Below, one piece after another: positions 1 to 64,000 of a stretch of 64,000 nucleotides of DNA. The translations under genes were made by a program, and so were the position numbers. The notes beneath the pieces are model-generated. The model was given only the letters and a program-made list of their open reading frames with translations, searched no databases and had not been told where the DNA came from. This stretch comes from Dongia deserti (lineage in GTDB: Bacteria > Pseudomonadota > Alphaproteobacteria > Dongiales > Dongiaceae), in contig NZ_QORW01000012.1 of assembly GCF_003574735.1 (NCBI RefSeq), forward strand, positions 124,001-188,000, given 5' to 3'. Positions within the stretch are counted from its first letter, which is position 1. Each line of letters opens with the position of its first letter.

Positions 1-645
1 CCAGGCGATCGCATCTTCGGCGCTGACCACACCGATATCGACCAGGCGCTGCTTGAAGATGCGGTTTTCCGTCAGCAGTTCTTCGAGATCGTCGACGACC
101 TTCGGGAACTGCTCCGTCCAAGCCCAGATGTCATCGAGCATGCCTGCAGGGAGATCCTGATGCACGCCGCCCGGACGGTAGTAGTTGGCGTGCATGCGCG
201 CACCGCTGGCGCGCTCATAGAACTCCATCAGCAGCTCGCGCTGCTCGAACGCCCAGAGGAACGGCGTGACCGCGCCGACATCCATCGCATATGCGGGGAT
301 GTTGAGCAGGTGATTCAGGATGCGCGTGATCTCATCGAACAGCACGCGGATATACTGCCCACGTGCCGGCACCTCGACGCCAAGCAGCTTCTCGATGGCC
401 AGCACGAAAGCATGCTCTTGCGCCATCGGCGACACGTAATCGAGGCGATCGAAATAGGGAATCGCCTGCAGATAGGTCTTGTATTCGATCAGCTTCTCGG
501 TGCCGCGGTGCAGGAGGCCGATGTGCGGGTCGATGCGGCGCACCACCTCGCCATCCATTTCCATCACCATGCGCAACACGCCGTGCGCAGCCGGGTGCTG
601 CGGCCCGAAATTCACGGTGAGCGGCTTGATCAGGGTCTCGGCCAT
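1..645 (-). CDS. nuoD: NADH-quinone oxidoreductase subunit D (partial, C-terminus outside window)
   Basis: Subunit of the peripheral arm of respiratory complex I, helping form the quinone-binding pocket at the membrane interface. The first 215 codons are visible, starting [20 protein letters not shown]; the gene continues past the left edge, and about half of a normal ~390-residue NuoD is present. The quinone-site loop HPAAHG (around residues 17-22) and the GLLHRGTEK motif are intact. The start ATG lies one base past the nuoC stop, so translation is probably coupled. NuoC and NuoD are separate proteins here, as in alphaproteobacteria and mitochondria, not fused as in Escherichia coli. Confidence 0.97.
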
Positions 646-646
646 C

Positions 647-1252
647 TTACGGCGCCTTCTCGTCGCCCGGCAGGCGGCGCGGATGCAACATGCCTTCCCA
701 CGGGCTCTCAAAATCGAATGTGCGGAACTCCTGCCGGAGCTTCACCGGCTCATAGATCACACGCTTCTGCCTCACGTCGTAGCGGACCTCGACATAGCCG
801 GTGAGCGGGAAATCCTTGCGGAACGGATGCCCCTCGAAGCCGTAATCGGTCAGGATGCGGCGCAGATCCGGATTGCCTTCGAAGAAGACGCCGTAGAGGT
901 CGTACGCCTCGCGCTCGAACCAGCCTGCAGTCGGCCACAGATCGACGACCGACGGGACCGATTCGTCCTCGTTCGCCGGCACCTTCACGCGGATGCGGTA
1001 GTTGTGCTTGAGGCTCAGCAGATGGTAGACGACGTCGAAGCGCTGCTCGCGGTCGGGATAGTCGACACCGCAGATGTCGAGCAGCATCTCGAAGCGGCAG
1101 TTGCTGTCGTTGCGCAGGAACTTCATCACCTTGATGAGATTCCGGGGCGCGCAGGTGACCATCAACTCGCCGAGCTTCACGTCGACCGTGTCGATCGACG
1201 GGCCAAGCGCCGCCGCGATGAAATCGCCAAGTTCGCGATAGACAGTGCTCAT
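647..1252 (-). CDS. nuoC: NADH-quinone oxidoreductase subunit C
   Basis: Thirty-kilodalton-type subunit of complex I (201 residues, normal for the unfused form). It contains the family signature with [20 protein letters not shown] in the middle, followed by [12 protein letters not shown]. It has no cofactor and serves as a structural partner of NuoD and NuoB in the hydrophilic arm. It lies 27 bases after nuoB in the nuoA-B-C-D transcript. The ATG start gives [12 protein letters not shown], with no competing in-frame start upstream. Confidence 0.97.
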
Positions 1253-1279
1253 GCGTGTCCGCCCCGCCCCAACCTCTGC

Positions 1280-1840
1280 CTAACGCGCGATAGTCGTCGT
1301 GCGGCGGATCTTCTTCTGCAGTTGCAGAATACCGTAGACCAACGCCTCCGCGGTGGGCGGGCAGCCTGGCACATAGATGTCCACCGGAACGATTCGGTCG
1401 CAGCCGCGCACGACCGAGTAGGAATAGTGATAGTAGCCGCCGCCATTGGCGCAGGAGCCCATGGAGATAACCCAGCGCGGCTCCGCCATCTGGTCATAGA
1501 CCTTGCGCAAGGCCGGCGCCATTTTGTTGCACAGCGTGCCCGCGACGATCATCACGTCGGACTGGCGCGGCGTGCCACGGGGCACCACACCGAAGCGATC
1601 GAGGTCGTAGCGCGCCATGTAGGCGTGCATCATCTCGACCGCGCAGCAGGCCAGGCCAAAGGTCATCGGCCAGAGCGAGCCGGTGCGCGCCCAGTTCACG
1701 AGCTTGTCGAGCTGCGCGACCACGAAGCCGCGATCGGAGAGTTCATCCGTGACCGCCTTCAGGACCAGGTCCTGATCCGCGCCGGGGGGTAGCGGCTGAG
1801 GCGCTCGCACGAGGTTTACGCTTACTTGGGCATTCGCCAT
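1280..1840 (-). CDS. nuoB: NADH-quinone oxidoreductase subunit B
   Basis: Iron-sulfur subunit of complex I that carries cluster N2, the last electron carrier before quinone. The four cluster ligands are visible: adjacent cysteines 65 and 66 (LACCAVEMM), Cys130 (MGSCANGGG) and Cys160 ([10 protein letters not shown]). I chose the start at 1840 ([10 protein letters not shown], 186 residues). A longer in-frame extension to 1891 would overlap nuoA and has no family support. The start is four bases downstream of the nuoA stop, indicating a tightly packed operon. Confidence 0.97.
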
Positions 1841-1844
1841 TTCG

Positions 1845-2210
1845 TTACTCCCACTCCAGCGCGCCCTTCTTCCACTCGTAGATAAATCCAATGGTGAGCA
1901 CGCCGAGGAAAATCATCATCGACCAGAAGCCGAACATCCCGATGTTGCTGAGCGAAACAGCCCAGGGGAACAGAAATGCCACTTCGAGGTCGAAAATGAT
2001 GAATAGGATCGAGACCAGGTAGAACCGTACGTCGAATTGCCTGCGGGCGTCGTCGAACGCCTCGAATCCGCACTCGTACGGCGACAACTTCTCCGAATCC
2101 GGCTTCTGCCGCGCCAGGACCAGTGAGGCAATCACCATGATCCCGGACAATCCGGCAGCCACGATGATGAATATCAGGACTGGCAGATACTCGCGTAGAA
2201 GCTCGTTCAT
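1845..2210 (-). CDS. nuoA: NADH-quinone oxidoreductase subunit A
   Basis: Small membrane subunit of complex I (121 residues) with three hydrophobic segments, near residues 8-30, 65-88 and 93-115. The cytoplasmic loop carries the conserved [20 protein letters not shown] stretch. It is the first gene of the visible nuo operon. About 115 bases upstream on the minus strand there is a TATAGT hexamer (plus positions 2324-2329) inside the palindrome CACTATAGTG (2323-2332), a possible -10 element, but its -35 partner is weak. Confidence 0.97.
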
Positions 2211-2450
2211 TCAATCACCCGAGACCGGCCAATCGGCGAACGCCGCCGGCCCTCCATCGCCCATCCCGCGGCACTGGCAGAAACCGCGAACGGGACCCGA
2301 CTCATCCCCGTCAAAGCGGCGACACTATAGTGCCCAATGTCGCAGTGCGAAAGCGTAAAAAGCGCTGCAGCAAATCGCAAAAATGCGTTTGTTTCTCGGC
2401 GGTTATCTGGGAAACAGCGCAGACGCAAACGGGTTGCGGAGGGCGGGAAA

Positions 2451-2527
<77 letters not shown>

Positions 2528-2556
2528 GCAATGGCCACCAACTTTGCGGTCGCGGT

Positions 2557-2585
2557 GAAATATATGATGCACCCTAGAGTGTCAA
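2557..2585 (-). promoter_or_regulatory. Predicted sigma-70-type promoter of tRNA-Asp
   Basis: On the minus strand there is a perfect TTGACA (plus positions 2580-2585). It is followed either by TATATT after 15 bases or by TATTTC after 17 bases. It lies about 30 bases upstream of the tRNA 5' end. It is called from hexamers and position only. Confidence 0.5.
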
Positions 2586-2606
2586 CAATCCTTCGGCGCT
2601 AACCCA

Positions 2607-3059
2607 CTAGCGAATCATACGCTCGACTGTCGCCGGATCGAGGCCGTTTTCAGCCACATGGCGGCGAAATCTCTCAAGCCGCGTGAACACGTCCTCGAAT
2701 CCGATCTGCTGGCCGCGCTCATCGGTATAGATAAGTGCTCCGCGGGTCACGAAAAAGGTCGTCATGCCGGTTTTCGGGTCGGCTTCTAGCGTGTGGATTT
2801 CGCCGGGCGGCTCATAGACGAAGGTCCCCTCGCCTGCCACCCAATCGTGCTCCAGATAACGCCAGGAGCCCTTCAGCACGAAGGCATGCACCGGCCCCGT
2901 GTGATAGTGGCATTTGAGCCGCCCGCCCGGCCGGATGGCGAGCAGATTGGCCCAGGCTCCATTGGTGCAGTCGAACAGCAGCGGCCGCTGCCGCACATCG
3001 TCGGTCAGCTGGATCCAGTGCTTATTGTCGCCCTCGGTGTCGATGACCAGCTCGCTCAT
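2607..3059 (-). CDS. Cupin-domain protein, 2,4'-dihydroxyacetophenone dioxygenase-like
   Basis: A 150-residue single-domain cupin. The first cupin motif is visible as CHYHTGPVHAFVLKGSW, giving two histidines plus a third for metal binding; the second motif region contains PPGEIHTLEAD. The closest family I recognise is the 2,4'-dihydroxyacetophenone dioxygenase/ChrR-like cupins, so a metal-dependent dioxygenase or a metal/ligand sensor is possible. The substrate is unknown. The start at 3059 avoids a longer frame that would overlap the upstream transporter gene. It lies 37 bases after that gene in the same direction, so it is probably co-transcribed from the hut divergent promoter region. Confidence 0.75.
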   Translation of the reverse strand: MSELVIDTEGDNKHWIQLTDDVRQRPLLFDCTNGAWANLLAIRPGGRLKCHYHTGPVHAFVLKGSWRYLEHDWVAGEGTFVYEPPGEIHTLEADPKTGMTTFFVTRGALIYTDERGQQIGFEDVFTRLERFRRHVAENGLDPATVERMIR

Positions 3060-3096
3060 CAGATTGACGGCGGAGAAGATGTGCGGACTGGCCAAG

Positions 3097-4014
3097 TCAA
3101 ACCTCCTGCTGGGCGGCAACGCGTTGGCGGCGGCTCTCATACAGGGTGGCGCCGATGATTGCGGAGAGAATGAGCACCCCGCCAGCCACCGTGCCGGACG
3201 GCGGCTGCTCGCCGTGCACCAGCAAGACCCAGAACGGATTCAATACCACATCCGCCAGGGCGATCAGCATGGCCGGCACCACCGGCACATGCTTGGCCCC
3301 CTCCGCGAACAGGATCAGCGGCAAAGCCAACTGCACCAGCCCCATCAGGGCCAAGAGGCCGACTTGCCAGAGCGGCAGGGACGGCAAACCAACGAAGATC
3401 ACGACGAACGCGAACACCATCAACCCGCCGAGGGCGATGCCGGGAATCATCTCCAGGTCGCGATAGCGCCTGAGCCAGACCGTCTGGCCGGCAAAGCAGA
3501 AGGCATAGCCGAGCGAAATGACTGCCGCCGCGAAGCCGGTTGCCAGCGCCGACATTTCGGCCTGGACGACGACCGCGACACCGACGAGCGCAATCACCGT
3601 CGCGGCGAGCGAGACCGCCGAGGCCCGCTCGCGCATGACCAGCCACGCCAGCATGGCGGCGAAGAACGGGCTGGTCGCGCCGAGGACGGAGACGCTCGCC
3701 ACAGTCCCCATGGTGAGGGCATAGACGTAGAGCGTCGAGCCAACCCCGAAGAATGTCCCCACCACGAATAGGGCCTGCGGCTGCTCGGGCCATAGATGGC
3801 GCTTAAGATCGCCTCGATAGCGCAGCGCCAGATAGATCAGCAGGCAGATTGCAGTTGCCGGGGCGCGATAGCCGTTGACGCCCCATCCGTCCAGCTCCGG
3901 CACCCAACGGACAAACAGGCCGCTCAAGCTCCAGCCCAGGGTCGCCAGGCAGCAGCACGCGATGCCCCAAAGATAACGGCTTCGATATCTGCTGGACCTC
4001 GCCGCCGCCCCCAT
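3097..4014 (-). CDS. EamA-family (drug/metabolite transporter superfamily) permease
   Basis: A 305-residue inner-membrane protein with about ten hydrophobic segments arranged as two EamA repeats, typical of the DMT superfamily. The first segment is WGIACCCLATLGWSLSGLFV, and ALTMGTVASVSVLGATSPFF is the usual repeat-1 end. The substrate cannot be read from sequence; family members export or import amino acids and other metabolites. It is divergent from hutU and shares a 151-base intergenic region with it that holds a HutC-type operator. I infer that it and the cupin gene downstream belong to the hut regulon. Confidence 0.85.
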   Translation of the reverse strand: MGAAARSSRYRSRYLWGIACCCLATLGWSLSGLFVRWVPELDGWGVNGYRAPATAICLLIYLALRYRGDLKRHLWPEQPQALFVVGTFFGVGSTLYVYALTMGTVASVSVLGATSPFFAAMLAWLVMRERASAVSLAATVIALVGVAVVVQAEMSALATGFAAAVISLGYAFCFAGQTVWLRRYRDLEMIPGIALGGLMVFAFVVIFVGLPSLPLWQVGLLALMGLVQLALPLILFAEGAKHVPVVPAMLIALADVVLNPFWVLLVHGEQPPSGTVAGGVLILSAIIGATLYESRRQRVAAQQEV

Positions 4015-4108
4015 TTCAAACTCTCCCCCAGAAAAGGCCGGCGGACGCTAACCGACCGTTCGCGGCGCCGCTATCGGGCCGCCGACATTGCCCCGACCCT
4101 TATCGACC

Positions 4109-4150
4109 TTGAGCCTGTCAGAACCGTGCTGTATAGACTTGTATATACAA
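4109..4150 (+). promoter_or_regulatory. hutU promoter with HutC-type operator
   Basis: TTGAGC (4109-4114), a 17-base spacer and TATAGA (4132-4137) form a good sigma-70-type promoter for hutU. The perfect palindrome TTGTATATACAA (4139-4150) covers the expected transcription start. An imperfect copy TGTATAGACT (4130-4139) lies exactly 10 bases upstream of the core TGTATATACA (4140-4149), so two repressor dimers on one helix face are possible. Known GntR/HutC operators have this GT-N(4-6)-AC symmetry. The same motif recurs at 10314-10327 and 13587-13600. Confidence 0.7.
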
Positions 4151-4165
4151 CCTAGAGATTTTGTC

Positions 4166-5836
4166 ATGACCGGAACCCGCTTCAACGCCCGCACCATCCG
4201 CGCCCCGCGCGGCACCGCCCTCAATGCCAAGTCCTGGCTTACCGAGGCGCCGCTGCGCATGCTGATGAACAACCTCGACCCGGACGTGGCCGAGAACCCG
4301 AACGAATTGGTGGTTTATGGCGGCATCGGCCGCGCCGCCCGCAACTGGGAGTGCTTTGACCGCATTGTCGACAGCTTGAAGGCGCTGAGCGAAGACGAGA
4401 CCTTGCTCATCCAGTCGGGCAAGCCGGTCGGCGTCTTCAAGACTCACAAGGATGCACCGCGCGTCCTGCTCGCGAATTCGAACCTCGTGCCCCATTGGGC
4501 GACCTGGGAGCATTTCCGCGAACTCGATGCCAAGGGCCTGATGATGTACGGCCAGATGACCGCCGGTTCCTGGATCTATATCGGCAGCCAGGGCATCGTG
4601 CAGGGCACCTACGAGACTTTCGCCGAAGCGGGGCGCCAGCACTATGGCGGCGATCTTAAGGGGCGCTGGATCCTGACCGGCGGCCTCGGCGGCATGGGCG
4701 GCGCGCAGCCGCTCGCGGCCACGATGGCGGGCGCTTCGATGCTCGCGGTCGAGTGCGAGCCCTCGCGCATCGAGCGGCGGCTGGAAACACGCTATCTGGA
4801 CTTCAAGGCGTCTTCACTGGACGAAGCGCTCGCGATGCTCGAACGCGCGAAGAAGGACGGCAAGGCAATCTCCGTTGGCCTGCTCGGCAACGCAGCGGAG
4901 ATCTTCCCCGAGATCCTGAAGCGCGGCGTGCGACCCGACATGGTGACGGACCAGACTAGCGCGCATGATCCGCTGAACGGCTACCTACCGGCCGGCTGGT
5001 CACTCTCCCACGCCGCGGACATGCGGCAGCGCGATCCAGCAGCGGTGGTGAAGGCCGCGAAGGAATCCATGGCGGTACAGGTGCGCGCGATGCTCGGCTT
5101 CCACAAGCTGGGCATTCCCGTCTTCGACTACGGGAACAACATCCGCCAGATGGCGAAGGAGACCGGCGTCGAGAACGCATTCGACTTCCCCGGTTTCGTG
5201 CCAGCTTACATCCGCCCGCTGTTCTGCCGCGGGGTCGGCCCGTTCCGCTGGGCTGCGCTCTCCGGCGAGCCGGAGGACATCCACCGCACCGATGCCAAGG
5301 TGAAGGAGCTGATCCCGAACAACCCGCACCTGCACAACTGGCTCGACATGGCGCAGCAGCGCATCAAGTTCCAGGGCCTGCCGGCACGCATCTGCTGGGT
5401 CGGCCTGGGTGAGCGTGCGAAGCTCGGCCTCGCCTTCAACGAGATGGTAGCGAAGGGCGAGCTCAAAGCGCCGATCGTGATCGGCCGCGACCACCTGGAT
5501 TCAGGCTCGGTCGCCAGCCCGAACCGCGAGACCGAAGGCATGAAGGACGGTTCTGATGCTGTCTCCGACTGGCCGTTGCTCAACGCGCTGCTCAATTGCG
5601 CTTCGGGCGCAACCTGGGTCAGCCTGCATCACGGCGGCGGTGTCGGCATGGGCTTCTCGCAGCATTCCGGCATGGTGATCTGCTGCGACGGTACGGCGGA
5701 AGCTGCGCGCCGCATCGAGCGCGTGCTGACCAACGATCCTGGCACCGGCGTGATGCGCCATGCCGATGCGGGCTACGACATCGCGATCGATTGCGCGCGC
5801 GAGCAGGGTCTGAAGCTGCCGATGGTCAACGGCTGA
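4166..5836 (+). CDS. hutU: Urocanate hydratase
   Basis: Cytosolic NAD+-dependent enzyme that converts urocanate to 4-imidazolone-5-propionate, the second step of histidine degradation. It is 556 residues long, matching the family. Visible signatures are [19 protein letters not shown] (NAD-binding glycine-rich segment), [11 protein letters not shown], and [20 protein letters not shown] with the active-site-region cysteine. The ATG at 4166 (MTGTRFNAR) follows the operator by 15 bases; an in-frame start further upstream would lie inside the promoter. It heads the hutU-I-D-G operon. The hydratase looks canonical, so its substrate is probably ordinary urocanate rather than a thio-derivative, though this is an inference. 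Confidence 0.97.
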
Positions 5837-5837
5837 G

Positions 5838-7064
5838 ATGGGTTGGGACCTCCTCCTCACCGATTGCCGCGCCGCCACCATGGCGGAGGCGGAGGGCTAT
5901 GGCGTAATCGAGGATGCGGCCATTGCCATCGAAGGCGACCGCATCGTCTGGATCGGCAAGCGCGCCGATCTGCCGAAGCAAGGCGCGAAGGAGACGGTCT
6001 CGCTCGGCGGCCGGTGGGTCACGCCTGGCCTGATCGACTGCCACACGCATCTGGTGTTCGGCGGCGAACGCGCCAGCGAGTTTGAGCAGCGCCTCAAAGG
6101 TGCCAGCTACGAGGAAATCGCCAAGGGCGGTGGCGGCATTGTGTCGACCGTACGTGCGACCCGTGCGGCCAGCGAGGCCGAGCTCTTGGTAGCGGCCAAG
6201 GCGCGCCTGGACACCTTGATGACGGAAGGCCTGACGACGATCGAAATAAAGTCCGGTTACGGCCTGAACGTCGAGAACGAGCGCAAGCAGTTGCGCGTGG
6301 CACGTGCTCTGGGTCCCGCATGTGCGGTGACGGTGAAGACCACGTGCCTGGCGGCCCATGCCTTGCCGCCCGAGTTCGCCGGCAAGCCCGACGCCTACAT
6401 TGATCTGGTCTGTAACGAAATCCTGCCCGCGATTGCGGCCGATGATTTGGCCGACGCCGTGGATGCGTTCTCCGAGCGTATCGCGTTTACCGCCGAGCAG
6501 ACGGCACGCGTGTTCGACAAGGCAAAGTCCCTGGGCCTGCCGGTGAAGCTCCACGCGGACCAGCTCTCCGACATGGGCGGTGCTGCCCTCGCGGCGCGCT
6601 ATGGTGCCCTCTCCGCCGATCACATTGAATATAGTTCCGAGCAAGGTATCGCCGCGATGGGCGAGGCCGGAACCGTCGCCGTGGTGCTGCCCGGCGCATT
6701 CTTCTTTCTGCGAGAGAAACAGCTGCCGCCCCTCGATGCACTGCGCAAGCATGGCGTTCGCATCGCGATCTCGACGGACTGCAACCCTGGCAGTTCCCCC
6801 GCCCTCTCACTGCTGCTGATGATGAACATGGCCTGCACGCTGTTCCGCATGACGCCGGCAGAGACGTTGGCGGGTGTCACCAGGCACGCCGCCGCAGCGC
6901 TCGGTCTGGGCGCAACGCATGGACAGCTGCGCGCCGGCTATGTGGCCGATCTGGTCATCTGGAACATCGGCCAGCCCGCCGAGCTCAGCTATTGGCTTGG
7001 AGGCAATCCTTGCGCAGGTGTCATCCAAGCAGGCCGCTGGCGCAGCCGGAGCCTCGCGTCATGA
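5838..7064 (+). CDS. hutI: Imidazolonepropionase
   Basis: Amidohydrolase-superfamily enzyme that opens imidazolone-5-propionate to N-formimino-L-glutamate. It has 408 residues. Metal ligands are visible in [10 protein letters not shown] (around residues 66-75), in [11 protein letters not shown] and in the ISTDCNPGS segment near residue 318. The substrate-binding stretch [10 protein letters not shown] is present. It starts one base after the hutU stop and overlaps hutD by four bases, so the operon is translationally coupled. Confidence 0.97.
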
Positions 7065-7645
7065 CGGGTCGCGTGCTTCATCCGGACAACTATCAGCGCA
7101 TGCCATGGAAGAATGGCGGCGGCACCACGACCGAGATCTGGAAGGCCGCCTCGCCGGATGGCGAGATGTTGTGGCGGCTCAGCATCGCGGACGTCGCCAG
7201 CGATGGACCGTTCTCGGTGTTTCCCGGCATCGACCGCTGGATCATGGTGATCGAGGGCAAAGGCATGGAGCTCACCATCGACGGGCAAGTCCGTCAAATC
7301 GATGACCCATTCAAGCCTCTCGCCTTTTCCGGCGACGCCAAGGCCGATTGTCGCCTGGTCGAGGGGCCGATCCGTGATTTCAACCTGATGGTGGCGCGCA
7401 GCTATGGCAGTGGCGCGCTGCGAGTCTCGCACCTCGCGCCGGGCGCCTCTCAGCCCTTTGCGGAGAATGTTGCTGCGCTGCACGTGTTGCGCGGCCGGAT
7501 CGAGCTGGAATCCGGCACTATCCACGCGCTGTCGGCCAGCGACAGCTGGATCGCCGGTACATACGGCGGCGTGACAGCGCGGGCCTTCGCGCCGACCATC
7601 CTGGCCGTCGTCGTAATCGAGCCACATCAGCAGGCGGCACTATGA
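7061..7645 (+). CDS. hutD: HutD-family protein
   Basis: A 194-residue bicupin-type HutD protein. The hallmark N-terminus [15 protein letters not shown] is present from about residue 10. In Pseudomonas, HutD limits over-expression of hut genes, probably by binding a pathway intermediate; its biochemical activity is unsettled. The start at 7061 overlaps the hutI stop (ATGA), and the end overlaps the start of hutG in the same way, which supports this choice over an upstream in-frame ATG at 6992 inside hutI. Confidence 0.92.
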
Positions 7646-8433
7646 GGATCGAGCATCCCTACGAGTTCATTCAAGGCCGCACGCCGCTGCTGATCTCCAT
7701 GCCGCATCCGGGCCTGCTGCTCCCCGAAGAGGTCGCCGCGCTGTTGACGCCAGAAGCGCGCGCCCTGCCCGACGCAGATTGGCACATCCCTCAGCTCTAC
7801 GGCTTCGCGGCGCATATGGGCGCGAGTCTCCTGATGGCACGCTACTCGCGCTTCGCCATCGATCTCAATCGACCGGAAGACGACGCGCCACTCTATCAGA
7901 GCGCTACGACCGGCCTCTTCCCCGAAACCTTGTTCGATGGCACGTCGATCTTCCTGCATGGAAAGATGCGCAGCGACGAGATGAAAGCCGCCTGCAAGGA
8001 GCGAATCTGGCGCCCCTATCACGGCAAGCTGATGGCCGAGTTGAACCGCATCAAAGGCGAGTTCGGCCACGCCGTGCTGCTGGATGCGCATTCAATCCGC
8101 GGCGAGATTCCGCGGCTGTTCGACGGGCTGCTGCCCGACCTCAACATCGGCACCAATGACGGCAAGAGCTGCGCGCCCTCGCTGGCCAGCGCGGTCGCCA
8201 AGGTGTGCGACGCACCCGGCTACCGGCACGTCGTCAACGGCCGCTTCAAAGGCGGCCACATCACGCGCCATTACGGTCAACCGGACTACAACGTCCACGC
8301 CGTGCAGCTGGAGCTGGCGCAACGCACCTACATGAACGAGCAGCCGCCGTTCGACTACCGACCCGACCTGGCGGAGAAGGTGCAACCCATCCTGCAGCGC
8401 ATGGTGCAAACGATGATCGACTGGCGGCCCTAG
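7642..8433 (+). CDS. hutG: N-formylglutamate deformylase
   Basis: Zinc-type amidohydrolase of 263 residues that splits N-formyl-L-glutamate to glutamate and formate, the last step of the five-step hut route. Family features visible are ISMPHPG near the N-terminus, the DLNRPEDD segment, LLDAHSIRG in the middle, and RFKGGHITRHYGQP. Presence of both HutF and HutG identifies the five-enzyme route rather than the formiminoglutamase shortcut. It is the last gene of the hutU-I-D-G operon. No clear terminator follows it. Confidence 0.95.
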   Translation: MRIEHPYEFIQGRTPLLISMPHPGLLLPEEVAALLTPEARALPDADWHIPQLYGFAAHMGASLLMARYSRFAIDLNRPEDDAPLYQSATTGLFPETLFDGTSIFLHGKMRSDEMKAACKERIWRPYHGKLMAELNRIKGEFGHAVLLDAHSIRGEIPRLFDGLLPDLNIGTNDGKSCAPSLASAVAKVCDAPGYRHVVNGRFKGGHITRHYGQPDYNVHAVQLELAQRTYMNEQPPFDYRPDLAEKVQPILQRMVQTMIDWRP

Positions 8434-8494
8434 ATTCGCCACTGTACTCCCCCCTAAGCTATCAAGCGAACGACACTTGGGGTGCTGCTTAGCC

Positions 8495-8878
8495 GTGCGT
8501 GACTGGGAGTCTTTCCAGCGAAGGCTGGACGCAGCTCATGCGCTGCTTGCGCAAAAGGGACTAATACGGGGAAAGCGCAATTACTTCCTTACTCGTGTTC
8601 TGTGGTCGGTAGGTATCACTGTACGGCCTCCGCTCTTCGCTAGTTTTGGCGCCAACGCCTTGCTCCATGGGGCTCTGTACGCTCTCAGCTGGGGCACTGG
8701 GATGTGGATCTTGTCATGGCAGGACGATGGGCAGTCAGTAACGGCAGCGGTGCTGTGGTCCGGCATTTCCGGTCCGCTGTTCGGCGCGGCCTTGGCTGCC
8801 TACTACCGCAGGCTTGCAAGAAAGCACGATCTGCCGGATTGGGATGAGTTGCCCGACCTTGTCGACGTCTTTGACTAG
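8495..8878 (+). CDS. Small membrane protein, DUF6404-like
   Basis: About 127 residues with a soluble N-terminal helix (RDWESFQRRLDAAHALLAQK), two hydrophobic segments (around residues 48-75 and 82-105), and an acidic tail ending LPDLVDVFD. The arrangement resembles DUF6404 proteins of unknown function. The start is uncertain: GTG at 8495 is taken here, and TTG at 8477 is also in frame; neither has a strong ribosome-binding site. Base composition is visibly more AT-rich than the flanking hut genes, which suggests a later insertion between hutG and hutF. Its stop overlaps the convergent hutF stop by four bases. No role in histidine use can be inferred. Confidence 0.65.
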   Translation: MRDWESFQRRLDAAHALLAQKGLIRGKRNYFLTRVLWSVGITVRPPLFASFGANALLHGALYALSWGTGMWILSWQDDGQSVTAAVLWSGISGPLFGAALAAYYRRLARKHDLPDWDELPDLVDVFD

Positions 8879-10242
8879 GCCGCCATCAGCGCCGACATCG
8901 CTGCGCTGAACGCGTCATGCGCCGCTGCCTCGCCGGCATGGTATCTGTCCGTCACCACCCACTTGCCGCCGACCATCACGTCCTTCACCCAGCTGTCGTT
9001 GCCGCCGAACAGCCAGCGGCCGAGGAGCTTGGCTGGCGCGACGTTGGCCAGCATCGGGTGGTCGCCGTCCAGCACAACGAAATCCGCGCGCCTTCCCGCC
9101 GCGATCGCGCCGATGTGCTTGCGCACGGCCTGAGCGCCGCCATGCAACGCCGCGCTGTAGAGCGTATCGGCCACTTCCGGCCGGTCGCCGGCGCTCAGGC
9201 GATTGCGGCGCTTGTGACTCAGGCGCTGACCGTATTCCAGCCAACGCAGTTCCTCGAGCGCGCTCACCGACACGTGCGAATCAGAGCCGACGCCGAACGC
9301 GCCGTTCGCCGCCAGGAACTCCTGCGCCGGGAAAATGCCGTCGCCGAGATTGGCTTCAGTCGTCGGGCAGAGGCCCACCACCGCCTCGCTGTGGCCCATC
9401 ATGTGCACTTCGTCGGGCGACACATGGGTCGCGTGGATCAGGCACCAGCGACCATCGATCTCGAACTTGTCATAGAGCCATTCGACCGGCCGCCGATTGG
9501 ACCAGGCGCGGCAATCCTCAACCTCCTTCATCTGCTCGGCGATGTGGATGTGGATCGGCCGCTCGCCAGGACAGGCCGCGAGTACCGCCTTCATCTCCGC
9601 CTCGGTCGCCGCGCGCAGCGAGTGGAAGCAGAGGCCCCAATCAGCGTCGATCCGCTTACAGGCACGATCGACGCCATCGATCAGTTTCAGATAGTGTTCG
9701 ACATCGTTCCTGAAGCGCAGCTGCTTGTCGGCCAGCGGCTGTCCGCCGAAACCGCCATGGGCGTAGAAGGTCGGCAGCAAAGTGAGCCCGATACCGGACG
9801 CTTCGGCCGCTGCCGCGATACGCTCCGCCATCTCCGCCAGATTGGCGTAGGGCACGCCACCCGGTTGATGATGCAGATAGTGGAACTCGGCCACCGACGT
9901 GTAGCCGCCTTTCAGCATCTCGATATAGAGATGCGTCGCGATCGCCTGCACCTGCTCCGGTGTCAGGCGGCCGACGAGGCGGTACATCAGCTCGCGCCAG
10001 GTCCAGAAGCTGTCCTGGGGATTGAGCGCCTCTTCAGCGAGGCCCGCCATCGCGCGCTGGAACGCATGCGAATGCAGGTTCGGCATGCCGGGCAGCAGCG
10101 GCCCGGCGATACGCTCATCGCCCGGTTGCGGTGCCGCTCCGCGCGACACGGCCTTGATCGCGCCGGCGGCGTCGATCTCGACCCGGACATCGGATTGCCA
10201 GCCATCGGCGAGCCAAGCGAGGGGCGCGTGGAGGACCTTCAT
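8875..10242 (-). CDS. hutF: N-formimino-L-glutamate deiminase
   Basis: Amidohydrolase-superfamily enzyme that deiminates formiminoglutamate to N-formylglutamate and ammonia, the step between HutI and HutG. It has 455 residues from the chosen start at 10242 (MKVLHAPLAWLADGW). Metal and catalytic motifs are visible: MPNLHSHAFQRAMAG near residue 55, HIHIAEQ, LIHATHV and VGSDSHVSVS. A longer in-frame extension to 10284 runs into the hutC control region and was rejected. It is transcribed divergently from hutC, so the palindrome at 10314-10327 may control both genes. Confidence 0.95.
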   Translation of the reverse strand: MKVLHAPLAWLADGWQSDVRVEIDAAGAIKAVSRGAAPQPGDERIAGPLLPGMPNLHSHAFQRAMAGLAEEALNPQDSFWTWRELMYRLVGRLTPEQVQAIATHLYIEMLKGGYTSVAEFHYLHHQPGGVPYANLAEMAERIAAAAEASGIGLTLLPTFYAHGGFGGQPLADKQLRFRNDVEHYLKLIDGVDRACKRIDADWGLCFHSLRAATEAEMKAVLAACPGERPIHIHIAEQMKEVEDCRAWSNRRPVEWLYDKFEIDGRWCLIHATHVSPDEVHMMGHSEAVVGLCPTTEANLGDGIFPAQEFLAANGAFGVGSDSHVSVSALEELRWLEYGQRLSHKRRNRLSAGDRPEVADTLYSAALHGGAQAVRKHIGAIAAGRRADFVVLDGDHPMLANVAPAKLLGRWLFGGNDSWVKDVMVGGKWVVTDRYHAGEAAAHDAFSAAMSALMAA

Positions 10243-10284
10243 GGGCGAATGGCTTCTTTGCAGTGTTGAATGGGGGCGGTACAC

Positions 10285-10327
10285 TTGAGGTTACAAATCA
10301 TGTCTGGCATAAGCCTGTCTAGACAGG
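10285..10327 (+). promoter_or_regulatory. hutC promoter and HutC-type operator
   Basis: TTGAGG (10285-10290), a 17-base spacer and CATAAG (10308-10313) form a plausible hutC promoter. The perfect 14-base palindrome CCTGTCTAGACAGG (10314-10327) lies directly after it, over the expected transcription start. Its core TGTCTAGACA has the same outer bases as the hutU operator core TGTATATACA. This predicts autoregulation of hutC and possible control of divergent hutF. Confidence 0.65.
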
Positions 10328-10343
10328 AACGGACCCGAATCTG

Positions 10344-11057
10344 TTGAATACCGAACTCCTGCCCCGATATTCGCGCGTCAAGCGTATGATTACCGACCGC
10401 ATTGATTCCGGCGAATGGCAGCCGCGTCACCGCATCCCCTCGGAATCGGAGCTGGTCCGCGACCTGGGCGTTAGCCGGATGACGATCAATCGCGCCCTGC
10501 GCGAGCTGACGCTCGATGGCCGGCTGATCCGGGTCCAGGGTGTCGGCACCTTCGTCGCCGAGCCAAAGCCGATCTCAGCGCTGTTCGAGGTACGCAACAT
10601 CGCCGATGAGATCACCGGGCGCGGCCATCGCCATACTTCACAGGTGCTCACTCTCCGCAAGGAGAAGGCGAGCACCGATATCGCGCAAGCGCTCGGGCTG
10701 AAGACAGGTGAAGCGGTTTTCCATTCCGTGCATGTACACTCTGAAGATGACATGCCGGTGCAGATCGAGGATCGTTACGTCGTTCCGGCGCTGGCGCCGG
10801 AGTACCTGGACCAGGACTTCAGCGCCCAGACTCCCTACGTCTACCTGATGGCAACAGCGCCGATCTCCGAAGCGGAGCATGTGATCGACGCCGTGCATGC
10901 GACATCAGCCGAACGCAAGCTACTGAAGATCGAGCCCAACGAGCCGTGCCTCTCCCTCACCCGCACCACCTGGTCGAATGGTCGGCACGTGAGCTACGTG
11001 CGCCTGCTTTATCCTGGCGGCCGCTACCGCCTGCGCGGGAAGTTCAAGGCGCTCTAA
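10344..11057 (+). CDS. hutC: Histidine utilization repressor HutC (GntR family, UTRA domain)
   Basis: A 237-residue repressor with an N-terminal winged helix (about residues 5-72, including PSESELVRDLGVSRMTINRA and GRLIRVQGVGTFVA) and a C-terminal UTRA effector domain. HutC proteins are released from DNA by urocanate. The start is TTG at 10344, 16 bases after the operator; no ATG is available in frame before the DNA-binding domain. Three matching palindromes in front of hutU, hutC and the hutH-like gene define its likely local regulon. The 3' end overlaps the convergent MarR-GNAT gene by 14 bases. Confidence 0.93.
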   Translation: MNTELLPRYSRVKRMITDRIDSGEWQPRHRIPSESELVRDLGVSRMTINRALRELTLDGRLIRVQGVGTFVAEPKPISALFEVRNIADEITGRGHRHTSQVLTLRKEKASTDIAQALGLKTGEAVFHSVHVHSEDDMPVQIEDRYVVPALAPEYLDQDFSAQTPYVYLMATAPISEAEHVIDAVHATSAERKLLKIEPNEPCLSLTRTTWSNGRHVSYVRLLYPGGRYRLRGKFKAL

Positions 11058-11976
11058 GGTCCAACTCCCACGTCTGCCCGACCAAGTCGTGGCCGAAGCT
11101 GTGGTGCCGTTCCTCTGCGACGAGTTTAAAGCCGCATTGCTTGTAGATATGGCCCGCTGTGACCAGGATGTCGTTGGTCCAGAGCGTGATCTTCTTGTAG
11201 CCGCGGTCGCGCGCGAAGCGGATGCACTCCTCGACCAAGCGCTTGCCGATACCGAGGCCGCGCGCCTTCGGATCGACCAGCAGCATGCGCAGCTTCGCGA
11301 TCTCGTCTGACTGCCGAACCAGGAACACACAGCCGACATTCTCGCTGTTCTTCTCGGCGATCCAGGCGCGTTCCTTCTTTGGATCGAACTCCTTCAGGAA
11401 CTTCGCGCCGATTTCAGCCGCCAGCGCCTCGAAGCTCTCATCGAAGCCGTATTCGCGCGCGTAGAGTTCGCCGTGCTTCTGCACCGCCCAGCCGATGTCG
11501 CCCGGCTGATGCGGCCGCAAGATATAGGACGCACCGCGCTCCGGCTCGGCGGAGAGCAACGTCTCAATCTCGCTCATCGCACTAACCAGGCGCTGCTGCT
11601 GCCGCGCGGTGAGGGTGCCCAGCATCTGCACCATGTCGTTGCGCGAGCGCGCGTTGAGCTCCGCAAAGCGCATCTGTCCGAGTTCGGTCAGGCTGAGCAG
11701 ATATTGCCGCGCATCCACGTCGGAAGCTTGGCGCTGCACGAGCCCACGTTCCTGGAAATTCTTCAGGACGCGGCTGAGATAGCCGGGATCGAGACCCAGA
11801 TATTTGGCCAGATCGGACGCCGTCGCGGCCTCGCGATGGGCCAGTTCGTAGATGATCCGCGCCTCGGTCAGCGAGAATTCGCTGCCGTTGTAGCCTTCAT
11901 GGAGGACGCCGACCTGGCGCGTGTAGAAACGCGAGAACCGGCGCACGGCTTCGACACACAGTGCCTGTTGCTCCAT
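11044..11976 (-). CDS. MarR-family regulator fused to GNAT acetyltransferase
   Basis: A 310-residue two-domain protein. Residues ~1-140 form a MarR winged helix (SLTEARIIYELAHREAATAS, LGLDPGYLSRVLKNFQERGL). Residues ~150-310 form a GNAT N-acetyltransferase with the acetyl-CoA loop DPKARGLGIGKRLVEE. Such fusions are common in alphaproteobacteria; the acetylated substrate is usually unknown. Its own upstream region holds an inverted repeat (12022-12040) suitable for autoregulation. The position between hutC and the hutH-like gene suggests that it may respond to, or acetylate, a compound of this pathway, but that is speculation. Confidence 0.9.
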   Translation of the reverse strand: MEQQALCVEAVRRFSRFYTRQVGVLHEGYNGSEFSLTEARIIYELAHREAATASDLAKYLGLDPGYLSRVLKNFQERGLVQRQASDVDARQYLLSLTELGQMRFAELNARSRNDMVQMLGTLTARQQQRLVSAMSEIETLLSAEPERGASYILRPHQPGDIGWAVQKHGELYAREYGFDESFEALAAEIGAKFLKEFDPKKERAWIAEKNSENVGCVFLVRQSDEIAKLRMLLVDPKARGLGIGKRLVEECIRFARDRGYKKITLWTNDILVTAGHIYKQCGFKLVAEERHHSFGHDLVGQTWELDLRAP

Positions 11977-11996
11977 CTCTGCCTCTCCGGGAACCT

Positions 11997-12040
11997 ATAT
12001 AGTTGCCAGAGATAACAGATTTAGTTGCTTTTAGCAACTA
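11997..12040 (-). promoter_or_regulatory. Candidate MarR-type operator upstream of the MarR-GNAT gene
   Basis: TAGTTGC-N5-GCAACTA (12022-12040) is a perfect inverted repeat that overlaps the end of the hutH-like gene. A further half-site, TATAGTTGCC, lies at 11998-12007, closer to the gene start. On the minus strand, TTGCTA, a 17-base spacer and TATCTC form a possible promoter overlapping both. MarR proteins usually repress their own gene from such palindromes. Confidence 0.45.
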
Positions 12041-13573
12041 TCTGAGCAGCGCCTCGATCTCGCTTAGCCAGTCCGGCTCGAGCATCCTGGCCTCGATCAG
12101 CGCGATGTCCGGGCTCAGATACCGATCCTGCTCCATGGAGGGGATCTCGCCGCGTAGCCGGCGGTACGCCCCACCAGTCCCCTCGCCCAGCGCAAGCCTG
12201 GGCAGGAACTCGATCGCCTGCGTGGCGCACAGATATTCGATCGCCAGGATGCGCCTGGTGTTGTCGATCACCTTCAGCGCCTTGAGCGCCCCCGGAGTGC
12301 CCAGGCTGATGTGGTCCTCCTGCTGGGCGGAGGTGACGTAGTTGTCGGCAACCGCCGGCTGGCTGAGGCGCTTGTTCTCCGCCGCCAACGACGCCGCGAC
12401 ATACTGCACGATCATCAAGCCGGAATTGACGCCGGGCTGCTTCACGAGGAAGGCCGGCAGGCCGCTGGTCGCGGGATTGAGCAAGCGGTCGATGCGCCGC
12501 TCCGCGATCGAGCCAAGCTCCGCCACCGCCAGCGCCATCAGATCGACGGCCATCGCCACCGATTGGCCGTGCGGATGGGCATTGGAGATCACGCGATAGG
12601 AATCCGGCGTGCCGATCACCAGCGGGTTGTCGGTGGCCGACTTGAGTTCGACCACGATCTGCCGGCGCGCATGCTCCAGCTGGTCGCGCGTGGCGCCGTG
12701 CACCTGCGGGATTGAGCGGAGAGACAGCGCATCCTGCGTGCGATGGCCGCGAAAATGCGCCATCACCTCGCTGCCCTTGAGCAGGCCGCGCAGACGCCTA
12801 CCGACCGCGACCACGCCGGCGTGCGGCTTCAGCGCCAGCACCTCTTCGTCGAATGCGTCGGTCTGCCCCTTCAAGGCTTCGAAGGACAGAGCCGCAATGA
12901 TGTCGGCCCAATCGGCGAGACGCGCCGCTTCGACGACGCCCAGGCATGACAAGCCGGCGAGGCAGCGCGTGCCATTGACCAGGCACAGCCCATCTTTCGG
13001 CCCGACGTCGATGTGCTGCAATCCGGCGGCAACGATCGCTTCGCGCGCCGGCATGCGGCCGCCGCCGTACTCCACATCGCCGATGCCGAGCAGCGCCAGG
13101 CCGATATGCGCGCCGTGCACGATGTAGCCGACCGAGCCCTGGCTTGGCACGACCGGATTGATGCCGTGATTAAGGAAGGCGACAAGCTGGTCCACGACCG
13201 CCGGGCTCACGCCCGAATGGCCGTGGCACATATCATTGACCAACGCGACCATGATGGACCGCATCTCGGCCGGATGGAGCGGCTCACCGACGCCGCAGGC
13301 GTGGCTCAACAACGTGTTGCGCGAGATCTGCGCCAGTTCGTCCGGCGCGAGCTTCACATCGCTCAGCGCGCCGAGGCCGGTGGTGATGCCGTAGGCGCGC
13401 TCGCCGCTTGCCAGGATGCGCTCGACGATGGCGCGTCCATTCTCCAGCTTGGCGTGTGCGGCGGGGCCGAGCGTGAGGCGCGCGCGGCCGTGGGAGATCG
13501 CGGCGATCTCCTCGCAAGTCAGCGGTGCTGCATCGCGTAGAATGAGCGGCTGCCCAAGCCCTCGAGCCGACAT
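12038..13573 (-). CDS. hutH: HutH-like aromatic amino acid lyase lacking the MIO-forming triad
   Basis: 511 residues, homologous along its length to histidine ammonia-lyase. Conserved family residues include Tyr61 (AYGITTGLG), His91 (LLSHACGVG), Asn200 (VNGTR), Gln280, Arg286 and Glu419 (QQEDHIS). However, after GSVG (146-149), where normal enzymes have Ala-Ser-Gly, which cyclises to the MIO electrophile, this protein reads YIVHGAHIG and is about three residues shorter. The essential tyrosine of QDPYSLR is Leu283 (QDALSLR), and the SGGNFH loop reads ISNAHPH. Such changes are known in ergothionase, a MIO-free lyase that eliminates trimethylamine. It may therefore act on hercynine, ergothioneine or another betaine, with urocanate passing to HutU. 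An ordinary histidine ammonia-lyase function is doubtful, so the symbol denotes homology only. A HutC-type palindrome precedes the gene. Confidence 0.85.
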   Translation of the reverse strand: MSARGLGQPLILRDAAPLTCEEIAAISHGRARLTLGPAAHAKLENGRAIVERILASGERAYGITTGLGALSDVKLAPDELAQISRNTLLSHACGVGEPLHPAEMRSIMVALVNDMCHGHSGVSPAVVDQLVAFLNHGINPVVPSQGSVGYIVHGAHIGLALLGIGDVEYGGGRMPAREAIVAAGLQHIDVGPKDGLCLVNGTRCLAGLSCLGVVEAARLADWADIIAALSFEALKGQTDAFDEEVLALKPHAGVVAVGRRLRGLLKGSEVMAHFRGHRTQDALSLRSIPQVHGATRDQLEHARRQIVVELKSATDNPLVIGTPDSYRVISNAHPHGQSVAMAVDLMALAVAELGSIAERRIDRLLNPATSGLPAFLVKQPGVNSGLMIVQYVAASLAAENKRLSQPAVADNYVTSAQQEDHISLGTPGALKALKVIDNTRRILAIEYLCATQAIEFLPRLALGEGTGGAYRRLRGEIPSMEQDRYLSPDIALIEARMLEPDWLSEIEALLR

Positions 13574-13586
13574 TGATGCCTTCCTA

Positions 13587-13600
13587 CTTGTATAGACAGG
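13587..13600 (-). promoter_or_regulatory. HutC-type operator upstream of the hutH-like gene
   Basis: CTTGTATAGACAGG, with core TGTATAGACA, is a hybrid of the hutU palindrome (TGTATATACA) and the hutC palindrome (TGTCTAGACA). It lies 13-27 bases upstream of the lyase start codon. A TTGACG hexamer further upstream could be the -35 element, but I see no convincing -10. Confidence 0.6.
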
Positions 13601-13639
13601 TACGTATGTGCCTTACGGCAAGCGCCCAATCCCGTCAAA

Positions 13640-13670
13640 GAAAAAGGGCCGATCCTTGCGGGACCGACCC
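13640..13670 (-). terminator. Rho-independent terminator of fhs
   Basis: On the minus strand GGGTCGGTCC, the loop CGCAA and GGATCGGCCC (two G-U pairs) are followed by TTTTTCTTT. It lies 27-57 bases after the fhs stop and separates fhs from the hutH-like gene. Confidence 0.8.
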
Positions 13671-13696
13671 TTGAGAAATTCGAATGACGTCTAGGA

Positions 13697-15376
13697 TCAG
13701 AACAGGCCCTCGACATCGCCCTTGGCGTTCAGCTTGATGTTATTGGCCGATGGAACGCGCGGCAGGCCGGGCATGGTCATGATCTCGCCGCAGATGACGA
13801 CGATGAACTCGGCGCCGGCCGACAACCGCACCTCCCGGACCGGCACCACGTGGTTGCTGGGCGCGCCCTTCAGGTTCGGATCGGTCGAGAAGCTGTACTG
13901 GGTCTTCGCCATGCAGACCGGGTAATTGCCGAAGCCCATCTTCTCCAGGTCGTGGAAGCGGTCGCGCACCACCTTGTCGGCGATGATGCCCTGGGCGCCA
14001 TAAAGGCTCTGGGCGATCGTGCGCACCTTGTCCCACAGTGGCATGTTGTCCGGGTAGAGATAGGTGAAATTGCTCTTCTGCTCGGTCATGCGCACGACAG
14101 TGTGGGCGAGTTTTTCGATGCCCGCCGAGCCATAGGCCCAGTGGTTGCACTCGATCGCCTCGACGCCGAGCTCGGCGCAGGTCTGCCGGACCGTATCGAG
14201 CTCGGCATCGGTATCGGCCACGAACCGATTGATCGCCACCACCGGCGGCACGCCGAACTTCTTCACGTTCTCGATATGGCGCGCCAGGTTGGCGGCACCC
14301 TTCTTCAGCGCCTCGATGTTCTCCTTGCCGAGATCTTCCTTGGCGACGCCGCCGTGCATCTTCAACGCTCGGATCGTGCCGACGATGACCGCGGCCGCGG
14401 GCTTCAGGCCGGCCTTGCGGCACTTGATGTCGAAGAACTTCTCGGCACCCAGGTCGGCGCCGAAGCCGGCCTCCGTCACCACGTAGTCCGCCATCTTCAG
14501 CGCGGTCGTGGTCGCGATCACCGAGTTGCAGCCATGGGCGATGTTGGCGAACGGACCGCCATGGATGAAGGCGGGATTGTTCTCCAGCGTCTGTACCAGG
14601 TTCGGCGCAATGGCGTCCTTCAGCAGGACTGTCATCGGGCCTTCGGCCTTCAGATCGCGCGCGTAGATCGGCTTCTTCTCGCGCGTGTAGCCCACAATGA
14701 TGTTGCCGAGGCGCTGCGTCAGATCCTTCAGATCGCGCGCCAGGCAGAAGATCGCCATCACTTCGGACGCGACGGTGATGTCGAAGCCGTCCTCGCGCGG
14801 GAAGCCGTTTGGCGTGCCGCCCAGCGAGTTCACGATCGAGCGCAGCGCGCGATCGTTCATGTCCATCACGCGGCGCCATGCGACACGGCGCGTGTCGAAG
14901 GCGAGATCGTTGCCCCAGTAGATGTGGTTGTCGATGAGCGCGGCGAGCAGATTGTGCGCCGTCGAGATGGCGTGGAAATCGCCGGTGAAATGCAGGTTGA
15001 TGTCTTCCATCGGCACGACCTGCGCGTAGCCGCCGCCGGCAGCACCGCCCTTCACGCCGAAGCAGGGACCAAGGCTCGGCTCACGCAGGCAGATGATCGC
15101 CTTCTTGCCGATGCGGTTGAGGCCGTCACCGAGGCCGACGGTCGTGGTGGTCTTGCCTTCGCCAGCCGGCGTCGGGCTGATCGCGGTGACGAGGATCAGC
15201 TTGCCGTCCGGCTTGTCCTTCAAGGATTCAACGAACTTCATCGAGATCTTGGCCTTGGTATGGCCGTAGGGCAGCAGATGCTCGTCCGGAATGCCGAGCT
15301 TGTTCGCGACCTCGCGGATCGGCCTCATGGTCGCGTCGCGCGCGATTTCGATATCGCTGCCCACTTTCTTGTTCAT
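13697..15376 (-). CDS. fhs: Formate-tetrahydrofolate ligase
   Basis: Cytosolic ATP-dependent enzyme (559 residues, usual length) that joins formate to tetrahydrofolate, giving 10-formyl-THF for one-carbon metabolism. The P-loop [20 protein letters not shown] lies near residues 67-86, and [20 protein letters not shown] follows. The ATG at 15376 is preceded by GGAG at a suitable distance. It has its own terminator and promoter region, so it is not in the hut operon, but its place next to hut genes fits capture of the formate released by HutG. This functional link is inferred. Confidence 0.97.
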
Positions 15377-15723
15377 GGACCCGTTACTCCTGCAGATCTA
15401 ATGGTTCCCCCGGGGCGCCACCTTGAAGCGCCTCGAAAAATTCGCTGAAGCCTATGGAGATTCCCCCACCGTCGAAAGTCTGAACGCGACGGTTCTTGTC
15501 GAGATTCCGTTGTTCAAACGTCGGATTTCATTGGGCTTTTGTGCCGTGCCAACGGCCTGCCAACCCCGAAAACTCCAATCAAATCAAAGTAAAAGCCGGT
15601 GTTTTCTTTATCTCTGATTCATGGCCCGTCAATAGACTGTCAAGGTCCCAGCCGGGTGAATGCCCCGTCCCCCATCGATGCCCGGCTAGCCGGGCCGCTG
15701 TCGCAAGGCAGCGGCCCGTTTTA
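15377..15723. other. Intergenic region of about 350 bases with an orphan plus-strand terminator
   Basis: The left part is the 5' leader of fhs (minus strand). I find no convincing protein gene; a 64-codon plus-strand frame at 15423-15617 has no ribosome-binding site or recognisable features. The right part has the palindrome CCCGGCTAGCCGGG (15681-15694) running directly into the terminator at 15692-15722. Confidence 0.5.
15692..15722 (+). terminator. Strong rho-independent terminator pointing right, without an upstream plus-strand gene
   Basis: GGGCCGCTG, loop TCGCAAGG and CAGCGGCCC are followed by GTTTT on the plus strand. The minus-strand side has no T-run, so it does not serve the convergent hypothetical gene well. 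No plus-strand gene precedes it, which suggests a small RNA or a decayed gene upstream. Confidence 0.6.
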
Positions 15724-16656
15724 CTAGACGGTCGTGCGATAGATGGCATCGTCGCCGAAGTAGTGCAGATGTTTTCCGCGGCCGAGCAAGCGGTGCGTCG
15801 GAAGGCGTGATGTATTCGGCAGTATTAGGCCCACTGGCTGCACGTCCTTTAATGCGTCGCCGTCAAGCAGACCAACATAGCCGGTGCCTGGCGGGTCATC
15901 GTACTGGCCCGATAGCAGCACCTTTGATCCGCTGACGGCAAGGTGACGGCACCCGCGCAGCTCGGTCCTCCAGCTGGTCACGCGGAAATCGCCTGACACG
16001 CGGCAAATAGGAAACTCGGTATAGTAGTACGCAAATGCCTCCGATCCGGAGACGTTCAGCGCGTAGCAATCCTCAACCTTACCCTCAAACTCCCATACCT
16101 TTTCGCCGCTTTCGGAAAAGCAGGCTAGACCGGCCGCGCCAATCGGAAGAGGCCCGGGATTGCCCCAGCCGAAGTTCCCGAAGATGCCTTCATCGAAATA
16201 CGAAACCCAGATCAAGCCACGTCGATCGACGTGGAGCTGGACGATGCCGTCGCCTAGTAGAATCCTTGTGCAACCGCCGGTCACGGGATCGTAGACGGTC
16301 TCGTTCAGGTCGAACTCGCCCTCTTCATACCAGGCGCACCGCGCGCCAGCGACGAGCACTTTGCCGTCTGGGAAAACGTCGATCAGAGGGAAGGTAATGT
16401 CGAGCGGCGGGAGATCGGTGACGAAGCACCCACCCTCCTCCATCCTGAGCAGCCGAAACCGCATCGGCAGGTCCATCCTGGTCCGCGCGAAGCGCGCACC
16501 GCCCCGGCTTTCCATACCGCGCACGGCTTCCGTTCCCGCAGCCTCGACGAACAGGAATAGCAAGCTGCCGTCATCCGCCACGGATTGGGTGACAAGAGAG
16601 TATTCCTCCGGAAAGGCTGGAATATCAGCAATCTTGATGAAAGGAATGGAATCCAT
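15724..16656 (-). CDS. Hypothetical protein, possible beta-propeller
   Basis: 310 residues with no signal peptide or membrane segment. Repeated short patterns of the type DGKVLVAG, DRRGLIWVSYFDEG, SGSEAFAYYY and SGSKVLLSGQYD alternate with aromatic strands, which suggests a WD/YVTN-like beta-propeller. No catalytic motif is visible and I do not recognise the family. Codon use is more AT-rich than the neighbouring housekeeping genes. The ATG at 16656 has no strong ribosome-binding site. It may be a horizontally acquired cargo gene together with the adjacent GIY-YIG gene, at the tRNA-Val locus. Confidence 0.7.
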   Translation of the reverse strand: MDSIPFIKIADIPAFPEEYSLVTQSVADDGSLLFLFVEAAGTEAVRGMESRGGARFARTRMDLPMRFRLLRMEEGGCFVTDLPPLDITFPLIDVFPDGKVLVAGARCAWYEEGEFDLNETVYDPVTGGCTRILLGDGIVQLHVDRRGLIWVSYFDEGIFGNFGWGNPGPLPIGAAGLACFSESGEKVWEFEGKVEDCYALNVSGSEAFAYYYTEFPICRVSGDFRVTSWRTELRGCRHLAVSGSKVLLSGQYDDPPGTGYVGLLDGDALKDVQPVGLILPNTSRLPTHRLLGRGKHLHYFGDDAIYRTTV

Positions 16657-16664
16657 AGCCCTGG

Positions 16665-16907
16665 CTAAAGCAATCTCTTCTTCGCGAAGGCTCTTCCAGA
16701 ATGTGACTTCAGGTACTTCTCGAAAGCCAGTGCTCTGTACTTGTCTGGAAAGCCGCAGTACCAGATTAGCTTCCAGGGCGTGTACTTCGACGTATGCGCC
16801 GATTTCCGTGCATTGTGATCAGCAATGCGCTGCTTGAGATCTTCGCTGGCACCGACATATTCCTGGTCAGGATGGGCCACGCTGCGGATGATGTAGACGT
16901 ACCAGAT
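16665..16907 (-). CDS. GIY-YIG domain protein (start codon uncertain, possibly ATC)
   Basis: About 80 residues covering a GIY-YIG nuclease-like domain: WYVYIIRS (GIY part), EYVGASEDLKQRIADHN (YIG part with the catalytic-type arginine) and AFEKYLKS with the conserved glutamate. These small proteins resemble the UPF0213/YhbQ type; their cellular role is unclear. GGAGGG stands 8 bases before ATC TGG TAC, exactly where homologues have ATG, so an ATC start at 16907 is proposed. The frame stays open upstream through the tRNA-Val gene, with a GTG at 16997 as alternative, but that would read part of the tRNA-associated inverted repeat as protein. Confidence 0.6.
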   Translation of the reverse strand: MWYVYIIRSVAHPDQEYVGASEDLKQRIADHNARKSAHTSKYTPWKLIWYCGFPDKYRALAFEKYLKSHSGRAFAKKRLL

Positions 16908-16960
16908 TGCCCTTTCCCTCCAGTCCGTCTTCGCTTGCGCTTCGCTCCAGCTATGCCGGA

Positions 16961-17022
16961 CACGCTTCGCCCTGTCGGTCTCTCGTGGCTGTGCCACGCG
17001 TAGCCCGATAGGGCGAAGCGTG
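16961..17022. repeat. Large inverted repeat at the 3' end of tRNA-Val
   Basis: Left arm CACGCTTCGCCCTGTCGG (16961-16978) pairs with CCGATAGGGCGAAGCGTG (17005-17022) with one mismatch. The centre contains the smaller hairpin GTGGC-TGT-GCCAC. The right arm reaches into the CCA end of the tRNA. It could act in 3' processing or termination of tRNA-Val, or be a mobile-element remnant at a tRNA site. Confidence 0.75.
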
Positions 17023-17096
17023 GTGGGCGATGACGGACTCGAACCGCCGACATCTTCCGTGTAAAGGAAGCGCTCTACCAACTGAGCTAATCGCCC
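17021..17096 (-). tRNA. tRNA-Val (anticodon TAC)
   Basis: Seventy-six bases with encoded CCA. The acceptor GGGCGAT pairs with ATCGCCC. The anticodon stem CTTCC/GGAAG encloses TTTACAC, giving anticodon TAC. The T-arm is GGTTCGAGTCC. It is immediately followed on the same strand by the inverted repeat and the GIY-YIG gene. Confidence 0.97.
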
Positions 17097-17237
17097 TACC
17101 CAGTTTGGTTTAGAGAATCAGTGCTGCCGACACAAGTGCTTGCCTCGGCCGGGCCAATCTAGTGCCGGCACAATGGAAGCCACACCATAGGTGATGAGAA
17201 GCTGACGCTTCCCTTCAGATGACCGCAGCTAAAATGA

Positions 17238-17266
17238 AACCGGCCGCTTGATCAGAGCGGCCGGTT
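17238..17266 (-). terminator. Terminator of hupB
   Basis: AACCGGCCGC and GCGGCCGGTT form a perfect ten-base stem with a nine-base loop. On the minus strand it is followed by TCATTTT. It lies about 35 bases after the hupB stop. Confidence 0.75.
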
Positions 17267-17300
17267 CTTCATCGCACCGAAGTGCGGAATCAACCTGCCT

Positions 17301-17573
17301 TCAGTTGACCGCGTCCTTGAGGCCCTTGCCGGCTTTGAACTTCGGCAGCTTGGATGCGGGGATCTGGATCTCTTCACCAGTGCGGGGATTGCGCCCCTTC
17401 GACTTCGCGCGCTTCGCGACGCTGAAGGTACCGAATCCGACCAGGCGCACCTCGTTGTTCTTCTTCAGCGCCTTCGTGATCGCGTCGAACACGGCATCGA
17501 CGGCGCGGGCTGCGTCTGATTTGGAAAGGCCGGTATCGTCGGCCACTTCCGCAATCAAATCGTTCTTGTTCAC
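17301..17573 (-). CDS. hupB: DNA-binding protein HU
   Basis: A 90-residue HU/IHF-family nucleoid protein that bends DNA as a dimer. The family core [20 protein letters not shown] is followed by the arm signature [20 protein letters not shown]. Length and full conservation indicate HU rather than IHF. It is the last gene of the tig-clpP-clpX-lon-hupB block on the minus strand, but it stands 190 bases after lon, with a stem-loop between, so it probably has its own promoter. Confidence 0.96.
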
Positions 17574-17686
17574 TGGGTACCCCCCCTTGCTCTTTAGACC
17601 GGATAGATTGATTTGGCTGGATTGGTTCTGCTAGGCCCTGAACGCGAGATTTTAGAGCCCGGTTTTCGAAACAGTCAATGCGAGAA

Positions 17687-17713
17687 CCGCGATTATCCCC
17701 AGGATAATCGCGG
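17687..17713 (-). terminator. Stem-loop after lon
   Basis: CCGCGATTATCC (17687-17698) and GGATAATCGCGG (17702-17713) are a perfect 12-base inverted repeat with a three-base loop. The T-run after it on the minus strand is short (TTCTC), so this may be a weak terminator or a stability hairpin. Confidence 0.55.
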
Positions 17714-17763
17714 CTCTCAGCCTGTTTGTCAGATGTTTGTTAGAAGCGGAAAATGCTGTGCGA

Positions 17764-20178
17764 TCAGTGCGTCACAATGCCGACGTCCTCATCGCCCGGC
17801 TTCTCGGTACCGACAGGTGTGCCTGGTTCCGCCGGTTCGATCCACTCGATCGGAGTAAGCGGACTGGCGAGCGCGTTCTTCAGCACTTCATCGACAGTCG
17901 CTACCGGCACGATCTCCAGACCACGCTTCACGTTGTCCGGAATGTCGGCCAAGTCCTTCTCATTCTCGGATGGAATGAGAACGGTCTTGATGCCCGCGCG
18001 CAGCGCGGCCAACAGCTTCTCCTTCAAGCCGCCGATCGGCAACACGCGACCGCGCAGCGTGACCTCGCCCGTCATCGCAACATCGCGCCGCGCCGGAATA
18101 GCGGTAAGCACCGACACGATCGTCGTCACCATCGCAACACCGGCGGAGGGTCCATCCTTCGGCGTCGCGCCTTCCGGCACGTGCACGTGGATGTCTTTGC
18201 GATTGAACAAGGTCGGCTTGATGCCGAACTCGGCCGCGCGCGACTTGACGAAGGATTCTGCGGCCTGGACCGACTCCTTCATCACATCGCCGAGCTTGCC
18301 GGTCGCGATCACCTTGCCTTTGCCGGGCACCGTGACGGCCTCGATGGTCAGGATGTCGCCGCCCACTTCGGTCCAGGCAAGACCGGTGACGACGCCCACC
18401 ATGTCCTTCGCCTCCGCCTCGCCATAGCGGAATTTCCGGACACCCGCGAATTTCGCCACGTTACGGCGGCTGATCGAGACCTTCTTGAGATTCTTCATCA
18501 GAATCTCTTTGATCGACTTGCGCGCCAGATTGGCGATCTCGCGCTCCAGGTTGCGGACACCCGCCTCGCGCGTGTAGTAGCGCACCAGATCGCGGACCGC
18601 GTCTTCCGACAACGTCCATTCCGCCTTCTTCAGGCCATGATCCTTCATCTGCTTGGGGATCAGGTGGCGGAACGCGATCTCCACCTTCTCATCCTCGGTG
18701 TAGCCGGGGATGCGTATGACCTCCATGCGGTCCATCAGCGGCTGCGGCATGCGCAGCGTATTGGCGGTCGTGATGAACATCACGTCCGACAGGTCGTAGT
18801 CGACCTCCAGGTAATGGTCGTTGAAGTTGACGTTCTGCTCGGGGTCCAGAACCTCTAGCAGCGCCGATGACGGGTCGCCGCGCCAGTCTTGCCCCAGCTT
18901 GTCGATCTCGTCGAGCAGGAACAGCGGGTTCGACGACTTTGCCTTCTTCATTGCCTGGATAATCTTGCCGGGCATTGAGCCGATATAGGTCCGGCGATGG
19001 CCGCGGATCTCCGCTTCGTCGCGCACGCCGCCGAGGGAGATGCGGATGAAGTTACGGCCCGTCGCCCGCGCGACCGACTTGCCGAGCGAGGTCTTGCCGA
19101 CGCCCGGGGGACCGACGAGGCACAGGATCGGACCCTTGATCTTCTTCTGGCGCTGCTGCACCGCGAGGTACTCGAGGATGCGCTCCTTGACCTTCTCGAG
19201 ACCATAATGGTCGTCGTTCAGGACCTTTTCGGCGAGCCTGATGTCCTTCTTGATCTTGGTCGGCTTGTTCCACGGAATCGACAACAGCCAGTCGAGGTAG
19301 TTGCGCACGACCGTGGCTTCTGCCGACATCGGGCTCATGGTGCGCAGCTTCTTGACCTCTGCGCCGGCTTTCTCACGCGCTTCCTTCGAGAGCTTGGTCT
19401 TCTTGATGCGCTCCTCGAGCTCGGCCAGCTCGTCGCGACCGTCCTCGGATTCGCCCAGCTCCTTCTGGATCGCCTTCATCTGTTCGTTCAGGTAGTACTC
19501 GCGCTGCGTCTTCTCCATCTGACGCTTCACGCGCGAGCGGATGCGCTTCTCTACCTGCAGGACGCCGATCTCGCCCTCCATGAAGGAGAACACCTTCTCC
19601 AGACGCGCCGACACTGACGCGATCTCGAGCAGCTCCTGCTTGTCGGCGATCTTCAGCGTCAGATGCGAGGCCACCGTGTCGGCCAGCTTCGAGGGATCAT
19701 CGATCTGGTTGACCGAGACCAGCACCTCCGGCGGAATCTTCTTGTTGAGCTTAATGTACTGCTCGAACTGCGTGATCACGGAGCGGGCGAGCGCCTCGAC
19801 CTCCTTGCCCTCATTATCGCTCTCCGCCATCTCGTCGGCGCGAGCGACGAAGAAGGGATCGATCTCCGGGAACTCGGCAATCTTCGCGCGCATGCCGCCT
19901 TCAACCAGCACCTTCACGGTGCCGTCGGGCAGCTTCAGCAGTTGCAGGACGGTGCCGACCGTGCCGACGCTGTACATATCTGCCGGGCCGGGATCGTCCT
20001 GGGCAGCGTTGCGCTGGGTGACAAGGAGAATCTGCTTGTCCTCCTTCATCACGTCTTCGAGAGCGCGCACCGACTTTTCGCGCCCGACGAACAGCGGCAC
20101 GATCATGTGGGGGAAGACCACAATGTCCCGCAGCGGGAGGACCGGATACTTCTGTAGGACGGGATTTTCTTGCGTCAT
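17764..20178 (-). CDS. lon: ATP-dependent protease Lon
   Basis: Cytosolic AAA+ serine protease of 804 residues that degrades misfolded and regulatory proteins. Domains in order: N-terminal LON substrate-binding domain (about 8-200, starting [20 protein letters not shown]), AAA+ module with Walker [12 protein letters not shown] and Walker [13 protein letters not shown], and C-terminal protease with the catalytic serine in [12 protein letters not shown] and a lysine in [14 protein letters not shown]. In CCCCATAT (minus strand, plus positions 20267-20274) I see a heat-shock-like -10 element upstream but no matching -35. Confidence 0.98.
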
Positions 20179-20461
20179 CGCAATGCAGACTCCAACAATT
20201 CAACAGGCAGACTAACCCCGCCGGTACCCCCTCGCAACTGCTTGACCGACCTAGGTTTACCGGCCGATATGGGGCGGCGTACGTCCGCTATTCCTCCTGC
20301 ACGAACCATGCCGAACAAAGGTGGGCGAATTGCGGCAGGCGCGTCATAACGGCGCACGATGGGCGGGCGATTGCCCGTTGTTCCGTTAACTATCTGGTGG
20401 ACAGCTCGGGCCCCTTCAAGGGCACGGTCAGCAAGTCCCGGATGCAGCGGATGCGGGGCTG

Positions 20462-21727
20462 CTACGCCCCGGCAGCGTCGCCCCGGCGATCCGTGTAAAT
20501 GTACAGCGGCTTGGCCTTGCCCTCGACCACTTCCCGGCTGATCACGATGGCTTCGACGCCATCAAGGCTGGGCAGGTCGAACATCGATTCGAGAAGGATC
20601 GCTTCCATGATGGACCGCAGGCCGCGCGCACCGGTCTTGCGTGCGATCGCCTTGCGCGCGATCGCACCCAGCGCATCCTCGGCAAAATCGAGGCGGACGT
20701 CTTCCATCTCGAACAGCCGCTGATACTGCTTCACCAGCGCGTTCTTCGGCTCCGTCAGGATCTTGACCAGGGCTTCTTCGTCCAGGTCCTCCAGCGTCGC
20801 CACGACGGGCAGGCGGCCGACGAATTCCGGGATGAGGCCGAACTTCAGCAGGTCCTCCGGCTCGACCTCGCGCAGCACTTCGCCCGCGCGCCGGTCGTCC
20901 GGACCGCGCACGTCGGCGCCGAAGCCGATGGCGGAGCCGCCGCGGCCGCGCTGCGCAATGATCTTCTCAAGGCCCGCAAACGCACCGCCGCAGATGAACA
21001 GGATGTTGGTCGTATCCACCTGCAGGAACTCCTGCTGCGGATGCTTGCGCCCACCCTGCGGGGGAACCGAAGCAACGGTGCCTTCCATGATCTTCAGCAG
21101 CGCCTGCTGCACGCCTTCGCCCGATACATCGCGGGTGATCGACGGGTTGTCGGATTTGCGGCTGATCTTGTCGACTTCGTCGATGTAGACGATGCCGCGC
21201 TGCGCGCGCTCGACATTGTAGTCGGCGGATTGCAGCAGCTTCAGAATGATGTTCTCTACATCCTCACCGACATAGCCGGCTTCGGTCAGCGTCGTGGCGT
21301 CGGCCATGGTGAACGGCACGTCGATGATGCGCGCCAGCGTCTGGGCCAAAAGCGTCTTGCCGCAACCGGTCGGGCCGACCAGCAGGATGTTGGACTTCGA
21401 CAGCTCGACGTCGTTCTGCTTCCCGACATGCGCCAGGCGCTTGTAGTGATTGTGCACCGCGACGGAGAGCACCTTCTTGGCGTGCTCCTGCCCGATCACG
21501 TAATCGTCCAGCACCTTGCAAATGTCGCGCGGGCTCGGGACACCGTCCCGCGAGCGCACCAGGGTCGTCTTGTGCTCTTCTCGGATGATGTCCATGCACA
21601 GCTCGACGCATTCATCGCAGATGAAGACGGTCGGGCCGGCGATCAGCTTGCGGACCTCATGCTGGCTCTTTCCGCAGAAGGAGCAGTAGAGGGTGTTCTT
21701 TGAATCGCTGCCGCTGGACTTGTTCAT
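20462..21727 (-). CDS. clpX: ATP-dependent Clp protease ATP-binding subunit ClpX
   Basis: AAA+ unfoldase of 421 residues that feeds tagged substrates to ClpP. The N-terminal zinc-binding domain has CSFCGK and CDECVELC (four cysteines within residues ~14-42). Walker A is [13 protein letters not shown] and Walker [10 protein letters not shown]. It contains the ClpP-docking loop IGF (SAIGFGADV). It lies downstream of clpP on the same strand with a 233-base gap and upstream of lon with a 283-base gap; neither gap shows another gene. Confidence 0.98.
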
Positions 21728-21960
21728 TCGCTATCCGTTCACACCTCAGCCGGCCAGATTCGGCCCTGCCTCGAACGCCATGTTAGCCTTGGAGGAATCG
21801 TCCGCACAACGGCTTTATGCCGCTGTGCGCCGTCCGACCGCCGCACTGTGGCGCCGGACCAATATATGACACTGGTTCGGGTCCAGCGCGATTGCCCGAT
21901 CGGCCTATTTCGGGCCGAATCCAGGCTAGTCCCGGAATGGTCAGCAAAGGGTTAAGAACT

Positions 21961-22599
21961 TTATCTCTGCTCGTCCGTCCGAGGACGCTCGGCGATGACC
22001 TCGTCCACGAGCCCGAACTCTTTCGCCTCTGTAGGGGTCATGAACCGGTCGCGCTCCATGGCGTCTTCAATCGCCTTCAGATCCTGCCCGGTGTGCTTGA
22101 CGTAAATCTTGTTCAGGCGATCCCGGGTCTTCAGGATCTCCTTGGCGTGGATCTCGATATCTGAAGCTTGGCCCTGGAACCCGCCGGAGGGCTGATGGAT
22201 CATGATGTTCGAGTGCGGCAGGCTGAAGCGCTTGCCCTTTGCGCCCGCGGCGAGGAGCAGCGAGCCCGCCGAAGCAGCCAAGCCGACGCAGATGGTAGAA
22301 ATGTCCGGTCGGACATACTGCATCGTGTCATACATCGCGAGGCCCGAGGTCACCACGCCGCCCGGCGAGTTGATGTAGAGCGAGACCTCCTTGCTGGGAT
22401 TCTCGGACTCCAGGAACAAAAGCTGGGCGCAAACCAGGCTCGCCATGTGGTCATTGACCGGACCCACGACGAAAATGATGCGCTCCTTGAGCAGCCGCGA
22501 GTAGATGTCGAACGCCCGCTCGCCGCGTGCGGTCTGCTCGACCACCATCGGGACCAGCATGTTGTTGTAGATGTCGATCGGATCGCGGTCTCTAATCAT
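21961..22599 (-). CDS. clpP: ATP-dependent Clp protease proteolytic subunit
   Basis: Serine peptidase that forms the barrel-shaped core of ClpXP. The catalytic serine lies in [14 protein letters not shown], the histidine in [10 protein letters not shown], and the aspartate in the [20 protein letters not shown] region. I chose the ATG at 22599 ([14 protein letters not shown], 212 residues) because GAGGG lies seven bases upstream; in-frame alternatives are ATG at 22611 and GTG at 22632. It follows tig closely, in the classic tig-clpP-clpX order. Confidence 0.96.
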
Positions 22600-22658
22600 C
22601 TGAGCCCTCATTAAAACACTGTCATCCGGCACCGCCGGCGAATCACCATCTGCCGCCG

Positions 22659-22692
22659 ATCATACGCTTGGTCTGGCGCTGTGCAATTGCAC
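22659..22692 (-). promoter_or_regulatory. Candidate clpP promoter with palindrome over the -35
   Basis: On the minus strand TTGCAC (plus 22681-22686), a 16-base spacer and TATGAT (plus 22659-22664) form a good promoter 60 bases before clpP. The perfect palindrome GTGCAATTGCAC (22681-22692) covers the -35 element and could be a regulator site. Confidence 0.4.
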
Positions 22693-22697
22693 TGCGA

Positions 22698-24023
22698 TCA
22701 GGCGGCCTCGCCTTCCTTGCGGAACTCCTCGGGCGTCGCACGGCGCTCCGAAACTTGCGCGAGCTCCAGAATGAAGTCGATAACTTTGTCCTCATATATG
22801 GGCGCACGGAGCTGATTCAAAGCCTCCGGCGACTTTTGATAAAACTCGATGACCTGTTTCTCCTGTCCTGGGAAGCGGCGGGCCTCGGAAATAATGGCCC
22901 GCGTCAAATCATCATTCGGAACCTGGATATTGTTGGAGCGGCCCACTTCCGAGAGCAGGAGGCCAAGCTTCACGCGCCGCTTGGCAATATCGCGATACTC
23001 GCTCTTCAGTTGCTCCTCGCTCTTGCCCTTGTCCTCAGCATCCAACCGATCGGCCTTCATGTCCGCCTCGATCTGCTTCCAGATCGCCTCGAACTCCGCT
23101 TCGACCAGGCCCTCCGGCAGCGTGAAATCGTGCTTGTCCGCCAGCTGGTCAAGAAGGACGCGCTTCAGGCGGGCGCGCGCGGCCAGCGTGTAGTCGCGTT
23201 CAATCTGCTCGCGCACGCGCTTGCGCAACGTCTCCAGATCGTCGGCGCCCAGCGCCTTTGCCATCTCGTCGTCGATCGGCTGATCCTTCAGCTGGCTGAC
23301 CTGCTTCACCGTCACGTCGAAGTCGGCAGGCTTGCCCGCCAACTCCTTGTTGCCGTACTCGGCGGGGAACGTGACCTGCACGGTCTTCTTGTCGCTTTTC
23401 TTCAGACCGATGAGCTGATCCTCGAAGCCCGGGATGAACATGCCCGAGCCGAGCTCAAGGTGAAAATCCTCGGCCTTGCCGCCTTCGAACTCCTCGCCGT
23501 CGACCCGGCCCACGAAATCAATCACCACGACATCGCCCGACTGTGCCGCGTGATCATCCGCCGCCGCCTCGGGCTTGCGCTGACGCTTGGCCAGGCGCTG
23601 CAGGCTTTCTTCGATTTCGGAATCGGGCACGTCGACAACCGTGCGCTCCAGCTTGAGGGTCTTGAAATCGACCGGCGTGATCTCCGGGATCACTTCCATC
23701 GCAACGCTGAACTCGAGGTCCTTGCCGTCCTCGAACGCCACGATCTCGACCTTGGGCTGACCGGCCGGCCGCAGGTTGCGCTCGTTCAAAAGCTGGTGCG
23801 AGCCCTCGTGCACGGTCTTCTCCAGCACCTCGCCCATCACCGACTTCTCATAGCGCTGCTTCAACAGCTGCAGCGGCACCTTTCCCGGACGGAAGCCCGG
23901 CATGCGGATCCGCTCGCCCAGCTCCCTCAGGCGGCTCTCGATCTGTCCCTGGAGCGCGTCTGCAGGAACGACGACCTTGTATTCACGCTTGAGGCCAGTG
24001 GCGTTGGTTTCGGTGATCTGCAT
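22698..24023 (-). CDS. tig: Trigger factor
   Basis: Ribosome-associated chaperone with prolyl isomerase activity, 441 residues. Domains: the N-terminal ribosome-binding domain with the GFRPGKVPLQLLKQRY signature (around residues 43-58), the FKBP-type domain around residues 165-245 (GDVVVIDFVGRVDGEEFEGG), and the helical C-terminal chaperone domain. It begins the protein quality-control block; tRNA-Leu lies just upstream in the same direction. Confidence 0.97.
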   Translation of the reverse strand: MQITETNATGLKREYKVVVPADALQGQIESRLRELGERIRMPGFRPGKVPLQLLKQRYEKSVMGEVLEKTVHEGSHQLLNERNLRPAGQPKVEIVAFEDGKDLEFSVAMEVIPEITPVDFKTLKLERTVVDVPDSEIEESLQRLAKRQRKPEAAADDHAAQSGDVVVIDFVGRVDGEEFEGGKAEDFHLELGSGMFIPGFEDQLIGLKKSDKKTVQVTFPAEYGNKELAGKPADFDVTVKQVSQLKDQPIDDEMAKALGADDLETLRKRVREQIERDYTLAARARLKRVLLDQLADKHDFTLPEGLVEAEFEAIWKQIEADMKADRLDAEDKGKSEEQLKSEYRDIAKRRVKLGLLLSEVGRSNNIQVPNDDLTRAIISEARRFPGQEKQVIEFYQKSPEALNQLRAPIYEDKVIDFILELAQVSERRATPEEFRKEGEAA

Positions 24024-24092
24024 GGAAGGGCTCTATCCGCTGATTGATCGTTGTTGGCGGTACCGGCAAAGCGATGGCTGGCGAAAGTCGGG

Positions 24093-24177
24093 TGGTGCGG
24101 GCGGAGGGACTTGAACCCCCACGACTTGCGTCACTGGAACCTAAATCCAGCGCGTCTACCAGTTCCGCCACGCCCGC
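24093..24177 (-). tRNA. tRNA-Leu (anticodon TAG)
   Basis: An 85-base class II tRNA with a long variable arm. The acceptor GCGGGCG pairs with CGCCCGC and CCA is encoded. The anticodon stem CTGGA/TCCAG encloses TTTAGGT, giving anticodon TAG. The T-arm is GGTTCAAGTCC. Confidence 0.97.
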
Positions 24178-24311
24178 CCGGCGTTCATCTCAAGCGCCAT
24201 CGCGGGTTGCCGCCCCGCGGTTGTCGGGCGCGGATGTATCCCACGCTGGGCGTTGGCACAAGGAAAAAGCCAAATCCCGGCACCGCGCGGGCCCACTTTG
24301 CCGCCGTGGAA

Positions 24312-25814
24312 TTAACCCTTTCGCCCCAGGGCTTTGGCCAAAGCGGCCGGCAGCCGGTCGGGCAAATCCTCCGCGATCAACCCGATGCCAAAGCCTTCCG
24401 CCGCCCGGACGTGCAGCCACACCCCCATGGAAGCCGCCAGAAACGGCGGCAGATGAAGTCCCAGCAGGCCGGTGATGATGCCGGCCAGAACATCGCCCGA
24501 CCCGGCCGTCGCCAGCGTCGGGGGCGCGCAACCGGAGATGATGGTGCCGCCATCCGGCGCCGCGATAACGGTGTCCGAGCCCTTCAGCACAATGATGCAG
24601 CCGGTCCGGCGAGCAGCCTGTACCGCGCGCTCGATCTTGCTGGCACGTGCCACCAGGTCCGGGAACAGCCGGCCGAACTCGCCCTCGTGCGGCGTCAGCA
24701 CGATCTCCGCATGACCACCGACCAGGGCGTCGCTGCCCGCCAACACGGTCAACCCGCCGCCATCAATGACCATCGGCCGGCCGAAGGCGATGCAAGTCCG
24801 CACGAGATCGCCGGTATGGGCATCGGGCTCCAGGCCGCTGCCGACCAGGAGTGCGGAAATGCGCTCATCGCCTGCAATTGCGGCAAACGCCGCCAAGTCT
24901 GCAACCGGGCGGACGATCGCGCCGGGCAGGTCGCCGGCATAGATCGGCCAAGCCTCCGGCGGCACGGCCATCGTCAGCAGGCCGATGCCCACACGCCGCG
25001 CCGCACGCGCCGCGAGGCGGGCGGCGCCGGTCATGACGCCGCCACCGACGATGATCGCGTGACCGCGCTGATATTTGTGATCGCTCGGCTGCGGAAGCGG
25101 ATAGGCCGACGACCACAAAGCCGGCGCATTCAACCAGCAGGCGGGGTTCGCCGCCGACAGATCCGCGGCACCGAAGCCGACATCGGCGACGAGAGTCTCG
25201 CCGCACTTGCCTGCGCCGGGTTGCAGGACATGCCCGCGCTTGCGCCAGTTGAACGTGACCGTAAGATCGGCATCGATCGCCACGCCCATTGCGCGCCCGT
25301 CATCGGCATGCACGCCACTCGCGATGTCCACAGCCACCACCGTGGCCGGCGATGCGTTCACAGCTTCGTTCAAGGCGGCGGTCTCGCCCTCCAGCGCGCG
25401 ATCGAGGCCGATCCCGAACAAGGCATCCACGACGATTGCCGACCGATCGAGAGCGGCAAAAGTCGCGCGATCGGGCGTCCGCACATCACCTTGCCACAAG
25501 GAGGCGGCGCGTGCCGCATCGCCGGCATAGTTCGACTTGGCACGAACCGCATGGGCAAGGACGCGATAGCCGGCCCCGCGCAGAGTCTCGGCGACGATGA
25601 AGCCGTCGCCACCGTTGTTACCGGGCCCGCACAGCACATGAACCTCGCCACTGCCGTACACTGGCCAACGCGCCATGATTGCATCCGCCACCGCGACGCC
25701 GGCACGGCGCATCGCTTCGAAACTCGGCAGGCCACGGGCGAAGGCGGCGCGTTCCGCGGCGCGCATCTCGGCACCGGTCAGCACGGCCAAATCAGGATGA
25801 TCGCCTGGAAGCAT
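24312..25814 (-). CDS. nnr: Bifunctional NAD(P)H-hydrate epimerase / ADP-dependent dehydratase
   Basis: Repair enzyme of 500 residues that restores damaged NAD(P)H. The N-terminal epimerase half (YjeF_N, about 1-215) has VLCGPGNNGGDGFIVAETLR. The C-terminal ribokinase-like dehydratase half has VLTPHEGEFGRLFPD and the ATP/ADP-site motif ATAGSGDVLAGIITGLLG. The start at 25814 (MLPGDHPDLAVLT) lies 32 bases after the preceding gene; a longer reading to 25904 would overlap that gene. It is the last gene of a minus-strand cluster with Sel1/SPOR, NTF2-like and FecR genes. Confidence 0.95.
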   Translation of the reverse strand: MLPGDHPDLAVLTGAEMRAAERAAFARGLPSFEAMRRAGVAVADAIMARWPVYGSGEVHVLCGPGNNGGDGFIVAETLRGAGYRVLAHAVRAKSNYAGDAARAASLWQGDVRTPDRATFAALDRSAIVVDALFGIGLDRALEGETAALNEAVNASPATVVAVDIASGVHADDGRAMGVAIDADLTVTFNWRKRGHVLQPGAGKCGETLVADVGFGAADLSAANPACWLNAPALWSSAYPLPQPSDHKYQRGHAIIVGGGVMTGAARLAARAARRVGIGLLTMAVPPEAWPIYAGDLPGAIVRPVADLAAFAAIAGDERISALLVGSGLEPDAHTGDLVRTCIAFGRPMVIDGGGLTVLAGSDALVGGHAEIVLTPHEGEFGRLFPDLVARASKIERAVQAARRTGCIIVLKGSDTVIAAPDGGTIISGCAPPTLATAGSGDVLAGIITGLLGLHLPPFLAASMGVWLHVRAAEGFGIGLIAEDLPDRLPAALAKALGRKG

Positions 25815-25846
25815 CAGTCGCCCACCTCGCGCATAGAGAAGGCTGG

Positions 25847-27184
25847 CTAGTTGAGGACAGGCCGGCAGAACTGGTTGCCGAACCGCTGCTTGATGTCCTC
25901 GCATGCTTTCTGTGCGGCGCCAAGATTGTTGAATGGACCCGCGAAGACACGATAAAGCGAGCCTTTCGCTTCGCCCAGAAAATACCGCCTGAGATCCAGT
26001 TCCAGTTTCCTGAGAAGGCCCGGATACTGCATGGTCAGCTTGTTCCAGTAGGAGCGCGCATCGCCCTCCTGCCCCGACGTATAGAGCCAGATGCGATAGA
26101 CCCGCGCATCACCGGTCACCGATTCCGCGACCGGCAGATCGGACTCAGGCTCCTGCGCCTCCGTGGGCGCCGGCGCCTCGCTGGCTGGACTCTCCACCGC
26201 GCTCTCTTCCGCCTGCTCCGCGTCGGCAGGCGGCGGAACGTCTTGTTCGGTGATCGGCTGCTTGGCTATCGCAGCCTCCGCCGGCGCCTCCGGCAGCGAT
26301 GGAGCATCCGGCTGCTTGGCTTCGTCCGTTGCCGGTGACGCAGTTGCCTGCTGCGGTTCGGTCGGCACGGATTCCGGCAGCTGTGCTTCAGCCGGTTTGT
26401 CCGCCGGTTTCGTATCTCCGGTCTGCGGTTGTGGTGGCGGCGTTTCGGACTTCTGAGCCTGCGCCTGCTGCTCCTCCCCAGGCGTTGAGCTGACTGTCGG
26501 CTTGTCGAGCGCGGCAAGCTCCGCACGCGCCGGCTCAAAGCCGGCCGTCGCTGCACGCTCATACCACAGTCGCGCGGCAGCCAGATCCTTCGCAACGCCC
26601 GTGCCGTCGCGATAGTAGCTGGCAATCGCGAATTGGGCCTCGGGCAGGCCGCTTTCCGCCGCTTGCAGCATGTAGCCGGCGGCCTTCTTCATGTCCTTGG
26701 GGACGCCGCTACCGGATGCATATTGCAGGCCCAGATTGAAGCGCGCCGTGATGTTGCCGCCATCGGCAGCTTTCGACCACAGCTCGATCGCTTTCGGCAC
26801 GTCCTGCTTGACGCCGCGGCCATCAGCGTAGAGCCGCGCAAGATTGTTGAGCGCGGGCGCGTAGCTCTGCGCCGCCGCCTTCTGGTACCAGTCGGCAGCA
26901 GCCTTCGGATCGGCATGGGGCACGCCCTGCCCCAGCTCGTAAAGCATGCCGAGGCCATGTTGCGCATGGGCATCGCCCGCTTTGGCGCTTTCAATCCATT
27001 CGGAGAAGGCGCGGGCATATTCCTTGCGGTTGAAGGCGGTCAAACCTGCGGCATAGTCGGCGGCCGCCGCGGATGAGAACAGCAAGAAGGCGGCGCCAAA
27101 TGCGAACCCGACACGCCGCGCGCTCACCGCACCCAGCGCGCGAAACTTCCCCACCAGACCCCGAATCATGGTGCGAATCGCCAT
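25847..27184 (-). CDS. Sel1-repeat and SPOR-domain envelope protein
   Basis: 445 residues. A signal peptide (FAFGAAFLLFSSAAAA then DYAAG) is followed by four to five Sel1-type repeats (AKAGDAHAQHGLGMLYELGQ, GVKQDVPKAIELWSKAADGG and similar, about 50-215), a low-complexity Pro/Ala/Glu/Gln linker, and a C-terminal SPOR domain (about 375-445) that should bind denuded peptidoglycan glycan strands. A periplasmic role in cell-wall or division-site protein interactions is likely but not specific. I used the ATG at 27184; other methionines lie 4-5 residues later. Confidence 0.88.
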   Translation of the reverse strand: MAIRTMIRGLVGKFRALGAVSARRVGFAFGAAFLLFSSAAAADYAAGLTAFNRKEYARAFSEWIESAKAGDAHAQHGLGMLYELGQGVPHADPKAAADWYQKAAAQSYAPALNNLARLYADGRGVKQDVPKAIELWSKAADGGNITARFNLGLQYASGSGVPKDMKKAAGYMLQAAESGLPEAQFAIASYYRDGTGVAKDLAAARLWYERAATAGFEPARAELAALDKPTVSSTPGEEQQAQAQKSETPPPQPQTGDTKPADKPAEAQLPESVPTEPQQATASPATDEAKQPDAPSLPEAPAEAAIAKQPITEQDVPPPADAEQAEESAVESPASEAPAPTEAQEPESDLPVAESVTGDARVYRIWLYTSGQEGDARSYWNKLTMQYPGLLRKLELDLRRYFLGEAKGSLYRVFAGPFNNLGAAQKACEDIKQRFGNQFCRPVLN

Positions 27185-27250
27185 GGCAACACTATGCGCC
27201 GCCGGATTTATGCGTGCAACGCGGGGCCCTTGCACCCGGAGTGCCTCGCC

Positions 27251-27655
27251 TCAGTTGGGTGCCGGCTCGGGCGAGCCGGCAATGACCGGCACAGGACCAG
27301 CGATGGGCCCGGCATGGTGATGCACCATGCGCCAGATCTTGCCATCGCGCACGAACAGATTGGTGGCGATGAAGCCATGACCCGCAACCGATTCGAGGCA
27401 GCAGACAACGGCCATGTCTCCGATCAGATCGCGCGCCAGCACGCGATGCGAGATCGGCATTGCTCCAGCATTGGTGAAGATTTCCGCCCAGCTACGCAGC
27501 ACCGCCTCGCGGCCATGGATCGGCTGCCACCCGGGATGGCAGCAGAACACCGTGTCGGTGGCCGCCCACAACTCAGACATCTGATCGATATTCGCAGTCG
27601 AGAACGCATCATAGAAAGCGCTGTTCGTGAACTCGACGGCCGCCAAGGCGCTCAT
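27251..27655 (-). CDS. NTF2-like (SnoaL/DUF4440-type) protein
   Basis: A 134-residue cytosolic protein with the NTF2 fold: an N-terminal helix (NSAFYDAFSTANIDQMSELW), HPGWQPIHGREAVLRSWAEI, and the last strands DGKIWRMVHHHAG. Members serve as small-molecule-binding enzymes or folding modules, and this branch is uncharacterised. It starts three bases after the FecR-domain gene, so the two are co-transcribed. Confidence 0.85.
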   Translation of the reverse strand: MSALAAVEFTNSAFYDAFSTANIDQMSELWAATDTVFCCHPGWQPIHGREAVLRSWAEIFTNAGAMPISHRVLARDLIGDMAVVCCLESVAGHGFIATNLFVRDGKIWRMVHHHAGPIAGPVPVIAGSPEPAPN

Positions 27656-27658
27656 GCA

Positions 27659-28378
27659 CTACCCTCGCTGGTCCTGCTCCGGTTCTGGACCTTCGGTCGG
27701 CCCGTCGTTGCCGGGATCGCCGATCGGCGGTTCCGTCGAGCCCGGCTGCTGCGGGATGTAATCGCGCGGCATAGCCCGCAGTCCGGCAACCGACGTCGCA
27801 CAGCCCGCGGTGACGTTGACCCGCTGCCCGGCAGTAACAGCCACGACGCTCGGCGTGTTGCAGGCCAGCACGTCCACCGCGCCCTCGATCACGTTGACTT
27901 CGGTGGCGCCGTCGGGCGCGACGAAGATGACGAGATGCGTGCCCCGAATGGTCATGGTCGCCGTGGGCGTGACCAGTTTCACATTCTCCTTGTTCTTGAG
28001 CTCGCCACTCTGATAGCGGAAAGCGCCGAGCTTCAGCGAAATCTGGCCGCCGCCCGTTCCGCTCGAGGGATCGTAGACAAACTCATCGAGCCGCACCTCA
28101 CCATTCGGTCCGACGACCAGATGCGTGTTGTCGAGGAACTCGAGCTCGGTCGAGCCACGGGTGCCGGTCCTGATCAGCTCCTGTGCAAACACGTTGTCGC
28201 GGTAATAGATGGACCGCATCGGCTCTTCGCCCTCGGCGGTCGCGCCGCGGTAGGTGCGCTGAATCACCGCACCGATTTCCGGACTCTTGGCCATGGCGGA
28301 GTGGGCCTCCACGCAGCCGAGCGCGGCCGCCGCCGCCAAGATCGCCATGGACTTTCGACCTATCGAAGCACGCTTCAT
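27659..28378 (-). CDS. FecR-domain periplasmic protein
   Basis: 239 residues with a signal peptide (SMAILAAAAALGCVEAHSAMA). The FecR beta-strand domain (about 35-200) includes NTHLVVGPNGEVRLDEFVYD and the repeated TATMTIRGTHLVIFVAPDG type pattern. The C-terminus is proline-rich and disordered. There is no FecI-like sigma factor and no membrane segment for signal transduction, so it resembles stand-alone FecR proteins rather than an iron-citrate regulator. The start at 28378 (MKRASIGRK) was preferred over the in-frame ATG at 28435. Confidence 0.85.
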   Translation of the reverse strand: MKRASIGRKSMAILAAAAALGCVEAHSAMAKSPEIGAVIQRTYRGATAEGEEPMRSIYYRDNVFAQELIRTGTRGSTELEFLDNTHLVVGPNGEVRLDEFVYDPSSGTGGGQISLKLGAFRYQSGELKNKENVKLVTPTATMTIRGTHLVIFVAPDGATEVNVIEGAVDVLACNTPSVVAVTAGQRVNVTAGCATSVAGLRAMPRDYIPQQPGSTEPPIGDPGNDGPTEGPEPEQDQRG

Positions 28379-28658
28379 CGCAGATCCACCCCTCATCTTG
28401 CCTGCTCGCCCAGGTCGGGCGAAAAGCTCAAGCAAATGATATGCTTAAGCCAAGGATAAACCTAGCCAGAAGGGCGCACTCCGATTTCGGAAGAGCCTTC
28501 CCAGGCCAGTATAGATGGACCGCGGCCAACCAGGATGAAGTGCGCGGGATCACAAACCGCCGCCTGCGCGAAGTCGGAAAATACCGCTGGTTCAAAGACC
28601 TACCCAGGTCTTGCACACGCGCTTTGGCACTGCAACATTGCGGCACGCAGGAGGAAGA

Positions 28659-29063
28659 ATGATCGGGCGATTGAATCACGTGGCTATTGCCGTCCCGGAT
28701 CTGGCGGCTGCGTCGACCACCTATGCCGGCACGCTCGGTGCCAAGGTCTCGGCGCCGATGCCGCAGCCGGCGCACGGCGTCACGGTCGTGTTCGTGGAGC
28801 TGCCCAACACCAAGATCGAGCTGCTGCATCCGCTGGGGGATGCCTCTCCGATCAAGGCGTTTCTCGAGCGCAATCCGAGCGGCGGCATCCATCACGTCTG
28901 CTATGAGGTGGACGACATCTACGCCGCGCGCGACCGGCTGAAGGCCGAGGGCGCCCGCGTGCTGGGCGACGGGGAGCCGAAGATCGGCGCGCACGACAAG
29001 CCGGTGCTGTTCCTTCATCCCAAGGATTTCTACGGCACCTTGATCGAGCTCGAGCAGGCGTAA
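28659..29063 (+). CDS. mce: Methylmalonyl-CoA epimerase
   Basis: A 134-residue vicinal-oxygen-chelate enzyme that interconverts the epimers of methylmalonyl-CoA in propionate/branched-chain breakdown. Metal ligands are visible in GRLNHVAIAVPDL (His), in KIELLHPLG, in GGIHHVCYEVDDI (His) and in GTLIELEQA (Glu). A strong AGGAGG precedes the ATG at 28659. The gene is followed two bases later by a DUF1467 gene, a pairing common in alphaproteobacteria. Confidence 0.95.
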   Translation: MIGRLNHVAIAVPDLAAASTTYAGTLGAKVSAPMPQPAHGVTVVFVELPNTKIELLHPLGDASPIKAFLERNPSGGIHHVCYEVDDIYAARDRLKAEGARVLGDGEPKIGAHDKPVLFLHPKDFYGTLIELEQA

Positions 29064-29064
29064 C

Positions 29065-29319
29065 GTGAGCTATTGGTTTTCGCAGGCGGCGATCTTTCTG
29101 CTGATCTGGTTCGTGGTGCTGTTCGCGGTCCTGCCGTGGGGCGTCCGGCACACCCCCGAGCCTGAGCCAGGCCACGATCCAGGCGCGCCGGTCAACCCGA
29201 ACCTAGGCCGCAAGGCACTGGTTACCACTGCCATTTCCTTGGTTCTGTGGGGTGTCTACTACTACGTCACGCAGGTTCTTGGATATTCGCTGCTCTCGCT
29301 TTATCAGACCGGAAACTAG
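29065..29319 (+). CDS. DUF1467 family membrane protein
   Basis: 84 residues, GTG start, two transmembrane segments (about 8-26 and 52-74) separated by a short loop with VLPWGVRHTPEPEPGHDPGA. DUF1467 is of unknown function and is regularly found next to mce in alphaproteobacteria, as here. Confidence 0.9.
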   Translation: MSYWFSQAAIFLLIWFVVLFAVLPWGVRHTPEPEPGHDPGAPVNPNLGRKALVTTAISLVLWGVYYYVTQVLGYSLLSLYQTGN

Positions 29320-29321
29320 CC

Positions 29322-29885
29322 ATGACGTATTGCGAAATCGCCCCGGGCCATGAATGGCACGGGCCCTACCACGAATCACACTACGGCTTTCCGATCACAG
29401 ATGACGACATGCTGTTCGAGCGGCTGATCCTCGAAATCAATCAGGCCGGCTTGAGCTGGCTCACCATCCTCAAGCGCCAGGAAGCGTTCCGCAAAGCGTT
29501 TCGCGACTTCCGGATCGAGAAGGTGGCGCGCCTCGCGCCGCGCGACGTCGACCGTTTAATGAAGGATGAATCAATCATTCGCAATCGCATGAAAATCGAG
29601 GCAACCGTCGAGAACGCGAAGCGCATCAACGCGATCCAGCGCGACGTCGGCTCGTTTGCAGATTGGCTGAGGTCGCACCACCCCAAGCGCAAGGACGAAT
29701 GGGTGAAGCTGTTCAAGAAGACGTTCGTCTTCACCGGCGGAGAGATCGTGGGCGAGTTTCTGATGAGCATCGGCTACCTGCCCGGCGCGCATCATGCCGG
29801 CTGTCCGATCTACAAGCGCATCGCAAAACTGAAGCCGGCCTGGATCGACGCTGAACGAAAGGGCTTCGTTTACTCAGAAGCCTGA
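29322..29885 (+). CDS. tag: DNA-3-methyladenine glycosylase I
   Basis: 187-residue base-excision repair enzyme of the helix-hairpin-helix superfamily that removes 3-methyladenine. The zinc site is visible: Cys4, His17, and a histidine plus cysteine in GAHHAGCPIYKR. The substrate pocket segment EINQAGLSWLTILKRQ is present. The start ATG at 29322 is two bases after the DUF1467 stop. The 3' end overlaps the convergent tatC by 16 bases. Confidence 0.95.
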   Translation: MTYCEIAPGHEWHGPYHESHYGFPITDDDMLFERLILEINQAGLSWLTILKRQEAFRKAFRDFRIEKVARLAPRDVDRLMKDESIIRNRMKIEATVENAKRINAIQRDVGSFADWLRSHHPKRKDEWVKLFKKTFVFTGGEIVGEFLMSIGYLPGAHHAGCPIYKRIAKLKPAWIDAERKGFVYSEA

Positions 29886-30700
29886 GCCCGGACGGACTTG
29901 TCGTCGTCCTCATCGAGTTCGCGCTCGAGCTCAGCGTCCTGCTGCGCGCGCCGCTTCTCGACCATCCGCGCGAGCAGGATGGAAATCTCGTAGAGCAGGA
30001 TCAGTGGCATCGCCAGGCTGAGCTGGCTGATCACGTCGGGCGGGGTCACGACCGCCGCCACGACGACCACCAGCACGATCGCATAGCGTCGCTTGGCCGC
30101 CAGCCCCGCAGCGGACACGAGGCCGACGCGCGCCAGCAGCGTAAGCAGCACCGGCAACTGGAAACACAGGCCGAAGGCGATGATCATGGTCATCGCGAGG
30201 CCGACATATTCACCGACTTTGTTCTCCATCTCGACAGGCAGCCTGCCCTCACCGCCGGGGTCCTGGAAGCTGCCGAAGAACTGGATCATCCAGGGAAATA
30301 GCACGTAGTAGAAGAAGGCTGCGCCAAGCAGGAACATGAAGGGCGTCGCGGCCAGAAACGGCAGGAATGCCCGCCGCTCGTTTTTGTAGAGGCCTGGCGC
30401 CACGAACGCCCAGATCTGCCCGGCAACGATGGGGAACGAGACGCAGAGCGCGCCGAAGGCCGCCAGCTTCACCTGGGTGAAGAAAGGCTCGACCAAGCTG
30501 GTGTAGATGAATCTGCGGCCCGCCTGGTCGTGGAAATAGTCCGCCAGCGGCGCGCCCAGGAAATCGAACATTGGCTTGGCGAAATAGAAGCAGACGATGA
30601 AGGCGGCGATGAACGCCACCACCGAATAGAGTAGCCGCCGGCGCAACTCGACCAGATGATCGAGCAACGGCATCTTCTTCTCGTCTTCGGCACCCGCCAT
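29870..30700 (-). CDS. tatC: Sec-independent protein translocase TatC
   Basis: 276-residue, six-span inner-membrane core of the twin-arginine translocase that recognises RR signal peptides. The N-terminal signature MPLLDHLVELRRRLLYSV and the cytoplasmic loop with FPIVAGQIWAFVAPGLYKNE are present. The tail is a charged extension rich in Asp/Glu. It lies five bases after tatB in the tatA-tatB-tatC order. Confidence 0.97.
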   Translation of the reverse strand: MAGAEDEKKMPLLDHLVELRRRLLYSVVAFIAAFIVCFYFAKPMFDFLGAPLADYFHDQAGRRFIYTSLVEPFFTQVKLAAFGALCVSFPIVAGQIWAFVAPGLYKNERRAFLPFLAATPFMFLLGAAFFYYVLFPWMIQFFGSFQDPGGEGRLPVEMENKVGEYVGLAMTMIIAFGLCFQLPVLLTLLARVGLVSAAGLAAKRRYAIVLVVVVAAVVTPPDVISQLSLAMPLILLYEISILLARMVEKRRAQQDAELERELDEDDDKSVRAQASE

Positions 30701-30705
30701 GAAAT

Positions 30706-31164
30706 CTATACTTTCGCCTCGGCCTTGGAGGTGGCGCTGTCGGCGGCCTCACCCTCCTTCGTGGGTTGCTGTTCCGGGGCGGTAAGCGCGGGACTCGCTC
30801 GCGGGGTCGATGCGACCGGCGGCGCCGGCGTAATCGGGCCGACCGGCGAAATCTGCGGCTTGTCCTTGAGTTCGTCCTCCACGCCTGTGACGGTCGATTT
30901 CAGCTCGCCGGTCGGATCGACGGCGTTTTCGACCGTCTTGGAGATGGAGCCCTTGCTGATGGACTGCGCAGCCTTGCGCGCGTCCTCAAGGTCGGCCTCG
31001 CGCACGATGTCGTTGATGCCGCTCTGGAACTCGCCAGCCAGCTTGCGCGCCGTCTTGGTCAGATTGCTGACGGTCCGGAGCGCGTTCGGCAGCTCCTTCG
31101 GTCCCAGGACGACCAAGGCGACCACTCCGATGATCAGCAGCTCGCTCCAGCCCAGATCGAACAT
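30706..31164 (-). CDS. tatB: Sec-independent protein translocase TatB
   Basis: 152 residues: a single N-terminal membrane helix (ELLIIGVVALVVLGPKELP), an amphipathic helix (LPNALRTVSNLTKTARKL) and a long Pro/Ala-rich cytoplasmic tail. Glu8 in the membrane segment (GWSELL) separates TatB from TatA. It acts with TatC in signal-peptide binding. Confidence 0.95.
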   Translation of the reverse strand: MFDLGWSELLIIGVVALVVLGPKELPNALRTVSNLTKTARKLAGEFQSGINDIVREADLEDARKAAQSISKGSISKTVENAVDPTGELKSTVTGVEDELKDKPQISPVGPITPAPPVASTPRASPALTAPEQQPTKEGEAADSATSKAEAKV

Positions 31165-31197
31165 CGAGGACGCCTTCCAACCACGACCGGCCGCGTC

Positions 31198-31404
31198 TTA
31201 GGAGCGGTCGATCACGCTCTGCTGCTTATCGGTGTTCTCGGACTGAGCCTGCTCGCCCTCCTTGGGCTCCTTGAGGCCCTTCCGGAAGGCGGTGATGCCC
31301 TGGCCAAGGTCCTTCATCAGGCGCGGAATCTTACCGCCGCCGCCGAACAGGACGAGAATGATGGCTAGAACGACTAGCCAATGCCAAATACTGAAGCTCC
31401 CCAT
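31198..31404 (-). CDS. tatA: Sec-independent protein translocase TatA
   Basis: 68 residues: an N-terminal membrane helix ([19 protein letters not shown]), the hinge [20 protein letters not shown] and a short charged tail. TatA oligomers form the pore of the Tat system. It is the first gene of the tat operon, 112 bases after the ABC ATPase gene on the same strand. Confidence 0.95.
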
Positions 31405-31516
31405 TCGGGTTCTCCTTGGGTGTTTTGCGGGCGGACTATCGCAGAATGACCGGGGGGCTGCAACAAAAGCCGCACGCTAAGACATTTGACTTAAGGTCGT
31501 GTAAGCCGTTGGAACT

Positions 31517-32590
31517 TCACGTTTCCGGGAACATGAGAATGGCGTCCGAGGGGACCCTGAGGGCGACCCGCTCGCCCGCCTTGGGCGGCCGGCCATGGAG
31601 CCGGACCGATAGCTTCACATCCCGTCCTTCAGCGTCCTGCACCAGGACATGCACGACCCATCCTGTCCCCAGGAAATGGGTATCCTGTACTTCAACATTC
31701 AAGCCATCCGCTTGGTCCCCCAGCACCGGCGCTAGGCTGACTGCTTCCGGCCGGAAGGTCACCACCACCCGCTCGCCTTCCTGGCGGTCCGGGGCACACA
31801 GCCGCCCCAGCGGGCCCTCTACATGCCCGTCGCGGACCACGCCTCGGATTTCGTTGACGCGGGAGAAGAAGCTGGCGACGAACAAATCGGCCGGCCGGTA
31901 GTAGAGCTCCTGCGGCGGCCCGCTCTGCACGATCCTCCCGGCACGCATTAGGTAGATGCGATCCGCCATGAACAGGGCCTCTTCCGGGTCGTGGGTCACC
32001 AGCAGCGCCGCCGTTCCGTTGCGCCGCAGGAGGCGCAGCGTGTCGTCGCGCACCTGCTCCCTGAGCCGCTCATCGAGGCCGGAGAACGGCTCATCCAGCA
32101 GCAGCACGGACGGCTCCGGCGCGAGCGCGCGGGCGAGCGCCACCCGCTGCTGCTGCCCGCCGGACAGGGCATGGGGATAGGCGTCGAGATAGTTCTCCAT
32201 CTCCACCTGGCGCAGCACGTCGCGCACCCGCTTATCGCGATCCGCCGCAGGCACCTGGCTCAAGCCGAAGGCGACGTTGTCGCCAACCGTCAGGTGCGGG
32301 AACAGAGCGAAATCCTGGAACACCAGCCCAACATGGCGGCGCTCGGGTGGCACGCCGATTCGCTTGGCGGGATCACCGACCACTTCGCCACGCATAGAGA
32401 CGCGCCCGCTCTGGAGCGCCTCAAGGCCGGCCGCCAGCCGCAGCACGGTCGATTTGCCGCAGCCAGACGGCCCGACCAGGCAAACGACCTCGCCGGCTCT
32501 CACCGATAGCGACACACCGTCGACCGCGCGCAGGCGATCGTAGTCGTGGTAGAGATCCTGCAGGACCAATGCGTCGTGCGGCTGCATCAC
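31517..32590 (-). CDS. ABC transporter ATP-binding protein (ferric-iron/Fbp type)
   Basis: 357 residues. The ATPase domain (about 1-235) has Walker A VGPSGCGKSTVLR, signature HALSGGQQQRVALARAL and Walker B VLLLDEPFSGLDERLR. The C-terminal part (about 250-357) is a TOBE-type regulatory domain. The pairing with a duplicated permease is that of FbpC/AfuC iron(III) importers; thiamine or other substrates are possible. The start overlaps the permease stop by four bases. Confidence 0.9.
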   Translation of the reverse strand: MMQPHDALVLQDLYHDYDRLRAVDGVSLSVRAGEVVCLVGPSGCGKSTVLRLAAGLEALQSGRVSMRGEVVGDPAKRIGVPPERRHVGLVFQDFALFPHLTVGDNVAFGLSQVPAADRDKRVRDVLRQVEMENYLDAYPHALSGGQQQRVALARALAPEPSVLLLDEPFSGLDERLREQVRDDTLRLLRRNGTAALLVTHDPEEALFMADRIYLMRAGRIVQSGPPQELYYRPADLFVASFFSRVNEIRGVVRDGHVEGPLGRLCAPDRQEGERVVVTFRPEAVSLAPVLGDQADGLNVEVQDTHFLGTGWVVHVLVQDAEGRDVKLSVRLHGRPPKAGERVALRVPSDAILMFPET

Positions 32591-34287
32591 TGGTCCTTCC
32601 CCGCCCCGGGGCGCGCCGCGCGGATCGCACGTGACAGCAGATAGACCGGCAAGATGCCGACCAGCCCGATCGCCAGTGCCGGGCCCGCCGCCTCCACCAG
32701 CCGCTCATCGGAAGCAAGATCGTAGGTGCGGGTCGCGAGCGTGTCGAAATTGAACGGTCGCAAGACCAAGGTTGCCGGCAATTCCTTCAGCACATCGACG
32801 AACACCAGGATCGCTGCGGTCAACAATGTGCCGCGCATGATCGGCAGATGGATCAGGCCAAGCGTCTGGCTTGGGGCACGTCCCAAGGAGCGCGCCGCGA
32901 GGTCCATGCTGATCGTGATCTTCGCCAGGCTCGCCTCGACTGCGCTGAAGCTGATGGTCAGGAAACGTGCGAGATACGCATAAGTGACCGCGGCCAGAGT
33001 CCCGGTGAAAACCAGACCGATGCTCCATCCGAACTGTGCCTTGGCCCAGTTGGCGACGATGTGATCGAGCGACGCCAGCGGCAGCAGCACGCCGATCGCG
33101 AGGACTGCGCCTGGCACCGCGTAACCGGCGCTTGCCACGCGTACGGCAAGGCGCGTGGCCGGCGTCGGATGCAATCGCAGTGCATAGGCCAGAATGACGG
33201 CCACTGCGAGGACCAGCAGCGCCGCCAGGCCGGCCAGCAGGAAGGAATTGCGCAGCAAGCCCAGGAAGCGCGCGTTCTGCCAGAACTCCGGGCTGCTCAG
33301 TGCCCAATGGAGCAACATCACCGCTGGCAGCGCAAAGCCCAGCACCACCGGCACCGCGCAGCCAACGATCGCGCCGAGCGCCGCCCAGCCGCGCAGCTTG
33401 TAGCGCGGCAGCGGCCGATAGCGTGCCGTCGAATGCGCATAGCTCGCGCGCCCGCGCGACGAGCGCTCGATCGCGAGCAAGGTAAACACGAACAGCAGCA
33501 GGATGACCGCGATCTGCGAGGCGGCGACCGGATCGCCCATGCCGCGCCAGACGCGGAAGATGCCGGTCACCAGCGTGTTGATCCCGAAGTACGATACGGT
33601 GCCGTAATCGTTCAACGCTTCCATCAACGCCAGCGCCACGCCGGCCGCGATGGCAGGCCGCGCCAACGGCAGTGCGACGCGGCGGAAGCTGCTCCAGGGC
33701 GAGCAGCCGAGCGTGCGGCTCACTTCCAGCACGCAGACCGACTGCTCGAGGAAAGCGGCACGCGCGAGGAGATACACGTAGGGATAAAGCACCAGCACCA
33801 GCATTACGATGGCGCCCGGCAAGGAGCGAACTTCGGGCAGCCAGCGCAGCCCCTGCGGATCGCCGACGAAGTCGCGCAAGCTAGTCTGCACGGGGCCTGC
33901 GTAGTCGAGCAATCCGGTATAGGCGTAGGCGATCACGTAGGCGGGAAACGCCATCGGCAGCAGCAACGCCCAATCGAACAGCCGCCGGCCGGGAAAGCGG
34001 CACAGGGTCGTCATCCACGCCGCCGGCACGCCGACGATGAGCACGCCGATCGTGACGCCGGTCATGATGAGCAGCGAGTTGGTCACATAGTTGCTGAGGA
34101 CGGTCTCGACCAGATGCTGCCAGATGTCGCTACGCGCGCCGAACGCGTTGATCAGCACGGAGATGACCGGCGCCGCAATCAGCAATGCAAGGCCGCAGGC
34201 GACGATCGTCCAGCGCGACGGCCAGCCCCAGTGGCGCGCACCGAAACGAACCGGAGTAGCGGCTTGCGGGTGCGACAGCAGGCTCAA
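32587..34287 (-). CDS. ABC transporter permease (fused, FbpB-like iron(III) type)
   Basis: 566 residues with about twelve membrane segments in two homologous halves, each with a BPD_transp_1 EAA-loop region (EVSRTLGCSPWSSFRRVALP in the first half; DLAARSLGRAPSQTLGLIHL in the second). Such fused permeases serve iron(III) or similar importers. No periplasmic binding-protein gene lies in the window, so the partner must be elsewhere. A palindrome overlapping a predicted promoter lies upstream (34366-34397). Confidence 0.9.
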   Translation of the reverse strand: MSLLSHPQAATPVRFGARHWGWPSRWTIVACGLALLIAAPVISVLINAFGARSDIWQHLVETVLSNYVTNSLLIMTGVTIGVLIVGVPAAWMTTLCRFPGRRLFDWALLLPMAFPAYVIAYAYTGLLDYAGPVQTSLRDFVGDPQGLRWLPEVRSLPGAIVMLVLVLYPYVYLLARAAFLEQSVCVLEVSRTLGCSPWSSFRRVALPLARPAIAAGVALALMEALNDYGTVSYFGINTLVTGIFRVWRGMGDPVAASQIAVILLLFVFTLLAIERSSRGRASYAHSTARYRPLPRYKLRGWAALGAIVGCAVPVVLGFALPAVMLLHWALSSPEFWQNARFLGLLRNSFLLAGLAALLVLAVAVILAYALRLHPTPATRLAVRVASAGYAVPGAVLAIGVLLPLASLDHIVANWAKAQFGWSIGLVFTGTLAAVTYAYLARFLTISFSAVEASLAKITISMDLAARSLGRAPSQTLGLIHLPIMRGTLLTAAILVFVDVLKELPATLVLRPFNFDTLATRTYDLASDERLVEAAGPALAIGLVGILPVYLLSRAIRAARPGAGKDQ

Positions 34288-34365
34288 GCGAAGTTCCGTC
34301 CGGCGGGCTTGCCCCGCGCAAAGAGTTCATGGAGCGCCGGCACTCACCGGCGGAGGCGCCCCTTG

Positions 34366-34397
34366 ACCCTAGTGCGACTTATTCTGAATTGCAATTC
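34366..34397 (-). promoter_or_regulatory. Candidate promoter and palindromic operator of the ABC transporter
   Basis: On the minus strand TTGCAA (plus 34389-34394), a 17-base spacer and TAGGGT (plus 34366-34371) form a plausible promoter. The perfect palindrome GAATTGCAATTC (34386-34397) covers the -35. It resembles the A/T-rich TGCAA-type boxes of alphaproteobacterial Fur-like regulators, but the assignment is tentative. Confidence 0.35.
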
Positions 34398-34413
34398 GAC
34401 GTCTGGATAGCTG

Positions 34414-35298
34414 TCAGGCAGACTGTGCAGCGGCCTTGGGCTCCGTAGACCCGGACAGATCGTCGTCGCTGTCCTCCTCGACGTCCTCGCTTTCTGGCTC
34501 TGTACCCTCCCCCTCGGGCTCCACAGCCTCACCTTCGGAATCAGCGCTCGGCTCCTCGGCTTCCTCCGCTGCTGCCTGGGCCTCGGCTTCGGCGCGGCGC
34601 AGGGCCTCGGCATCGTACTCGTCGTCCGCGGCCTCACCGTCCGCCTCCGATCCTTCCTCGGCCGGCTGGGCCAGCATGTCAGAGATATTGCCCTCCTCGT
34701 CCTCCGGCTCCTCGGCTACCGCGCCGCCATTCGGCAGACCCTGCGTACCGAGGGTCGCCACCGTGGCGCGCGCATCCAGCAGGCCGGCCGCTTTCAGCTC
34801 TTCCACGCCAGGCAAGGCATCGCAGCTCTCCAGTCCGAAATGCTCCAAGAAGGTGTCGGTCGTCGCCCATGTCACCGGGCGACCCGGCGTCTCGCGCCGG
34901 CCCTTCGGCCTGATCCAGCCGATCTCCAGCAGCATGTCGAGCGTGCCCTTGGAAATGGCGACACCGCGGATTTCCTCAATCTCCGCGCGGGTCACTGGCT
35001 GGTGATAGGCGATGATCGCGAGCGTCTCGACCGCCGCGCGACTCAGCTTGCGCACGACTTCCTTCTCGATGTGGAACTTCGAAGCCAGATCCGGCGCCGT
35101 GCGGAACGCCCAGCGATCCTCGAATGCCAGCAGATGCACGCCGCGATTGGCGTATTGATCCTTCAGCTCCTGCAACAGGCCATTGATGTCGGCGCCCTCG
35201 GGCATGCGACCCGCCAGTTGGTCCTCGCTCATGGGCTCGGTAGCGGCGAACAGGATGGCCTCGAGCAGTCGCAGCAATTGATAGCGATCGTCGGTCAT
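34414..35298 (-). CDS. scpB: Segregation and condensation protein B
   Basis: 294 residues. The first ~190 form two winged-helix domains of ScpB (LEAILFAATEPMSEDQLA at the start, and TLAIIAYHQPVTRAEIEEIR). It partners ScpA and Smc in chromosome condensation. A tail of about 100 residues, extremely rich in Glu/Asp/Ala/Ser, is much more acidic than in most ScpB proteins and is probably disordered. Its start overlaps the scpA stop by four bases. Confidence 0.95.
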   Translation of the reverse strand: MTDDRYQLLRLLEAILFAATEPMSEDQLAGRMPEGADINGLLQELKDQYANRGVHLLAFEDRWAFRTAPDLASKFHIEKEVVRKLSRAAVETLAIIAYHQPVTRAEIEEIRGVAISKGTLDMLLEIGWIRPKGRRETPGRPVTWATTDTFLEHFGLESCDALPGVEELKAAGLLDARATVATLGTQGLPNGGAVAEEPEDEEGNISDMLAQPAEEGSEADGEAADDEYDAEALRRAEAEAQAAAEEAEEPSADSEGEAVEPEGEGTEPESEDVEEDSDDDLSGSTEPKAAAQSA

Positions 35299-36140
35299 TG
35301 CAGTCCTTCGGTGTTCACAGTCTCGGGCGTGGCCATGTTCTCGCCGCGGCGCATGTAGATCGGGCCGAACAATTGCTCCTGCCTGAGCTCGATACGGCCT
35401 GTGCGCGCAAGCTCCAGGCTGGCGGCAAAGGTCGCGGCCAAAGCGGCGCGGCGCTGCAGGCCGCGCTGCAGCCCCGGTGGCAGGAACGCCTGCAGCGTGG
35501 TCCAGTCCAGCACCTGCCCCAGCATCTCGCCGATCCGATGCAGTGCATCGTCCATCGAGAACAGATTCATGGGTGCGATCTGCAGCAGGCCTTCGTTGCG
35601 CCGGCCGGGATAGTTGCCGTAAGCCTTCAGCAAATCATAGAGGGTGAGCTTGTAGACCGGCTTCTCGACGATCTTCATCGGCTCCGGCAAGCCGCGCCCG
35701 AAGAAGTCGCGACCATATTGCGGCAGCGCCATCAATTCCTGCCCGGCCTTTTGCATCGCCTCCAGCCGCTGCAGCTGGAACGCCAGGGCGGCTGCCAGCT
35801 CGGCACCGCTCGGCTCGCCATCTGCCGGCGGCTCAGGCAGCAGCAGGCGCGACTTCAAGTAGGCGAGCCACGCTGCCATCACAAGGTAATCGGCGGCGAT
35901 CTCCAGCCTCAGTCGCCGCGCACGCGCGATGAAGGCGAGATACTGATCGGCCAGTTCCAGGATCGAGATCTTTTTGAGATCGACCTTCTGATCGCGCGCC
36001 AGGGTCAGCAGGACGTCGATCGGCCCTTCGAACCCGTCGAGATCGAGATGCAACTCGAACTCACCCGTGGGCCCAGCGGAGGCAGTCTCGTCGGCCGCAA
36101 AATCCTTGTCGAACTCTTCGTCCATCATGCTCGCCGTCAT
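35295..36140 (-). CDS. scpA: Segregation and condensation protein A
   Basis: 281-residue kleisin that bridges Smc heads. The N-terminal signature FELHLDLDGFEGPIDVLLTL is followed by the helical Smc-binding part (KVDLKKISILELADQYLAFI), and the C-terminal winged helix ends before IYMRRGENMATPE. The start overlaps the M50 protease stop (ATGA), and the end overlaps scpB, forming a coupled unit. Confidence 0.95.
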   Translation of the reverse strand: MTASMMDEEFDKDFAADETASAGPTGEFELHLDLDGFEGPIDVLLTLARDQKVDLKKISILELADQYLAFIARARRLRLEIAADYLVMAAWLAYLKSRLLLPEPPADGEPSGAELAAALAFQLQRLEAMQKAGQELMALPQYGRDFFGRGLPEPMKIVEKPVYKLTLYDLLKAYGNYPGRRNEGLLQIAPMNLFSMDDALHRIGEMLGQVLDWTTLQAFLPPGLQRGLQRRAALAATFAASLELARTGRIELRQEQLFGPIYMRRGENMATPETVNTEGLQ

Positions 36141-36868
36141 GGCGCGGTGTTACCCGTCACGAGATAGATCAGGCCCTGGACATAGTCGACAATCGGCATG
36201 ATGAACCAGCGAAAGATGTTGAGGTCAGTTCCCATCTGCTGGCCTATCAATGGCAGGCCGATGAGCGCGCCCAGAAGGATGACCATCCCATAGCGCTCTA
36301 GCCGCGCCAAATACCAGGACAGCGGATATGGCAGCAATCCCACAGCGACTCGCCCGCCGTCCAGTGGCGGCAGCGGGATCATGTTAAAAATCGCGATGAT
36401 CACATTGAAAAAAATGGAATACATAAAAATCTCGGCAATTACCGCGGTCGTCATCGTGGCGGTACCCGGCATCAGCCGGAGTGCAATGGCAGACGCGAGC
36501 GCAATCACGATATTGCTGGCCGGGCCTGCCGCCGCGACCAGTACCATGTCCCGCTTGGGGTCGCGCAGTTTCCGGAAATTCACCGGCACCGGTTTTGCGT
36601 AGCCGAACATGAAGCCCGTCGTTGCAACGAGCAATGCTGGCAGGATGATTGTGCCCAGTGGGTCGATATGGCGCAATGGATTGAAGGTCACCCGGCCAAG
36701 CATGTAAGCGGTGTCGTCGCCCAGCTTCCAGGCGACGTAGCCGTGCGATGCCTCATGCAGCGTAATCGCCAGGATGATCCCCGGCGCATAGATGATCACT
36801 TTAAGAAGAAGTAGTGTAATTTCAGGCGACAAGCCGCGACTCCGAGCAAAATACTTGAGCCGCGACAA
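36137..36868 (-). CDS. Site-2 protease family (M50) membrane metalloprotease
   Basis: 243 residues with five to six membrane spans. The zinc motif HEASH (ITLHEASHGYVAWKLG, about residue 38) and the third-ligand segment NMIPLPPLDGGRV are present, as in Rip/SpoIVFB-type intramembrane proteases lacking PDZ domains. The substrate is unknown. The conserved place between nagZ and scpA in alphaproteobacteria is noted, but gives no function. Confidence 0.92.
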   Translation of the reverse strand: MSRLKYFARSRGLSPEITLLLLKVIIYAPGIILAITLHEASHGYVAWKLGDDTAYMLGRVTFNPLRHIDPLGTIILPALLVATTGFMFGYAKPVPVNFRKLRDPKRDMVLVAAAGPASNIVIALASAIALRLMPGTATMTTAVIAEIFMYSIFFNVIIAIFNMIPLPPLDGGRVAVGLLPYPLSWYLARLERYGMVILLGALIGLPLIGQQMGTDLNIFRWFIMPIVDYVQGLIYLVTGNTAP

Positions 36869-36873
36869 AGATG

Positions 36874-37875
36874 TCAGGCAAGCAGGACAGCGAGTTCTTT
36901 CTCGATCTGATCCAGCTTCGCAAGCTGGCCCCTGCGCACCTGGCGGCGGCCACGTGTGTAGCGCTCCAGACCCGCCTTCGACAAGGGCGGAGCGCCGGCC
37001 GCCACTTGAACCATTTCCTCCATCTTGCCGTTGCAGTGGAGAGCGATGTCGCAGCCGGCCGCGACGGATCCCTGCGCTAGCTCTGTCAGGCTTCCGCGCA
37101 GAGCCTGCATGGACAGGTCATCACTCAGCAGGAGGCCCTCAAACCCGATCTCGCCACGGATGACGTCGGAGATCACTTTGGTTGACAGGGTCGCGGGCTG
37201 ATCGGGATCGATCGCTTCGTAGACGATGTGCGCCGTCATCCCCCATGGCAGATCGGCCAGGCGCTTGAACGGCACGAAATCGATGCGCGCCAATTCCTCG
37301 TGGGGCGTGCTGACCCGCGGCAGGTCGTGGTGGCTGTCGACCATCGATCGGCCATGGCCGGGAATATGCTTGATAACCGGAGTGATGCCCGCCGACATTA
37401 AACCATCGGCTGCGGCGCGACCGAGTTCGGCCACCTGCTCCGGATCGCCACTGAAGGCGCGGTCCCCGATCACGTCATGCGCGCCGGGCTGATGCACGTC
37501 GATCAGCGGCGCGCAATCGACATCAATGCCGAGCGCCGCGAGCTCTGCCCCGATCAGCTGATGATTGAGGAAGACCGCTTTGCGCCCATCGCTCGCGCGC
37601 TGCGCCGCCAACCTTCCGAAGCTGGCTGCCGGCGCTGCCGCGCGCCAATGCGGCGGCCGCAGGCGCTGCACCCGTCCGCCTTCCTGGTCGATCAGGACCG
37701 GGGCGTCCGCGTGGTCGACGGAGGCGCGCAGGTCAGCCACCAACCGGCGGACCTGATCGGGATCGCCGATGTTGCGCGCGAACAGGATGAATCCCAGCGG
37801 CTGAGCATCCCGGAAGAACGCACGCTCCTCATCCGTCAGGGCCTGACCCAAGACCCCGAAAATCGCCGCCTTCAT
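36874..37875 (-). CDS. nagZ: Beta-N-acetylhexosaminidase (NagZ, GH3)
   Basis: 333 residues; cytosolic enzyme that removes GlcNAc from anhydromuropeptides in cell-wall recycling. The GH3 NagZ motif VIKHIPGHGRSMVDSHHDLP supplies the catalytic histidine/aspartate loop, and LLLSDDLSMQAL contains the nucleophile aspartate. The start at 37875 (MKAAIFGVLGQ) was chosen; a longer in-frame reading overlaps the SPOR gene and has no family similarity. Confidence 0.95.
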   Translation of the reverse strand: MKAAIFGVLGQALTDEERAFFRDAQPLGFILFARNIGDPDQVRRLVADLRASVDHADAPVLIDQEGGRVQRLRPPHWRAAAPAASFGRLAAQRASDGRKAVFLNHQLIGAELAALGIDVDCAPLIDVHQPGAHDVIGDRAFSGDPEQVAELGRAAADGLMSAGITPVIKHIPGHGRSMVDSHHDLPRVSTPHEELARIDFVPFKRLADLPWGMTAHIVYEAIDPDQPATLSTKVISDVIRGEIGFEGLLLSDDLSMQALRGSLTELAQGSVAAGCDIALHCNGKMEEMVQVAAGAPPLSKAGLERYTRGRRQVRRGQLAKLDQIEKELAVLLA

Positions 37876-37910
37876 TCTATCAACGTTCCTTTCGCGCGCT
37901 GCAGCGCTGC

Positions 37911-39440
37911 CTACTTGGCCACCACGATGCAGTCCTGGCCTCGCTGCTTCAAGCTGGCGCAGAGCTGACGCGCGGCGGTCTTGTCGGCCAAAGGCCCGGC
38001 CTGCATGCGGTAGAATATACCAGCCGCGCCTTTGTCCACGCGCTCGACAGTAAGGCTCAGGTCGCCGAGCAACTGGGGATGCGCCTTCTGCAAGGCGGCC
38101 CACTCCTGCTCCACAGAGGCCTCCGACTTGCCGGCGGCCAGCTGCACCCGCGTGTTGCCGGTCGCGGCCGAAGGGGCCGAGGTTGAAGGCGTTGCGGCCG
38201 CCTCTTGCGTCGGTGCTGCTTGCGTGGCCGACGGGTCAGGCTGGGCAGCTTGCGCCGCCGTCGGCCCGGCGGTGCTTTGAGCCGGCTCGGATTGGGTGGT
38301 TGCCGGCGCTTCCGCCGACTGCGTCGGTTCTGGCTGCGCGGGCTCTGGCGCGGACACGACTGGCGCTGCGGGGGCCGCTGGCGCGGGCTCCTTGGCGGCT
38401 GTCGTGGAGCCATTCTCTTCCATGGCCGGAAGGGGCGTCTCGACCAGGGGGACACCTGGTGCCGGCTGTGTGTCGCCCGTGGGGGCCTCCGCCGCTGTGC
38501 CGGGGCTAGCTTGGCCGTTCTCCACCACGGTCGGCGCCTGATCTGCGCTGGGCCCGGGCGGCGTGATCGGCTGCTCCGGCTCAGGCATCACGGTTTCGCC
38601 CTGGGTCTTGGCCGAAGGGTCCAGCACCTGGACGTCCTGGTTCTGGACTTGCAGGCCGCCCTCTTCGGCAGGCTTCACCTTCTCAGGTGTGGCCTCCGCC
38701 GTGATTACCGGCACCTCCGTGCTCGGCGTACTGCCCGTCCACAGCCAGGCGCCGATGGCAGCGACGATGATGACAGCCGCCATCGCCAGCAGCCTGCGAT
38801 TGCGTCGGCGACGGTGCATTGCGCTCGGTTCCGTATCAGTCCGCAGCGGACCGCTAATGGGGGGCGGGGGCAGCTCCGCTAGCAGATCGCGCTGCGCCGG
38901 ATCGGCAGAACCGGGCTGGGCCTTGCCGGCTATCATGCGCGCCAAAGGCGACGCGCTGCCGGACGGCTGTGGCGCGGCCATCTGCGCCGCTGAGGCTGCG
39001 GGAGATTGGGAGGGCGATTGCGCTGCGTCGGAACCTGTGGCCCGAGGCTCCGCCATTGAAACGTGATCGGTTTCCAGTCTCTGCTCCGGCATTTCCGGCA
39101 TCTCAATGATCGAGGTTGGTTCCGGCGCCGGAGAATCAGCGGAATCCGGCATCGGAGATCCTGTTTCTGCCGGTTCTTCTTCAGGCGCCTGCATCCGTGG
39201 GAAAGGTGTCATCGGAATTGCCGCACGCCCTGGCGCAGTCATTCCCGCTCCCAATGGCGGGGACTGAATCGACCTGAAAAACGGGTCGCCCCGCACATCA
39301 TTGGCCGGCCGCGGGCGTTCGCCCCCATGTTGCTCCTCGATCTTTGGAGCGGTGGCTCCGGACGGGCCGAGGTCTCCACGCAAACGGCTCAAGGCAGCGG
39401 CGACGCTCGCTTGAATCTGGTCGGGCTTTTCAGACGACAT
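37911..39440 (-). CDS. SPOR-domain membrane protein
   Basis: 509 residues: a cytoplasmic disordered N-terminal third with methionine/proline-rich segments, one membrane helix (LLAMAAVIIVAAIGAWLW, near residues 216-233), a periplasmic Pro/Ala/Thr/Gln-rich linker of about 200 residues, and a C-terminal SPOR domain (about 435-509; NTRVQLAAGKSEASVEQEW) that binds septal peptidoglycan. The topology matches FtsN-like division proteins, but FtsN identity is not shown. The start at 39440 (MSSEKPDQI) is preferred over the in-frame ATG at 39482. Confidence 0.88.
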   Translation of the reverse strand: MSSEKPDQIQASVAAALSRLRGDLGPSGATAPKIEEQHGGERPRPANDVRGDPFFRSIQSPPLGAGMTAPGRAAIPMTPFPRMQAPEEEPAETGSPMPDSADSPAPEPTSIIEMPEMPEQRLETDHVSMAEPRATGSDAAQSPSQSPAASAAQMAAPQPSGSASPLARMIAGKAQPGSADPAQRDLLAELPPPPISGPLRTDTEPSAMHRRRRNRRLLAMAAVIIVAAIGAWLWTGSTPSTEVPVITAEATPEKVKPAEEGGLQVQNQDVQVLDPSAKTQGETVMPEPEQPITPPGPSADQAPTVVENGQASPGTAAEAPTGDTQPAPGVPLVETPLPAMEENGSTTAAKEPAPAAPAAPVVSAPEPAQPEPTQSAEAPATTQSEPAQSTAGPTAAQAAQPDPSATQAAPTQEAAATPSTSAPSAATGNTRVQLAAGKSEASVEQEWAALQKAHPQLLGDLSLTVERVDKGAAGIFYRMQAGPLADKTAARQLCASLKQRGQDCIVVAK

Positions 39441-39667
39441 GGCTCGCTTCTCCAGCAAATTACGGCCTGCGATCATCCGCACGTTGACTCGACGTCTGTG
39501 CGGCTGACGTGCCCCCTGCCCGACCGGTTTCCCCCTCGTCCGGACAGTGCTGCAAGCTGATCTCGACTTGTTGAAACCAGGGAATCAGCGGCGCCCCGAG
39601 TCGGTCAAGGAAAACGACTCGTGGATAACTCTATTAAACAACGGATTCAACAGGCTTTTTCGGCGAG

Positions 39668-40837
39668 TCACAACCGCTCGTATAAGTCGAACAAGTGTCG
39701 GTGCGTTTCGAGCGCAAACTTGTCCGTCATGCCGGCGATGTAGTCGGCCACCAAGCGCGCCCGGGCCGCTTCATCCAAGCCGGTCATCAGAGCTTGCCAC
39801 TCGGCCGGCAGGCATTGCGGCTGCGCGAGATGCAGTTCGAACAATTCGCTCACGACCCGCTTCGCCTTCATCGTCATCTGATTGACGCGGTGGTGGCGAT
39901 ACATGCGCGCGAACAGAAACTCCTTCAGAGCCCGATCATTCGTCCGCATCTCATCGGAGAACGCGATGACAGGCGCGGCGCGCGCACGCACCTGCGCCAC
40001 GGACTTGATGCCGACGAGCCGGCGCGTCGATTCCGCGATCACGTCGCGCACCATCAGGTTGATCATGCGGCGGATCGATTCATGGATCAGGCGCGACAAC
40101 TCCAGCCCTGGATAGCGCGCCGAGACATCGGCGATCACCGGGCCGGCCAGCGGCACATCCTTGAGGTCGGCGAGCGTGAAGAGCCCCGCGCGCAATCCAT
40201 CGTCGATATCATGGTTGTTGTAGGCGATGTCGTCGCTGATCGCCGCCACCTGCGCCTCGGGTCCCGCGAACTCGCCGATCTCCAGGTCCCATTCGGCGCA
40301 ATAGCTCGAAATCGTCGATGGCACGGGCTTTGCCAGCGCTTTTGCCGATGCGTGTGGTCCGATGAGCGGGCCGTTGTGCTTGACCACGCCTTCCAATGCT
40401 TCCCAGGTGAGATTGAGGCCGTCGAACGCCGCGTATCGCCGCTCCAGCAGCGTGACGATGCGGAAGGTTTGCTCGTTATGATCGAAGCCCCCAAACTCTG
40501 CCATGCAATGCGCCAGCGCTTCCTCGCCGGCATGGCCGAACGGCGTGTGGCCGAGATCGTGCGCCAGCGCGACCGCCTCCGCCAGATCCTCGTTGAGGCC
40601 GAGCGAGCGGGCAATCGAGCGTGCGATCTGCGCGACCTCGATGCTGTGAGTCAGGCGCGTGCGGAAATGGTCCCCCTCGTGATAGACGAAGACCTGGGTC
40701 TTGTGCTTCAGCCGACGGAAGGCGGTGCTGTGGATGATGCGGTCCCGGTCACGCTGGAAGGGGGAGCGGGTGGCGCTCTCCTCCTCGGCCACCAACCGGC
40801 CACGCGACTCCTGTGGATTGCTGGCAAAAGATTGCAT
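39668..40837 (-). CDS. dgt: Deoxyguanosinetriphosphate triphosphohydrolase-like protein
   Basis: 389-residue HD-domain phosphohydrolase. The conserved motifs [38 protein letters not shown] (HD pair) and [18 protein letters not shown] are visible. These dGTPase-like enzymes hydrolyse dNTPs to the nucleoside and tripolyphosphate. The gene is divergent from the frameshifted GFA gene. In related genomes argS often follows dgt; here a 227-base gap with no gene follows. Confidence 0.95.
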
Positions 40838-40917
40838 GGGCGGAAGCTAGAGTAGACCCTCGTCCCTGGCAACGGAGCCGCCCCCAACGGACTCGCAACG
40901 GTAGAAAGGAGACCTCC

Positions 40918-41342
40918 ATGTCATCCGCTTCCACCGCGCCCCTGATAACCGGCCATTGCCTGTGCGGAAAAGTGCGCTACCGCGCCGCCGTCCACTCTGG
41001 GTCGGGTACTGCCATTGCCCGAGCTGCCGGCGGGCCACTGGCAGCGTCATCGCCGCCTATGCCGGCTATCGGCCGCAGGACCTGTTGTTCGAGGGCGAGC
41101 CGCCCGCCCGCTTCGCCTCCTCGCCCGATGTGGTCCGGCAATTCTGCGGGTATTGCGGCACTCCGCTCAGCTTTCAGTCGCCGCGCTGGCCGGGCGAAAT
41201 CCACCTGCTTCTGGGCTCGGCCGATCACTTTGAGGGGCTGAAGCCCATGGGCCACGCCTTCTGCGAATACCAGGTGCCCTGGTTCGAGGTGGCCGACGAC
41301 TTGCCCCGCCGCCGCTCTTCCCCTTCCCAGTCAAGCACTTAG
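40918..41342 (+). pseudogene. GFA-family (glutathione-dependent formaldehyde-activating-like) gene with a frameshift
   Basis: A good AAGGAG and ATG at 40918 start MSSASTAPLITGHCLCGKVRY (frame 1). The rest of the same domain, GYCHCPSCRRATGS, QFCGYCGTPLSFQS and LLLGSADHFEG, continues in a different frame to 41342. The switch lies near 40985-41005 and fits loss of one base. All cysteines of the zinc sites (CLCG, CHCPSC, CGYCG) are present across the two frames, so the break is recent or a sequencing error. Activity and substrate of this small branch are unknown. Confidence 0.8.
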
Positions 41343-41433
41343 CGCATGGGAGACAGTCTGGTCCGGCGTTTGACTTTCGGCCGGAGCACCCTACATTTAG
41401 ACGCGAGAGTTCGATTTCACAGCGGTTCACCCC

Positions 41434-41790
41434 ATGAACGACATGTCGCCCATGCCGGAACGCCAGGTCAGCCTGTCCGAAAGCGCCGTCAAGCGCATCG
41501 CCAGCCTGATCAAGCAGGAAGGTGATTCCAGCCTGATGCTGCGCCTCAGTGTGTCTGGCGGCGGCTGCTCGGGCTTCCAGTACGGCTTCTCCTTCGACAA
41601 CGCCGTCCAGGTCGACGACCATCTGTTCGAACGCGGCGGCGTGAAGCTCGTCGTGGATGAGGTTTCGCTGGACCTGCTCGCGGGGGCTGAGATCGATTTT
41701 GTCGAGGATCTCGTGGGGGCGTCGTTCCAGGTTCGCAACCCGAACGCCAAGTCCTCCTGCGGCTGCGGCAGCTCCTTCTCCATCGGCTAG
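41434..41790 (+). CDS. erpA: Iron-sulfur cluster insertion protein ErpA
   Basis: 118-residue A-type carrier with the three conserved cysteines: VSGGGCSGFQYGF (about residue 46) and SSCGCGSSFSIG at the C-terminus. It transfers Fe-S clusters to apo-proteins. The ATG at 41434 is used. The next gene, xth, starts 15 bases after the stop, the usual erpA-xth pairing in alphaproteobacteria. Confidence 0.94.
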   Translation: MNDMSPMPERQVSLSESAVKRIASLIKQEGDSSLMLRLSVSGGGCSGFQYGFSFDNAVQVDDHLFERGGVKLVVDEVSLDLLAGAEIDFVEDLVGASFQVRNPNAKSSCGCGSSFSIG

Positions 41791-41805
41791 CGGCGGAACT
41801 GCCGC

Positions 41806-42600
41806 GTGCTGACAATCGCGAGCTTCAACGTCAATTCCCTGCGCGTGCGCATGCCGCACTTGACGGCGTGGCTGAAAAGCGCCGCACCGGATGTCGCATT
41901 GTTGCAGGAGATCAAGTGCCGGGACGAGGAACTGCCGCGCATGGAGTTCGAGGCTCTTGGCTATCAGGTCTCGGCTGTTGGCCAGAAGGCGCGCCACGGC
42001 GTCGCGCTCCTGTCGCGTGCGAAGCACACCATCGAGCAGTGTACCCTGCCTGGTGACGATACCGACGACCAGGCCCGCTACCTGGAAGCCGTGATCCACG
42101 TGCCTGCGCCGCATGGCAGACCGGTACGCGTCGCGAGCATCTATTTGCCCAACGGCAATCCGATCGATACCGAGAAGTTCCCCTACAAGCTGCGCTGGAT
42201 GGAGCGGCTGAACCGCCACGCGCGTGATCTGCTGGCGCGCGAGGAGATCGTCGTGCTGGGCGGTGACTTCAATGTCTGCCCGACGGACGAGGATGTGTTC
42301 GACACGGTCGCCATGGCGGACGATGCGCTATGCCAGTCGGAAACGCGGCGCCGCTGGCGCGAGCTCTGCCACATCGGCTACGTCGATGCGCTGCGCGCGT
42401 TTTATCCGAGCGGGCGGCACTATACGTTCTGGGACTATCAGGGCGCGCGCTGGGATCGCGACGAAGGGCTGCGCATCGACCACCTAATGCTATCGCCCCA
42501 GGCCGCCGATCTGCTCGACGCGGTCGGGATCGACCGCGAGCCGCGCAAGCTGGATCGTCCCTCCGATCATACGCCCGTCTGGGTGCGGCTCGCCGCGTAG
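41806..42600 (+). CDS. xth: Exodeoxyribonuclease III (AP endonuclease)
   Basis: 264-residue EEP-family nuclease that cuts at abasic sites. Catalytic motifs are visible: ALLQEIKCRDEELP (metal glutamate), LGGDFNVCPTDEDVF (Asp-Asn pair), and the C-terminal LRIDHLML and SDHTPVWVRL (Asp-His). It starts with GTG at 41806; no closer ATG is in frame ahead of the conserved FNVNSLRVR segment. Confidence 0.95.
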   Translation: MLTIASFNVNSLRVRMPHLTAWLKSAAPDVALLQEIKCRDEELPRMEFEALGYQVSAVGQKARHGVALLSRAKHTIEQCTLPGDDTDDQARYLEAVIHVPAPHGRPVRVASIYLPNGNPIDTEKFPYKLRWMERLNRHARDLLAREEIVVLGGDFNVCPTDEDVFDTVAMADDALCQSETRRRWRELCHIGYVDALRAFYPSGRHYTFWDYQGARWDRDEGLRIDHLMLSPQAADLLDAVGIDREPRKLDRPSDHTPVWVRLAA

Positions 42601-42673
42601 CGGTCAAATTTATCCAAGACATGATCGCTGGTTTGATCGAGCATGGCGGTAGTTCGAGCCAAGAGGGACCGCC

Positions 42674-43117
42674 ATGGCCATCCACGAGATGTTCACCTAT
42701 TTCTGCGTCAAGGACGCTGGCAAGGCGATCGCGTTCTACAAGCAGGCGTTCGGTGCCGCCGAGAAATTCCGCCTGACCGAGCCAAGCGGCCGCATCGGCC
42801 ACGCGGAGCTGCTGTTCGGCGATGCCACTCTGATGCTGGCCGACGAGTTCCCCGAGATGGGGTTCTTTGCCCCCGACGCAGACGGCCCGCGCACCTTCGT
42901 CATCCATCTACACGTCGATAATGCGGACGCCATGATCGATCAGGCCGTGAAGGCCGGCGCAAAGCTCGTGCGTCCGGCACAGGACCAGTTCTACGGTGAG
43001 CGCTCCGGCACCGTGCGCGACCCGTTCGGCTACGACTGGATGCTCGGCCATTCGATCGAAGAGGTGGAGCCAGCGGAAATGCAGCGGCGGTACGACGCGC
43101 TGATGAAGAATAGCTAG
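42674..43117 (+). CDS. VOC-family (PhnB/glyoxalase-like) protein
   Basis: 147 residues with two beta-alpha-beta-beta-beta modules: KAIAFYKQAFGAAEKFRLTE and DNADAMIDQAVKAGAKLVRP, then GERSGTVRDPFGYDWMLGHS. This is the PhnB-like branch of the vicinal oxygen chelate family. Members bind small ligands, and no specific reaction can be named. It has its own possible ribosome-binding site and stands 73 bases after xth. Confidence 0.88.
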   Translation: MAIHEMFTYFCVKDAGKAIAFYKQAFGAAEKFRLTEPSGRIGHAELLFGDATLMLADEFPEMGFFAPDADGPRTFVIHLHVDNADAMIDQAVKAGAKLVRPAQDQFYGERSGTVRDPFGYDWMLGHSIEEVEPAEMQRRYDALMKNS

Positions 43118-43143
43118 AGGTGTTGGCTAGCCGACGACCGACA

Positions 43144-43416
43144 CTATGACGCAAGGTGCTTGCTCAACAATGTCAACCCGAACAACAGCGCAAACAGCGT
43201 CAGCAAGGTAACGGTTCGCGTCCACCACGGCCCCCGGCGCCAAAGATACCAAAGCGGATGCACGCGTGCGATCCGACTCTTGGAATTGCCTGCCTCTCTG
43301 ACAGCGAGCAGAATTAGGACAAAGAGAACCGCGAACAGTCCAAGGATAGCGTAGTCGAACAGCGCGATCATGCCTCCGTCGGTAAACAGAGAAACGCGCA
43401 CGGTCACGTAGTTCAC
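43144..43416 (-). CDS. Small membrane protein of unknown function
   Basis: 90 residues with two hydrophobic segments (about 18-40 and 66-85) and a basic loop (HPLWYLWRRGPWWTRTV). The GTG start at 43416 overlaps the stop of the M81 peptidase gene by four bases (GTGA), which implies translational coupling. An ATG at 43371 (MIALFDYAIL) is an alternative. Base composition is more AT-rich than average here. I do not recognise the family. Confidence 0.6.
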   Translation of the reverse strand: MNYVTVRVSLFTDGGMIALFDYAILGLFAVLFVLILLAVREAGNSKSRIARVHPLWYLWRRGPWWTRTVTLLTLFALLFGLTLLSKHLAS

Positions 43417-44909
43417 CCTTTGAACGGCTCAGCCAGCGGCATCAAGCGGATGCCCTTCCGAATCCGCTTGTAGGGTAGATCGCGGTTGTCGACGGGATTC
43501 GTGCCGGGCGCAGCCACGATCAGAATCTCTTCCGCGATCGGCTGGAAGTCGGCGCGGAAGTGCACGGAGCTCTTGAGCGCCAGGATCTTCTGTGCGCTGG
43601 GCTCGATCCCGACATGGCGCAGCATCGCCTGGTCGGCGCATTGCTGCTTGCGGCTGCACAGCACTACGCGCACGCCGTCCTTCTTCAAGACCGCCATGGG
43701 ACCGAGCTGCATGCGGTTGCCGCGATAGAACGGACCGGTGGCGGGGAAGTTGCCGTCGCCGAGTGCCTCGACTGTGAAGGTGCCTTCATAGGGCGTGTTG
43801 CCGGCGCCACCTGCCCAGCCGCCGATCGCGAGCGAGACCTGCGCGCCGACGCCGGCGCGATGAGCCGCCTCTGCCGACTTGGGATCGCACAGATTGGCGA
43901 ACACCACCCCTTCTGCGCGGCCGTCGATCAGCGCGCGCAGCAAGCCCACGGTATCCGAGGTGCCGCCCGCGCCGGGGTTGTCCTGCGTGTCGGCAAGCAC
44001 GATGGGCTTGGTCGCACTGTTGCCCTTGGCTCGCGCATAAGAAACCGCCTCATCAGGCTTCCAGATCTTGCCCGCAAAGGCAGCTTCCTTCGCATTCACC
44101 AGCGCCAGCAGGCGATCGGCCGCTTCATCCGCCGCGCGTTGGCTCGTCCCATAGGTGACGATGGCTGGACCGCATTCGGCAATGTCCGCCGGCGGAAAGC
44201 CGAACGCGAAGGACGCGCTCACCACATCGCCCTGCTCCGCCTCGGCCACTGCGCGGTAGATGCCGCTTGCGGGCTCGATGAGCGTGCATTGCGAGATCAG
44301 CGGCACTAGGAATTCGGTACGCCGGATCGCCTTGAACAAGGGCCCTTGCCGCGTCAGACAGTCCAGCACGACGGCCGAGGCCTCACCGGCTTCCGCCAGA
44401 TCGACATGCGGATAGGTCCGGCAAACCACCAGCGTCGAGGCATGCTTGATCATGCGCTCGGTGATGTTGGCGTGCAGATCGAGACTGACGACGATCGGCA
44501 GCTCCGCGCCGATCTGTTTGCGCAAGCGCTCCAGCAGTTCACCTTCGCCGTCCTGGTGATCCTCCGTCACCATCGCGCCGTGCAGGTCGAGATAGATGCC
44601 GTCGATCTTGCCCAGGGCGCCGATTCGCTGCAGCAGTTCACCGACGATCTTTTCAAAGGCGTCCGTCCGGACTTCCGCCGAAGGCGAAGCGGAGCACCAC
44701 AGGGTCGGCAGTAATTCGTGCCCCTGCTTGCGCGCCGCATCGATGAAACCGGCAACCGGCAGGTTGATGCCCGCGAACGCGGTCAGCATGGCTTCGCCGC
44801 GGGTCAGGCCAGGCCAGCCATCCGCGATCTCGAAGTCGCGGAAGCTCGCCTTCACCGGAGCGAAGGTGTTGGTCTCGTGCTGGAACCCGCCGATCGCAAA
44901 ACGTGCCAT
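43413..44909 (-). CDS. M81-family metallopeptidase (MlrC-like)
   Basis: 498 residues. The N-terminal domain has FQHETNTFAPV, GIYLDLHGAMVTEDHQDGEG and VVSLDLHANITERM, which include the metal-binding residues of the family; the C-terminal domain has DTQDNPGAGGTSDT. The family is named after microcystin LR degradation protein C; most members are not known to touch microcystin. The gene is the sixth of a minus-strand operon starting with the secreted hypothetical protein and lemA, 26 bases after a TPM gene. Confidence 0.9.
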   Translation of the reverse strand: MARFAIGGFQHETNTFAPVKASFRDFEIADGWPGLTRGEAMLTAFAGINLPVAGFIDAARKQGHELLPTLWCSASPSAEVRTDAFEKIVGELLQRIGALGKIDGIYLDLHGAMVTEDHQDGEGELLERLRKQIGAELPIVVSLDLHANITERMIKHASTLVVCRTYPHVDLAEAGEASAVVLDCLTRQGPLFKAIRRTEFLVPLISQCTLIEPASGIYRAVAEAEQGDVVSASFAFGFPPADIAECGPAIVTYGTSQRAADEAADRLLALVNAKEAAFAGKIWKPDEAVSYARAKGNSATKPIVLADTQDNPGAGGTSDTVGLLRALIDGRAEGVVFANLCDPKSAEAAHRAGVGAQVSLAIGGWAGGAGNTPYEGTFTVEALGDGNFPATGPFYRGNRMQLGPMAVLKKDGVRVVLCSRKQQCADQAMLRHVGIEPSAQKILALKSSVHFRADFQPIAEEILIVAAPGTNPVDNRDLPYKRIRKGIRLMPLAEPFKG

Positions 44910-44935
44910 GAAGCCCCGATGTTGCCATTTGAAAG

Positions 44936-45553
44936 CTAGGATTGGATCGGCCGATTAGATACACGATCGGCATTGGCGCCCGCAGCCGGAAAATGCACTG
45001 CACACAGTTTGCCGATGGCTGCCACCGCATTGGCGACGGCTTCCCCCAGATCCGTCTGGTGCATCTGCCGGCGAAAGGCCTCGACGATGCCCTCCCACTG
45101 CGCCGGCGTGATCGCCGCGGCCGCCGCCCGATCCGGCAGGATCTCGACGTAGTGCTCGGCTCGGCTGACGAACAGCAGGACGGCATTGCGCTCCGGCGTG
45201 TTGTCGAGGTCGTTGTCCAGAAACGTCGCCCGCGCCGCACGCCGCGCATCCTTGACAAGCAGCCTTGCCGGCAGACAGCGCAGGCCCAGATCGAAGCGGT
45301 CGCACAGCCAGAACACAAGAATGCCACCAACCAGCGCTACTCCGGCCCACACGAGCGGATCGAAGTTCCACCAGATCGCGGTGCCGATCGTGTAGATGGC
45401 AACAAAGAGCACAGCGCCGATGATGGCGGCCAAACCGCGATCGTCACCCGATGTCCGTTGGACACAGACAGCGATTTCCGAACTGGTCGTCGCTTCTGCC
45501 GTCTGGACCGCCTGCTCGATCCGTTCCGCCTGCTCTTGCGTCAGCATCACCAT
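44936..45553 (-). CDS. TPM-domain membrane protein (short form)
   Basis: 205 residues. An N-terminal TPM_phosphatase/YgcG-type helix (QEQAERIEQAVQTAEATTSS) is followed by a TPM domain containing the VCVQRTSGDD segment, two membrane segments near residues 40-85, and then LLFVSRAEHYVEILPDRAAA. It is the small soluble-domain partner often found beside larger TPM proteins. The start overlaps the preceding TPM gene by seven bases. Function is unknown; the domain has been linked to photosystem II repair in plants. Confidence 0.8.
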   Translation of the reverse strand: MVMLTQEQAERIEQAVQTAEATTSSEIAVCVQRTSGDDRGLAAIIGAVLFVAIYTIGTAIWWNFDPLVWAGVALVGGILVFWLCDRFDLGLRCLPARLLVKDARRAARATFLDNDLDNTPERNAVLLFVSRAEHYVEILPDRAAAAAITPAQWEGIVEAFRRQMHQTDLGEAVANAVAAIGKLCAVHFPAAGANADRVSNRPIQS

Positions 45554-46521
45554 CTCCCCGATGCACCGCGGCCGCTGAGGCCGCCACCTAAACTCCGTCC
45601 ACCGCTGGACCCTCCGAAACGGCGTAAACTACCGAAGCCGCTGAACCCGCCTGAACTCCTCGAGCTACGGACACCGCTGGAAAAGCCGAAGCCACTGAAG
45701 CCGGGAGGCGAGGTGCCTCTATCAGCTTCGTCTGACTTCCCTAAGAGTTCGCGACTGCGCGATCGGTCCCTGGAGCTAGAGGACGCATACCAAATCGAGC
45801 CGCGTTCATTGCGGTATACCGTGCGCCCGGAAAAGTCCTCTGTATCGTCGGGCGCTACCGCCGGAATGGACAGCAGCCCAATTTTGTAGAGAACGACAGC
45901 GACGAGGAGGATAACGATACAAACAAGCACAAGGGTCCGATAAGGCAACAATGGGCGTAGGAAGCTCAAGTCGAGGTCAAACGATCGCTTGGGAACAGGG
46001 TTCGATTGGGTACTCTCCACGTCCGCCATCTTGGGGCGAGTCACCTGGTAGATCATCGCATCGGTGGCCGCCAAGATGCCGGCCGATATTCTTCCTTCCC
46101 GGAAGTTTGGCAGGACGATGCTGTCGATGATTGCTGCGGCGGCACTGTCTGGGAACATCACCGCCAGTGCATCTCCAATCTCAATGCGCACTTGCCGATC
46201 ATTTGGGGCTATGATGAGGAGGGCCCCGAGGCCGGACTTGCCGCCTACCTTCCACCCGTTACCCAGCGACCGTCCCCACTCTTCGATCGCATATCCCTCG
46301 AGCGATGGCAGAGTAACGACGACGAGATCGACGCCGGTACGGGTCTGGAGCGTACCTAGCCGGTTAGCAAGCGGCTGTTCCTGGAAAGGCTCAAGCAGAT
46401 CCGCAGTATCGATGACCGAACTCGTCCGCGCGGGTATTTGCGGTTCGGCAAGAGCGCTTCCGCAAAGCAAGATGAAACCACCCAGGAGAAGGGCGACAAT
46501 GCCCCAAGATCGCTTCCTCAT
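45547..46521 (-). CDS. TPM-domain protein with signal peptide and Gly/Ser tail (divergent copy)
   Basis: 324 residues: signal peptide (IVALLLGGFILLCGSALA), TPM domain (about 25-165, including DLVVVTLPSLEGYAIEEWGR and GALLIIAPNDRQVRIEIGDA), a membrane helix near residue 200 (LVLVCIVILLVAVVLY), and a Ser/Gly-rich tail ending GRGASGRW. It is a paralogue of the next gene upstream, but with visibly more AT-rich codons and a serine-heavier tail, so it was not copied recently. The start at 46521 (MRKRSWGIV) avoids the overlap with that gene. Confidence 0.85.
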   Translation of the reverse strand: MRKRSWGIVALLLGGFILLCGSALAEPQIPARTSSVIDTADLLEPFQEQPLANRLGTLQTRTGVDLVVVTLPSLEGYAIEEWGRSLGNGWKVGGKSGLGALLIIAPNDRQVRIEIGDALAVMFPDSAAAAIIDSIVLPNFREGRISAGILAATDAMIYQVTRPKMADVESTQSNPVPKRSFDLDLSFLRPLLPYRTLVLVCIVILLVAVVLYKIGLLSIPAVAPDDTEDFSGRTVYRNERGSIWYASSSSRDRSRSRELLGKSDEADRGTSPPGFSGFGFSSGVRSSRSSGGFSGFGSLRRFGGSSGGRSLGGGLSGRGASGRW

Positions 46522-46585
46522 TTTCTTGCCCCGATGGTCCGATTGCCGCGCGCTCTTGATACGTCGCAACGGTGCATCGACCGGT

Positions 46586-47371
46586 TCACCACCGCCCCGA
46601 AGCGCCCCCGCCGCCGAAGCTTCCGCCTCCACCACTGAACCCGCCACCGCTGCCGCGGCCGCCGAAACCGCGACCGCCCCAGTGACTGTCGTAGTCGTCG
46701 ACAAAGAGCCAGCCGCCTCGTCTGTTCCTGTAGTACCGGCCGCGTCTCCGCCTTCCGCGGAACTGCGCGACAATCATCAGGACGATGAACAATGCGACGA
46801 ACAGGACGGGCGCCCATTCGGACAGCGCCTGGCCCACGAGTTCGCGGCGCGACGGCGTGAACTCTTCGCCTGTGCCGGTCAGCATCGCGATGATGGCGTC
46901 GATGCCGTCAGAAATGCCGCCGGCCATGTCGCCTGCTTTGAAGCGCGGGATGATGACATTGCGAATGATGGCATCCGCCGTCGCGTCGGGCAGCGTGCCC
47001 TCCAGCCCGTAGCCGACCTCAATACGCAACTCGCGGTCGTTCGGCGCCACGATCAGCAGCGCGCCGTTGTCCTTGCCCTTCTGGCCGATGCCCCAGGTGC
47101 GGCCGAGGGTCAGGCCCCAATCCTCGATCGGCTGGTCCTGCAGGCTGGCAAGCGTGACGACGATCAGCTGGATGGAGGTCTTGGTCTCGAGATGGCTCAG
47201 CTTGCTGGTCAGCCGGTTCTCGTCCGCGCCGCTGAGGATGTTCGCCTGGTCCACGACGCGGCCGGTCAGCGCTGGAACCGGCAGCGTATCGGCGAGCGCC
47301 TGGAAAGCCGCAACGACCAGCAGCGCCGCCGCAAGCAAGTGGGGCAGCGAGGACCAGCGTCGAAGCATCAT
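46586..47371 (-). CDS. TPM-domain protein (YgcG-type) with Gly-rich tail
   Basis: 261 residues: signal peptide (HLLAAALLVVAAFQALA), TPM domain (about 30-170; IQLIVVTLASLQDQPIEDWG, GALLIVAPNDRELRIEVGYG), a membrane helix near 200 (VLFVALFIVLMIVAQF), and a glycine-rich tail ending GGGGASGRW. The tail motif is shared with the neighbouring paralogue. It overlaps lemA by four bases. LemA and TPM proteins are regular neighbours, and a common envelope-associated role is inferred. Confidence 0.9.
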   Translation of the reverse strand: MMLRRWSSLPHLLAAALLVVAAFQALADTLPVPALTGRVVDQANILSGADENRLTSKLSHLETKTSIQLIVVTLASLQDQPIEDWGLTLGRTWGIGQKGKDNGALLIVAPNDRELRIEVGYGLEGTLPDATADAIIRNVIIPRFKAGDMAGGISDGIDAIIAMLTGTGEEFTPSRRELVGQALSEWAPVLFVALFIVLMIVAQFRGRRRRGRYYRNRRGGWLFVDDYDSHWGGRGFGGRGSGGGFSGGGGSFGGGGASGRW

Positions 47372-47976
47372 TGATTGGTCGTGGTGCCGAAATCGACCTT
47401 CGGCACTTCGGTCACCGTCGCCTCGACCTGGAACTGAGCCATTTCCTTGGCGTCCGGATAGAGCAAGGCCGCCCACCAGCGGCCGGGGATGGTCTTCAGC
47501 TCCGTGTTGTAGAGCCGGACTGCGTCGATGAAATCGCGGCGCGCCACGCTGATGCGATTCTCCGTGCCTTCGAGCTGGGCCTGCAGCGTCAGGTAAGTCT
47601 GGTTGGCCTTCAGGTCCGGATAGCGCTCCACCACCACCATCAGCCTGGACAGGGCCGCCGTCAGTGCACCCTGGTTCTCCTGGAACTGCTGCATGGCTTC
47701 CGGATTGGTCAGGATGTCGGGGGGAATGGGGGTCTGCGTGACCTTGGCACGCGCATTGACCACGGCCTCCAGCGTCGAGCGCTCGAAATTGGCAGCACCT
47801 TTCACCGTCTCGACCAGATTGGGAATGAGATCGGCACGCCGCTGATACTGGTTCAGAACCTGCGCCCACGAAGCCTTTGCCTGCTCCTCATAGCTGGGAA
47901 TCGCGTTGACGCCGCAGCCCGACAGCACTGCTGCCACGGCGATCAGCATGAGTGCGGCCAATCTACGCAGAGTCAT
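47368..47976 (-). CDS. lemA: LemA-family protein
   Basis: 202 residues. The N-terminal segment LMLIAVAAVLSGCG carries a possible lipoprotein cleavage site (LSGC), then the coiled LemA domain with SWAQVLNQYQRRADLIPNLV and VVERYPDLKANQTYLTLQAQ. LemA family proteins are membrane-anchored helical bundles of uncertain role. It is co-transcribed with three TPM genes downstream. Confidence 0.92.
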   Translation of the reverse strand: MTLRRLAALMLIAVAAVLSGCGVNAIPSYEEQAKASWAQVLNQYQRRADLIPNLVETVKGAANFERSTLEAVVNARAKVTQTPIPPDILTNPEAMQQFQENQGALTAALSRLMVVVERYPDLKANQTYLTLQAQLEGTENRISVARRDFIDAVRLYNTELKTIPGRWWAALLYPDAKEMAQFQVEATVTEVPKVDFGTTTNQ

Positions 47977-47990
47977 TCGTCCGTTCTCCG

Positions 47991-48671
47991 TTATCGAGCA
48001 AACGTACTTGGTCGCCTGGAGTGCGCTTGCGGTTCGATGGGAAGCGCGCCCTGCTGTATCTCGCCGGGGTTCTCAAGGTACGAGACTGGCTGGAGCGGCT
48101 CCTGGAACAGGTAGAACCGCTCGACCGGGGACATATCGGTGATGAGGAAGGAGAATTGGGCGGACTCGCCCGGCGGAACCGATTTGCCGGAAAAGCCGAG
48201 CGTGTCCTGCGGCTCGTCAAAACGCTGCAGGTTCGGGAAAGAGCTGGCCGTAAAGGCGCCGGCGATGACCGTATTCTGGGCGAAGCTCAGGCCGTCCTCA
48301 TAGGGGCTGTGGCGCGTCAAGATCTCGCGTAGCTCCAACTGGTAGTTCTGCCAGACACCCTCGCTGCGATTGAACACGATCTTGGTCACAGCGATCCCGG
48401 CGATGTGATGCGTGCCGATCCTGTTGCCGACGCGCTTCAAGCCGCGGATGGTGAGGATCGCCTGGCGCGGGCCCGTCACGTCCTCGACGATGACATAGGG
48501 ATCGTCGAGCGAGCCTCGACCCGACACCGACAGCAAGGTGAATCCGCTGCCTTCATCTCCGCCGCCTTCGTCGCTGAAGGTGATGCCTTCGTGGGTGATT
48601 TCAACGGCCAGCGCCGATTCGGCCCAGAGAAAGCCACAGATCAGAAGTGCGGCGAGGCGGAGCAGGTGCAT
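47991..48671 (-). CDS. Secreted hypothetical protein
   Basis: 226 residues with a signal peptide (LRLAALLICGFLWAESALA), then a beta-rich mature part (VEITHEGITF, FTLLSVSGRGSLDDPYVIVE, VTGPRQAILTIRGLKRVGN) and a C-terminal segment FSFLITDMSPVERFYLFQEP. I do not recognise the family. The start at 48671 gives the signal peptide; an upstream in-frame ATG at 48722 lacks support. It is 14 bases from lemA, so it may be the first gene of the LemA/TPM operon. Confidence 0.7.
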   Translation of the reverse strand: MHLLRLAALLICGFLWAESALAVEITHEGITFSDEGGGDEGSGFTLLSVSGRGSLDDPYVIVEDVTGPRQAILTIRGLKRVGNRIGTHHIAGIAVTKIVFNRSEGVWQNYQLELREILTRHSPYEDGLSFAQNTVIAGAFTASSFPNLQRFDEPQDTLGFSGKSVPPGESAQFSFLITDMSPVERFYLFQEPLQPVSYLENPGEIQQGALPIEPQAHSRRPSTFAR

Positions 48672-48737
48672 GCAGCCATTATGGCTGCCCGGCCGCGCCG
48701 CCGTAAAGCCACAGCCGGCCAAGGAGGATCACAGCCC

Positions 48738-48751
48738 TGTCAGGCCTGACA
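48738..48751. promoter_or_regulatory. Perfect 14-base palindrome after valS
   Basis: TGTCAGGCCTGACA is self-complementary with no loop. It lies directly after the valS stop and 67 bases upstream of the secreted hypothetical/lemA operon, so it may be an operator for that operon. Without a loop and T-run it is not a typical terminator. Confidence 0.35.
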
Positions 48752-48752
48752 A

Positions 48753-51404
48753 TTAAAGCCCGGCCAGCCGGTCCAGCGCCTGGGTCAGTTTGGTCACCGC
48801 CAGCCCGACCTCCTCCAGCCTCTGGCGTTGCTCGGCCACGACATCCGGATTGGCCTTGGCAACGAACTGCTCGTTGCCCAGTTTTTTCTCGATCTTCTCA
48901 GCCTCTGCCTTGGCCTTATCGAGTTCCTTCTTGAGGCGCGCTCGCTCCTGGGCGATGTCGATCACCCCGGCCAGCGGCACGAAGATGGTCGCTTCATCGA
49001 GGACGATCTGCGCAGCGCCCTTCGGCGGCTCGGCATTGGTGACCTCGATCTGGTCGGCACGCGCCAGGCGCTTCACCAGATCGCCGAACTGCTCCAGCCG
49101 TGCGCGCGTGGCCGCGCCGGCATCGCGCAGCAACAACGTCAGCATCGGACCGGGCGCAATGTTCATCTCGGCGCGCAGGGCGCGCACGGATTCGATCACC
49201 CGGATCACCCAGCCGAGATCGGCATCGATCGTCACGTCGACCAGGGTGTCGGAATATTCCGGCCAGTGCGTCGAAATCAGCAGGTCGCGCTGGTCCGCCC
49301 GCACCTGTTCCCATAGTTCCTCCGTGATGAACGGCATGAAGGGATGCAGCAGATGTAGCATCTGCCCCAGCACCCAGGCCGTGGTGGCCCGCGTCTCGCA
49401 CTTTGCGGTCTCGTCCGCGCCTTGCAGGATCGGCTTGGTGAACTCCAGATACCAATCGCAGAACTCGCCCCACACGAAGCGATAGAGCGCGCCGGCGGCG
49501 TCGTTGTAGCGATACTGCGCCATCGCCTGTTCGACCGCGCGCGCTGTAGCCACCAGCCGCCCCACGATCCAGCGATTGACCGGATCCTTGAGCGCGGATG
49601 GATCGAACCCGGCGACCGGCTTGCATTCATTCATCAAGGCGTAACGCGTCGCGTTCCACAGCTTGGTCGCGAAGTTGCGATAGCCCTCGACGCGCTGTTC
49701 CGACATTTTGATGCCGCTGCCCGGGGCAGCCAAGGCAGCCATGGTGAAACGCAGCGCATCGGCACCATACTTGTCGATCAGCTCCAAGGGATCGATAACA
49801 TTGCCCTTGGATTTCGACATTTTCTGCCCGCGCTCGTCGCGCACCAGGGCGTGAATGTAGACGGTGCGAAACGGCACATCGCCCATGAAATGGATGCCCA
49901 GCATCATCATGCGGGCGACCCAAAAGAAGATGATATCGAGGCCGGTGACCAGCACGTCGCCTGGATAGTAGCGCTTCAGCGCCGGGGTCTCGTCCGGCCA
50001 GCCCAGAGTCGAGAATGGCCACAGTCCCGACGAGAACCAGGTGTCGAGTACATCTGGATCGCGCGTGAGCGCAACCTCCTTGCCGTATTCCTTTCGCGCT
50101 TGCTGCTGCGCCTCGGCTTCGTCGTAGGCGACGAACACCTTGCCGTCCGGCCCGTACCAAGCGGGAATCTGATGCCCCCACCAGAGCTGGCGCGAAATGC
50201 ACCAGGGCTGGATGTTGCGCATCCATTCGTAGTAGGTGTTCTCCCACTGCTTGGGCACGAACACCGTCCGGCCCTCCTCCACCGCCTTGATGGCGGGCTT
50301 TGCGAGCGTCGGCGCGTCGCAATACCATTGATCGGTCAGCCACGGTTCGATCACCACGTCAGAGCGATCGCCGTACGGCAGGGTCAGCTTGTGATCCTCC
50401 ACCTTCTCAAGCAGGCCGAGGTCGGTCAGATCTGCGACGACCTTCTCCCGCGCCTTGTAGCGATCGAGGCCGCGATAGGCTTCCGGCGCGTTCTCGTTGA
50501 TGTGCGCGTCGGCGTCGAAGATGTTGATCATCTCGAGCTTGTGCCGGCGGCCGACTTCGAAATCGTTGAAGTCGTGGGCCGGTGTGATCTTCACGGCACC
50601 GCTGCCGGTTTCGGGATCGGCATAATCGTCCGCCACCACTGAGATCCGGCGACCGACCAGCGGCAGGATCACGTGCTTGCCGACCAGGTCCTTGTAGCGC
50701 GCGTCGTCCGGATGCACCGCCACGGCGGTGTCGCCCAGCATCGTCTCGGGCCGGGTCGTCGCCACCACGAGATAGCGATCGGGTTGGCCCTCCACCGGAT
50801 AGCGCAGGTGCCAGAGATGACCCTGAGTCTCCTTCTGCACGACCTCGAGGTCGGAGATCGCAGTGTGGAACTTGGGATCCCAGTTCACCAGCCTCTTGTC
50901 GCGATAGATCAAACCCTGGCGATAGAGATCGACGAACACCTTGCGGACGGCGCGGTTGAGCCCCTCGTCCATCGTGAAGCGCTCGCGCCGCCAATCGGGT
51001 GATGCACCCAGCCGGCGCAGCTGGTTGGTGATCGCCCCGCCCGATTCAGCCTTCCATTCCCACACCTTCTCCAGGAACTTCTCACGGCCAAGGTCCGTGC
51101 GTTTCTTGCCGTGCTTCGCCAGTTCGCGCTCCACCACCATCTGGGTCGCGATACCGGCGTGATCGGTGCCCGGCTGCCACAAGGCGTCACGGCCGCGCAT
51201 GCGCTCGTAGCGGATGAGGACATCCTGCAACGTCATATTGAGCGCGTGGCCCATGTGCAGGCTGCCGGTGACGTTCGGCGGCGGCATCATGATGGCGAAG
51301 GGCGCGCGGTTGGAGTCCTCATGCGACTGGAAGGCGCCGGATTTATCCCACGCAGCATAGTGTTTCTTTTCGACCTCATCGGGCCGGAAAGTCTTCTCCA
51401 GCAT
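48753..51404 (-). CDS. valS: Valine-tRNA ligase
   Basis: 883-residue class I synthetase. The HIGH-type motif is PPNVTGSLHMGHALN (around residues 42-56), the KMSKS loop is GQKMSKSKGNVIDP, and the zinc-independent editing domain (PETMLGDTAVAVHPDD) lies between. A C-terminal coiled coil (ERARLKKELDKAKAEAEKIE) for tRNA binding is present. The gene follows popZ after about 100 bases. Confidence 0.98.
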   Translation of the reverse strand: MLEKTFRPDEVEKKHYAAWDKSGAFQSHEDSNRAPFAIMMPPPNVTGSLHMGHALNMTLQDVLIRYERMRGRDALWQPGTDHAGIATQMVVERELAKHGKKRTDLGREKFLEKVWEWKAESGGAITNQLRRLGASPDWRRERFTMDEGLNRAVRKVFVDLYRQGLIYRDKRLVNWDPKFHTAISDLEVVQKETQGHLWHLRYPVEGQPDRYLVVATTRPETMLGDTAVAVHPDDARYKDLVGKHVILPLVGRRISVVADDYADPETGSGAVKITPAHDFNDFEVGRRHKLEMINIFDADAHINENAPEAYRGLDRYKAREKVVADLTDLGLLEKVEDHKLTLPYGDRSDVVIEPWLTDQWYCDAPTLAKPAIKAVEEGRTVFVPKQWENTYYEWMRNIQPWCISRQLWWGHQIPAWYGPDGKVFVAYDEAEAQQQARKEYGKEVALTRDPDVLDTWFSSGLWPFSTLGWPDETPALKRYYPGDVLVTGLDIIFFWVARMMMLGIHFMGDVPFRTVYIHALVRDERGQKMSKSKGNVIDPLELIDKYGADALRFTMAALAAPGSGIKMSEQRVEGYRNFATKLWNATRYALMNECKPVAGFDPSALKDPVNRWIVGRLVATARAVEQAMAQYRYNDAAGALYRFVWGEFCDWYLEFTKPILQGADETAKCETRATTAWVLGQMLHLLHPFMPFITEELWEQVRADQRDLLISTHWPEYSDTLVDVTIDADLGWVIRVIESVRALRAEMNIAPGPMLTLLLRDAGAATRARLEQFGDLVKRLARADQIEVTNAEPPKGAAQIVLDEATIFVPLAGVIDIAQERARLKKELDKAKAEAEKIEKKLGNEQFVAKANPDVVAEQRQRLEEVGLAVTKLTQALDRLAGL

Positions 51405-51506
51405 CGCTGGCCTTTCTCAAGAGATGCGCAAAAATTCGGGTGTTATAGCGGCCGACTTGGACCCGTCAACCTGGGCCGGGCCGCGTGGTGCCGTCGAATG
51501 CTCAGC

Positions 51507-52175
51507 TCAGCTCAGCTCAGCGCGCCGGGCGATCCGTTCGACCTCGCGGCGGACCATGCGCTCGACAATCCCTTGCAGATTGGCATCGAGCCAGTCGCGC
51601 AGCATCGGCTCGACCGCTTGGCGCACGAGCGTCTCGACCAGCAATCCCTGGCCCGGCGATTGGACTTCAACCACGGTGTGTGCCCTCCGCGCGATCAGTT
51701 GAGCCATAGCCGACGCCGACGCTTCGGCGACATCGGGAGATACCAGCGGCGCCTCGCCAACACCCGGGCCGGCGACGTGTTCCGTCGGCTCAGCCACCTG
51801 CGGCGCCGGCCTCTGCGGCGGCGGTGGAGGGGGCGGTGGTGGTGGCTCCGGCTGTGCCAATTCGATCTCCTCTTCCACTGCCGGCTCTGGCTCTAGCTCG
51901 GGCTCGGGCTCCGGCTCAGGCGCCAACTCCTCGATCGGCGCCGCTGCCTCTTCCTGGACTTCGTCCGTCAGCACCAACTCCTCTTCCTCTTCCGGCGGTG
52001 CTGGAGGAGGTGGTGGCGGAGGAGGCGGCGCTACCGCGGCCGGCGGTGGCGCTACCGGGGGCTCCGCCTTCTTCTCGGTCGCATCTTCCGTGTTGCCTTC
52101 TTCGGAAATGATGCGACGGATCGAAGCGAGGATTTCCTCCATCGACGGTTCTTGGGTCGCTTTAGCGTCGTTCAT
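51507..52175 (-). CDS. popZ: PopZ-like polar organizing protein (DUF2497)
   Basis: 222 residues with PopZ architecture. A short N-terminal helix (SMEEILASIRRIISEE, residues ~10-25) binds clients. A disordered proline/acidic linker (residues ~35-130) has polyproline runs alternating with Glu-Pro blocks. The C-terminal helical oligomerisation part is LVRQAVEPMLRDWLDANLQG followed by IVERMVRREVERIARRAELS. PopZ builds a polar matrix that tethers the chromosome origin and signalling proteins. The start at 52175 (MNDAKATQEP) excludes an unsupported longer frame. It sits between tolC and valS, a common order in this class. Confidence 0.85.
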   Translation of the reverse strand: MNDAKATQEPSMEEILASIRRIISEEGNTEDATEKKAEPPVAPPPAAVAPPPPPPPPPAPPEEEEELVLTDEVQEEAAAPIEELAPEPEPEPELEPEPAVEEEIELAQPEPPPPPPPPPPQRPAPQVAEPTEHVAGPGVGEAPLVSPDVAEASASAMAQLIARRAHTVVEVQSPGQGLLVETLVRQAVEPMLRDWLDANLQGIVERMVRREVERIARRAELS

Positions 52176-52348
52176 AACCTCGTCCCCGGAGGTGCAACTC
52201 CCGGCGTACACACCGAATGGGCGCCATCCGCCCGCCTCTCCCGGCCGGCTTGGGCGCAACCCCAGCAATCCTAGCCACTTCGGTGTGGTTTCTCAAGGAA
52301 TGGGTTATGTCGTCACCGGGCCGAAACGAACCCTGCCTGCCGAAGGCC

Positions 52349-53710
52349 CTATTCCACGCCGGGGCCTGTTCCAATGAACTTGTTCCGAACCTTATCGTAG
52401 TGCCGGGTAGGATCATAGTACTCTACGTTCAAACCCAAATTCTGGGCGGTCAAAGCGCCACCGGAGGCCAGCAGGCGGTATTCCGCCACGACATGGTCGG
52501 TCTGCGTGGAGACCAAATTGACCTGGGCGTTCAGGAGCTCCTGCTGGGCATCCAACACGTCTAGGATGGTCCTTGCACCGACCTCCTGTTCCTGGCGAAC
52601 GCCTTCGAGGGCGATTTCGTTCGCCCGCACTTGCTCCTCGAACGACCGGGCCTGCGCCATCACGGTCTGCAGGGCCGTCCACGCGTTCACGGCCTCCTGC
52701 TCCGCCGCCCGGATGGCTTCGTCCGTCAGGCGACGGGATTGCATGTAGCGCTGCTTTGATTGCCGCACGCGGGAATCAGGCGCGCCCGCCTGATAAAGCG
52801 GGATCGTCACCTGCCCGATGATCGACCCGACGTCCGTTTCACCCTCGCGCTGACCGATATCCTGCTGGCGCTGCCAGCTGCCTTCGATCGCGACGGTCGG
52901 CAGCATGTCGCTGAACTGCACATCGATATCGTCCTTGGCGGCGCGCTCCTGGAACTCCGCCGAGCGGACTGCCGGCGCACCCCGCGACAGCACCACGGAT
53001 TCGTCGCGGTTCGAAGGAAGCTCGAGCCGTTCCTCCGGCATCTTCACGTCCGCCGGATCCTCGCCAACCACCTGGCGATAGATCGCACGTGACGCGGTCA
53101 GCTGACCTTCCGCCTGGATGCGCGCGGCCACCGCACCCTGCAGGCGCGCCTCAGCCTGTGCCACGTCGGTGCGCGTCAATTCGCCGACCTCGTATCGTGC
53201 CTCGGTCGCCTCGAGCTGTGCCTGCAGCACCTTCTCGTTGTTGAGGTTGAGTTCGAGCACGGCGGCGTCGCGCACGACATTCATGTAGGCCGTGACGGCA
53301 TTCAACAGCACGTTCTGTTCCGTAATGGTGAGCTGAGCACGTCCTGCCCGGACGAGGTTCTCCGCTTGCGAGGTGCCAGCGACGGTGCCGAAGCCATCAA
53401 AGATCGGCTGGCGCACCGTCACGCCATAGCTGCGGGGATTGGTCTCCTCATTCAACGGCAAGGGCTTGTTCTGGTTGTCCCACTCGTGCCCGCCCTGCGC
53501 CGTGCCGAGGACCGTTGGACGCCACTCAGACAGCACCTGCGGCACACCTTCGTCGGTCGCCCGCAACTCGGCGCGAGCGGCCGCCAGCGTGGGATTGGTC
53601 GTATAGGCTGTCGCCAGCGCCTCGTACAGGCTGGCCGCCTGCGCAGCATCGAAGGCGCTGCCGGCCGCGAGCATTGCAGCGCCCACCAGCGCGCGACGCA
53701 AATTGGGCAT
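52349..53710 (-). CDS. tolC: TolC-family outer membrane channel protein
   Basis: 453 residues: signal peptide (LVGAAMLAAGSAFDAAQA), then two TolC repeats with long helical hairpins (GVTVRQPIFDGFGTVAGTSQ in the first half, GQVTIPLYQAGAPDSRVRQS in the second). It forms the trimeric outer-membrane duct of efflux pumps or type I secretion. The start at 53710 (MPNLRRALV) lies 20 bases after pcm, with which it is probably co-transcribed. A second TolC gene is at 56147-57556. Confidence 0.93.
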   Translation of the reverse strand: MPNLRRALVGAAMLAAGSAFDAAQAASLYEALATAYTTNPTLAAARAELRATDEGVPQVLSEWRPTVLGTAQGGHEWDNQNKPLPLNEETNPRSYGVTVRQPIFDGFGTVAGTSQAENLVRAGRAQLTITEQNVLLNAVTAYMNVVRDAAVLELNLNNEKVLQAQLEATEARYEVGELTRTDVAQAEARLQGAVAARIQAEGQLTASRAIYRQVVGEDPADVKMPEERLELPSNRDESVVLSRGAPAVRSAEFQERAAKDDIDVQFSDMLPTVAIEGSWQRQQDIGQREGETDVGSIIGQVTIPLYQAGAPDSRVRQSKQRYMQSRRLTDEAIRAAEQEAVNAWTALQTVMAQARSFEEQVRANEIALEGVRQEQEVGARTILDVLDAQQELLNAQVNLVSTQTDHVVAEYRLLASGGALTAQNLGLNVEYYDPTRHYDKVRNKFIGTGPGVE

Positions 53711-53729
53711 GGCTGAAATCGGCACGATT

Positions 53730-54380
53730 CTAGAAGACGAACCGGGCCGGCGCGGCGAAGCCGGGCAGCGGCGCCACGTTCGCGTCGAACAGCACGCGAT
53801 GAGAGACGGTCGCGCCGGTCTTGATCCAGAGGGTTGCACGTCCGACGCCGCGATCCAGCAGCACGCCAACCATGCGCCCGCCGTCCGCCAGCTGGCTAGT
53901 CAGCGCGGACGGCACCTGCTCCACCGCGCCGTCCAGGTAGATGATGTTGTATGGCGCATGCTTCGCGCAGCCGGCATTGAGCGCGCCCTCGACCACGACC
54001 GCGTTGTCGATCGCCAGATCGCCGAACACCGCACTCGCCCGCTGCGCCAGCGCCGCCTCGGATTCCAGCGCAACAACGGTGTGCGCGAGACGCGCCAGCA
54101 AAGCCGCGGCATAGCCCGTGCCGGCGCCGACGACGAGCACCATGTCCTCCACCTTCGCTTCCGCCGCCTGGATCAAGCGGGCCGTGACCATCGGCTCCAT
54201 TAGATATCGGCCGGGCGCGATTTCGACGTCATCGTCCAGATAGGCACGGGCCCGGGCACGCTCCGGCACGAACCGCTCGCGCGGCAAGGAACTGATAGCT
54301 TCGATCAGGCGCTCGTCCGTCACCCTGTTGGTGCGGACTTGGCCGTCCACCATGTACTGGCGCGCGGTTGCGTAGTCCAT
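53730..54380 (-). CDS. pcm: Protein-L-isoaspartate O-methyltransferase
   Basis: 216-residue SAM-dependent methyltransferase that repairs isoaspartyl residues. Motif I reads MVLVVGAGTGYAAALLARLA (~75-94), and the N-terminal signature ARQYMVDGQVRTNRVTDERL with SLPRERFVPE is normal for the pcm branch linked to tolC. The start at 54380 (MDYATARQYM) was chosen over an upstream in-frame ATG at 54563 because the extra residues have no similarity. Confidence 0.93.
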   Translation of the reverse strand: MDYATARQYMVDGQVRTNRVTDERLIEAISSLPRERFVPERARARAYLDDDVEIAPGRYLMEPMVTARLIQAAEAKVEDMVLVVGAGTGYAAALLARLAHTVVALESEAALAQRASAVFGDLAIDNAVVVEGALNAGCAKHAPYNIIYLDGAVEQVPSALTSQLADGGRMVGVLLDRGVGRATLWIKTGATVSHRVLFDANVAPLPGFAAPARFVF

Positions 54381-54555
54381 TTTCAATTTTGCCCTCTCGA
54401 AATGAGGCCCTTTGAAGGTCCGGCCGCGGCTGGGTTTTGCCGCCAGAGTCCGCTGCCCGTCCAATGATGTTTCCGGGACGGTTATAGCCGCCGGACCACC
54501 CAAACTCAACGCGCGGAGCCTCCGTCTAGCGATCCCAAGTCCCATCCACCCATGC

Positions 54556-54585
54556 TTGACCACCTCGCCCGCTCCGCCCTATACG
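54556..54585 (+). promoter_or_regulatory. Predicted promoter of tRNA-Cys
   Basis: TTGACC (54556-54561) and TATACG (54580-54585) with an 18-base spacer, or CTATAC with 17. It lies about 55 bases upstream of the tRNA. It is called from hexamers only. Confidence 0.45.
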
Positions 54586-54639
54586 TGCGCTCGCCAAACA
54601 CGGCCGCCCCCTCGGGACCCTCCTGATCCGGCCGCTTCC

Positions 54640-54713
54640 GGCCCGGTGGCAGAGTGGCCATGCAGAGGACTGCAAATCCTCGTACGTCGGTTCGATTCCG
54701 GCCCGGGCCTCCA
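54640..54713 (+). tRNA. tRNA-Cys (anticodon GCA)
   Basis: Seventy-four bases with encoded CCA. The acceptor GGCCCGG pairs with CCGGGCC. The anticodon stem GAGGA/TCCTC encloses CTGCAAA, giving anticodon GCA. The T-arm is GGTTCGATTCC. It is the only tRNA on the plus strand of the window. Confidence 0.97.
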
Positions 54714-54764
54714 ATCCCTCCCCCTTGGAACGCAAGACGTCCGGCAACCCTGCGGCCCATTGCC

Positions 54765-56027
54765 TCAAGTCAGCTCCGTAAATCGGTCCAACCGGCGGAG
54801 CGTCGGGAACAGGCCCGCCCAGGAAAGCGTGACCAGCAGGGTCATGCTGCCGCCCACCAGGACCGCAGCGACCGGACCGAGCAGCGCCCCACCCGTGCCG
54901 GCCACAAACATGCCAAGTTCGTTGGAGGCGCCGATGAAGACGCTTTCGACGGCCGTGACACGGCCGCGCAACTCGTCGGGCGTTGCCAATGGCACCAGCG
55001 TGGCGCGGATATAGACGCTGACCATGTCCGCGGCGCCCAGCACCAGCAAGGCCGCGAAGGAAAGCCAGTAGTCGCGCGACAGGCCAAAGACGATGGCTGC
55101 CAATCCGAACAACCCTACCGCCATGAACAGGCGCCGGCCAACATGGCGCTGCAGTGGGAACTGCGTGAGCAAAAGTGCGGTTGCGGTGGCGCCGAAACCC
55201 TGGGCGCTGCGCAGCAGGCCGCCTGCACCAGCGTCCACATCAAGAATGTCCTGCGCGAAAACAGGGATCAGCGCGGTCGCACCCGAGAACAGCACGGCGA
55301 ACAGATCCAGCGAAATCGTACTGAGCAGCAGGCGATTGCGAAAAATGAGGACGAGGCCCGCCAGGATGGCGGCGAAGTCGCCTTCGTGCGCCGGGGCCGA
55401 GACTACCGGCCTGCCTCGCATGCGGAAGAAGAGGAAAACCGCGCCGGCAAATCCCAGGGCGGCCCCGCCGTATGCCACCGCTGGAGTTTCCGGATAAAGC
55501 CAGCCGCCCAAACCCGAATAGAGCAAGCCGCCCAACCCTGGGCCGGCAATGGTCGCGACCTGCCAGCTGGTAGAAGACCAGGCCACGGCGCTCGTGAGGT
55601 CCTTTTTGGGCACCAGACTGGGCATCAAGGCCCGTGCGGCGGGTATGGCGATGGCCCGAGCGACCCCGAAGCAGAGAGCGATCGACAAGATGGCCAACTC
55701 AGTGATCTGGTCCGTCGCAGCGAGGCCCACCAGCGTCAGCGCTGCAACCAGCTCTGCCGTGACGCCGATCAGAATCAGCAGGCGACGGTCGATCCGATCG
55801 GCCAGATGCCCGGCTGGCAGGGCCAGCAATGCGGCGGGCAGGAACTCCGCCAACCCGACCAGCCCGAGCTGGAAAGGGTCTTCGGTGATGGCGTAGATCT
55901 GCCAAGCCAGGGCTGTGGCCTGCACCTGCAGCGCGATCGTCGTCAGGAAATTCGCGCTGACATAGAACGCGAAATCCCGATGCCGGAGTGCCGCCAGGTC
56001 CGGTCCCCAACCTCTTCCACGCATCAT
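54765..56027 (-). CDS. MFS transporter (EntS-like exporter group)
   Basis: 420 residues with about twelve membrane spans in two halves. The N-terminal LRHRDFAFYVSANFLTTIAL and the loop GHLADRIDRRLLILIG (motif A, between spans 2 and 3) are characteristic of the EntS/MFS_3 group of exporters. The substrate cannot be named. Convergent with tRNA-Cys and not obviously part of an operon. Confidence 0.9.
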   Translation of the reverse strand: MMRGRGWGPDLAALRHRDFAFYVSANFLTTIALQVQATALAWQIYAITEDPFQLGLVGLAEFLPAALLALPAGHLADRIDRRLLILIGVTAELVAALTLVGLAATDQITELAILSIALCFGVARAIAIPAARALMPSLVPKKDLTSAVAWSSTSWQVATIAGPGLGGLLYSGLGGWLYPETPAVAYGGAALGFAGAVFLFFRMRGRPVVSAPAHEGDFAAILAGLVLIFRNRLLLSTISLDLFAVLFSGATALIPVFAQDILDVDAGAGGLLRSAQGFGATATALLLTQFPLQRHVGRRLFMAVGLFGLAAIVFGLSRDYWLSFAALLVLGAADMVSVYIRATLVPLATPDELRGRVTAVESVFIGASNELGMFVAGTGGALLGPVAAVLVGGSMTLLVTLSWAGLFPTLRRLDRFTELT

Positions 56028-56085
56028 CGGAACTCAGCAGATCAAATCGGAACCGCGTGATTGCGTCGACGTGCCCGCACCATGC

Positions 56086-56116
56086 AAAAACCGCGCGTGA
56101 AGGTCACGCGCGGTTT
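56086..56116 (-). terminator. Terminator of the T1SS tolC gene (bidirectional type)
   Basis: AAACCGCGCGTGA and TCACGCGCGGTTT with the loop AGG form a perfect 13-base stem, followed on the minus strand by TTTGCATGG. It lies 30 bases after the second tolC stop and before the MFS gene, and so separates them. Confidence 0.8.
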
Positions 56117-56146
56117 CTACAACTCTGTTAAGCGCTGTGGGACGGC

Positions 56147-57556
56147 TTATTCGACCTCACCCGGCGCCTTGGTCGCGAACTCCGCCTCGCCCGGCGTCGC
56201 CTCCACCGGAAATGCGACGCCCAGCGACTGCACCAGCTCGCCCTGCGAGGCGAGAATGCGGTAGTTGGCAAACATCTCTTCGTAGTTCGCGGTGATCAGG
56301 TCGTTCCTCGACAGGAACAGCTCGTTGGTCGCATCGAGCAGGTCGAGCAGGCTGCGCTGGCCGATATCGAACTGCTGCGCGTAGACGTCACGCGTATTCT
56401 GGTTCGCTTCGACCTGATCCGTCAGGGTCGCGATGCTGTCCCGCTGCGTCTGGCGTGCGCTCCACGACAAGCGAACGTCCTCCGCAACGTTGCGTTCCTG
56501 GACGCGCAGCTGTTCCTGCGCCTCCGCCTTGCGCCACTTGAACTCGCGCACACGCGCCAGGTCGGCGCCGCCACGGTAGAGGTTGTAGCGCGCGACCAGC
56601 AGGAAGGTCGCATTGTAGGTCGTATTCTCCAGACCGTTGTTGTGGCGGTTATTATTGCCGATGATCTCGAGATCAAGGCGCGGATAGAGCGGCGCTGCCT
56701 CCTTGTCGATTTCGGCGTCGGCAACGCGCACATCTGCCTGGGCCAACAGCACCTTCGGGTTGGTGGTCAGGCCGCGCGCGATCGATTCCTCCTCGGTCGC
56801 GGCAATCATGGCCCCGTCGAGCGTGACTGGCTCCAGATCCTGGGCATCCACGCCGATCACACGCTGGAAGGTCGCGCGCGCGTCGCGCAGGTCACCCTGG
56901 ATCTGGTTGAGATTGGTGCGGGCGGTCGCGAGGCGCGCTTCGGCTTGGCGAACGTCGGCCACGTTGCCGCCGCCGAGCTCGGCACGACGCTGCACCAGAC
57001 GCAGCGTCTCTTCATGGGCGCGGACATTCTCTTCGGCGTTGGCGACACGCTCGGTATGGCGCAGCACGTCCAGATAGACCTGCGTGGCGTCGAGCGCGGA
57101 AACCTGCCCCTGGTCCTGCACACGCTGGCCGGCGGAGACAAGACGCTGCTTCTGCCGCTCGACTTCGGAATCCGTCTCGAAGCCGTCAAAGATGCGCTGC
57201 TGCAACGTCACCTGAGCATCGCGGCGGCCGTAGAGCCAGCGACCGTGATCATGCACGCCCTGGTTAGTGTTGGGGTTGCCTTCGTCGGTTGTCAGGTTCT
57301 CAGAGAACTCGATGCCAGCGTCCAGCCGAACGTCGATCTGCGGGTAGTAGAGCGCGCGTGCCTGGCGCAGCTCATAATCGATCGCGCGCCGGTCTTTGAC
57401 CGTCACGCCGACCTCAGGATTGGTGGCAATCACGAGGCCCACCGCGTCCTTCAGGGACATGGCGGACGAGGACCCGGCGAAACCGGCAACACCGGTCAGC
57501 AGCGCTGTGCCAAGCAGCAGCGTAGTACGACGAAGCGTCAGAGCTCGCAACTTCAT
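56147..57556 (-). CDS. TolC-family outer membrane protein of a type I secretion system
   Basis: 469 residues with a signal peptide (LLLGTALLTGVAGFAGSSSA) and the two-repeat TolC fold (DAQVTLQQRIFDGFETDSEV; ATFLLVARYNLYRGGADLAR). Sequence differs clearly from the tolC at 52349, and it is placed after the HlyD-like and ABC genes. It is therefore likely the LapE/AggA-type outer-membrane partner of this secretion system. The start at 57556 (MKLRALTLR) gives the signal peptide; the in-frame ATG at 57583 is less likely. Confidence 0.92.
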   Translation of the reverse strand: MKLRALTLRRTTLLLGTALLTGVAGFAGSSSAMSLKDAVGLVIATNPEVGVTVKDRRAIDYELRQARALYYPQIDVRLDAGIEFSENLTTDEGNPNTNQGVHDHGRWLYGRRDAQVTLQQRIFDGFETDSEVERQKQRLVSAGQRVQDQGQVSALDATQVYLDVLRHTERVANAEENVRAHEETLRLVQRRAELGGGNVADVRQAEARLATARTNLNQIQGDLRDARATFQRVIGVDAQDLEPVTLDGAMIAATEEESIARGLTTNPKVLLAQADVRVADAEIDKEAAPLYPRLDLEIIGNNNRHNNGLENTTYNATFLLVARYNLYRGGADLARVREFKWRKAEAQEQLRVQERNVAEDVRLSWSARQTQRDSIATLTDQVEANQNTRDVYAQQFDIGQRSLLDLLDATNELFLSRNDLITANYEEMFANYRILASQGELVQSLGVAFPVEATPGEAEFATKAPGEVE

Positions 57557-57695
57557 GGATTTCCCCCAAATGCAGACTACCAACTGCGGTCCCCTCGGAT
57601 CCGCAGTGACTTAACCAAAACTCTTTCGGAACCCTATACTAAGATTGTGTCCCTTTTGCTTAGTACCAGATTTGCGACCCGCCCGCACGTCTTTT

Positions 57696-59024
57696 TTAAC
57701 GCTCAGACAGGGCGATATCCCTCGCCTTGAGGATGGGCTTTAACAAGTATTCCAGGACTGTTTTCTTACCGGTTAGGATATCAACGGTTGCAGTCATGCC
57801 CGGAATGATCTGCAACTCGCCGCCGTCCTTGCCGATCAGGTAGTTCCGATCGGTACGCAGACGGACCCGGAAAAACAGTTCTTTCTTTTCATTTTCAATT
57901 GCATCGGCGCTGATCTGCTCGACTTTCGCGTCGAGGCCGCCATAGATGCTGTAGTCGTATGCCGTGATCTTGATCTTCGCGTCCTGGTTGGGGGCGATGA
58001 AGCCGCGGTCCTGCGGCCGGATCTGCGCCTCGATCAGCAACGTGTCCTCGATCGGAACGATTTCCATCAGCTGCTCGGCCGGCTGCAGCACGCCGCCCAG
58101 GGTATGGAACTTGATCTGTTTGACGGTGCCATAGACCGGCGATTTCAGGCTTTGCTCGCTGCCCTGCTCCACCGCGCCGGACAGCAGCGCACGGACCGAG
58201 GCAAGCTCGGCGCGATGCTGATTCATCTGCTGCGCCGCTTCGGCGCGGAACGTCGCATCGATCTCCTTGAGCTTGGCCTGCACTTCGGCGAGGGCAGCCC
58301 GCGCCGGCGGCCGCGAAGCCTCGGCATTGGAGATCTCCGACTGATATTGCTGCACTTCCTGTTGCGCCCGCAGCAGATCGACCTTTGAGGCGATGTTGTT
58401 GCGGACCATCGGCTCCAGGATGTCGACCTGCTGCTGCGCGATATCTAGGCTCTTGCGCGCGGTCGAGACCTTGGTGTCGATCTGGCGCAGCTCCTGCTCC
58501 TTGGTCTCCAGCTGCTGCTTCAGCGTCGTGCGCTGGGATTGAACCTGCTGCTGGCGGATGACGAAGACCGACCTCTCCGTCTCCGCCACTTCCGGCGCTT
58601 CCTCGACCAGGTCGGCCGGAAACACGATCTCTGCGGGATCGGACTTGCCCGCGATCTCGGCCTGCAGCCGGGCCAAGGCCGCCGAGGACGTCCATTTGCG
58701 CTGGCGCAGTTCCGCCTCGTTGGTTTCCAGCTCCGTGTTGTCGAGGACCGCGACCACCTGCCCCGCCTCGACGATGTCGCCTTCGCGCACGTTAAGCTGC
58801 TTGATCTTGCCGCCCTTGACGCTCTGGATCACCTGGGTCTGGCTGGACGGGATCACCTTGCCCTCGCCGCGCGTGATCTCATCGAGCACGGCATAGTGCG
58901 CCCAGGCGAGGCCGACCACGACGACAACAATCAGCGTGAACAACAGCAGATGGCCGAACAGCTTGGTGCCTTCGCGCTCCGTCTCGGACGGATCGATCCA
59001 GAGATCTCGGTTGGTCAGCGACAT
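57696..59024 (-). CDS. HlyD-family type I secretion periplasmic adaptor
   Basis: 442 residues: a cytoplasmic N-terminus, one membrane segment (LFTLIVVVVVGLAWAHYAVL, ~25-46), a beta-barrel/lipoyl part (GGKIKQLNVREGDIVEAGQV), a long coiled coil (about 150-285), and the C-terminal AprE/HlyD beta domain (GFIAPNQDAKIKITAYDYSI). It connects the inner-membrane ABC transporter to the TolC channel. It starts 40 bases after the ABC gene, in one operon with it. Confidence 0.95.
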   Translation of the reverse strand: MSLTNRDLWIDPSETEREGTKLFGHLLLFTLIVVVVVGLAWAHYAVLDEITRGEGKVIPSSQTQVIQSVKGGKIKQLNVREGDIVEAGQVVAVLDNTELETNEAELRQRKWTSSAALARLQAEIAGKSDPAEIVFPADLVEEAPEVAETERSVFVIRQQQVQSQRTTLKQQLETKEQELRQIDTKVSTARKSLDIAQQQVDILEPMVRNNIASKVDLLRAQQEVQQYQSEISNAEASRPPARAALAEVQAKLKEIDATFRAEAAQQMNQHRAELASVRALLSGAVEQGSEQSLKSPVYGTVKQIKFHTLGGVLQPAEQLMEIVPIEDTLLIEAQIRPQDRGFIAPNQDAKIKITAYDYSIYGGLDAKVEQISADAIENEKKELFFRVRLRTDRNYLIGKDGGELQIIPGMTATVDILTGKKTVLEYLLKPILKARDIALSER

Positions 59025-59064
59025 GGCTCTTGCTTCGTCTTTCTAAGTCGCGCTCATGCGGCCG

Positions 59065-61656
59065 CTATTCGCGGGCCTGCACGCGCCCGCCCATCAGGGC
59101 CTCCAGCACGCCGGACTTCGGACCGTCCGCCACCACCTTGCCGCGGTCCAGCACGATCAGCCGGTCGACCAGCGCCAGCATCGAATGGCGGTGGGTCACC
59201 AGAAGCATGGTCTTGCCGCGGGCGATCGCGCCGAGGCGCTGCTTGAACGCGGCCTCGGTACTGTTGTCCATCGAGCTGGTCGGCTCGTCGAACATCAGGA
59301 TCTGCGGATTGAGCAGCAGCGCGCGCGCCACCGCCACCGACTGGCGCTGGCCGCCAGACAGCATGCGGCCGTTCTCGCCCACCGGCATGTCGTACCCGAG
59401 CGGATGCTGACGGACGAACTGGTCGACGCCGGCCAGGGTCGCGGCGCGGATCACCGACGCTTCGTCCACATACGGCGCGCCGAGCGTGATGTTGTCCTTG
59501 ACCGAACCGTAGAACAGGTGCGGATCCTGCAGCACGCAGCCGATGTTCTGCCTGAGGTCGGTCGGGTCGAGCTGGCGGATGTCGGTGCCGTCCACCAGCA
59601 CCGCACCCTCCGTCGGCTCGTAGAGCCCGAGCACCAGGCGCTCGATGGTGGTCTTGCCGGAACCGATGCGGCCTAGGATGCCGACGCGCTCGCCCGGCTG
59701 GATCCGGAACGAGATGCCGTCCAGAGCCGCGGTTTGCGCGCTCGGATACTTGAAGATGACGTTGCGGAACTCGATCGCGCCTTCGATGCGCGGGCGGCGG
59801 ATGAAGACCTTGCCGCGCGGCCGCTCGACCGGCAACTCCATGAGCTTGTTGAGGCCCTTCAGCGAGGTGAAGGATTGATGGAAGCGGATGATAAGGCCGG
59901 CGATCTGGCCGAGCGGCGCCATGGCGCGGCCGGTCAGCATCGAGGCGGCGATCAGCGCGCCGGTCGTCATATGGATATCGCTGGTGGGGCCGGATTCGAA
60001 GATCCGGTAGCAGCCCCAGACTATGACGCCGGTGGTCGCGAGGTTCGAGGCGAGCATCACGAAGTTGATGCCGAGGGTCGACCAGCGCTTCGAGGTTTCC
60101 GCAGACGCCGAGGAGGCCGCGACGTAGCCATCCCAGTTGCGTTGCAGCTGGCCCTCGGCGGACGTCGCCTTGATCATATCGAGGCCGTTGATCGCCTCGA
60201 CCAGCGTCGCGTGCTTCTGCGAGGTTTCGCGATAGGAGCGCTCGACCGCCCGCTTCATCGGGAACTGCACCAGGATGCTGACCACGATCACGATCGGTAT
60301 CAGGACCGCCGGCACCGTCACCACTGGCCCGGCGACGAAGAAGATGATCGCCAGGAAGATCAGGATGAAGGGCAAGTCGATCAGGGCCGACAAGCTGGCG
60401 GAGGTGAAGAAATCGCGCAGCGTCTCGTATTGCTGCACGTTGCTGGCGAAGGCGCCGGAGGATTGCGGGCCGGCTGCCATCTTGATTGACAGGATGTGCT
60501 CGAAGATCGCCGAAGAGACCTTGCGGTCGAGCGCCTTGCCCGCCTTGTCCAGGAACACCGCGCGCATCGTGCGCAGCCCGAAATCGAACAGATAGATGAG
60601 CAGGACGCCAAGCGCCAGAACCCACAGCGTTTCCTGCGCCTTGTTCGGCACCACGCGGTCATAGACCTGCATGGCGAAGATCGAGGACGCGATGGTAAAG
60701 AGGTTCATCAGAAACGCCGCCAGCACCACCTCGATGTAGATCGGGGTGTGGCGCATCACCTCGCCCCAGAACCAGCTGCGCTCGCGCGCCTCGGTCATCT
60801 CCGAGGAGCGGCTGTCCAGCCGGATCTTCGGCCGGACCACCAGCATGGTGCCGGAATACTGCGCCTCCAGCTCCGCCACGGGGATGGTGACGATGCCGTC
60901 GAGATTATCGGTGGTGGCGACGTCGACCTTGCCATTCTTGACGGGCGAAAGCATCACGACCGCCTGTCGCTCATTGAGCAGCAGGACGCCCGGCAGGTTG
61001 ATCGATTTGGCTTCAGCGAGGCCGCGCCGTACCTTGCTGGCCGAGAGGCCGGCATTCTCCGCGGCGCGCACGAACAGGTCCGGCGTCATGCCCGCTTCGC
61101 CGATCGGCAAGCCCGCGGCCAGCGCCGCCAGCGACTTCGGATTGCCGAACAGGCGCGTCAGGATGACGAGGCAGGAGAGCAGCGGATCGGGCCGGATCTC
61201 CACTTCCGCCATTTCGGGCAGCCCGGCCTCAGCGGCGGGCGCCGGAACACCGGCCGAGCCTGCCACCATGGATTGCGGCCGTGTGGCCTGCACGGCGCCT
61301 GGATGGGCACCAGCCGGCACAGCCTGGGGATGTGCGGCGGCTTGCTGTGCGTTCACCGGATGGACAGCTGGATGCGCGTTCGCGGGCTGGGTCCCCGGCT
61401 GCGCCGCCGCGACCCGTGCGCCGGCGCCCTGGGTGATTGCACTCTGGAAGGCATTCTTTGGCGCCGCAGCAGGTCCCGCGGCATTGTTGGCAGCGGTCGT
61501 GCCAGCCGGCACGGGCCCGGACTTCTGCACCACGAACATCTGCTCAGGGCGTTTCGCGGCTGAGGCAGCCGCTTCGCCGGGCCGCGGTGTGGCCGCGCCG
61601 GACTCGTTCGCCTGTGGCGTAGATTTGCCCCCCGACGAGGGCTTGGCAGCGTCCAT
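59065..61656 (-). CDS. Type I secretion system permease/ATPase (LapB-like)
   Basis: 863 residues, longer than the usual ~720. After a 150-residue Ala/Pro/Gln/His-rich extension comes a C39-like domain (DPLLSCLVILTRLFGNPKSL), six membrane spans (about 310-590), and the ATPase with Walker A GRIGSGKTTIERL, signature MLSGGQRQSVAVARALL and Walker B ILMFDEPTSSMD. It exports large RTX/adhesin-type proteins in one step, recognising a C-terminal signal. The likely substrate is the gene beginning at 63737. Confidence 0.95.
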   Translation of the reverse strand: MDAAKPSSGGKSTPQANESGAATPRPGEAAASAAKRPEQMFVVQKSGPVPAGTTAANNAAGPAAAPKNAFQSAITQGAGARVAAAQPGTQPANAHPAVHPVNAQQAAAHPQAVPAGAHPGAVQATRPQSMVAGSAGVPAPAAEAGLPEMAEVEIRPDPLLSCLVILTRLFGNPKSLAALAAGLPIGEAGMTPDLFVRAAENAGLSASKVRRGLAEAKSINLPGVLLLNERQAVVMLSPVKNGKVDVATTDNLDGIVTIPVAELEAQYSGTMLVVRPKIRLDSRSSEMTEARERSWFWGEVMRHTPIYIEVVLAAFLMNLFTIASSIFAMQVYDRVVPNKAQETLWVLALGVLLIYLFDFGLRTMRAVFLDKAGKALDRKVSSAIFEHILSIKMAAGPQSSGAFASNVQQYETLRDFFTSASLSALIDLPFILIFLAIIFFVAGPVVTVPAVLIPIVIVVSILVQFPMKRAVERSYRETSQKHATLVEAINGLDMIKATSAEGQLQRNWDGYVAASSASAETSKRWSTLGINFVMLASNLATTGVIVWGCYRIFESGPTSDIHMTTGALIAASMLTGRAMAPLGQIAGLIIRFHQSFTSLKGLNKLMELPVERPRGKVFIRRPRIEGAIEFRNVIFKYPSAQTAALDGISFRIQPGERVGILGRIGSGKTTIERLVLGLYEPTEGAVLVDGTDIRQLDPTDLRQNIGCVLQDPHLFYGSVKDNITLGAPYVDEASVIRAATLAGVDQFVRQHPLGYDMPVGENGRMLSGGQRQSVAVARALLLNPQILMFDEPTSSMDNSTEAAFKQRLGAIARGKTMLLVTHRHSMLALVDRLIVLDRGKVVADGPKSGVLEALMGGRVQARE

Positions 61657-61911
61657 GTGGTTTTAGGCCCGGCTTTCCGCAGTTCCGTGCGAGTACTGCA
61701 TATCGAGGTTATATTCACGTTAACCAGCATCGCCAAGCGGACGCGCGAGCCACGGCTGTCGCGCGCCTAGCACTTGGCCAAATCATCCTATTTCGCAAGC
61801 CCTCTCGGCGACCTAGCCCGATTGATCTACCACTTCCCAGCCTCTCGCGTCAGCGATGGAGCGCACAGCCTTGTCAGCCGTGCGCAACACGTTTCGGGAC
61901 CGCATCGGCGG

Positions 61912-63474
61912 TCAAGCCAGCTCAATCACCCCCAAGCGGTGAAGGATCGGCGCCTCCTCCGTCCAGAAGCGGTCGAAGAATTGCGCAGCCCGGCCCGCGT
62001 CGTCGAGCGGTTTTTCTTCCTTGGCCGGCTTGCTGAAGCGAATGCGTCGCCGCTTGACCTCGGCCAGCAGCCCCTCCTTCAGCTCGTCCCGATCCTTCCA
62101 CGGCTGCGTACCGAGGGACAGGATGACTGCGAAGATCGGATCGAGGCTGAGCGCATTGCCCGCTAGGGTCGAAACCAGGTTGCCTGGCGTCAGATTATCG
62201 ACCATGCGCTTCACCAACGCACGGTTGACCGCCAGCGGAATTGTGAGCTGCTTGGGGTTTGCCGGCATCGGCGCAGGCCGGCCCGACGCGGCGCAAGGCA
62301 CCGCGATGCTGGTAGCAGCCAGCAGCGTCATGGTGCGCTCGACATCCAGGTGCATCAGCTTCCGGGCCGCCATCTCCCTGCGCAGCTCGCCGATCGACCA
62401 GGTGCCTTGCTGCAGCGCCTCCTTGAGCGCCGGGAACGCCTTTTCATCGAACTTCACTTCGCCGCGCGCCACTTTGGCCACGTTGGTGACGTTCCGGAGA
62501 TCACGCATGGCGCCGAACACCTGGCTTTCCATGTTGCGCATAATGCCGGCGCGGTTGAGCTGCGCATGGCCGCGCACGAACACATCGCGGCGGAAGCGCT
62601 GGTTCTGCGCCAGGTCTTGGAACAGCTGCCGCAGGCGCTGCGTCGGCTGGGTCTTTACCTTTGCCTGCAGCTCGTCGCCGCCCAGCAGCTCGAGGTGGTT
62701 CTCGGCGAGCGTGGCGGAGCCGACGAAGTTCAGCTTGGCGTTCGCCATCTCGTCGGCGACGTCCGTGCTGTAGAACGGCGTCCAATGCTCGTTCAGGAAC
62801 TCGTGCGCGAGGTAGTTGGCGTTGCGCTCCGCCATCTTCGCCGCCATCTTGCCGGCAGTCGGCGTCGCGGCGAAATAGGCGAACTTGGCCCCGACCAGCT
62901 CCTCGATCGCCTTCAAGGCCCCCTGGGTGCGCTGACTCGCATCGCCGGTGAGGTTGCGCGCTGTCTCGTAGACCAGTTTCTGCAGCGGGCTGTCCGCGGC
63001 CCATCCGGGCAGGCAATTATAGCTGTTGTAGACCAGGCCGCCGGGCTTCAGCCGCTCCAGGATGATGCGCTGGATGCCGGCCCGCACCTCCGGGGCGACC
63101 CAGGCATAGACGCCGTGCAGCACGATGAAATCGCACTCCGGCACTTCCTGTGCGGTGAGATCGAGGAAGCTGCGCTCCAGGAATTGCACATTGCCGATGC
63201 CGGCTGAGGCGGCATAGCGTCGGGCCCAGTCGATATGCGCGGGGTTGAAGTCGACGCCGTAGAAGCGGCCCTGCGGATGGGCGCCGGCCAGCAGCGTCAC
63301 CGTCTGCCCCAGCCCGCAGCCGAGCTCCATATAAGTGAAGCCTGGATCGAGCGGCCGGGGCTGGCAGCCGTTCAGCACGGCGACGTAATTCAGCCAGGAC
63401 GGCGACAGCTCACGGAAGAAGTGCTCGGTGTAGAGGACTTCCGTGACGTAGCCCTGTGCCCAGTCGGAATCCAT
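61912..63474 (-). CDS. SAM-dependent methyltransferase with methyltransferase regulatory domain
   Basis: 520 residues. An N-terminal Rossmann methyltransferase domain (~25-200) has motif I TYMELGCGLGQTVTLLAGAH and the acidic ribose-binding DFNPAHIDWARRY. A MethyTransf_Reg-type domain (~210-300) follows, then a C-terminal extension containing PLAVNRALVKRMVDNL. The architecture resembles that of protein lysine methyltransferases acting on rickettsial surface proteins, but this is family-level similarity only. The location between the exporter and the secreted protein gene suggests that the substrate is the secreted protein or an envelope protein. Confidence 0.8.
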   Translation of the reverse strand: MDSDWAQGYVTEVLYTEHFFRELSPSWLNYVAVLNGCQPRPLDPGFTYMELGCGLGQTVTLLAGAHPQGRFYGVDFNPAHIDWARRYAASAGIGNVQFLERSFLDLTAQEVPECDFIVLHGVYAWVAPEVRAGIQRIILERLKPGGLVYNSYNCLPGWAADSPLQKLVYETARNLTGDASQRTQGALKAIEELVGAKFAYFAATPTAGKMAAKMAERNANYLAHEFLNEHWTPFYSTDVADEMANAKLNFVGSATLAENHLELLGGDELQAKVKTQPTQRLRQLFQDLAQNQRFRRDVFVRGHAQLNRAGIMRNMESQVFGAMRDLRNVTNVAKVARGEVKFDEKAFPALKEALQQGTWSIGELRREMAARKLMHLDVERTMTLLAATSIAVPCAASGRPAPMPANPKQLTIPLAVNRALVKRMVDNLTPGNLVSTLAGNALSLDPIFAVILSLGTQPWKDRDELKEGLLAEVKRRRIRFSKPAKEEKPLDDAGRAAQFFDRFWTEEAPILHRLGVIELA

Positions 63475-63645
63475 AATCCCCCCAATGCGGCTGCAACGCT
63501 CGTGCCCTACCCGCGCCCAGCCCGGCCCGCCATCGGCGGCGGCATGGTTAATGCCACGGAACCGGCCCCGCGGTCAAAGCCCCATGCTCCCCGAAAAGCT
63601 TAAACAGGGCGTAAAGCCGGGCGCCTAATCACCGGATCTTGCAGC

Positions 63646-63674
63646 AAAAAGAGGGCGCCCGAAGGCGCCCCGCT
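63646..63674 (-). terminator. Terminator of the putative secreted-protein gene
   Basis: On the minus strand GGGGCGCC, the loop TTCG and GGCGCCCTC are followed by TTTTTGC. The stable UUCG-type loop and T-run make a strong terminator, about 60 bases after the gene stop. Confidence 0.8.
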
Positions 63675-63694
63675 CTCTTCCCCAAGAGAAATCG

Positions 63695-63735
63695 TTAGGT
63701 GAGAGGGCGCCCGAGGTGGGCGCCCTCTCACCTAA
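63695..63735. repeat. Perfect 18-base inverted repeat at the stop of the secreted-protein gene
   Basis: TTAGGTGAGAGGGCGCCC (63695-63712) and GGGCGCCCTCTCACCTAA (63718-63735) enclose GAGGT. It begins one base after the TAG stop, has no T-run on either side, and shares the block GAGGGCGCCC with the terminator that follows. It may protect the mRNA 3' end or assist termination. Confidence 0.8.
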
Positions 63736-63736
63736 G

Positions 63737-64000
63737 CTAAAGTGTGCCGAGTTGGAGATCGTCATTCGGTCCTGTTCCAGCGGTAATGCCGCTGGTGATA
63801 CCCACGATCGTGATCTTGACATCCCCCGCTGAGATGCCGGCTACACCGTCGACATCGACGTTGACAATCGTGTTCCCGCTCGATGTCGAGATATTGACCA
63901 GCCCCGTGCGGCTGCCTGTGGCAATGCCCAGGCTGTCGAAGAGCGGATTCAGGTCAATGAAGTCCTGATTGCCAGAGCCACCGCTGTTGTCAAAGCCCGT
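63737..64000 (-). CDS. Putative type I secretion substrate, C-terminal part (partial)
   Basis: Eighty-seven codons and the TAG stop are visible; the gene continues past the right edge. The segment reads TGFDNSGGSGNQDFIDLNPL then FDSLGIATGSRTGLVNIST, and later VNVDVDGVAGISAGDVKITI, ending DDLQLGTL. The Asp-rich, Gly-rich, non-polar pattern with an uncharged C-terminus fits the T1SS C-terminal target domain of RTX-like adhesins. Assignment rests on this pattern and on the adjacent T1SS genes; the repeat region itself is not visible. Confidence 0.7.
   Translation of the reverse strand, partial: TGFDNSGGSGNQDFIDLNPLFDSLGIATGSRTGLVNISTSSGNTIVNVDVDGVAGISAGDVKITIVGITSGITAGTGPNDDLQLGTL

Follow-up and report, generated by a model that had tools for sequence, protein, structure and literature searches.

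A MIO-free HutH paralogue in the hut cluster of Dongia deserti, a candidate hercynine trimethylamine-lyase

Introduction

In the lyases HAL and PAL, the MIO group makes ammonia a leaving group. MIO-free enzymes of the HAL fold would be expected to need a better one, by analogy with ergothionase, the ergothioneine trimethylamine-lyase of Treponema denticola (6s7j/6s7q). We analyzed a MIO-free HutH paralogue encoded in a 64,000-nucleotide stretch of the Dongia deserti genome, referred to here as the window. The window protein shares its fold and its imidazole- and carboxylate-binding residues with canonical HutH (P. putida 1b8f and the genome's own copy on contig 24), but unlike HutH it has no MIO triad, no Tyr280, and no Phe329. 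It resembles ergothionase in its MIO-free HAL fold and in having Leu for Tyr280, and both proteins keep a His for the imidazole and an Arg for the carboxylate. Ergothionase differs in its loop, SIGEGDITTLSH, which is shorter by one residue rather than three, in having Ser for Asn200, in belonging to a separate tree group, and in acting at the level of thiourocanate. Its thiourocanate hydratase partner is lacking in the window, with none reaching the cut-off in the genome.

A lyase on pAt of Agrobacterium tumefaciens Ach5 is like the window protein in its larger clade (100/99) and its YLTH loop, and its neighbor is a ProU-type ABC importer. Its partner is an S-methyl-thiourocanate hydratase, whereas the window has HutU, and a second loop reads HSQAHAVGAA in place of ISNAHPHGQS. 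In 2022, Yan et al. reportedly described an ergothioneine sulfonate pathway of Agrobacterium radiobacter in vitro.

In P. aeruginosa, gene order points to PA5093 as a HAL-like (HutH1) gene, which we take it to be. From gene order in other strains, of P. fluorescens and P. pseudonitroreducens, we infer that in the hut operons of Pseudomonas the place of "HutH1" is taken by the MIO-free clade. These Pseudomonas proteins are like the window protein in clade (98/97 and 97/96 in two trees), GSVGY[IL][VT]H motif, Leu283, and hut cluster; the window gene has the hut cluster and HutC-type operator expected of a Pseudomonas-type HutH1. Pseudomonas HutH1 genes have an ABC importer directly upstream and often a canonical HutH gene directly downstream, whereas the window gene adjoins neither.

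Results

The window protein lacks MIO and keeps the HutH pocket

The gene encodes 511 amino acids and lies on the minus strand, at the position given in a preliminary description of the window (Table 1). That description reported the loss of MIO, two further substitutions, and five retained residues, all of which hold on comparison. After G146-S147-V148-G149 the protein continues Y150-I151-V152-H153, so that relative to canonical GSVGASGDLAPLAH it is without the ASG triad and is three residues shorter. The QDPYSLR motif has become QDALSLR, with L283 for the catalytic Tyr (Tyr280), and the SGGNFH loop has become SNAHPH (ISNAHPH with the preceding residue). The five retained residues are Y61, H91, N200, R286, and E419, which include those that bind imidazole and carboxylate; all five are invariant in the 88 relatives with the GY[IL][VT]H loop.

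Against the curated HutH equivalog TIGR01225, the protein scores 529.9 bits, under the cut-off of 539.15, and it passes the broader subfamily model NF006871 (535.9 versus 524). It scores higher as HutH (348 bits) than as ergothionase (221), and its AlphaFold model (pLDDT 87.7, pTM 0.90, weak at loop 410-422) resembles P. putida HutH (TM 0.88) more closely than ergothionase (0.84). The window protein has the HAL fold without MIO.

The dN/dS of the gene is 0.066 and 0.094 for two congeneric orthologues (0.073 and 0.080 for HutU), and the gene is under purifying selection rather than decaying. Random decay would not account for a loop and residue pattern that is invariant in relatives together with low dN/dS. 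A sequencing error or pseudogene is ruled out by the low dN/dS and by the identical loop in independent genomes.

The cluster contains the other hut genes, and canonical HutH lies elsewhere

The window holds HutU, HutI, HutG, HutF, HutC, and HutD (Table 1), in keeping with the "otherwise complete hut cluster" of the preliminary description, with the qualification that a canonical HutH is encoded on another contig. The window HutU falls under the cut-offs for thiourocanate hydratase (720 versus 930) and S-methyl-thiourocanate hydratase (728 versus 880). The formate--tetrahydrofolate ligase beside the MIO-free gene could consume HutG-derived formate. The MarR-GNAT fusion gene that adjoins the MIO-free gene is conserved in two other loci (L036 and L037).

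Table 1. Features of the window around the MIO-free gene
Feature	Position	Strand	Remarks
HutC-type site, one mismatch	4138..4151		upstream of likely hutU start
HutU urocanate hydratase	4166..5836	+	TIGR01228 998 bits; likely start ATG 4166
HutI imidazolonepropionase	5838..7064	+	
HutD family protein	7061..7645	+	homology to annotated Sinorhizobium HutD; start inferred
HutG N-formylglutamate deformylase	7642..8433	+	
HutF formimidoylglutamate deiminase	8875..10284	-	
HutC-type palindrome CCTGTCTAGACAGG	10314..10327		between hutF and hutC
HutC repressor	10344..11057	+	
MarR-GNAT fusion protein	11044..11976	-	downstream of MIO-free gene
MIO-free HutH paralogue	12038..13573	-	511 aa
HutC-type palindrome CTTGTATAGACAGG	13587..13600		13 bp upstream of MIO-free gene ATG
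formate--tetrahydrofolate ligase	13697..15376	-	other side of MIO-free gene

The aromatic amino acid lyase family is represented in the D. deserti genome (6.1 Mb, 51 contigs) by four genes, or five matches if two pieces of one open frame are counted separately. A genome-wide search for a second, MIO-bearing HutH, as proposed earlier, located one on contig 24 with ASG, QDPYSLR, and SGGNFH. Contig 51 encodes a second MIO-free protein, which scores better as ergothionase (283 bits) than as HutH (233) and has Arg at HutH's imidazole-binding His position; judged from its sequence, its substrate is probably not an imidazole. Contig 50 encodes a distant relative. All 23 genomes examined have one canonical MIO HutH motif match each, so the MIO-free protein is no replacement for HutH.

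We also noted several neighboring genes. The contig 51 gene (L003 1354-2928, minus strand; L137 8742-10316, minus strand) adjoins an FAD amino acid oxidase gene and an ORF named from its sequence as ornithine-cyclodeaminase-like. Upstream of the contig 24 HutH gene, and overlapping into it on the opposite strand, is an ORF (L138 7933-9624, minus strand) with an MtgC/MtbC-like B12-binding corrinoid domain that scores under those cut-offs and whose start may be overextended. Genome G012 (contig 64:31805-33361) carries a third gene of the HAL family; its product shares 33% identity with the window protein, and a perfect HutC-type site lies immediately before the gene.

The window protein belongs to a separate MIO-free clade

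Two peptide patterns, run against GTDB genomes, gave 426 candidates, 386 of which were relatives, and the best 80 of the 386 loci were retained, 73 of them titled Pseudomonas. The 165 distinct HAL-family proteins collected comprise 88 with GY[IL][VT]H, 70 with MIO, and 7 others. Position 283 separates the first two sets completely, being Leu in 88/88 and Tyr in 70/70. We also searched the 385 genomes of the window's class with a fixed-letter DNA pattern for the loop, which overlooks more divergent members, the Klebsiella protein described below among them; nine matched, one falsely, leaving eight that carry the loop. The match in genome G236 is not a HAL gene.

Trees were built from 51 chosen proteins and again from 41, the second without twelve rows: six near-identical Pseudomonas proteins, three outgroup proteins, and L135, L119, and L019, which were long or uncertain. 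The window group joins a Pseudomonas/Erwinia/Rhodoferax group with support of 98/97 (51 proteins) and 97/96 (41 proteins). The next to join is a Rhizobium-Burkholderia group (93/99), with Agrobacterium in the second tree (100/99). MIO-bearing proteins form their own clade without the window protein (99/99 in the first tree, 100/100 in the second). Ergothionase, the contig 51 protein, and a few relatives form another, again without the window protein (100/99 in both).

The phylogeny called for by the preliminary description thus places the window protein outside both reference groups, and on these trees it is neither a canonical HutH nor a member of the ergothionase group but part of another MIO-free clade. 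That it is ergothionase proper is ruled out by its position outside the well-supported T. denticola group. Sister grouping of the window's larger clade with the ergothionase group, as from a single shared loss of MIO, is possible (62/60), and the loops of the two MIO-free lineages differ; the T. denticola row was flagged by the program as a long branch. Uniting the window group alone with the ergothionase group was rejected (p 2.7e-7).

Relatives are commonly preceded by importers and accompanied by hut genes

Many Pseudomonas loci run HutF, HutC, HutD, HutU, transporters, the MIO-free protein, canonical HutH, HutI, and HutG, with some variation. Among the best 80 of the 386 loci, 67 have HutU within 10 kb, 69 have at least one hut gene within that distance, and 53 have canonical HutH. 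In 74 of these 80, the lyase gene is directly preceded, on the same strand and at no more than 500 bp, by the gene of an ABC-importer ATPase, 72 of the ProV/ChoV type and 2 of the polar amino acid type; of the six without one, five come from the window's family and one is cut at a contig end. Of 19 genomes examined, 18 have HutU, and in the 19th a contig end interrupts hutU. At nine Pseudomonas loci (L061, L078, L082, L086, L102, L103, L108, L113, and L115), the stretch contains the importer and the lyase but no hut genes.

Since the 80 loci are mostly from one genus, independent cases of an importer weigh more. ProU-type importers are found in Pseudomonas, in Agrobacterium, and in three genomes of another family in the window's class (G049, G177, and G274), where HutU adjoins the importer-lyase module. 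Importers of the polar amino acid type are found in Erwinia, Rhodoferax, a Burkholderiales bin, Sinorhizobium, Rhizobium, and Burkholderia. At one Pseudomonas locus without hut genes, the ATPase exceeds the proV cut-off (371 versus 327) and the permease matches the choline permease model under its cut-off (293 versus 363). At one P. fluorescens locus, the binding protein comes closest to those for glycine betaine/proline and for choline, and in Sinorhizobium to octopine/nopaline-binding proteins.

In the window's family, the window included, no importer lies next to the MIO-free gene. Matches to the Pseudomonas-type binding protein are weak, at best 108 bits among 17 genomes of the family and 54 bits (31%) in the D. 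deserti genome. The preliminary description's "betaine-utilisation island" thus receives only half support, given the absent importer and the weak binding-protein matches.

Other neighbors were observed as well. A SolA-like N-methyl amino acid oxidase gene directly follows the MIO-free lyase gene in Sinorhizobium (L117 11510-12640) and Rhizobium (L120). In a sister genus (L038, L040, L141, and L142), the MIO-free gene adjoins a PhyH-type dioxygenase gene, with a LysR regulator gene too in three of the four.

On pAt of Ach5, a member of the MIO-free clade (23-row clade, 100/99) follows a betaine-type ABC importer. The operon also encodes an S-methyl-thiourocanate hydratase (975.8 versus a cut-off of 880), the hydantoin-5-propionate amidohydrolase ErtD (782.8 versus 600), ErtE (576 versus 520), and a BisC-family Mo reductase that scores 968 bits, under its cut-off of 1018. 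The first step of such a pathway is expected to be trimethylamine elimination from a betaine, and the MIO-free lyase is the only evident candidate for it among the annotated genes of the stretch.

A Klebsiella pneumoniae plasmid (CP110544.1; L193/L196) carries hutG, hutI, a permease gene, hutU, four ABC genes, a MIO-free HAL gene, hutD, hutC, and hutF, and no canonical hutH is annotated in this stretch. The encoded protein has another MIO-free loop, GSVGYLIATAH, keeps the Leu, and has Gly for Asn200. Klebsiella accounts for 196 of the 707 plasmid records that matched an Erwinia query at E<=1e-60, with the loop examined in one, CP110544.1.

HutC-type sites precede the MIO-free gene across the window's family

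The pattern CYTGTNTANACARG, with at most one mismatch, occurs three times in the window, against 0.03 expected. We take CTTGTATGTACAAG to be the HutC operator of P. putida, and it was also found before hutU in L046. Because the pattern was composed after two of the window sites had been seen, only the searches of the whole genome and of relatives are independent tests. The whole D. deserti genome has four perfect sites, versus one for a reversed control: two in the window cluster, one before canonical HutH, and one before a desaturase-like gene. The 17 genomes of the family have 32, versus 4 for the reversed control.

Of the nine family genomes carrying the MIO-free gene, eight have a perfect site immediately before it and one has a site with a single mismatch; such sites occur in both the window's genus and a sister genus. 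As G002, G004, and G008 have only two perfect sites each, at the MIO-free gene and at canonical HutH, the MIO-free gene of this family looks like part of the HutC regulon by its sites, even far from hut genes. HutC control of the window gene, proposed in the preliminary description, is therefore probable, with a predicted site 13 bp upstream and sites in the same place in relatives.

Outside the window's family the picture is different. Sites within -300 to +120 were found for 14 of 94 MIO-free ORFs, all from the window's family and with some genes counted twice, and for 14 of 71 canonical HutH ORFs. Among 23 loci inspected, there was no site just before the module in the hut-less Pseudomonas loci, Erwinia, Sinorhizobium, Rhizobium, or G049, G177, and G274; the Burkholderia locus has one with a single mismatch. 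The Agrobacterium and Klebsiella stretches contain no HutC-type site.

The fourth perfect site of the D. deserti genome (contig 33:27259; L160 about 9260) lies just before the desaturase-like gene, which was named from its sequence and matched no NCBIfam model; an MttB-family methyltransferase gene is nearby. The site and both genes are conserved in L168 and L169. From its site, this locus is possibly an unrecognized member of the HutC regulon.

Discussion

The loss of MIO, the conserved pocket, the clade, the gene context, and the operator-like site are features of the sequences themselves. We propose, with a probability of roughly 0.57, that the window protein eliminates trimethylamine from hercynine to give urocanate for HutU-I-F-G. 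It would be a MIO-independent histidine-betaine lyase, in which hercynine (N,N,N-trimethylhistidine) is bound by the HutH-type residues at its imidazole and carboxylate, and trimethylamine leaves without the electrophilic MIO. Urocanate would be released and converted by HutU-I-F-G to glutamate and formate. The gene would be induced together with the hut genes via HutC, and the enzyme would work alongside the canonical HutH of contig 24, not in its place. The reaction, its substrate, and HutC binding are what we infer from these features.

Hercynine is the simplest fit because the pocket suits an imidazole and a carboxylate, HutU and the operator point to urocanate, and the betaine-type importers of relatives suggest a quaternary amine. 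It also fits best because the clade has a member in the ergothioneine-type operon of Ach5 while the window has a canonical HutU; by analogy, HutU in place of the Ach5-type hydratase would mean hercynine in place of an ergothioneine-type betaine. We further count in its favor the loss of MIO with Leu283 and an invariant pocket in 88/88 proteins; ergothionase (6s7j) also has Leu there. Purifying selection, the HutC-type sites, the coexisting canonical HutH motif, and HutU in 18 of 19 genomes speak for it as well.

Several observations count against hercynine. In the window's family, no importer lies beside the gene and the binding-protein matches are weak. Sinorhizobium has an octopine/nopaline-type binding protein and a SolA-like oxidase, the Klebsiella relative is without Asn200, and loop 410-422 is poorly modeled by AlphaFold. 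Hercynine is a fungal and actinobacterial metabolite, and as no egtD was found in the D. deserti genome, it must come from outside the cell, which we also count against it. According to PMC9732360, hercynine is bound weakly by EgtU, an importer of ergothioneine that is broadly of this type, and the ABC transporter of SBW25 is reported to participate in histidine uptake. PMC12772324 names PA5093 hutG, describes poor growth of the hutG mutant on histidine as well as on urocanate, and reports another HutC site. This conflicts with the hercynine proposal if PA5093 is the MIO-free gene; otherwise, the tag assignment differs.

We weighed four other explanations. The protein could be a dead or regulatory subunit in mixed tetramers with canonical HutH, which would accord with the coexistence of the canonical motif in 23/23 genomes, its presence within 10 kb in 53 of the best 80 loci, and a report that HutH1 is dispensable on histidine. 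We consider this unlikely, as the substrate-binding residues are invariant in 88/88 proteins, the gene tracks importers and not strictly HutH (nine Pseudomonas loci have no hut genes in the stretch), and in D. deserti the two genes are on different contigs.

Conversion of ergothioneine, S-methyl-ergothioneine, or ergothioneine sulfonate to a thio-urocanate derivative is likewise doubtful, even with a clade member in the Ach5 operon of that kind. The best thiourocanate hydratase match in the D. deserti genome (720 versus 930 bits) is HutU itself, and the urocanases of the window, the Klebsiella plasmid, and Sinorhizobium L117 all score best as HutU. HutC is described in PMC8871633 as a repressor when urocanate is absent. 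Judged on these sequences, ergothioneine is less likely than hercynine. The preliminary description had offered both, along with a MIO-free lyase outside canonical HutH that feeds the hut pathway; with a canonical HutH located elsewhere, that core is supported, whereas its ergothioneine/thiourocanate branch is not, with no thiourocanate hydratase at cut-off in the genome and the protein outside the T. denticola group.

Another N-modified histidine, whether N-methyl, N,N-dimethyl, or an opine-like conjugate, is a similarly improbable substrate for the window protein. The adjoining SolA-like oxidase in Sinorhizobium and Rhizobium and the octopine/nopaline-type binding protein of Sinorhizobium suggest other N-substituted substrates. 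However, secondary and tertiary amines would be poor leaving groups without MIO, and the ProU-type importers of Pseudomonas and Agrobacterium suit a quaternary amine. Least probable of the four is a slow MIO-independent histidine ammonia-lyase: the pocket residues, the hut cluster location, the passing NF006871 score (535.9 versus 524), and the poor growth on histidine reported for a PAO1 "PA5093" mutant (on urocanate also) would agree with it, but canonical HutH coexists in 23/23 genomes and both Tyr280 and MIO are gone in 88/88 proteins.

If hercynine is the substrate, the predicted route is from hercynine to urocanate and trimethylamine. In the open-licence literature searched, we found no description of a hercynine-lyase or betaine-lyase enzyme of this kind, and prior publication is possible. 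More tentatively, and at slightly less than even odds, the clade may represent a widespread second entrance to histidine catabolism, in which a betaine-type importer and a MIO-free HutH1, encoded in the hut operons of Pseudomonas and on replicons of rhizobia, convert hercynine from the environment to urocanate and trimethylamine, with a related MIO-free type in the Klebsiella plasmid hut cluster. The hutH annotation is probably wrong for many genes, whose products would not be histidine ammonia-lyases. The hercynine proposal would give the second HutH protein of Pseudomonas, so far unexplained, a possible role, and a second entrance, if real, would explain the purpose of HutH1 and HutXWV.
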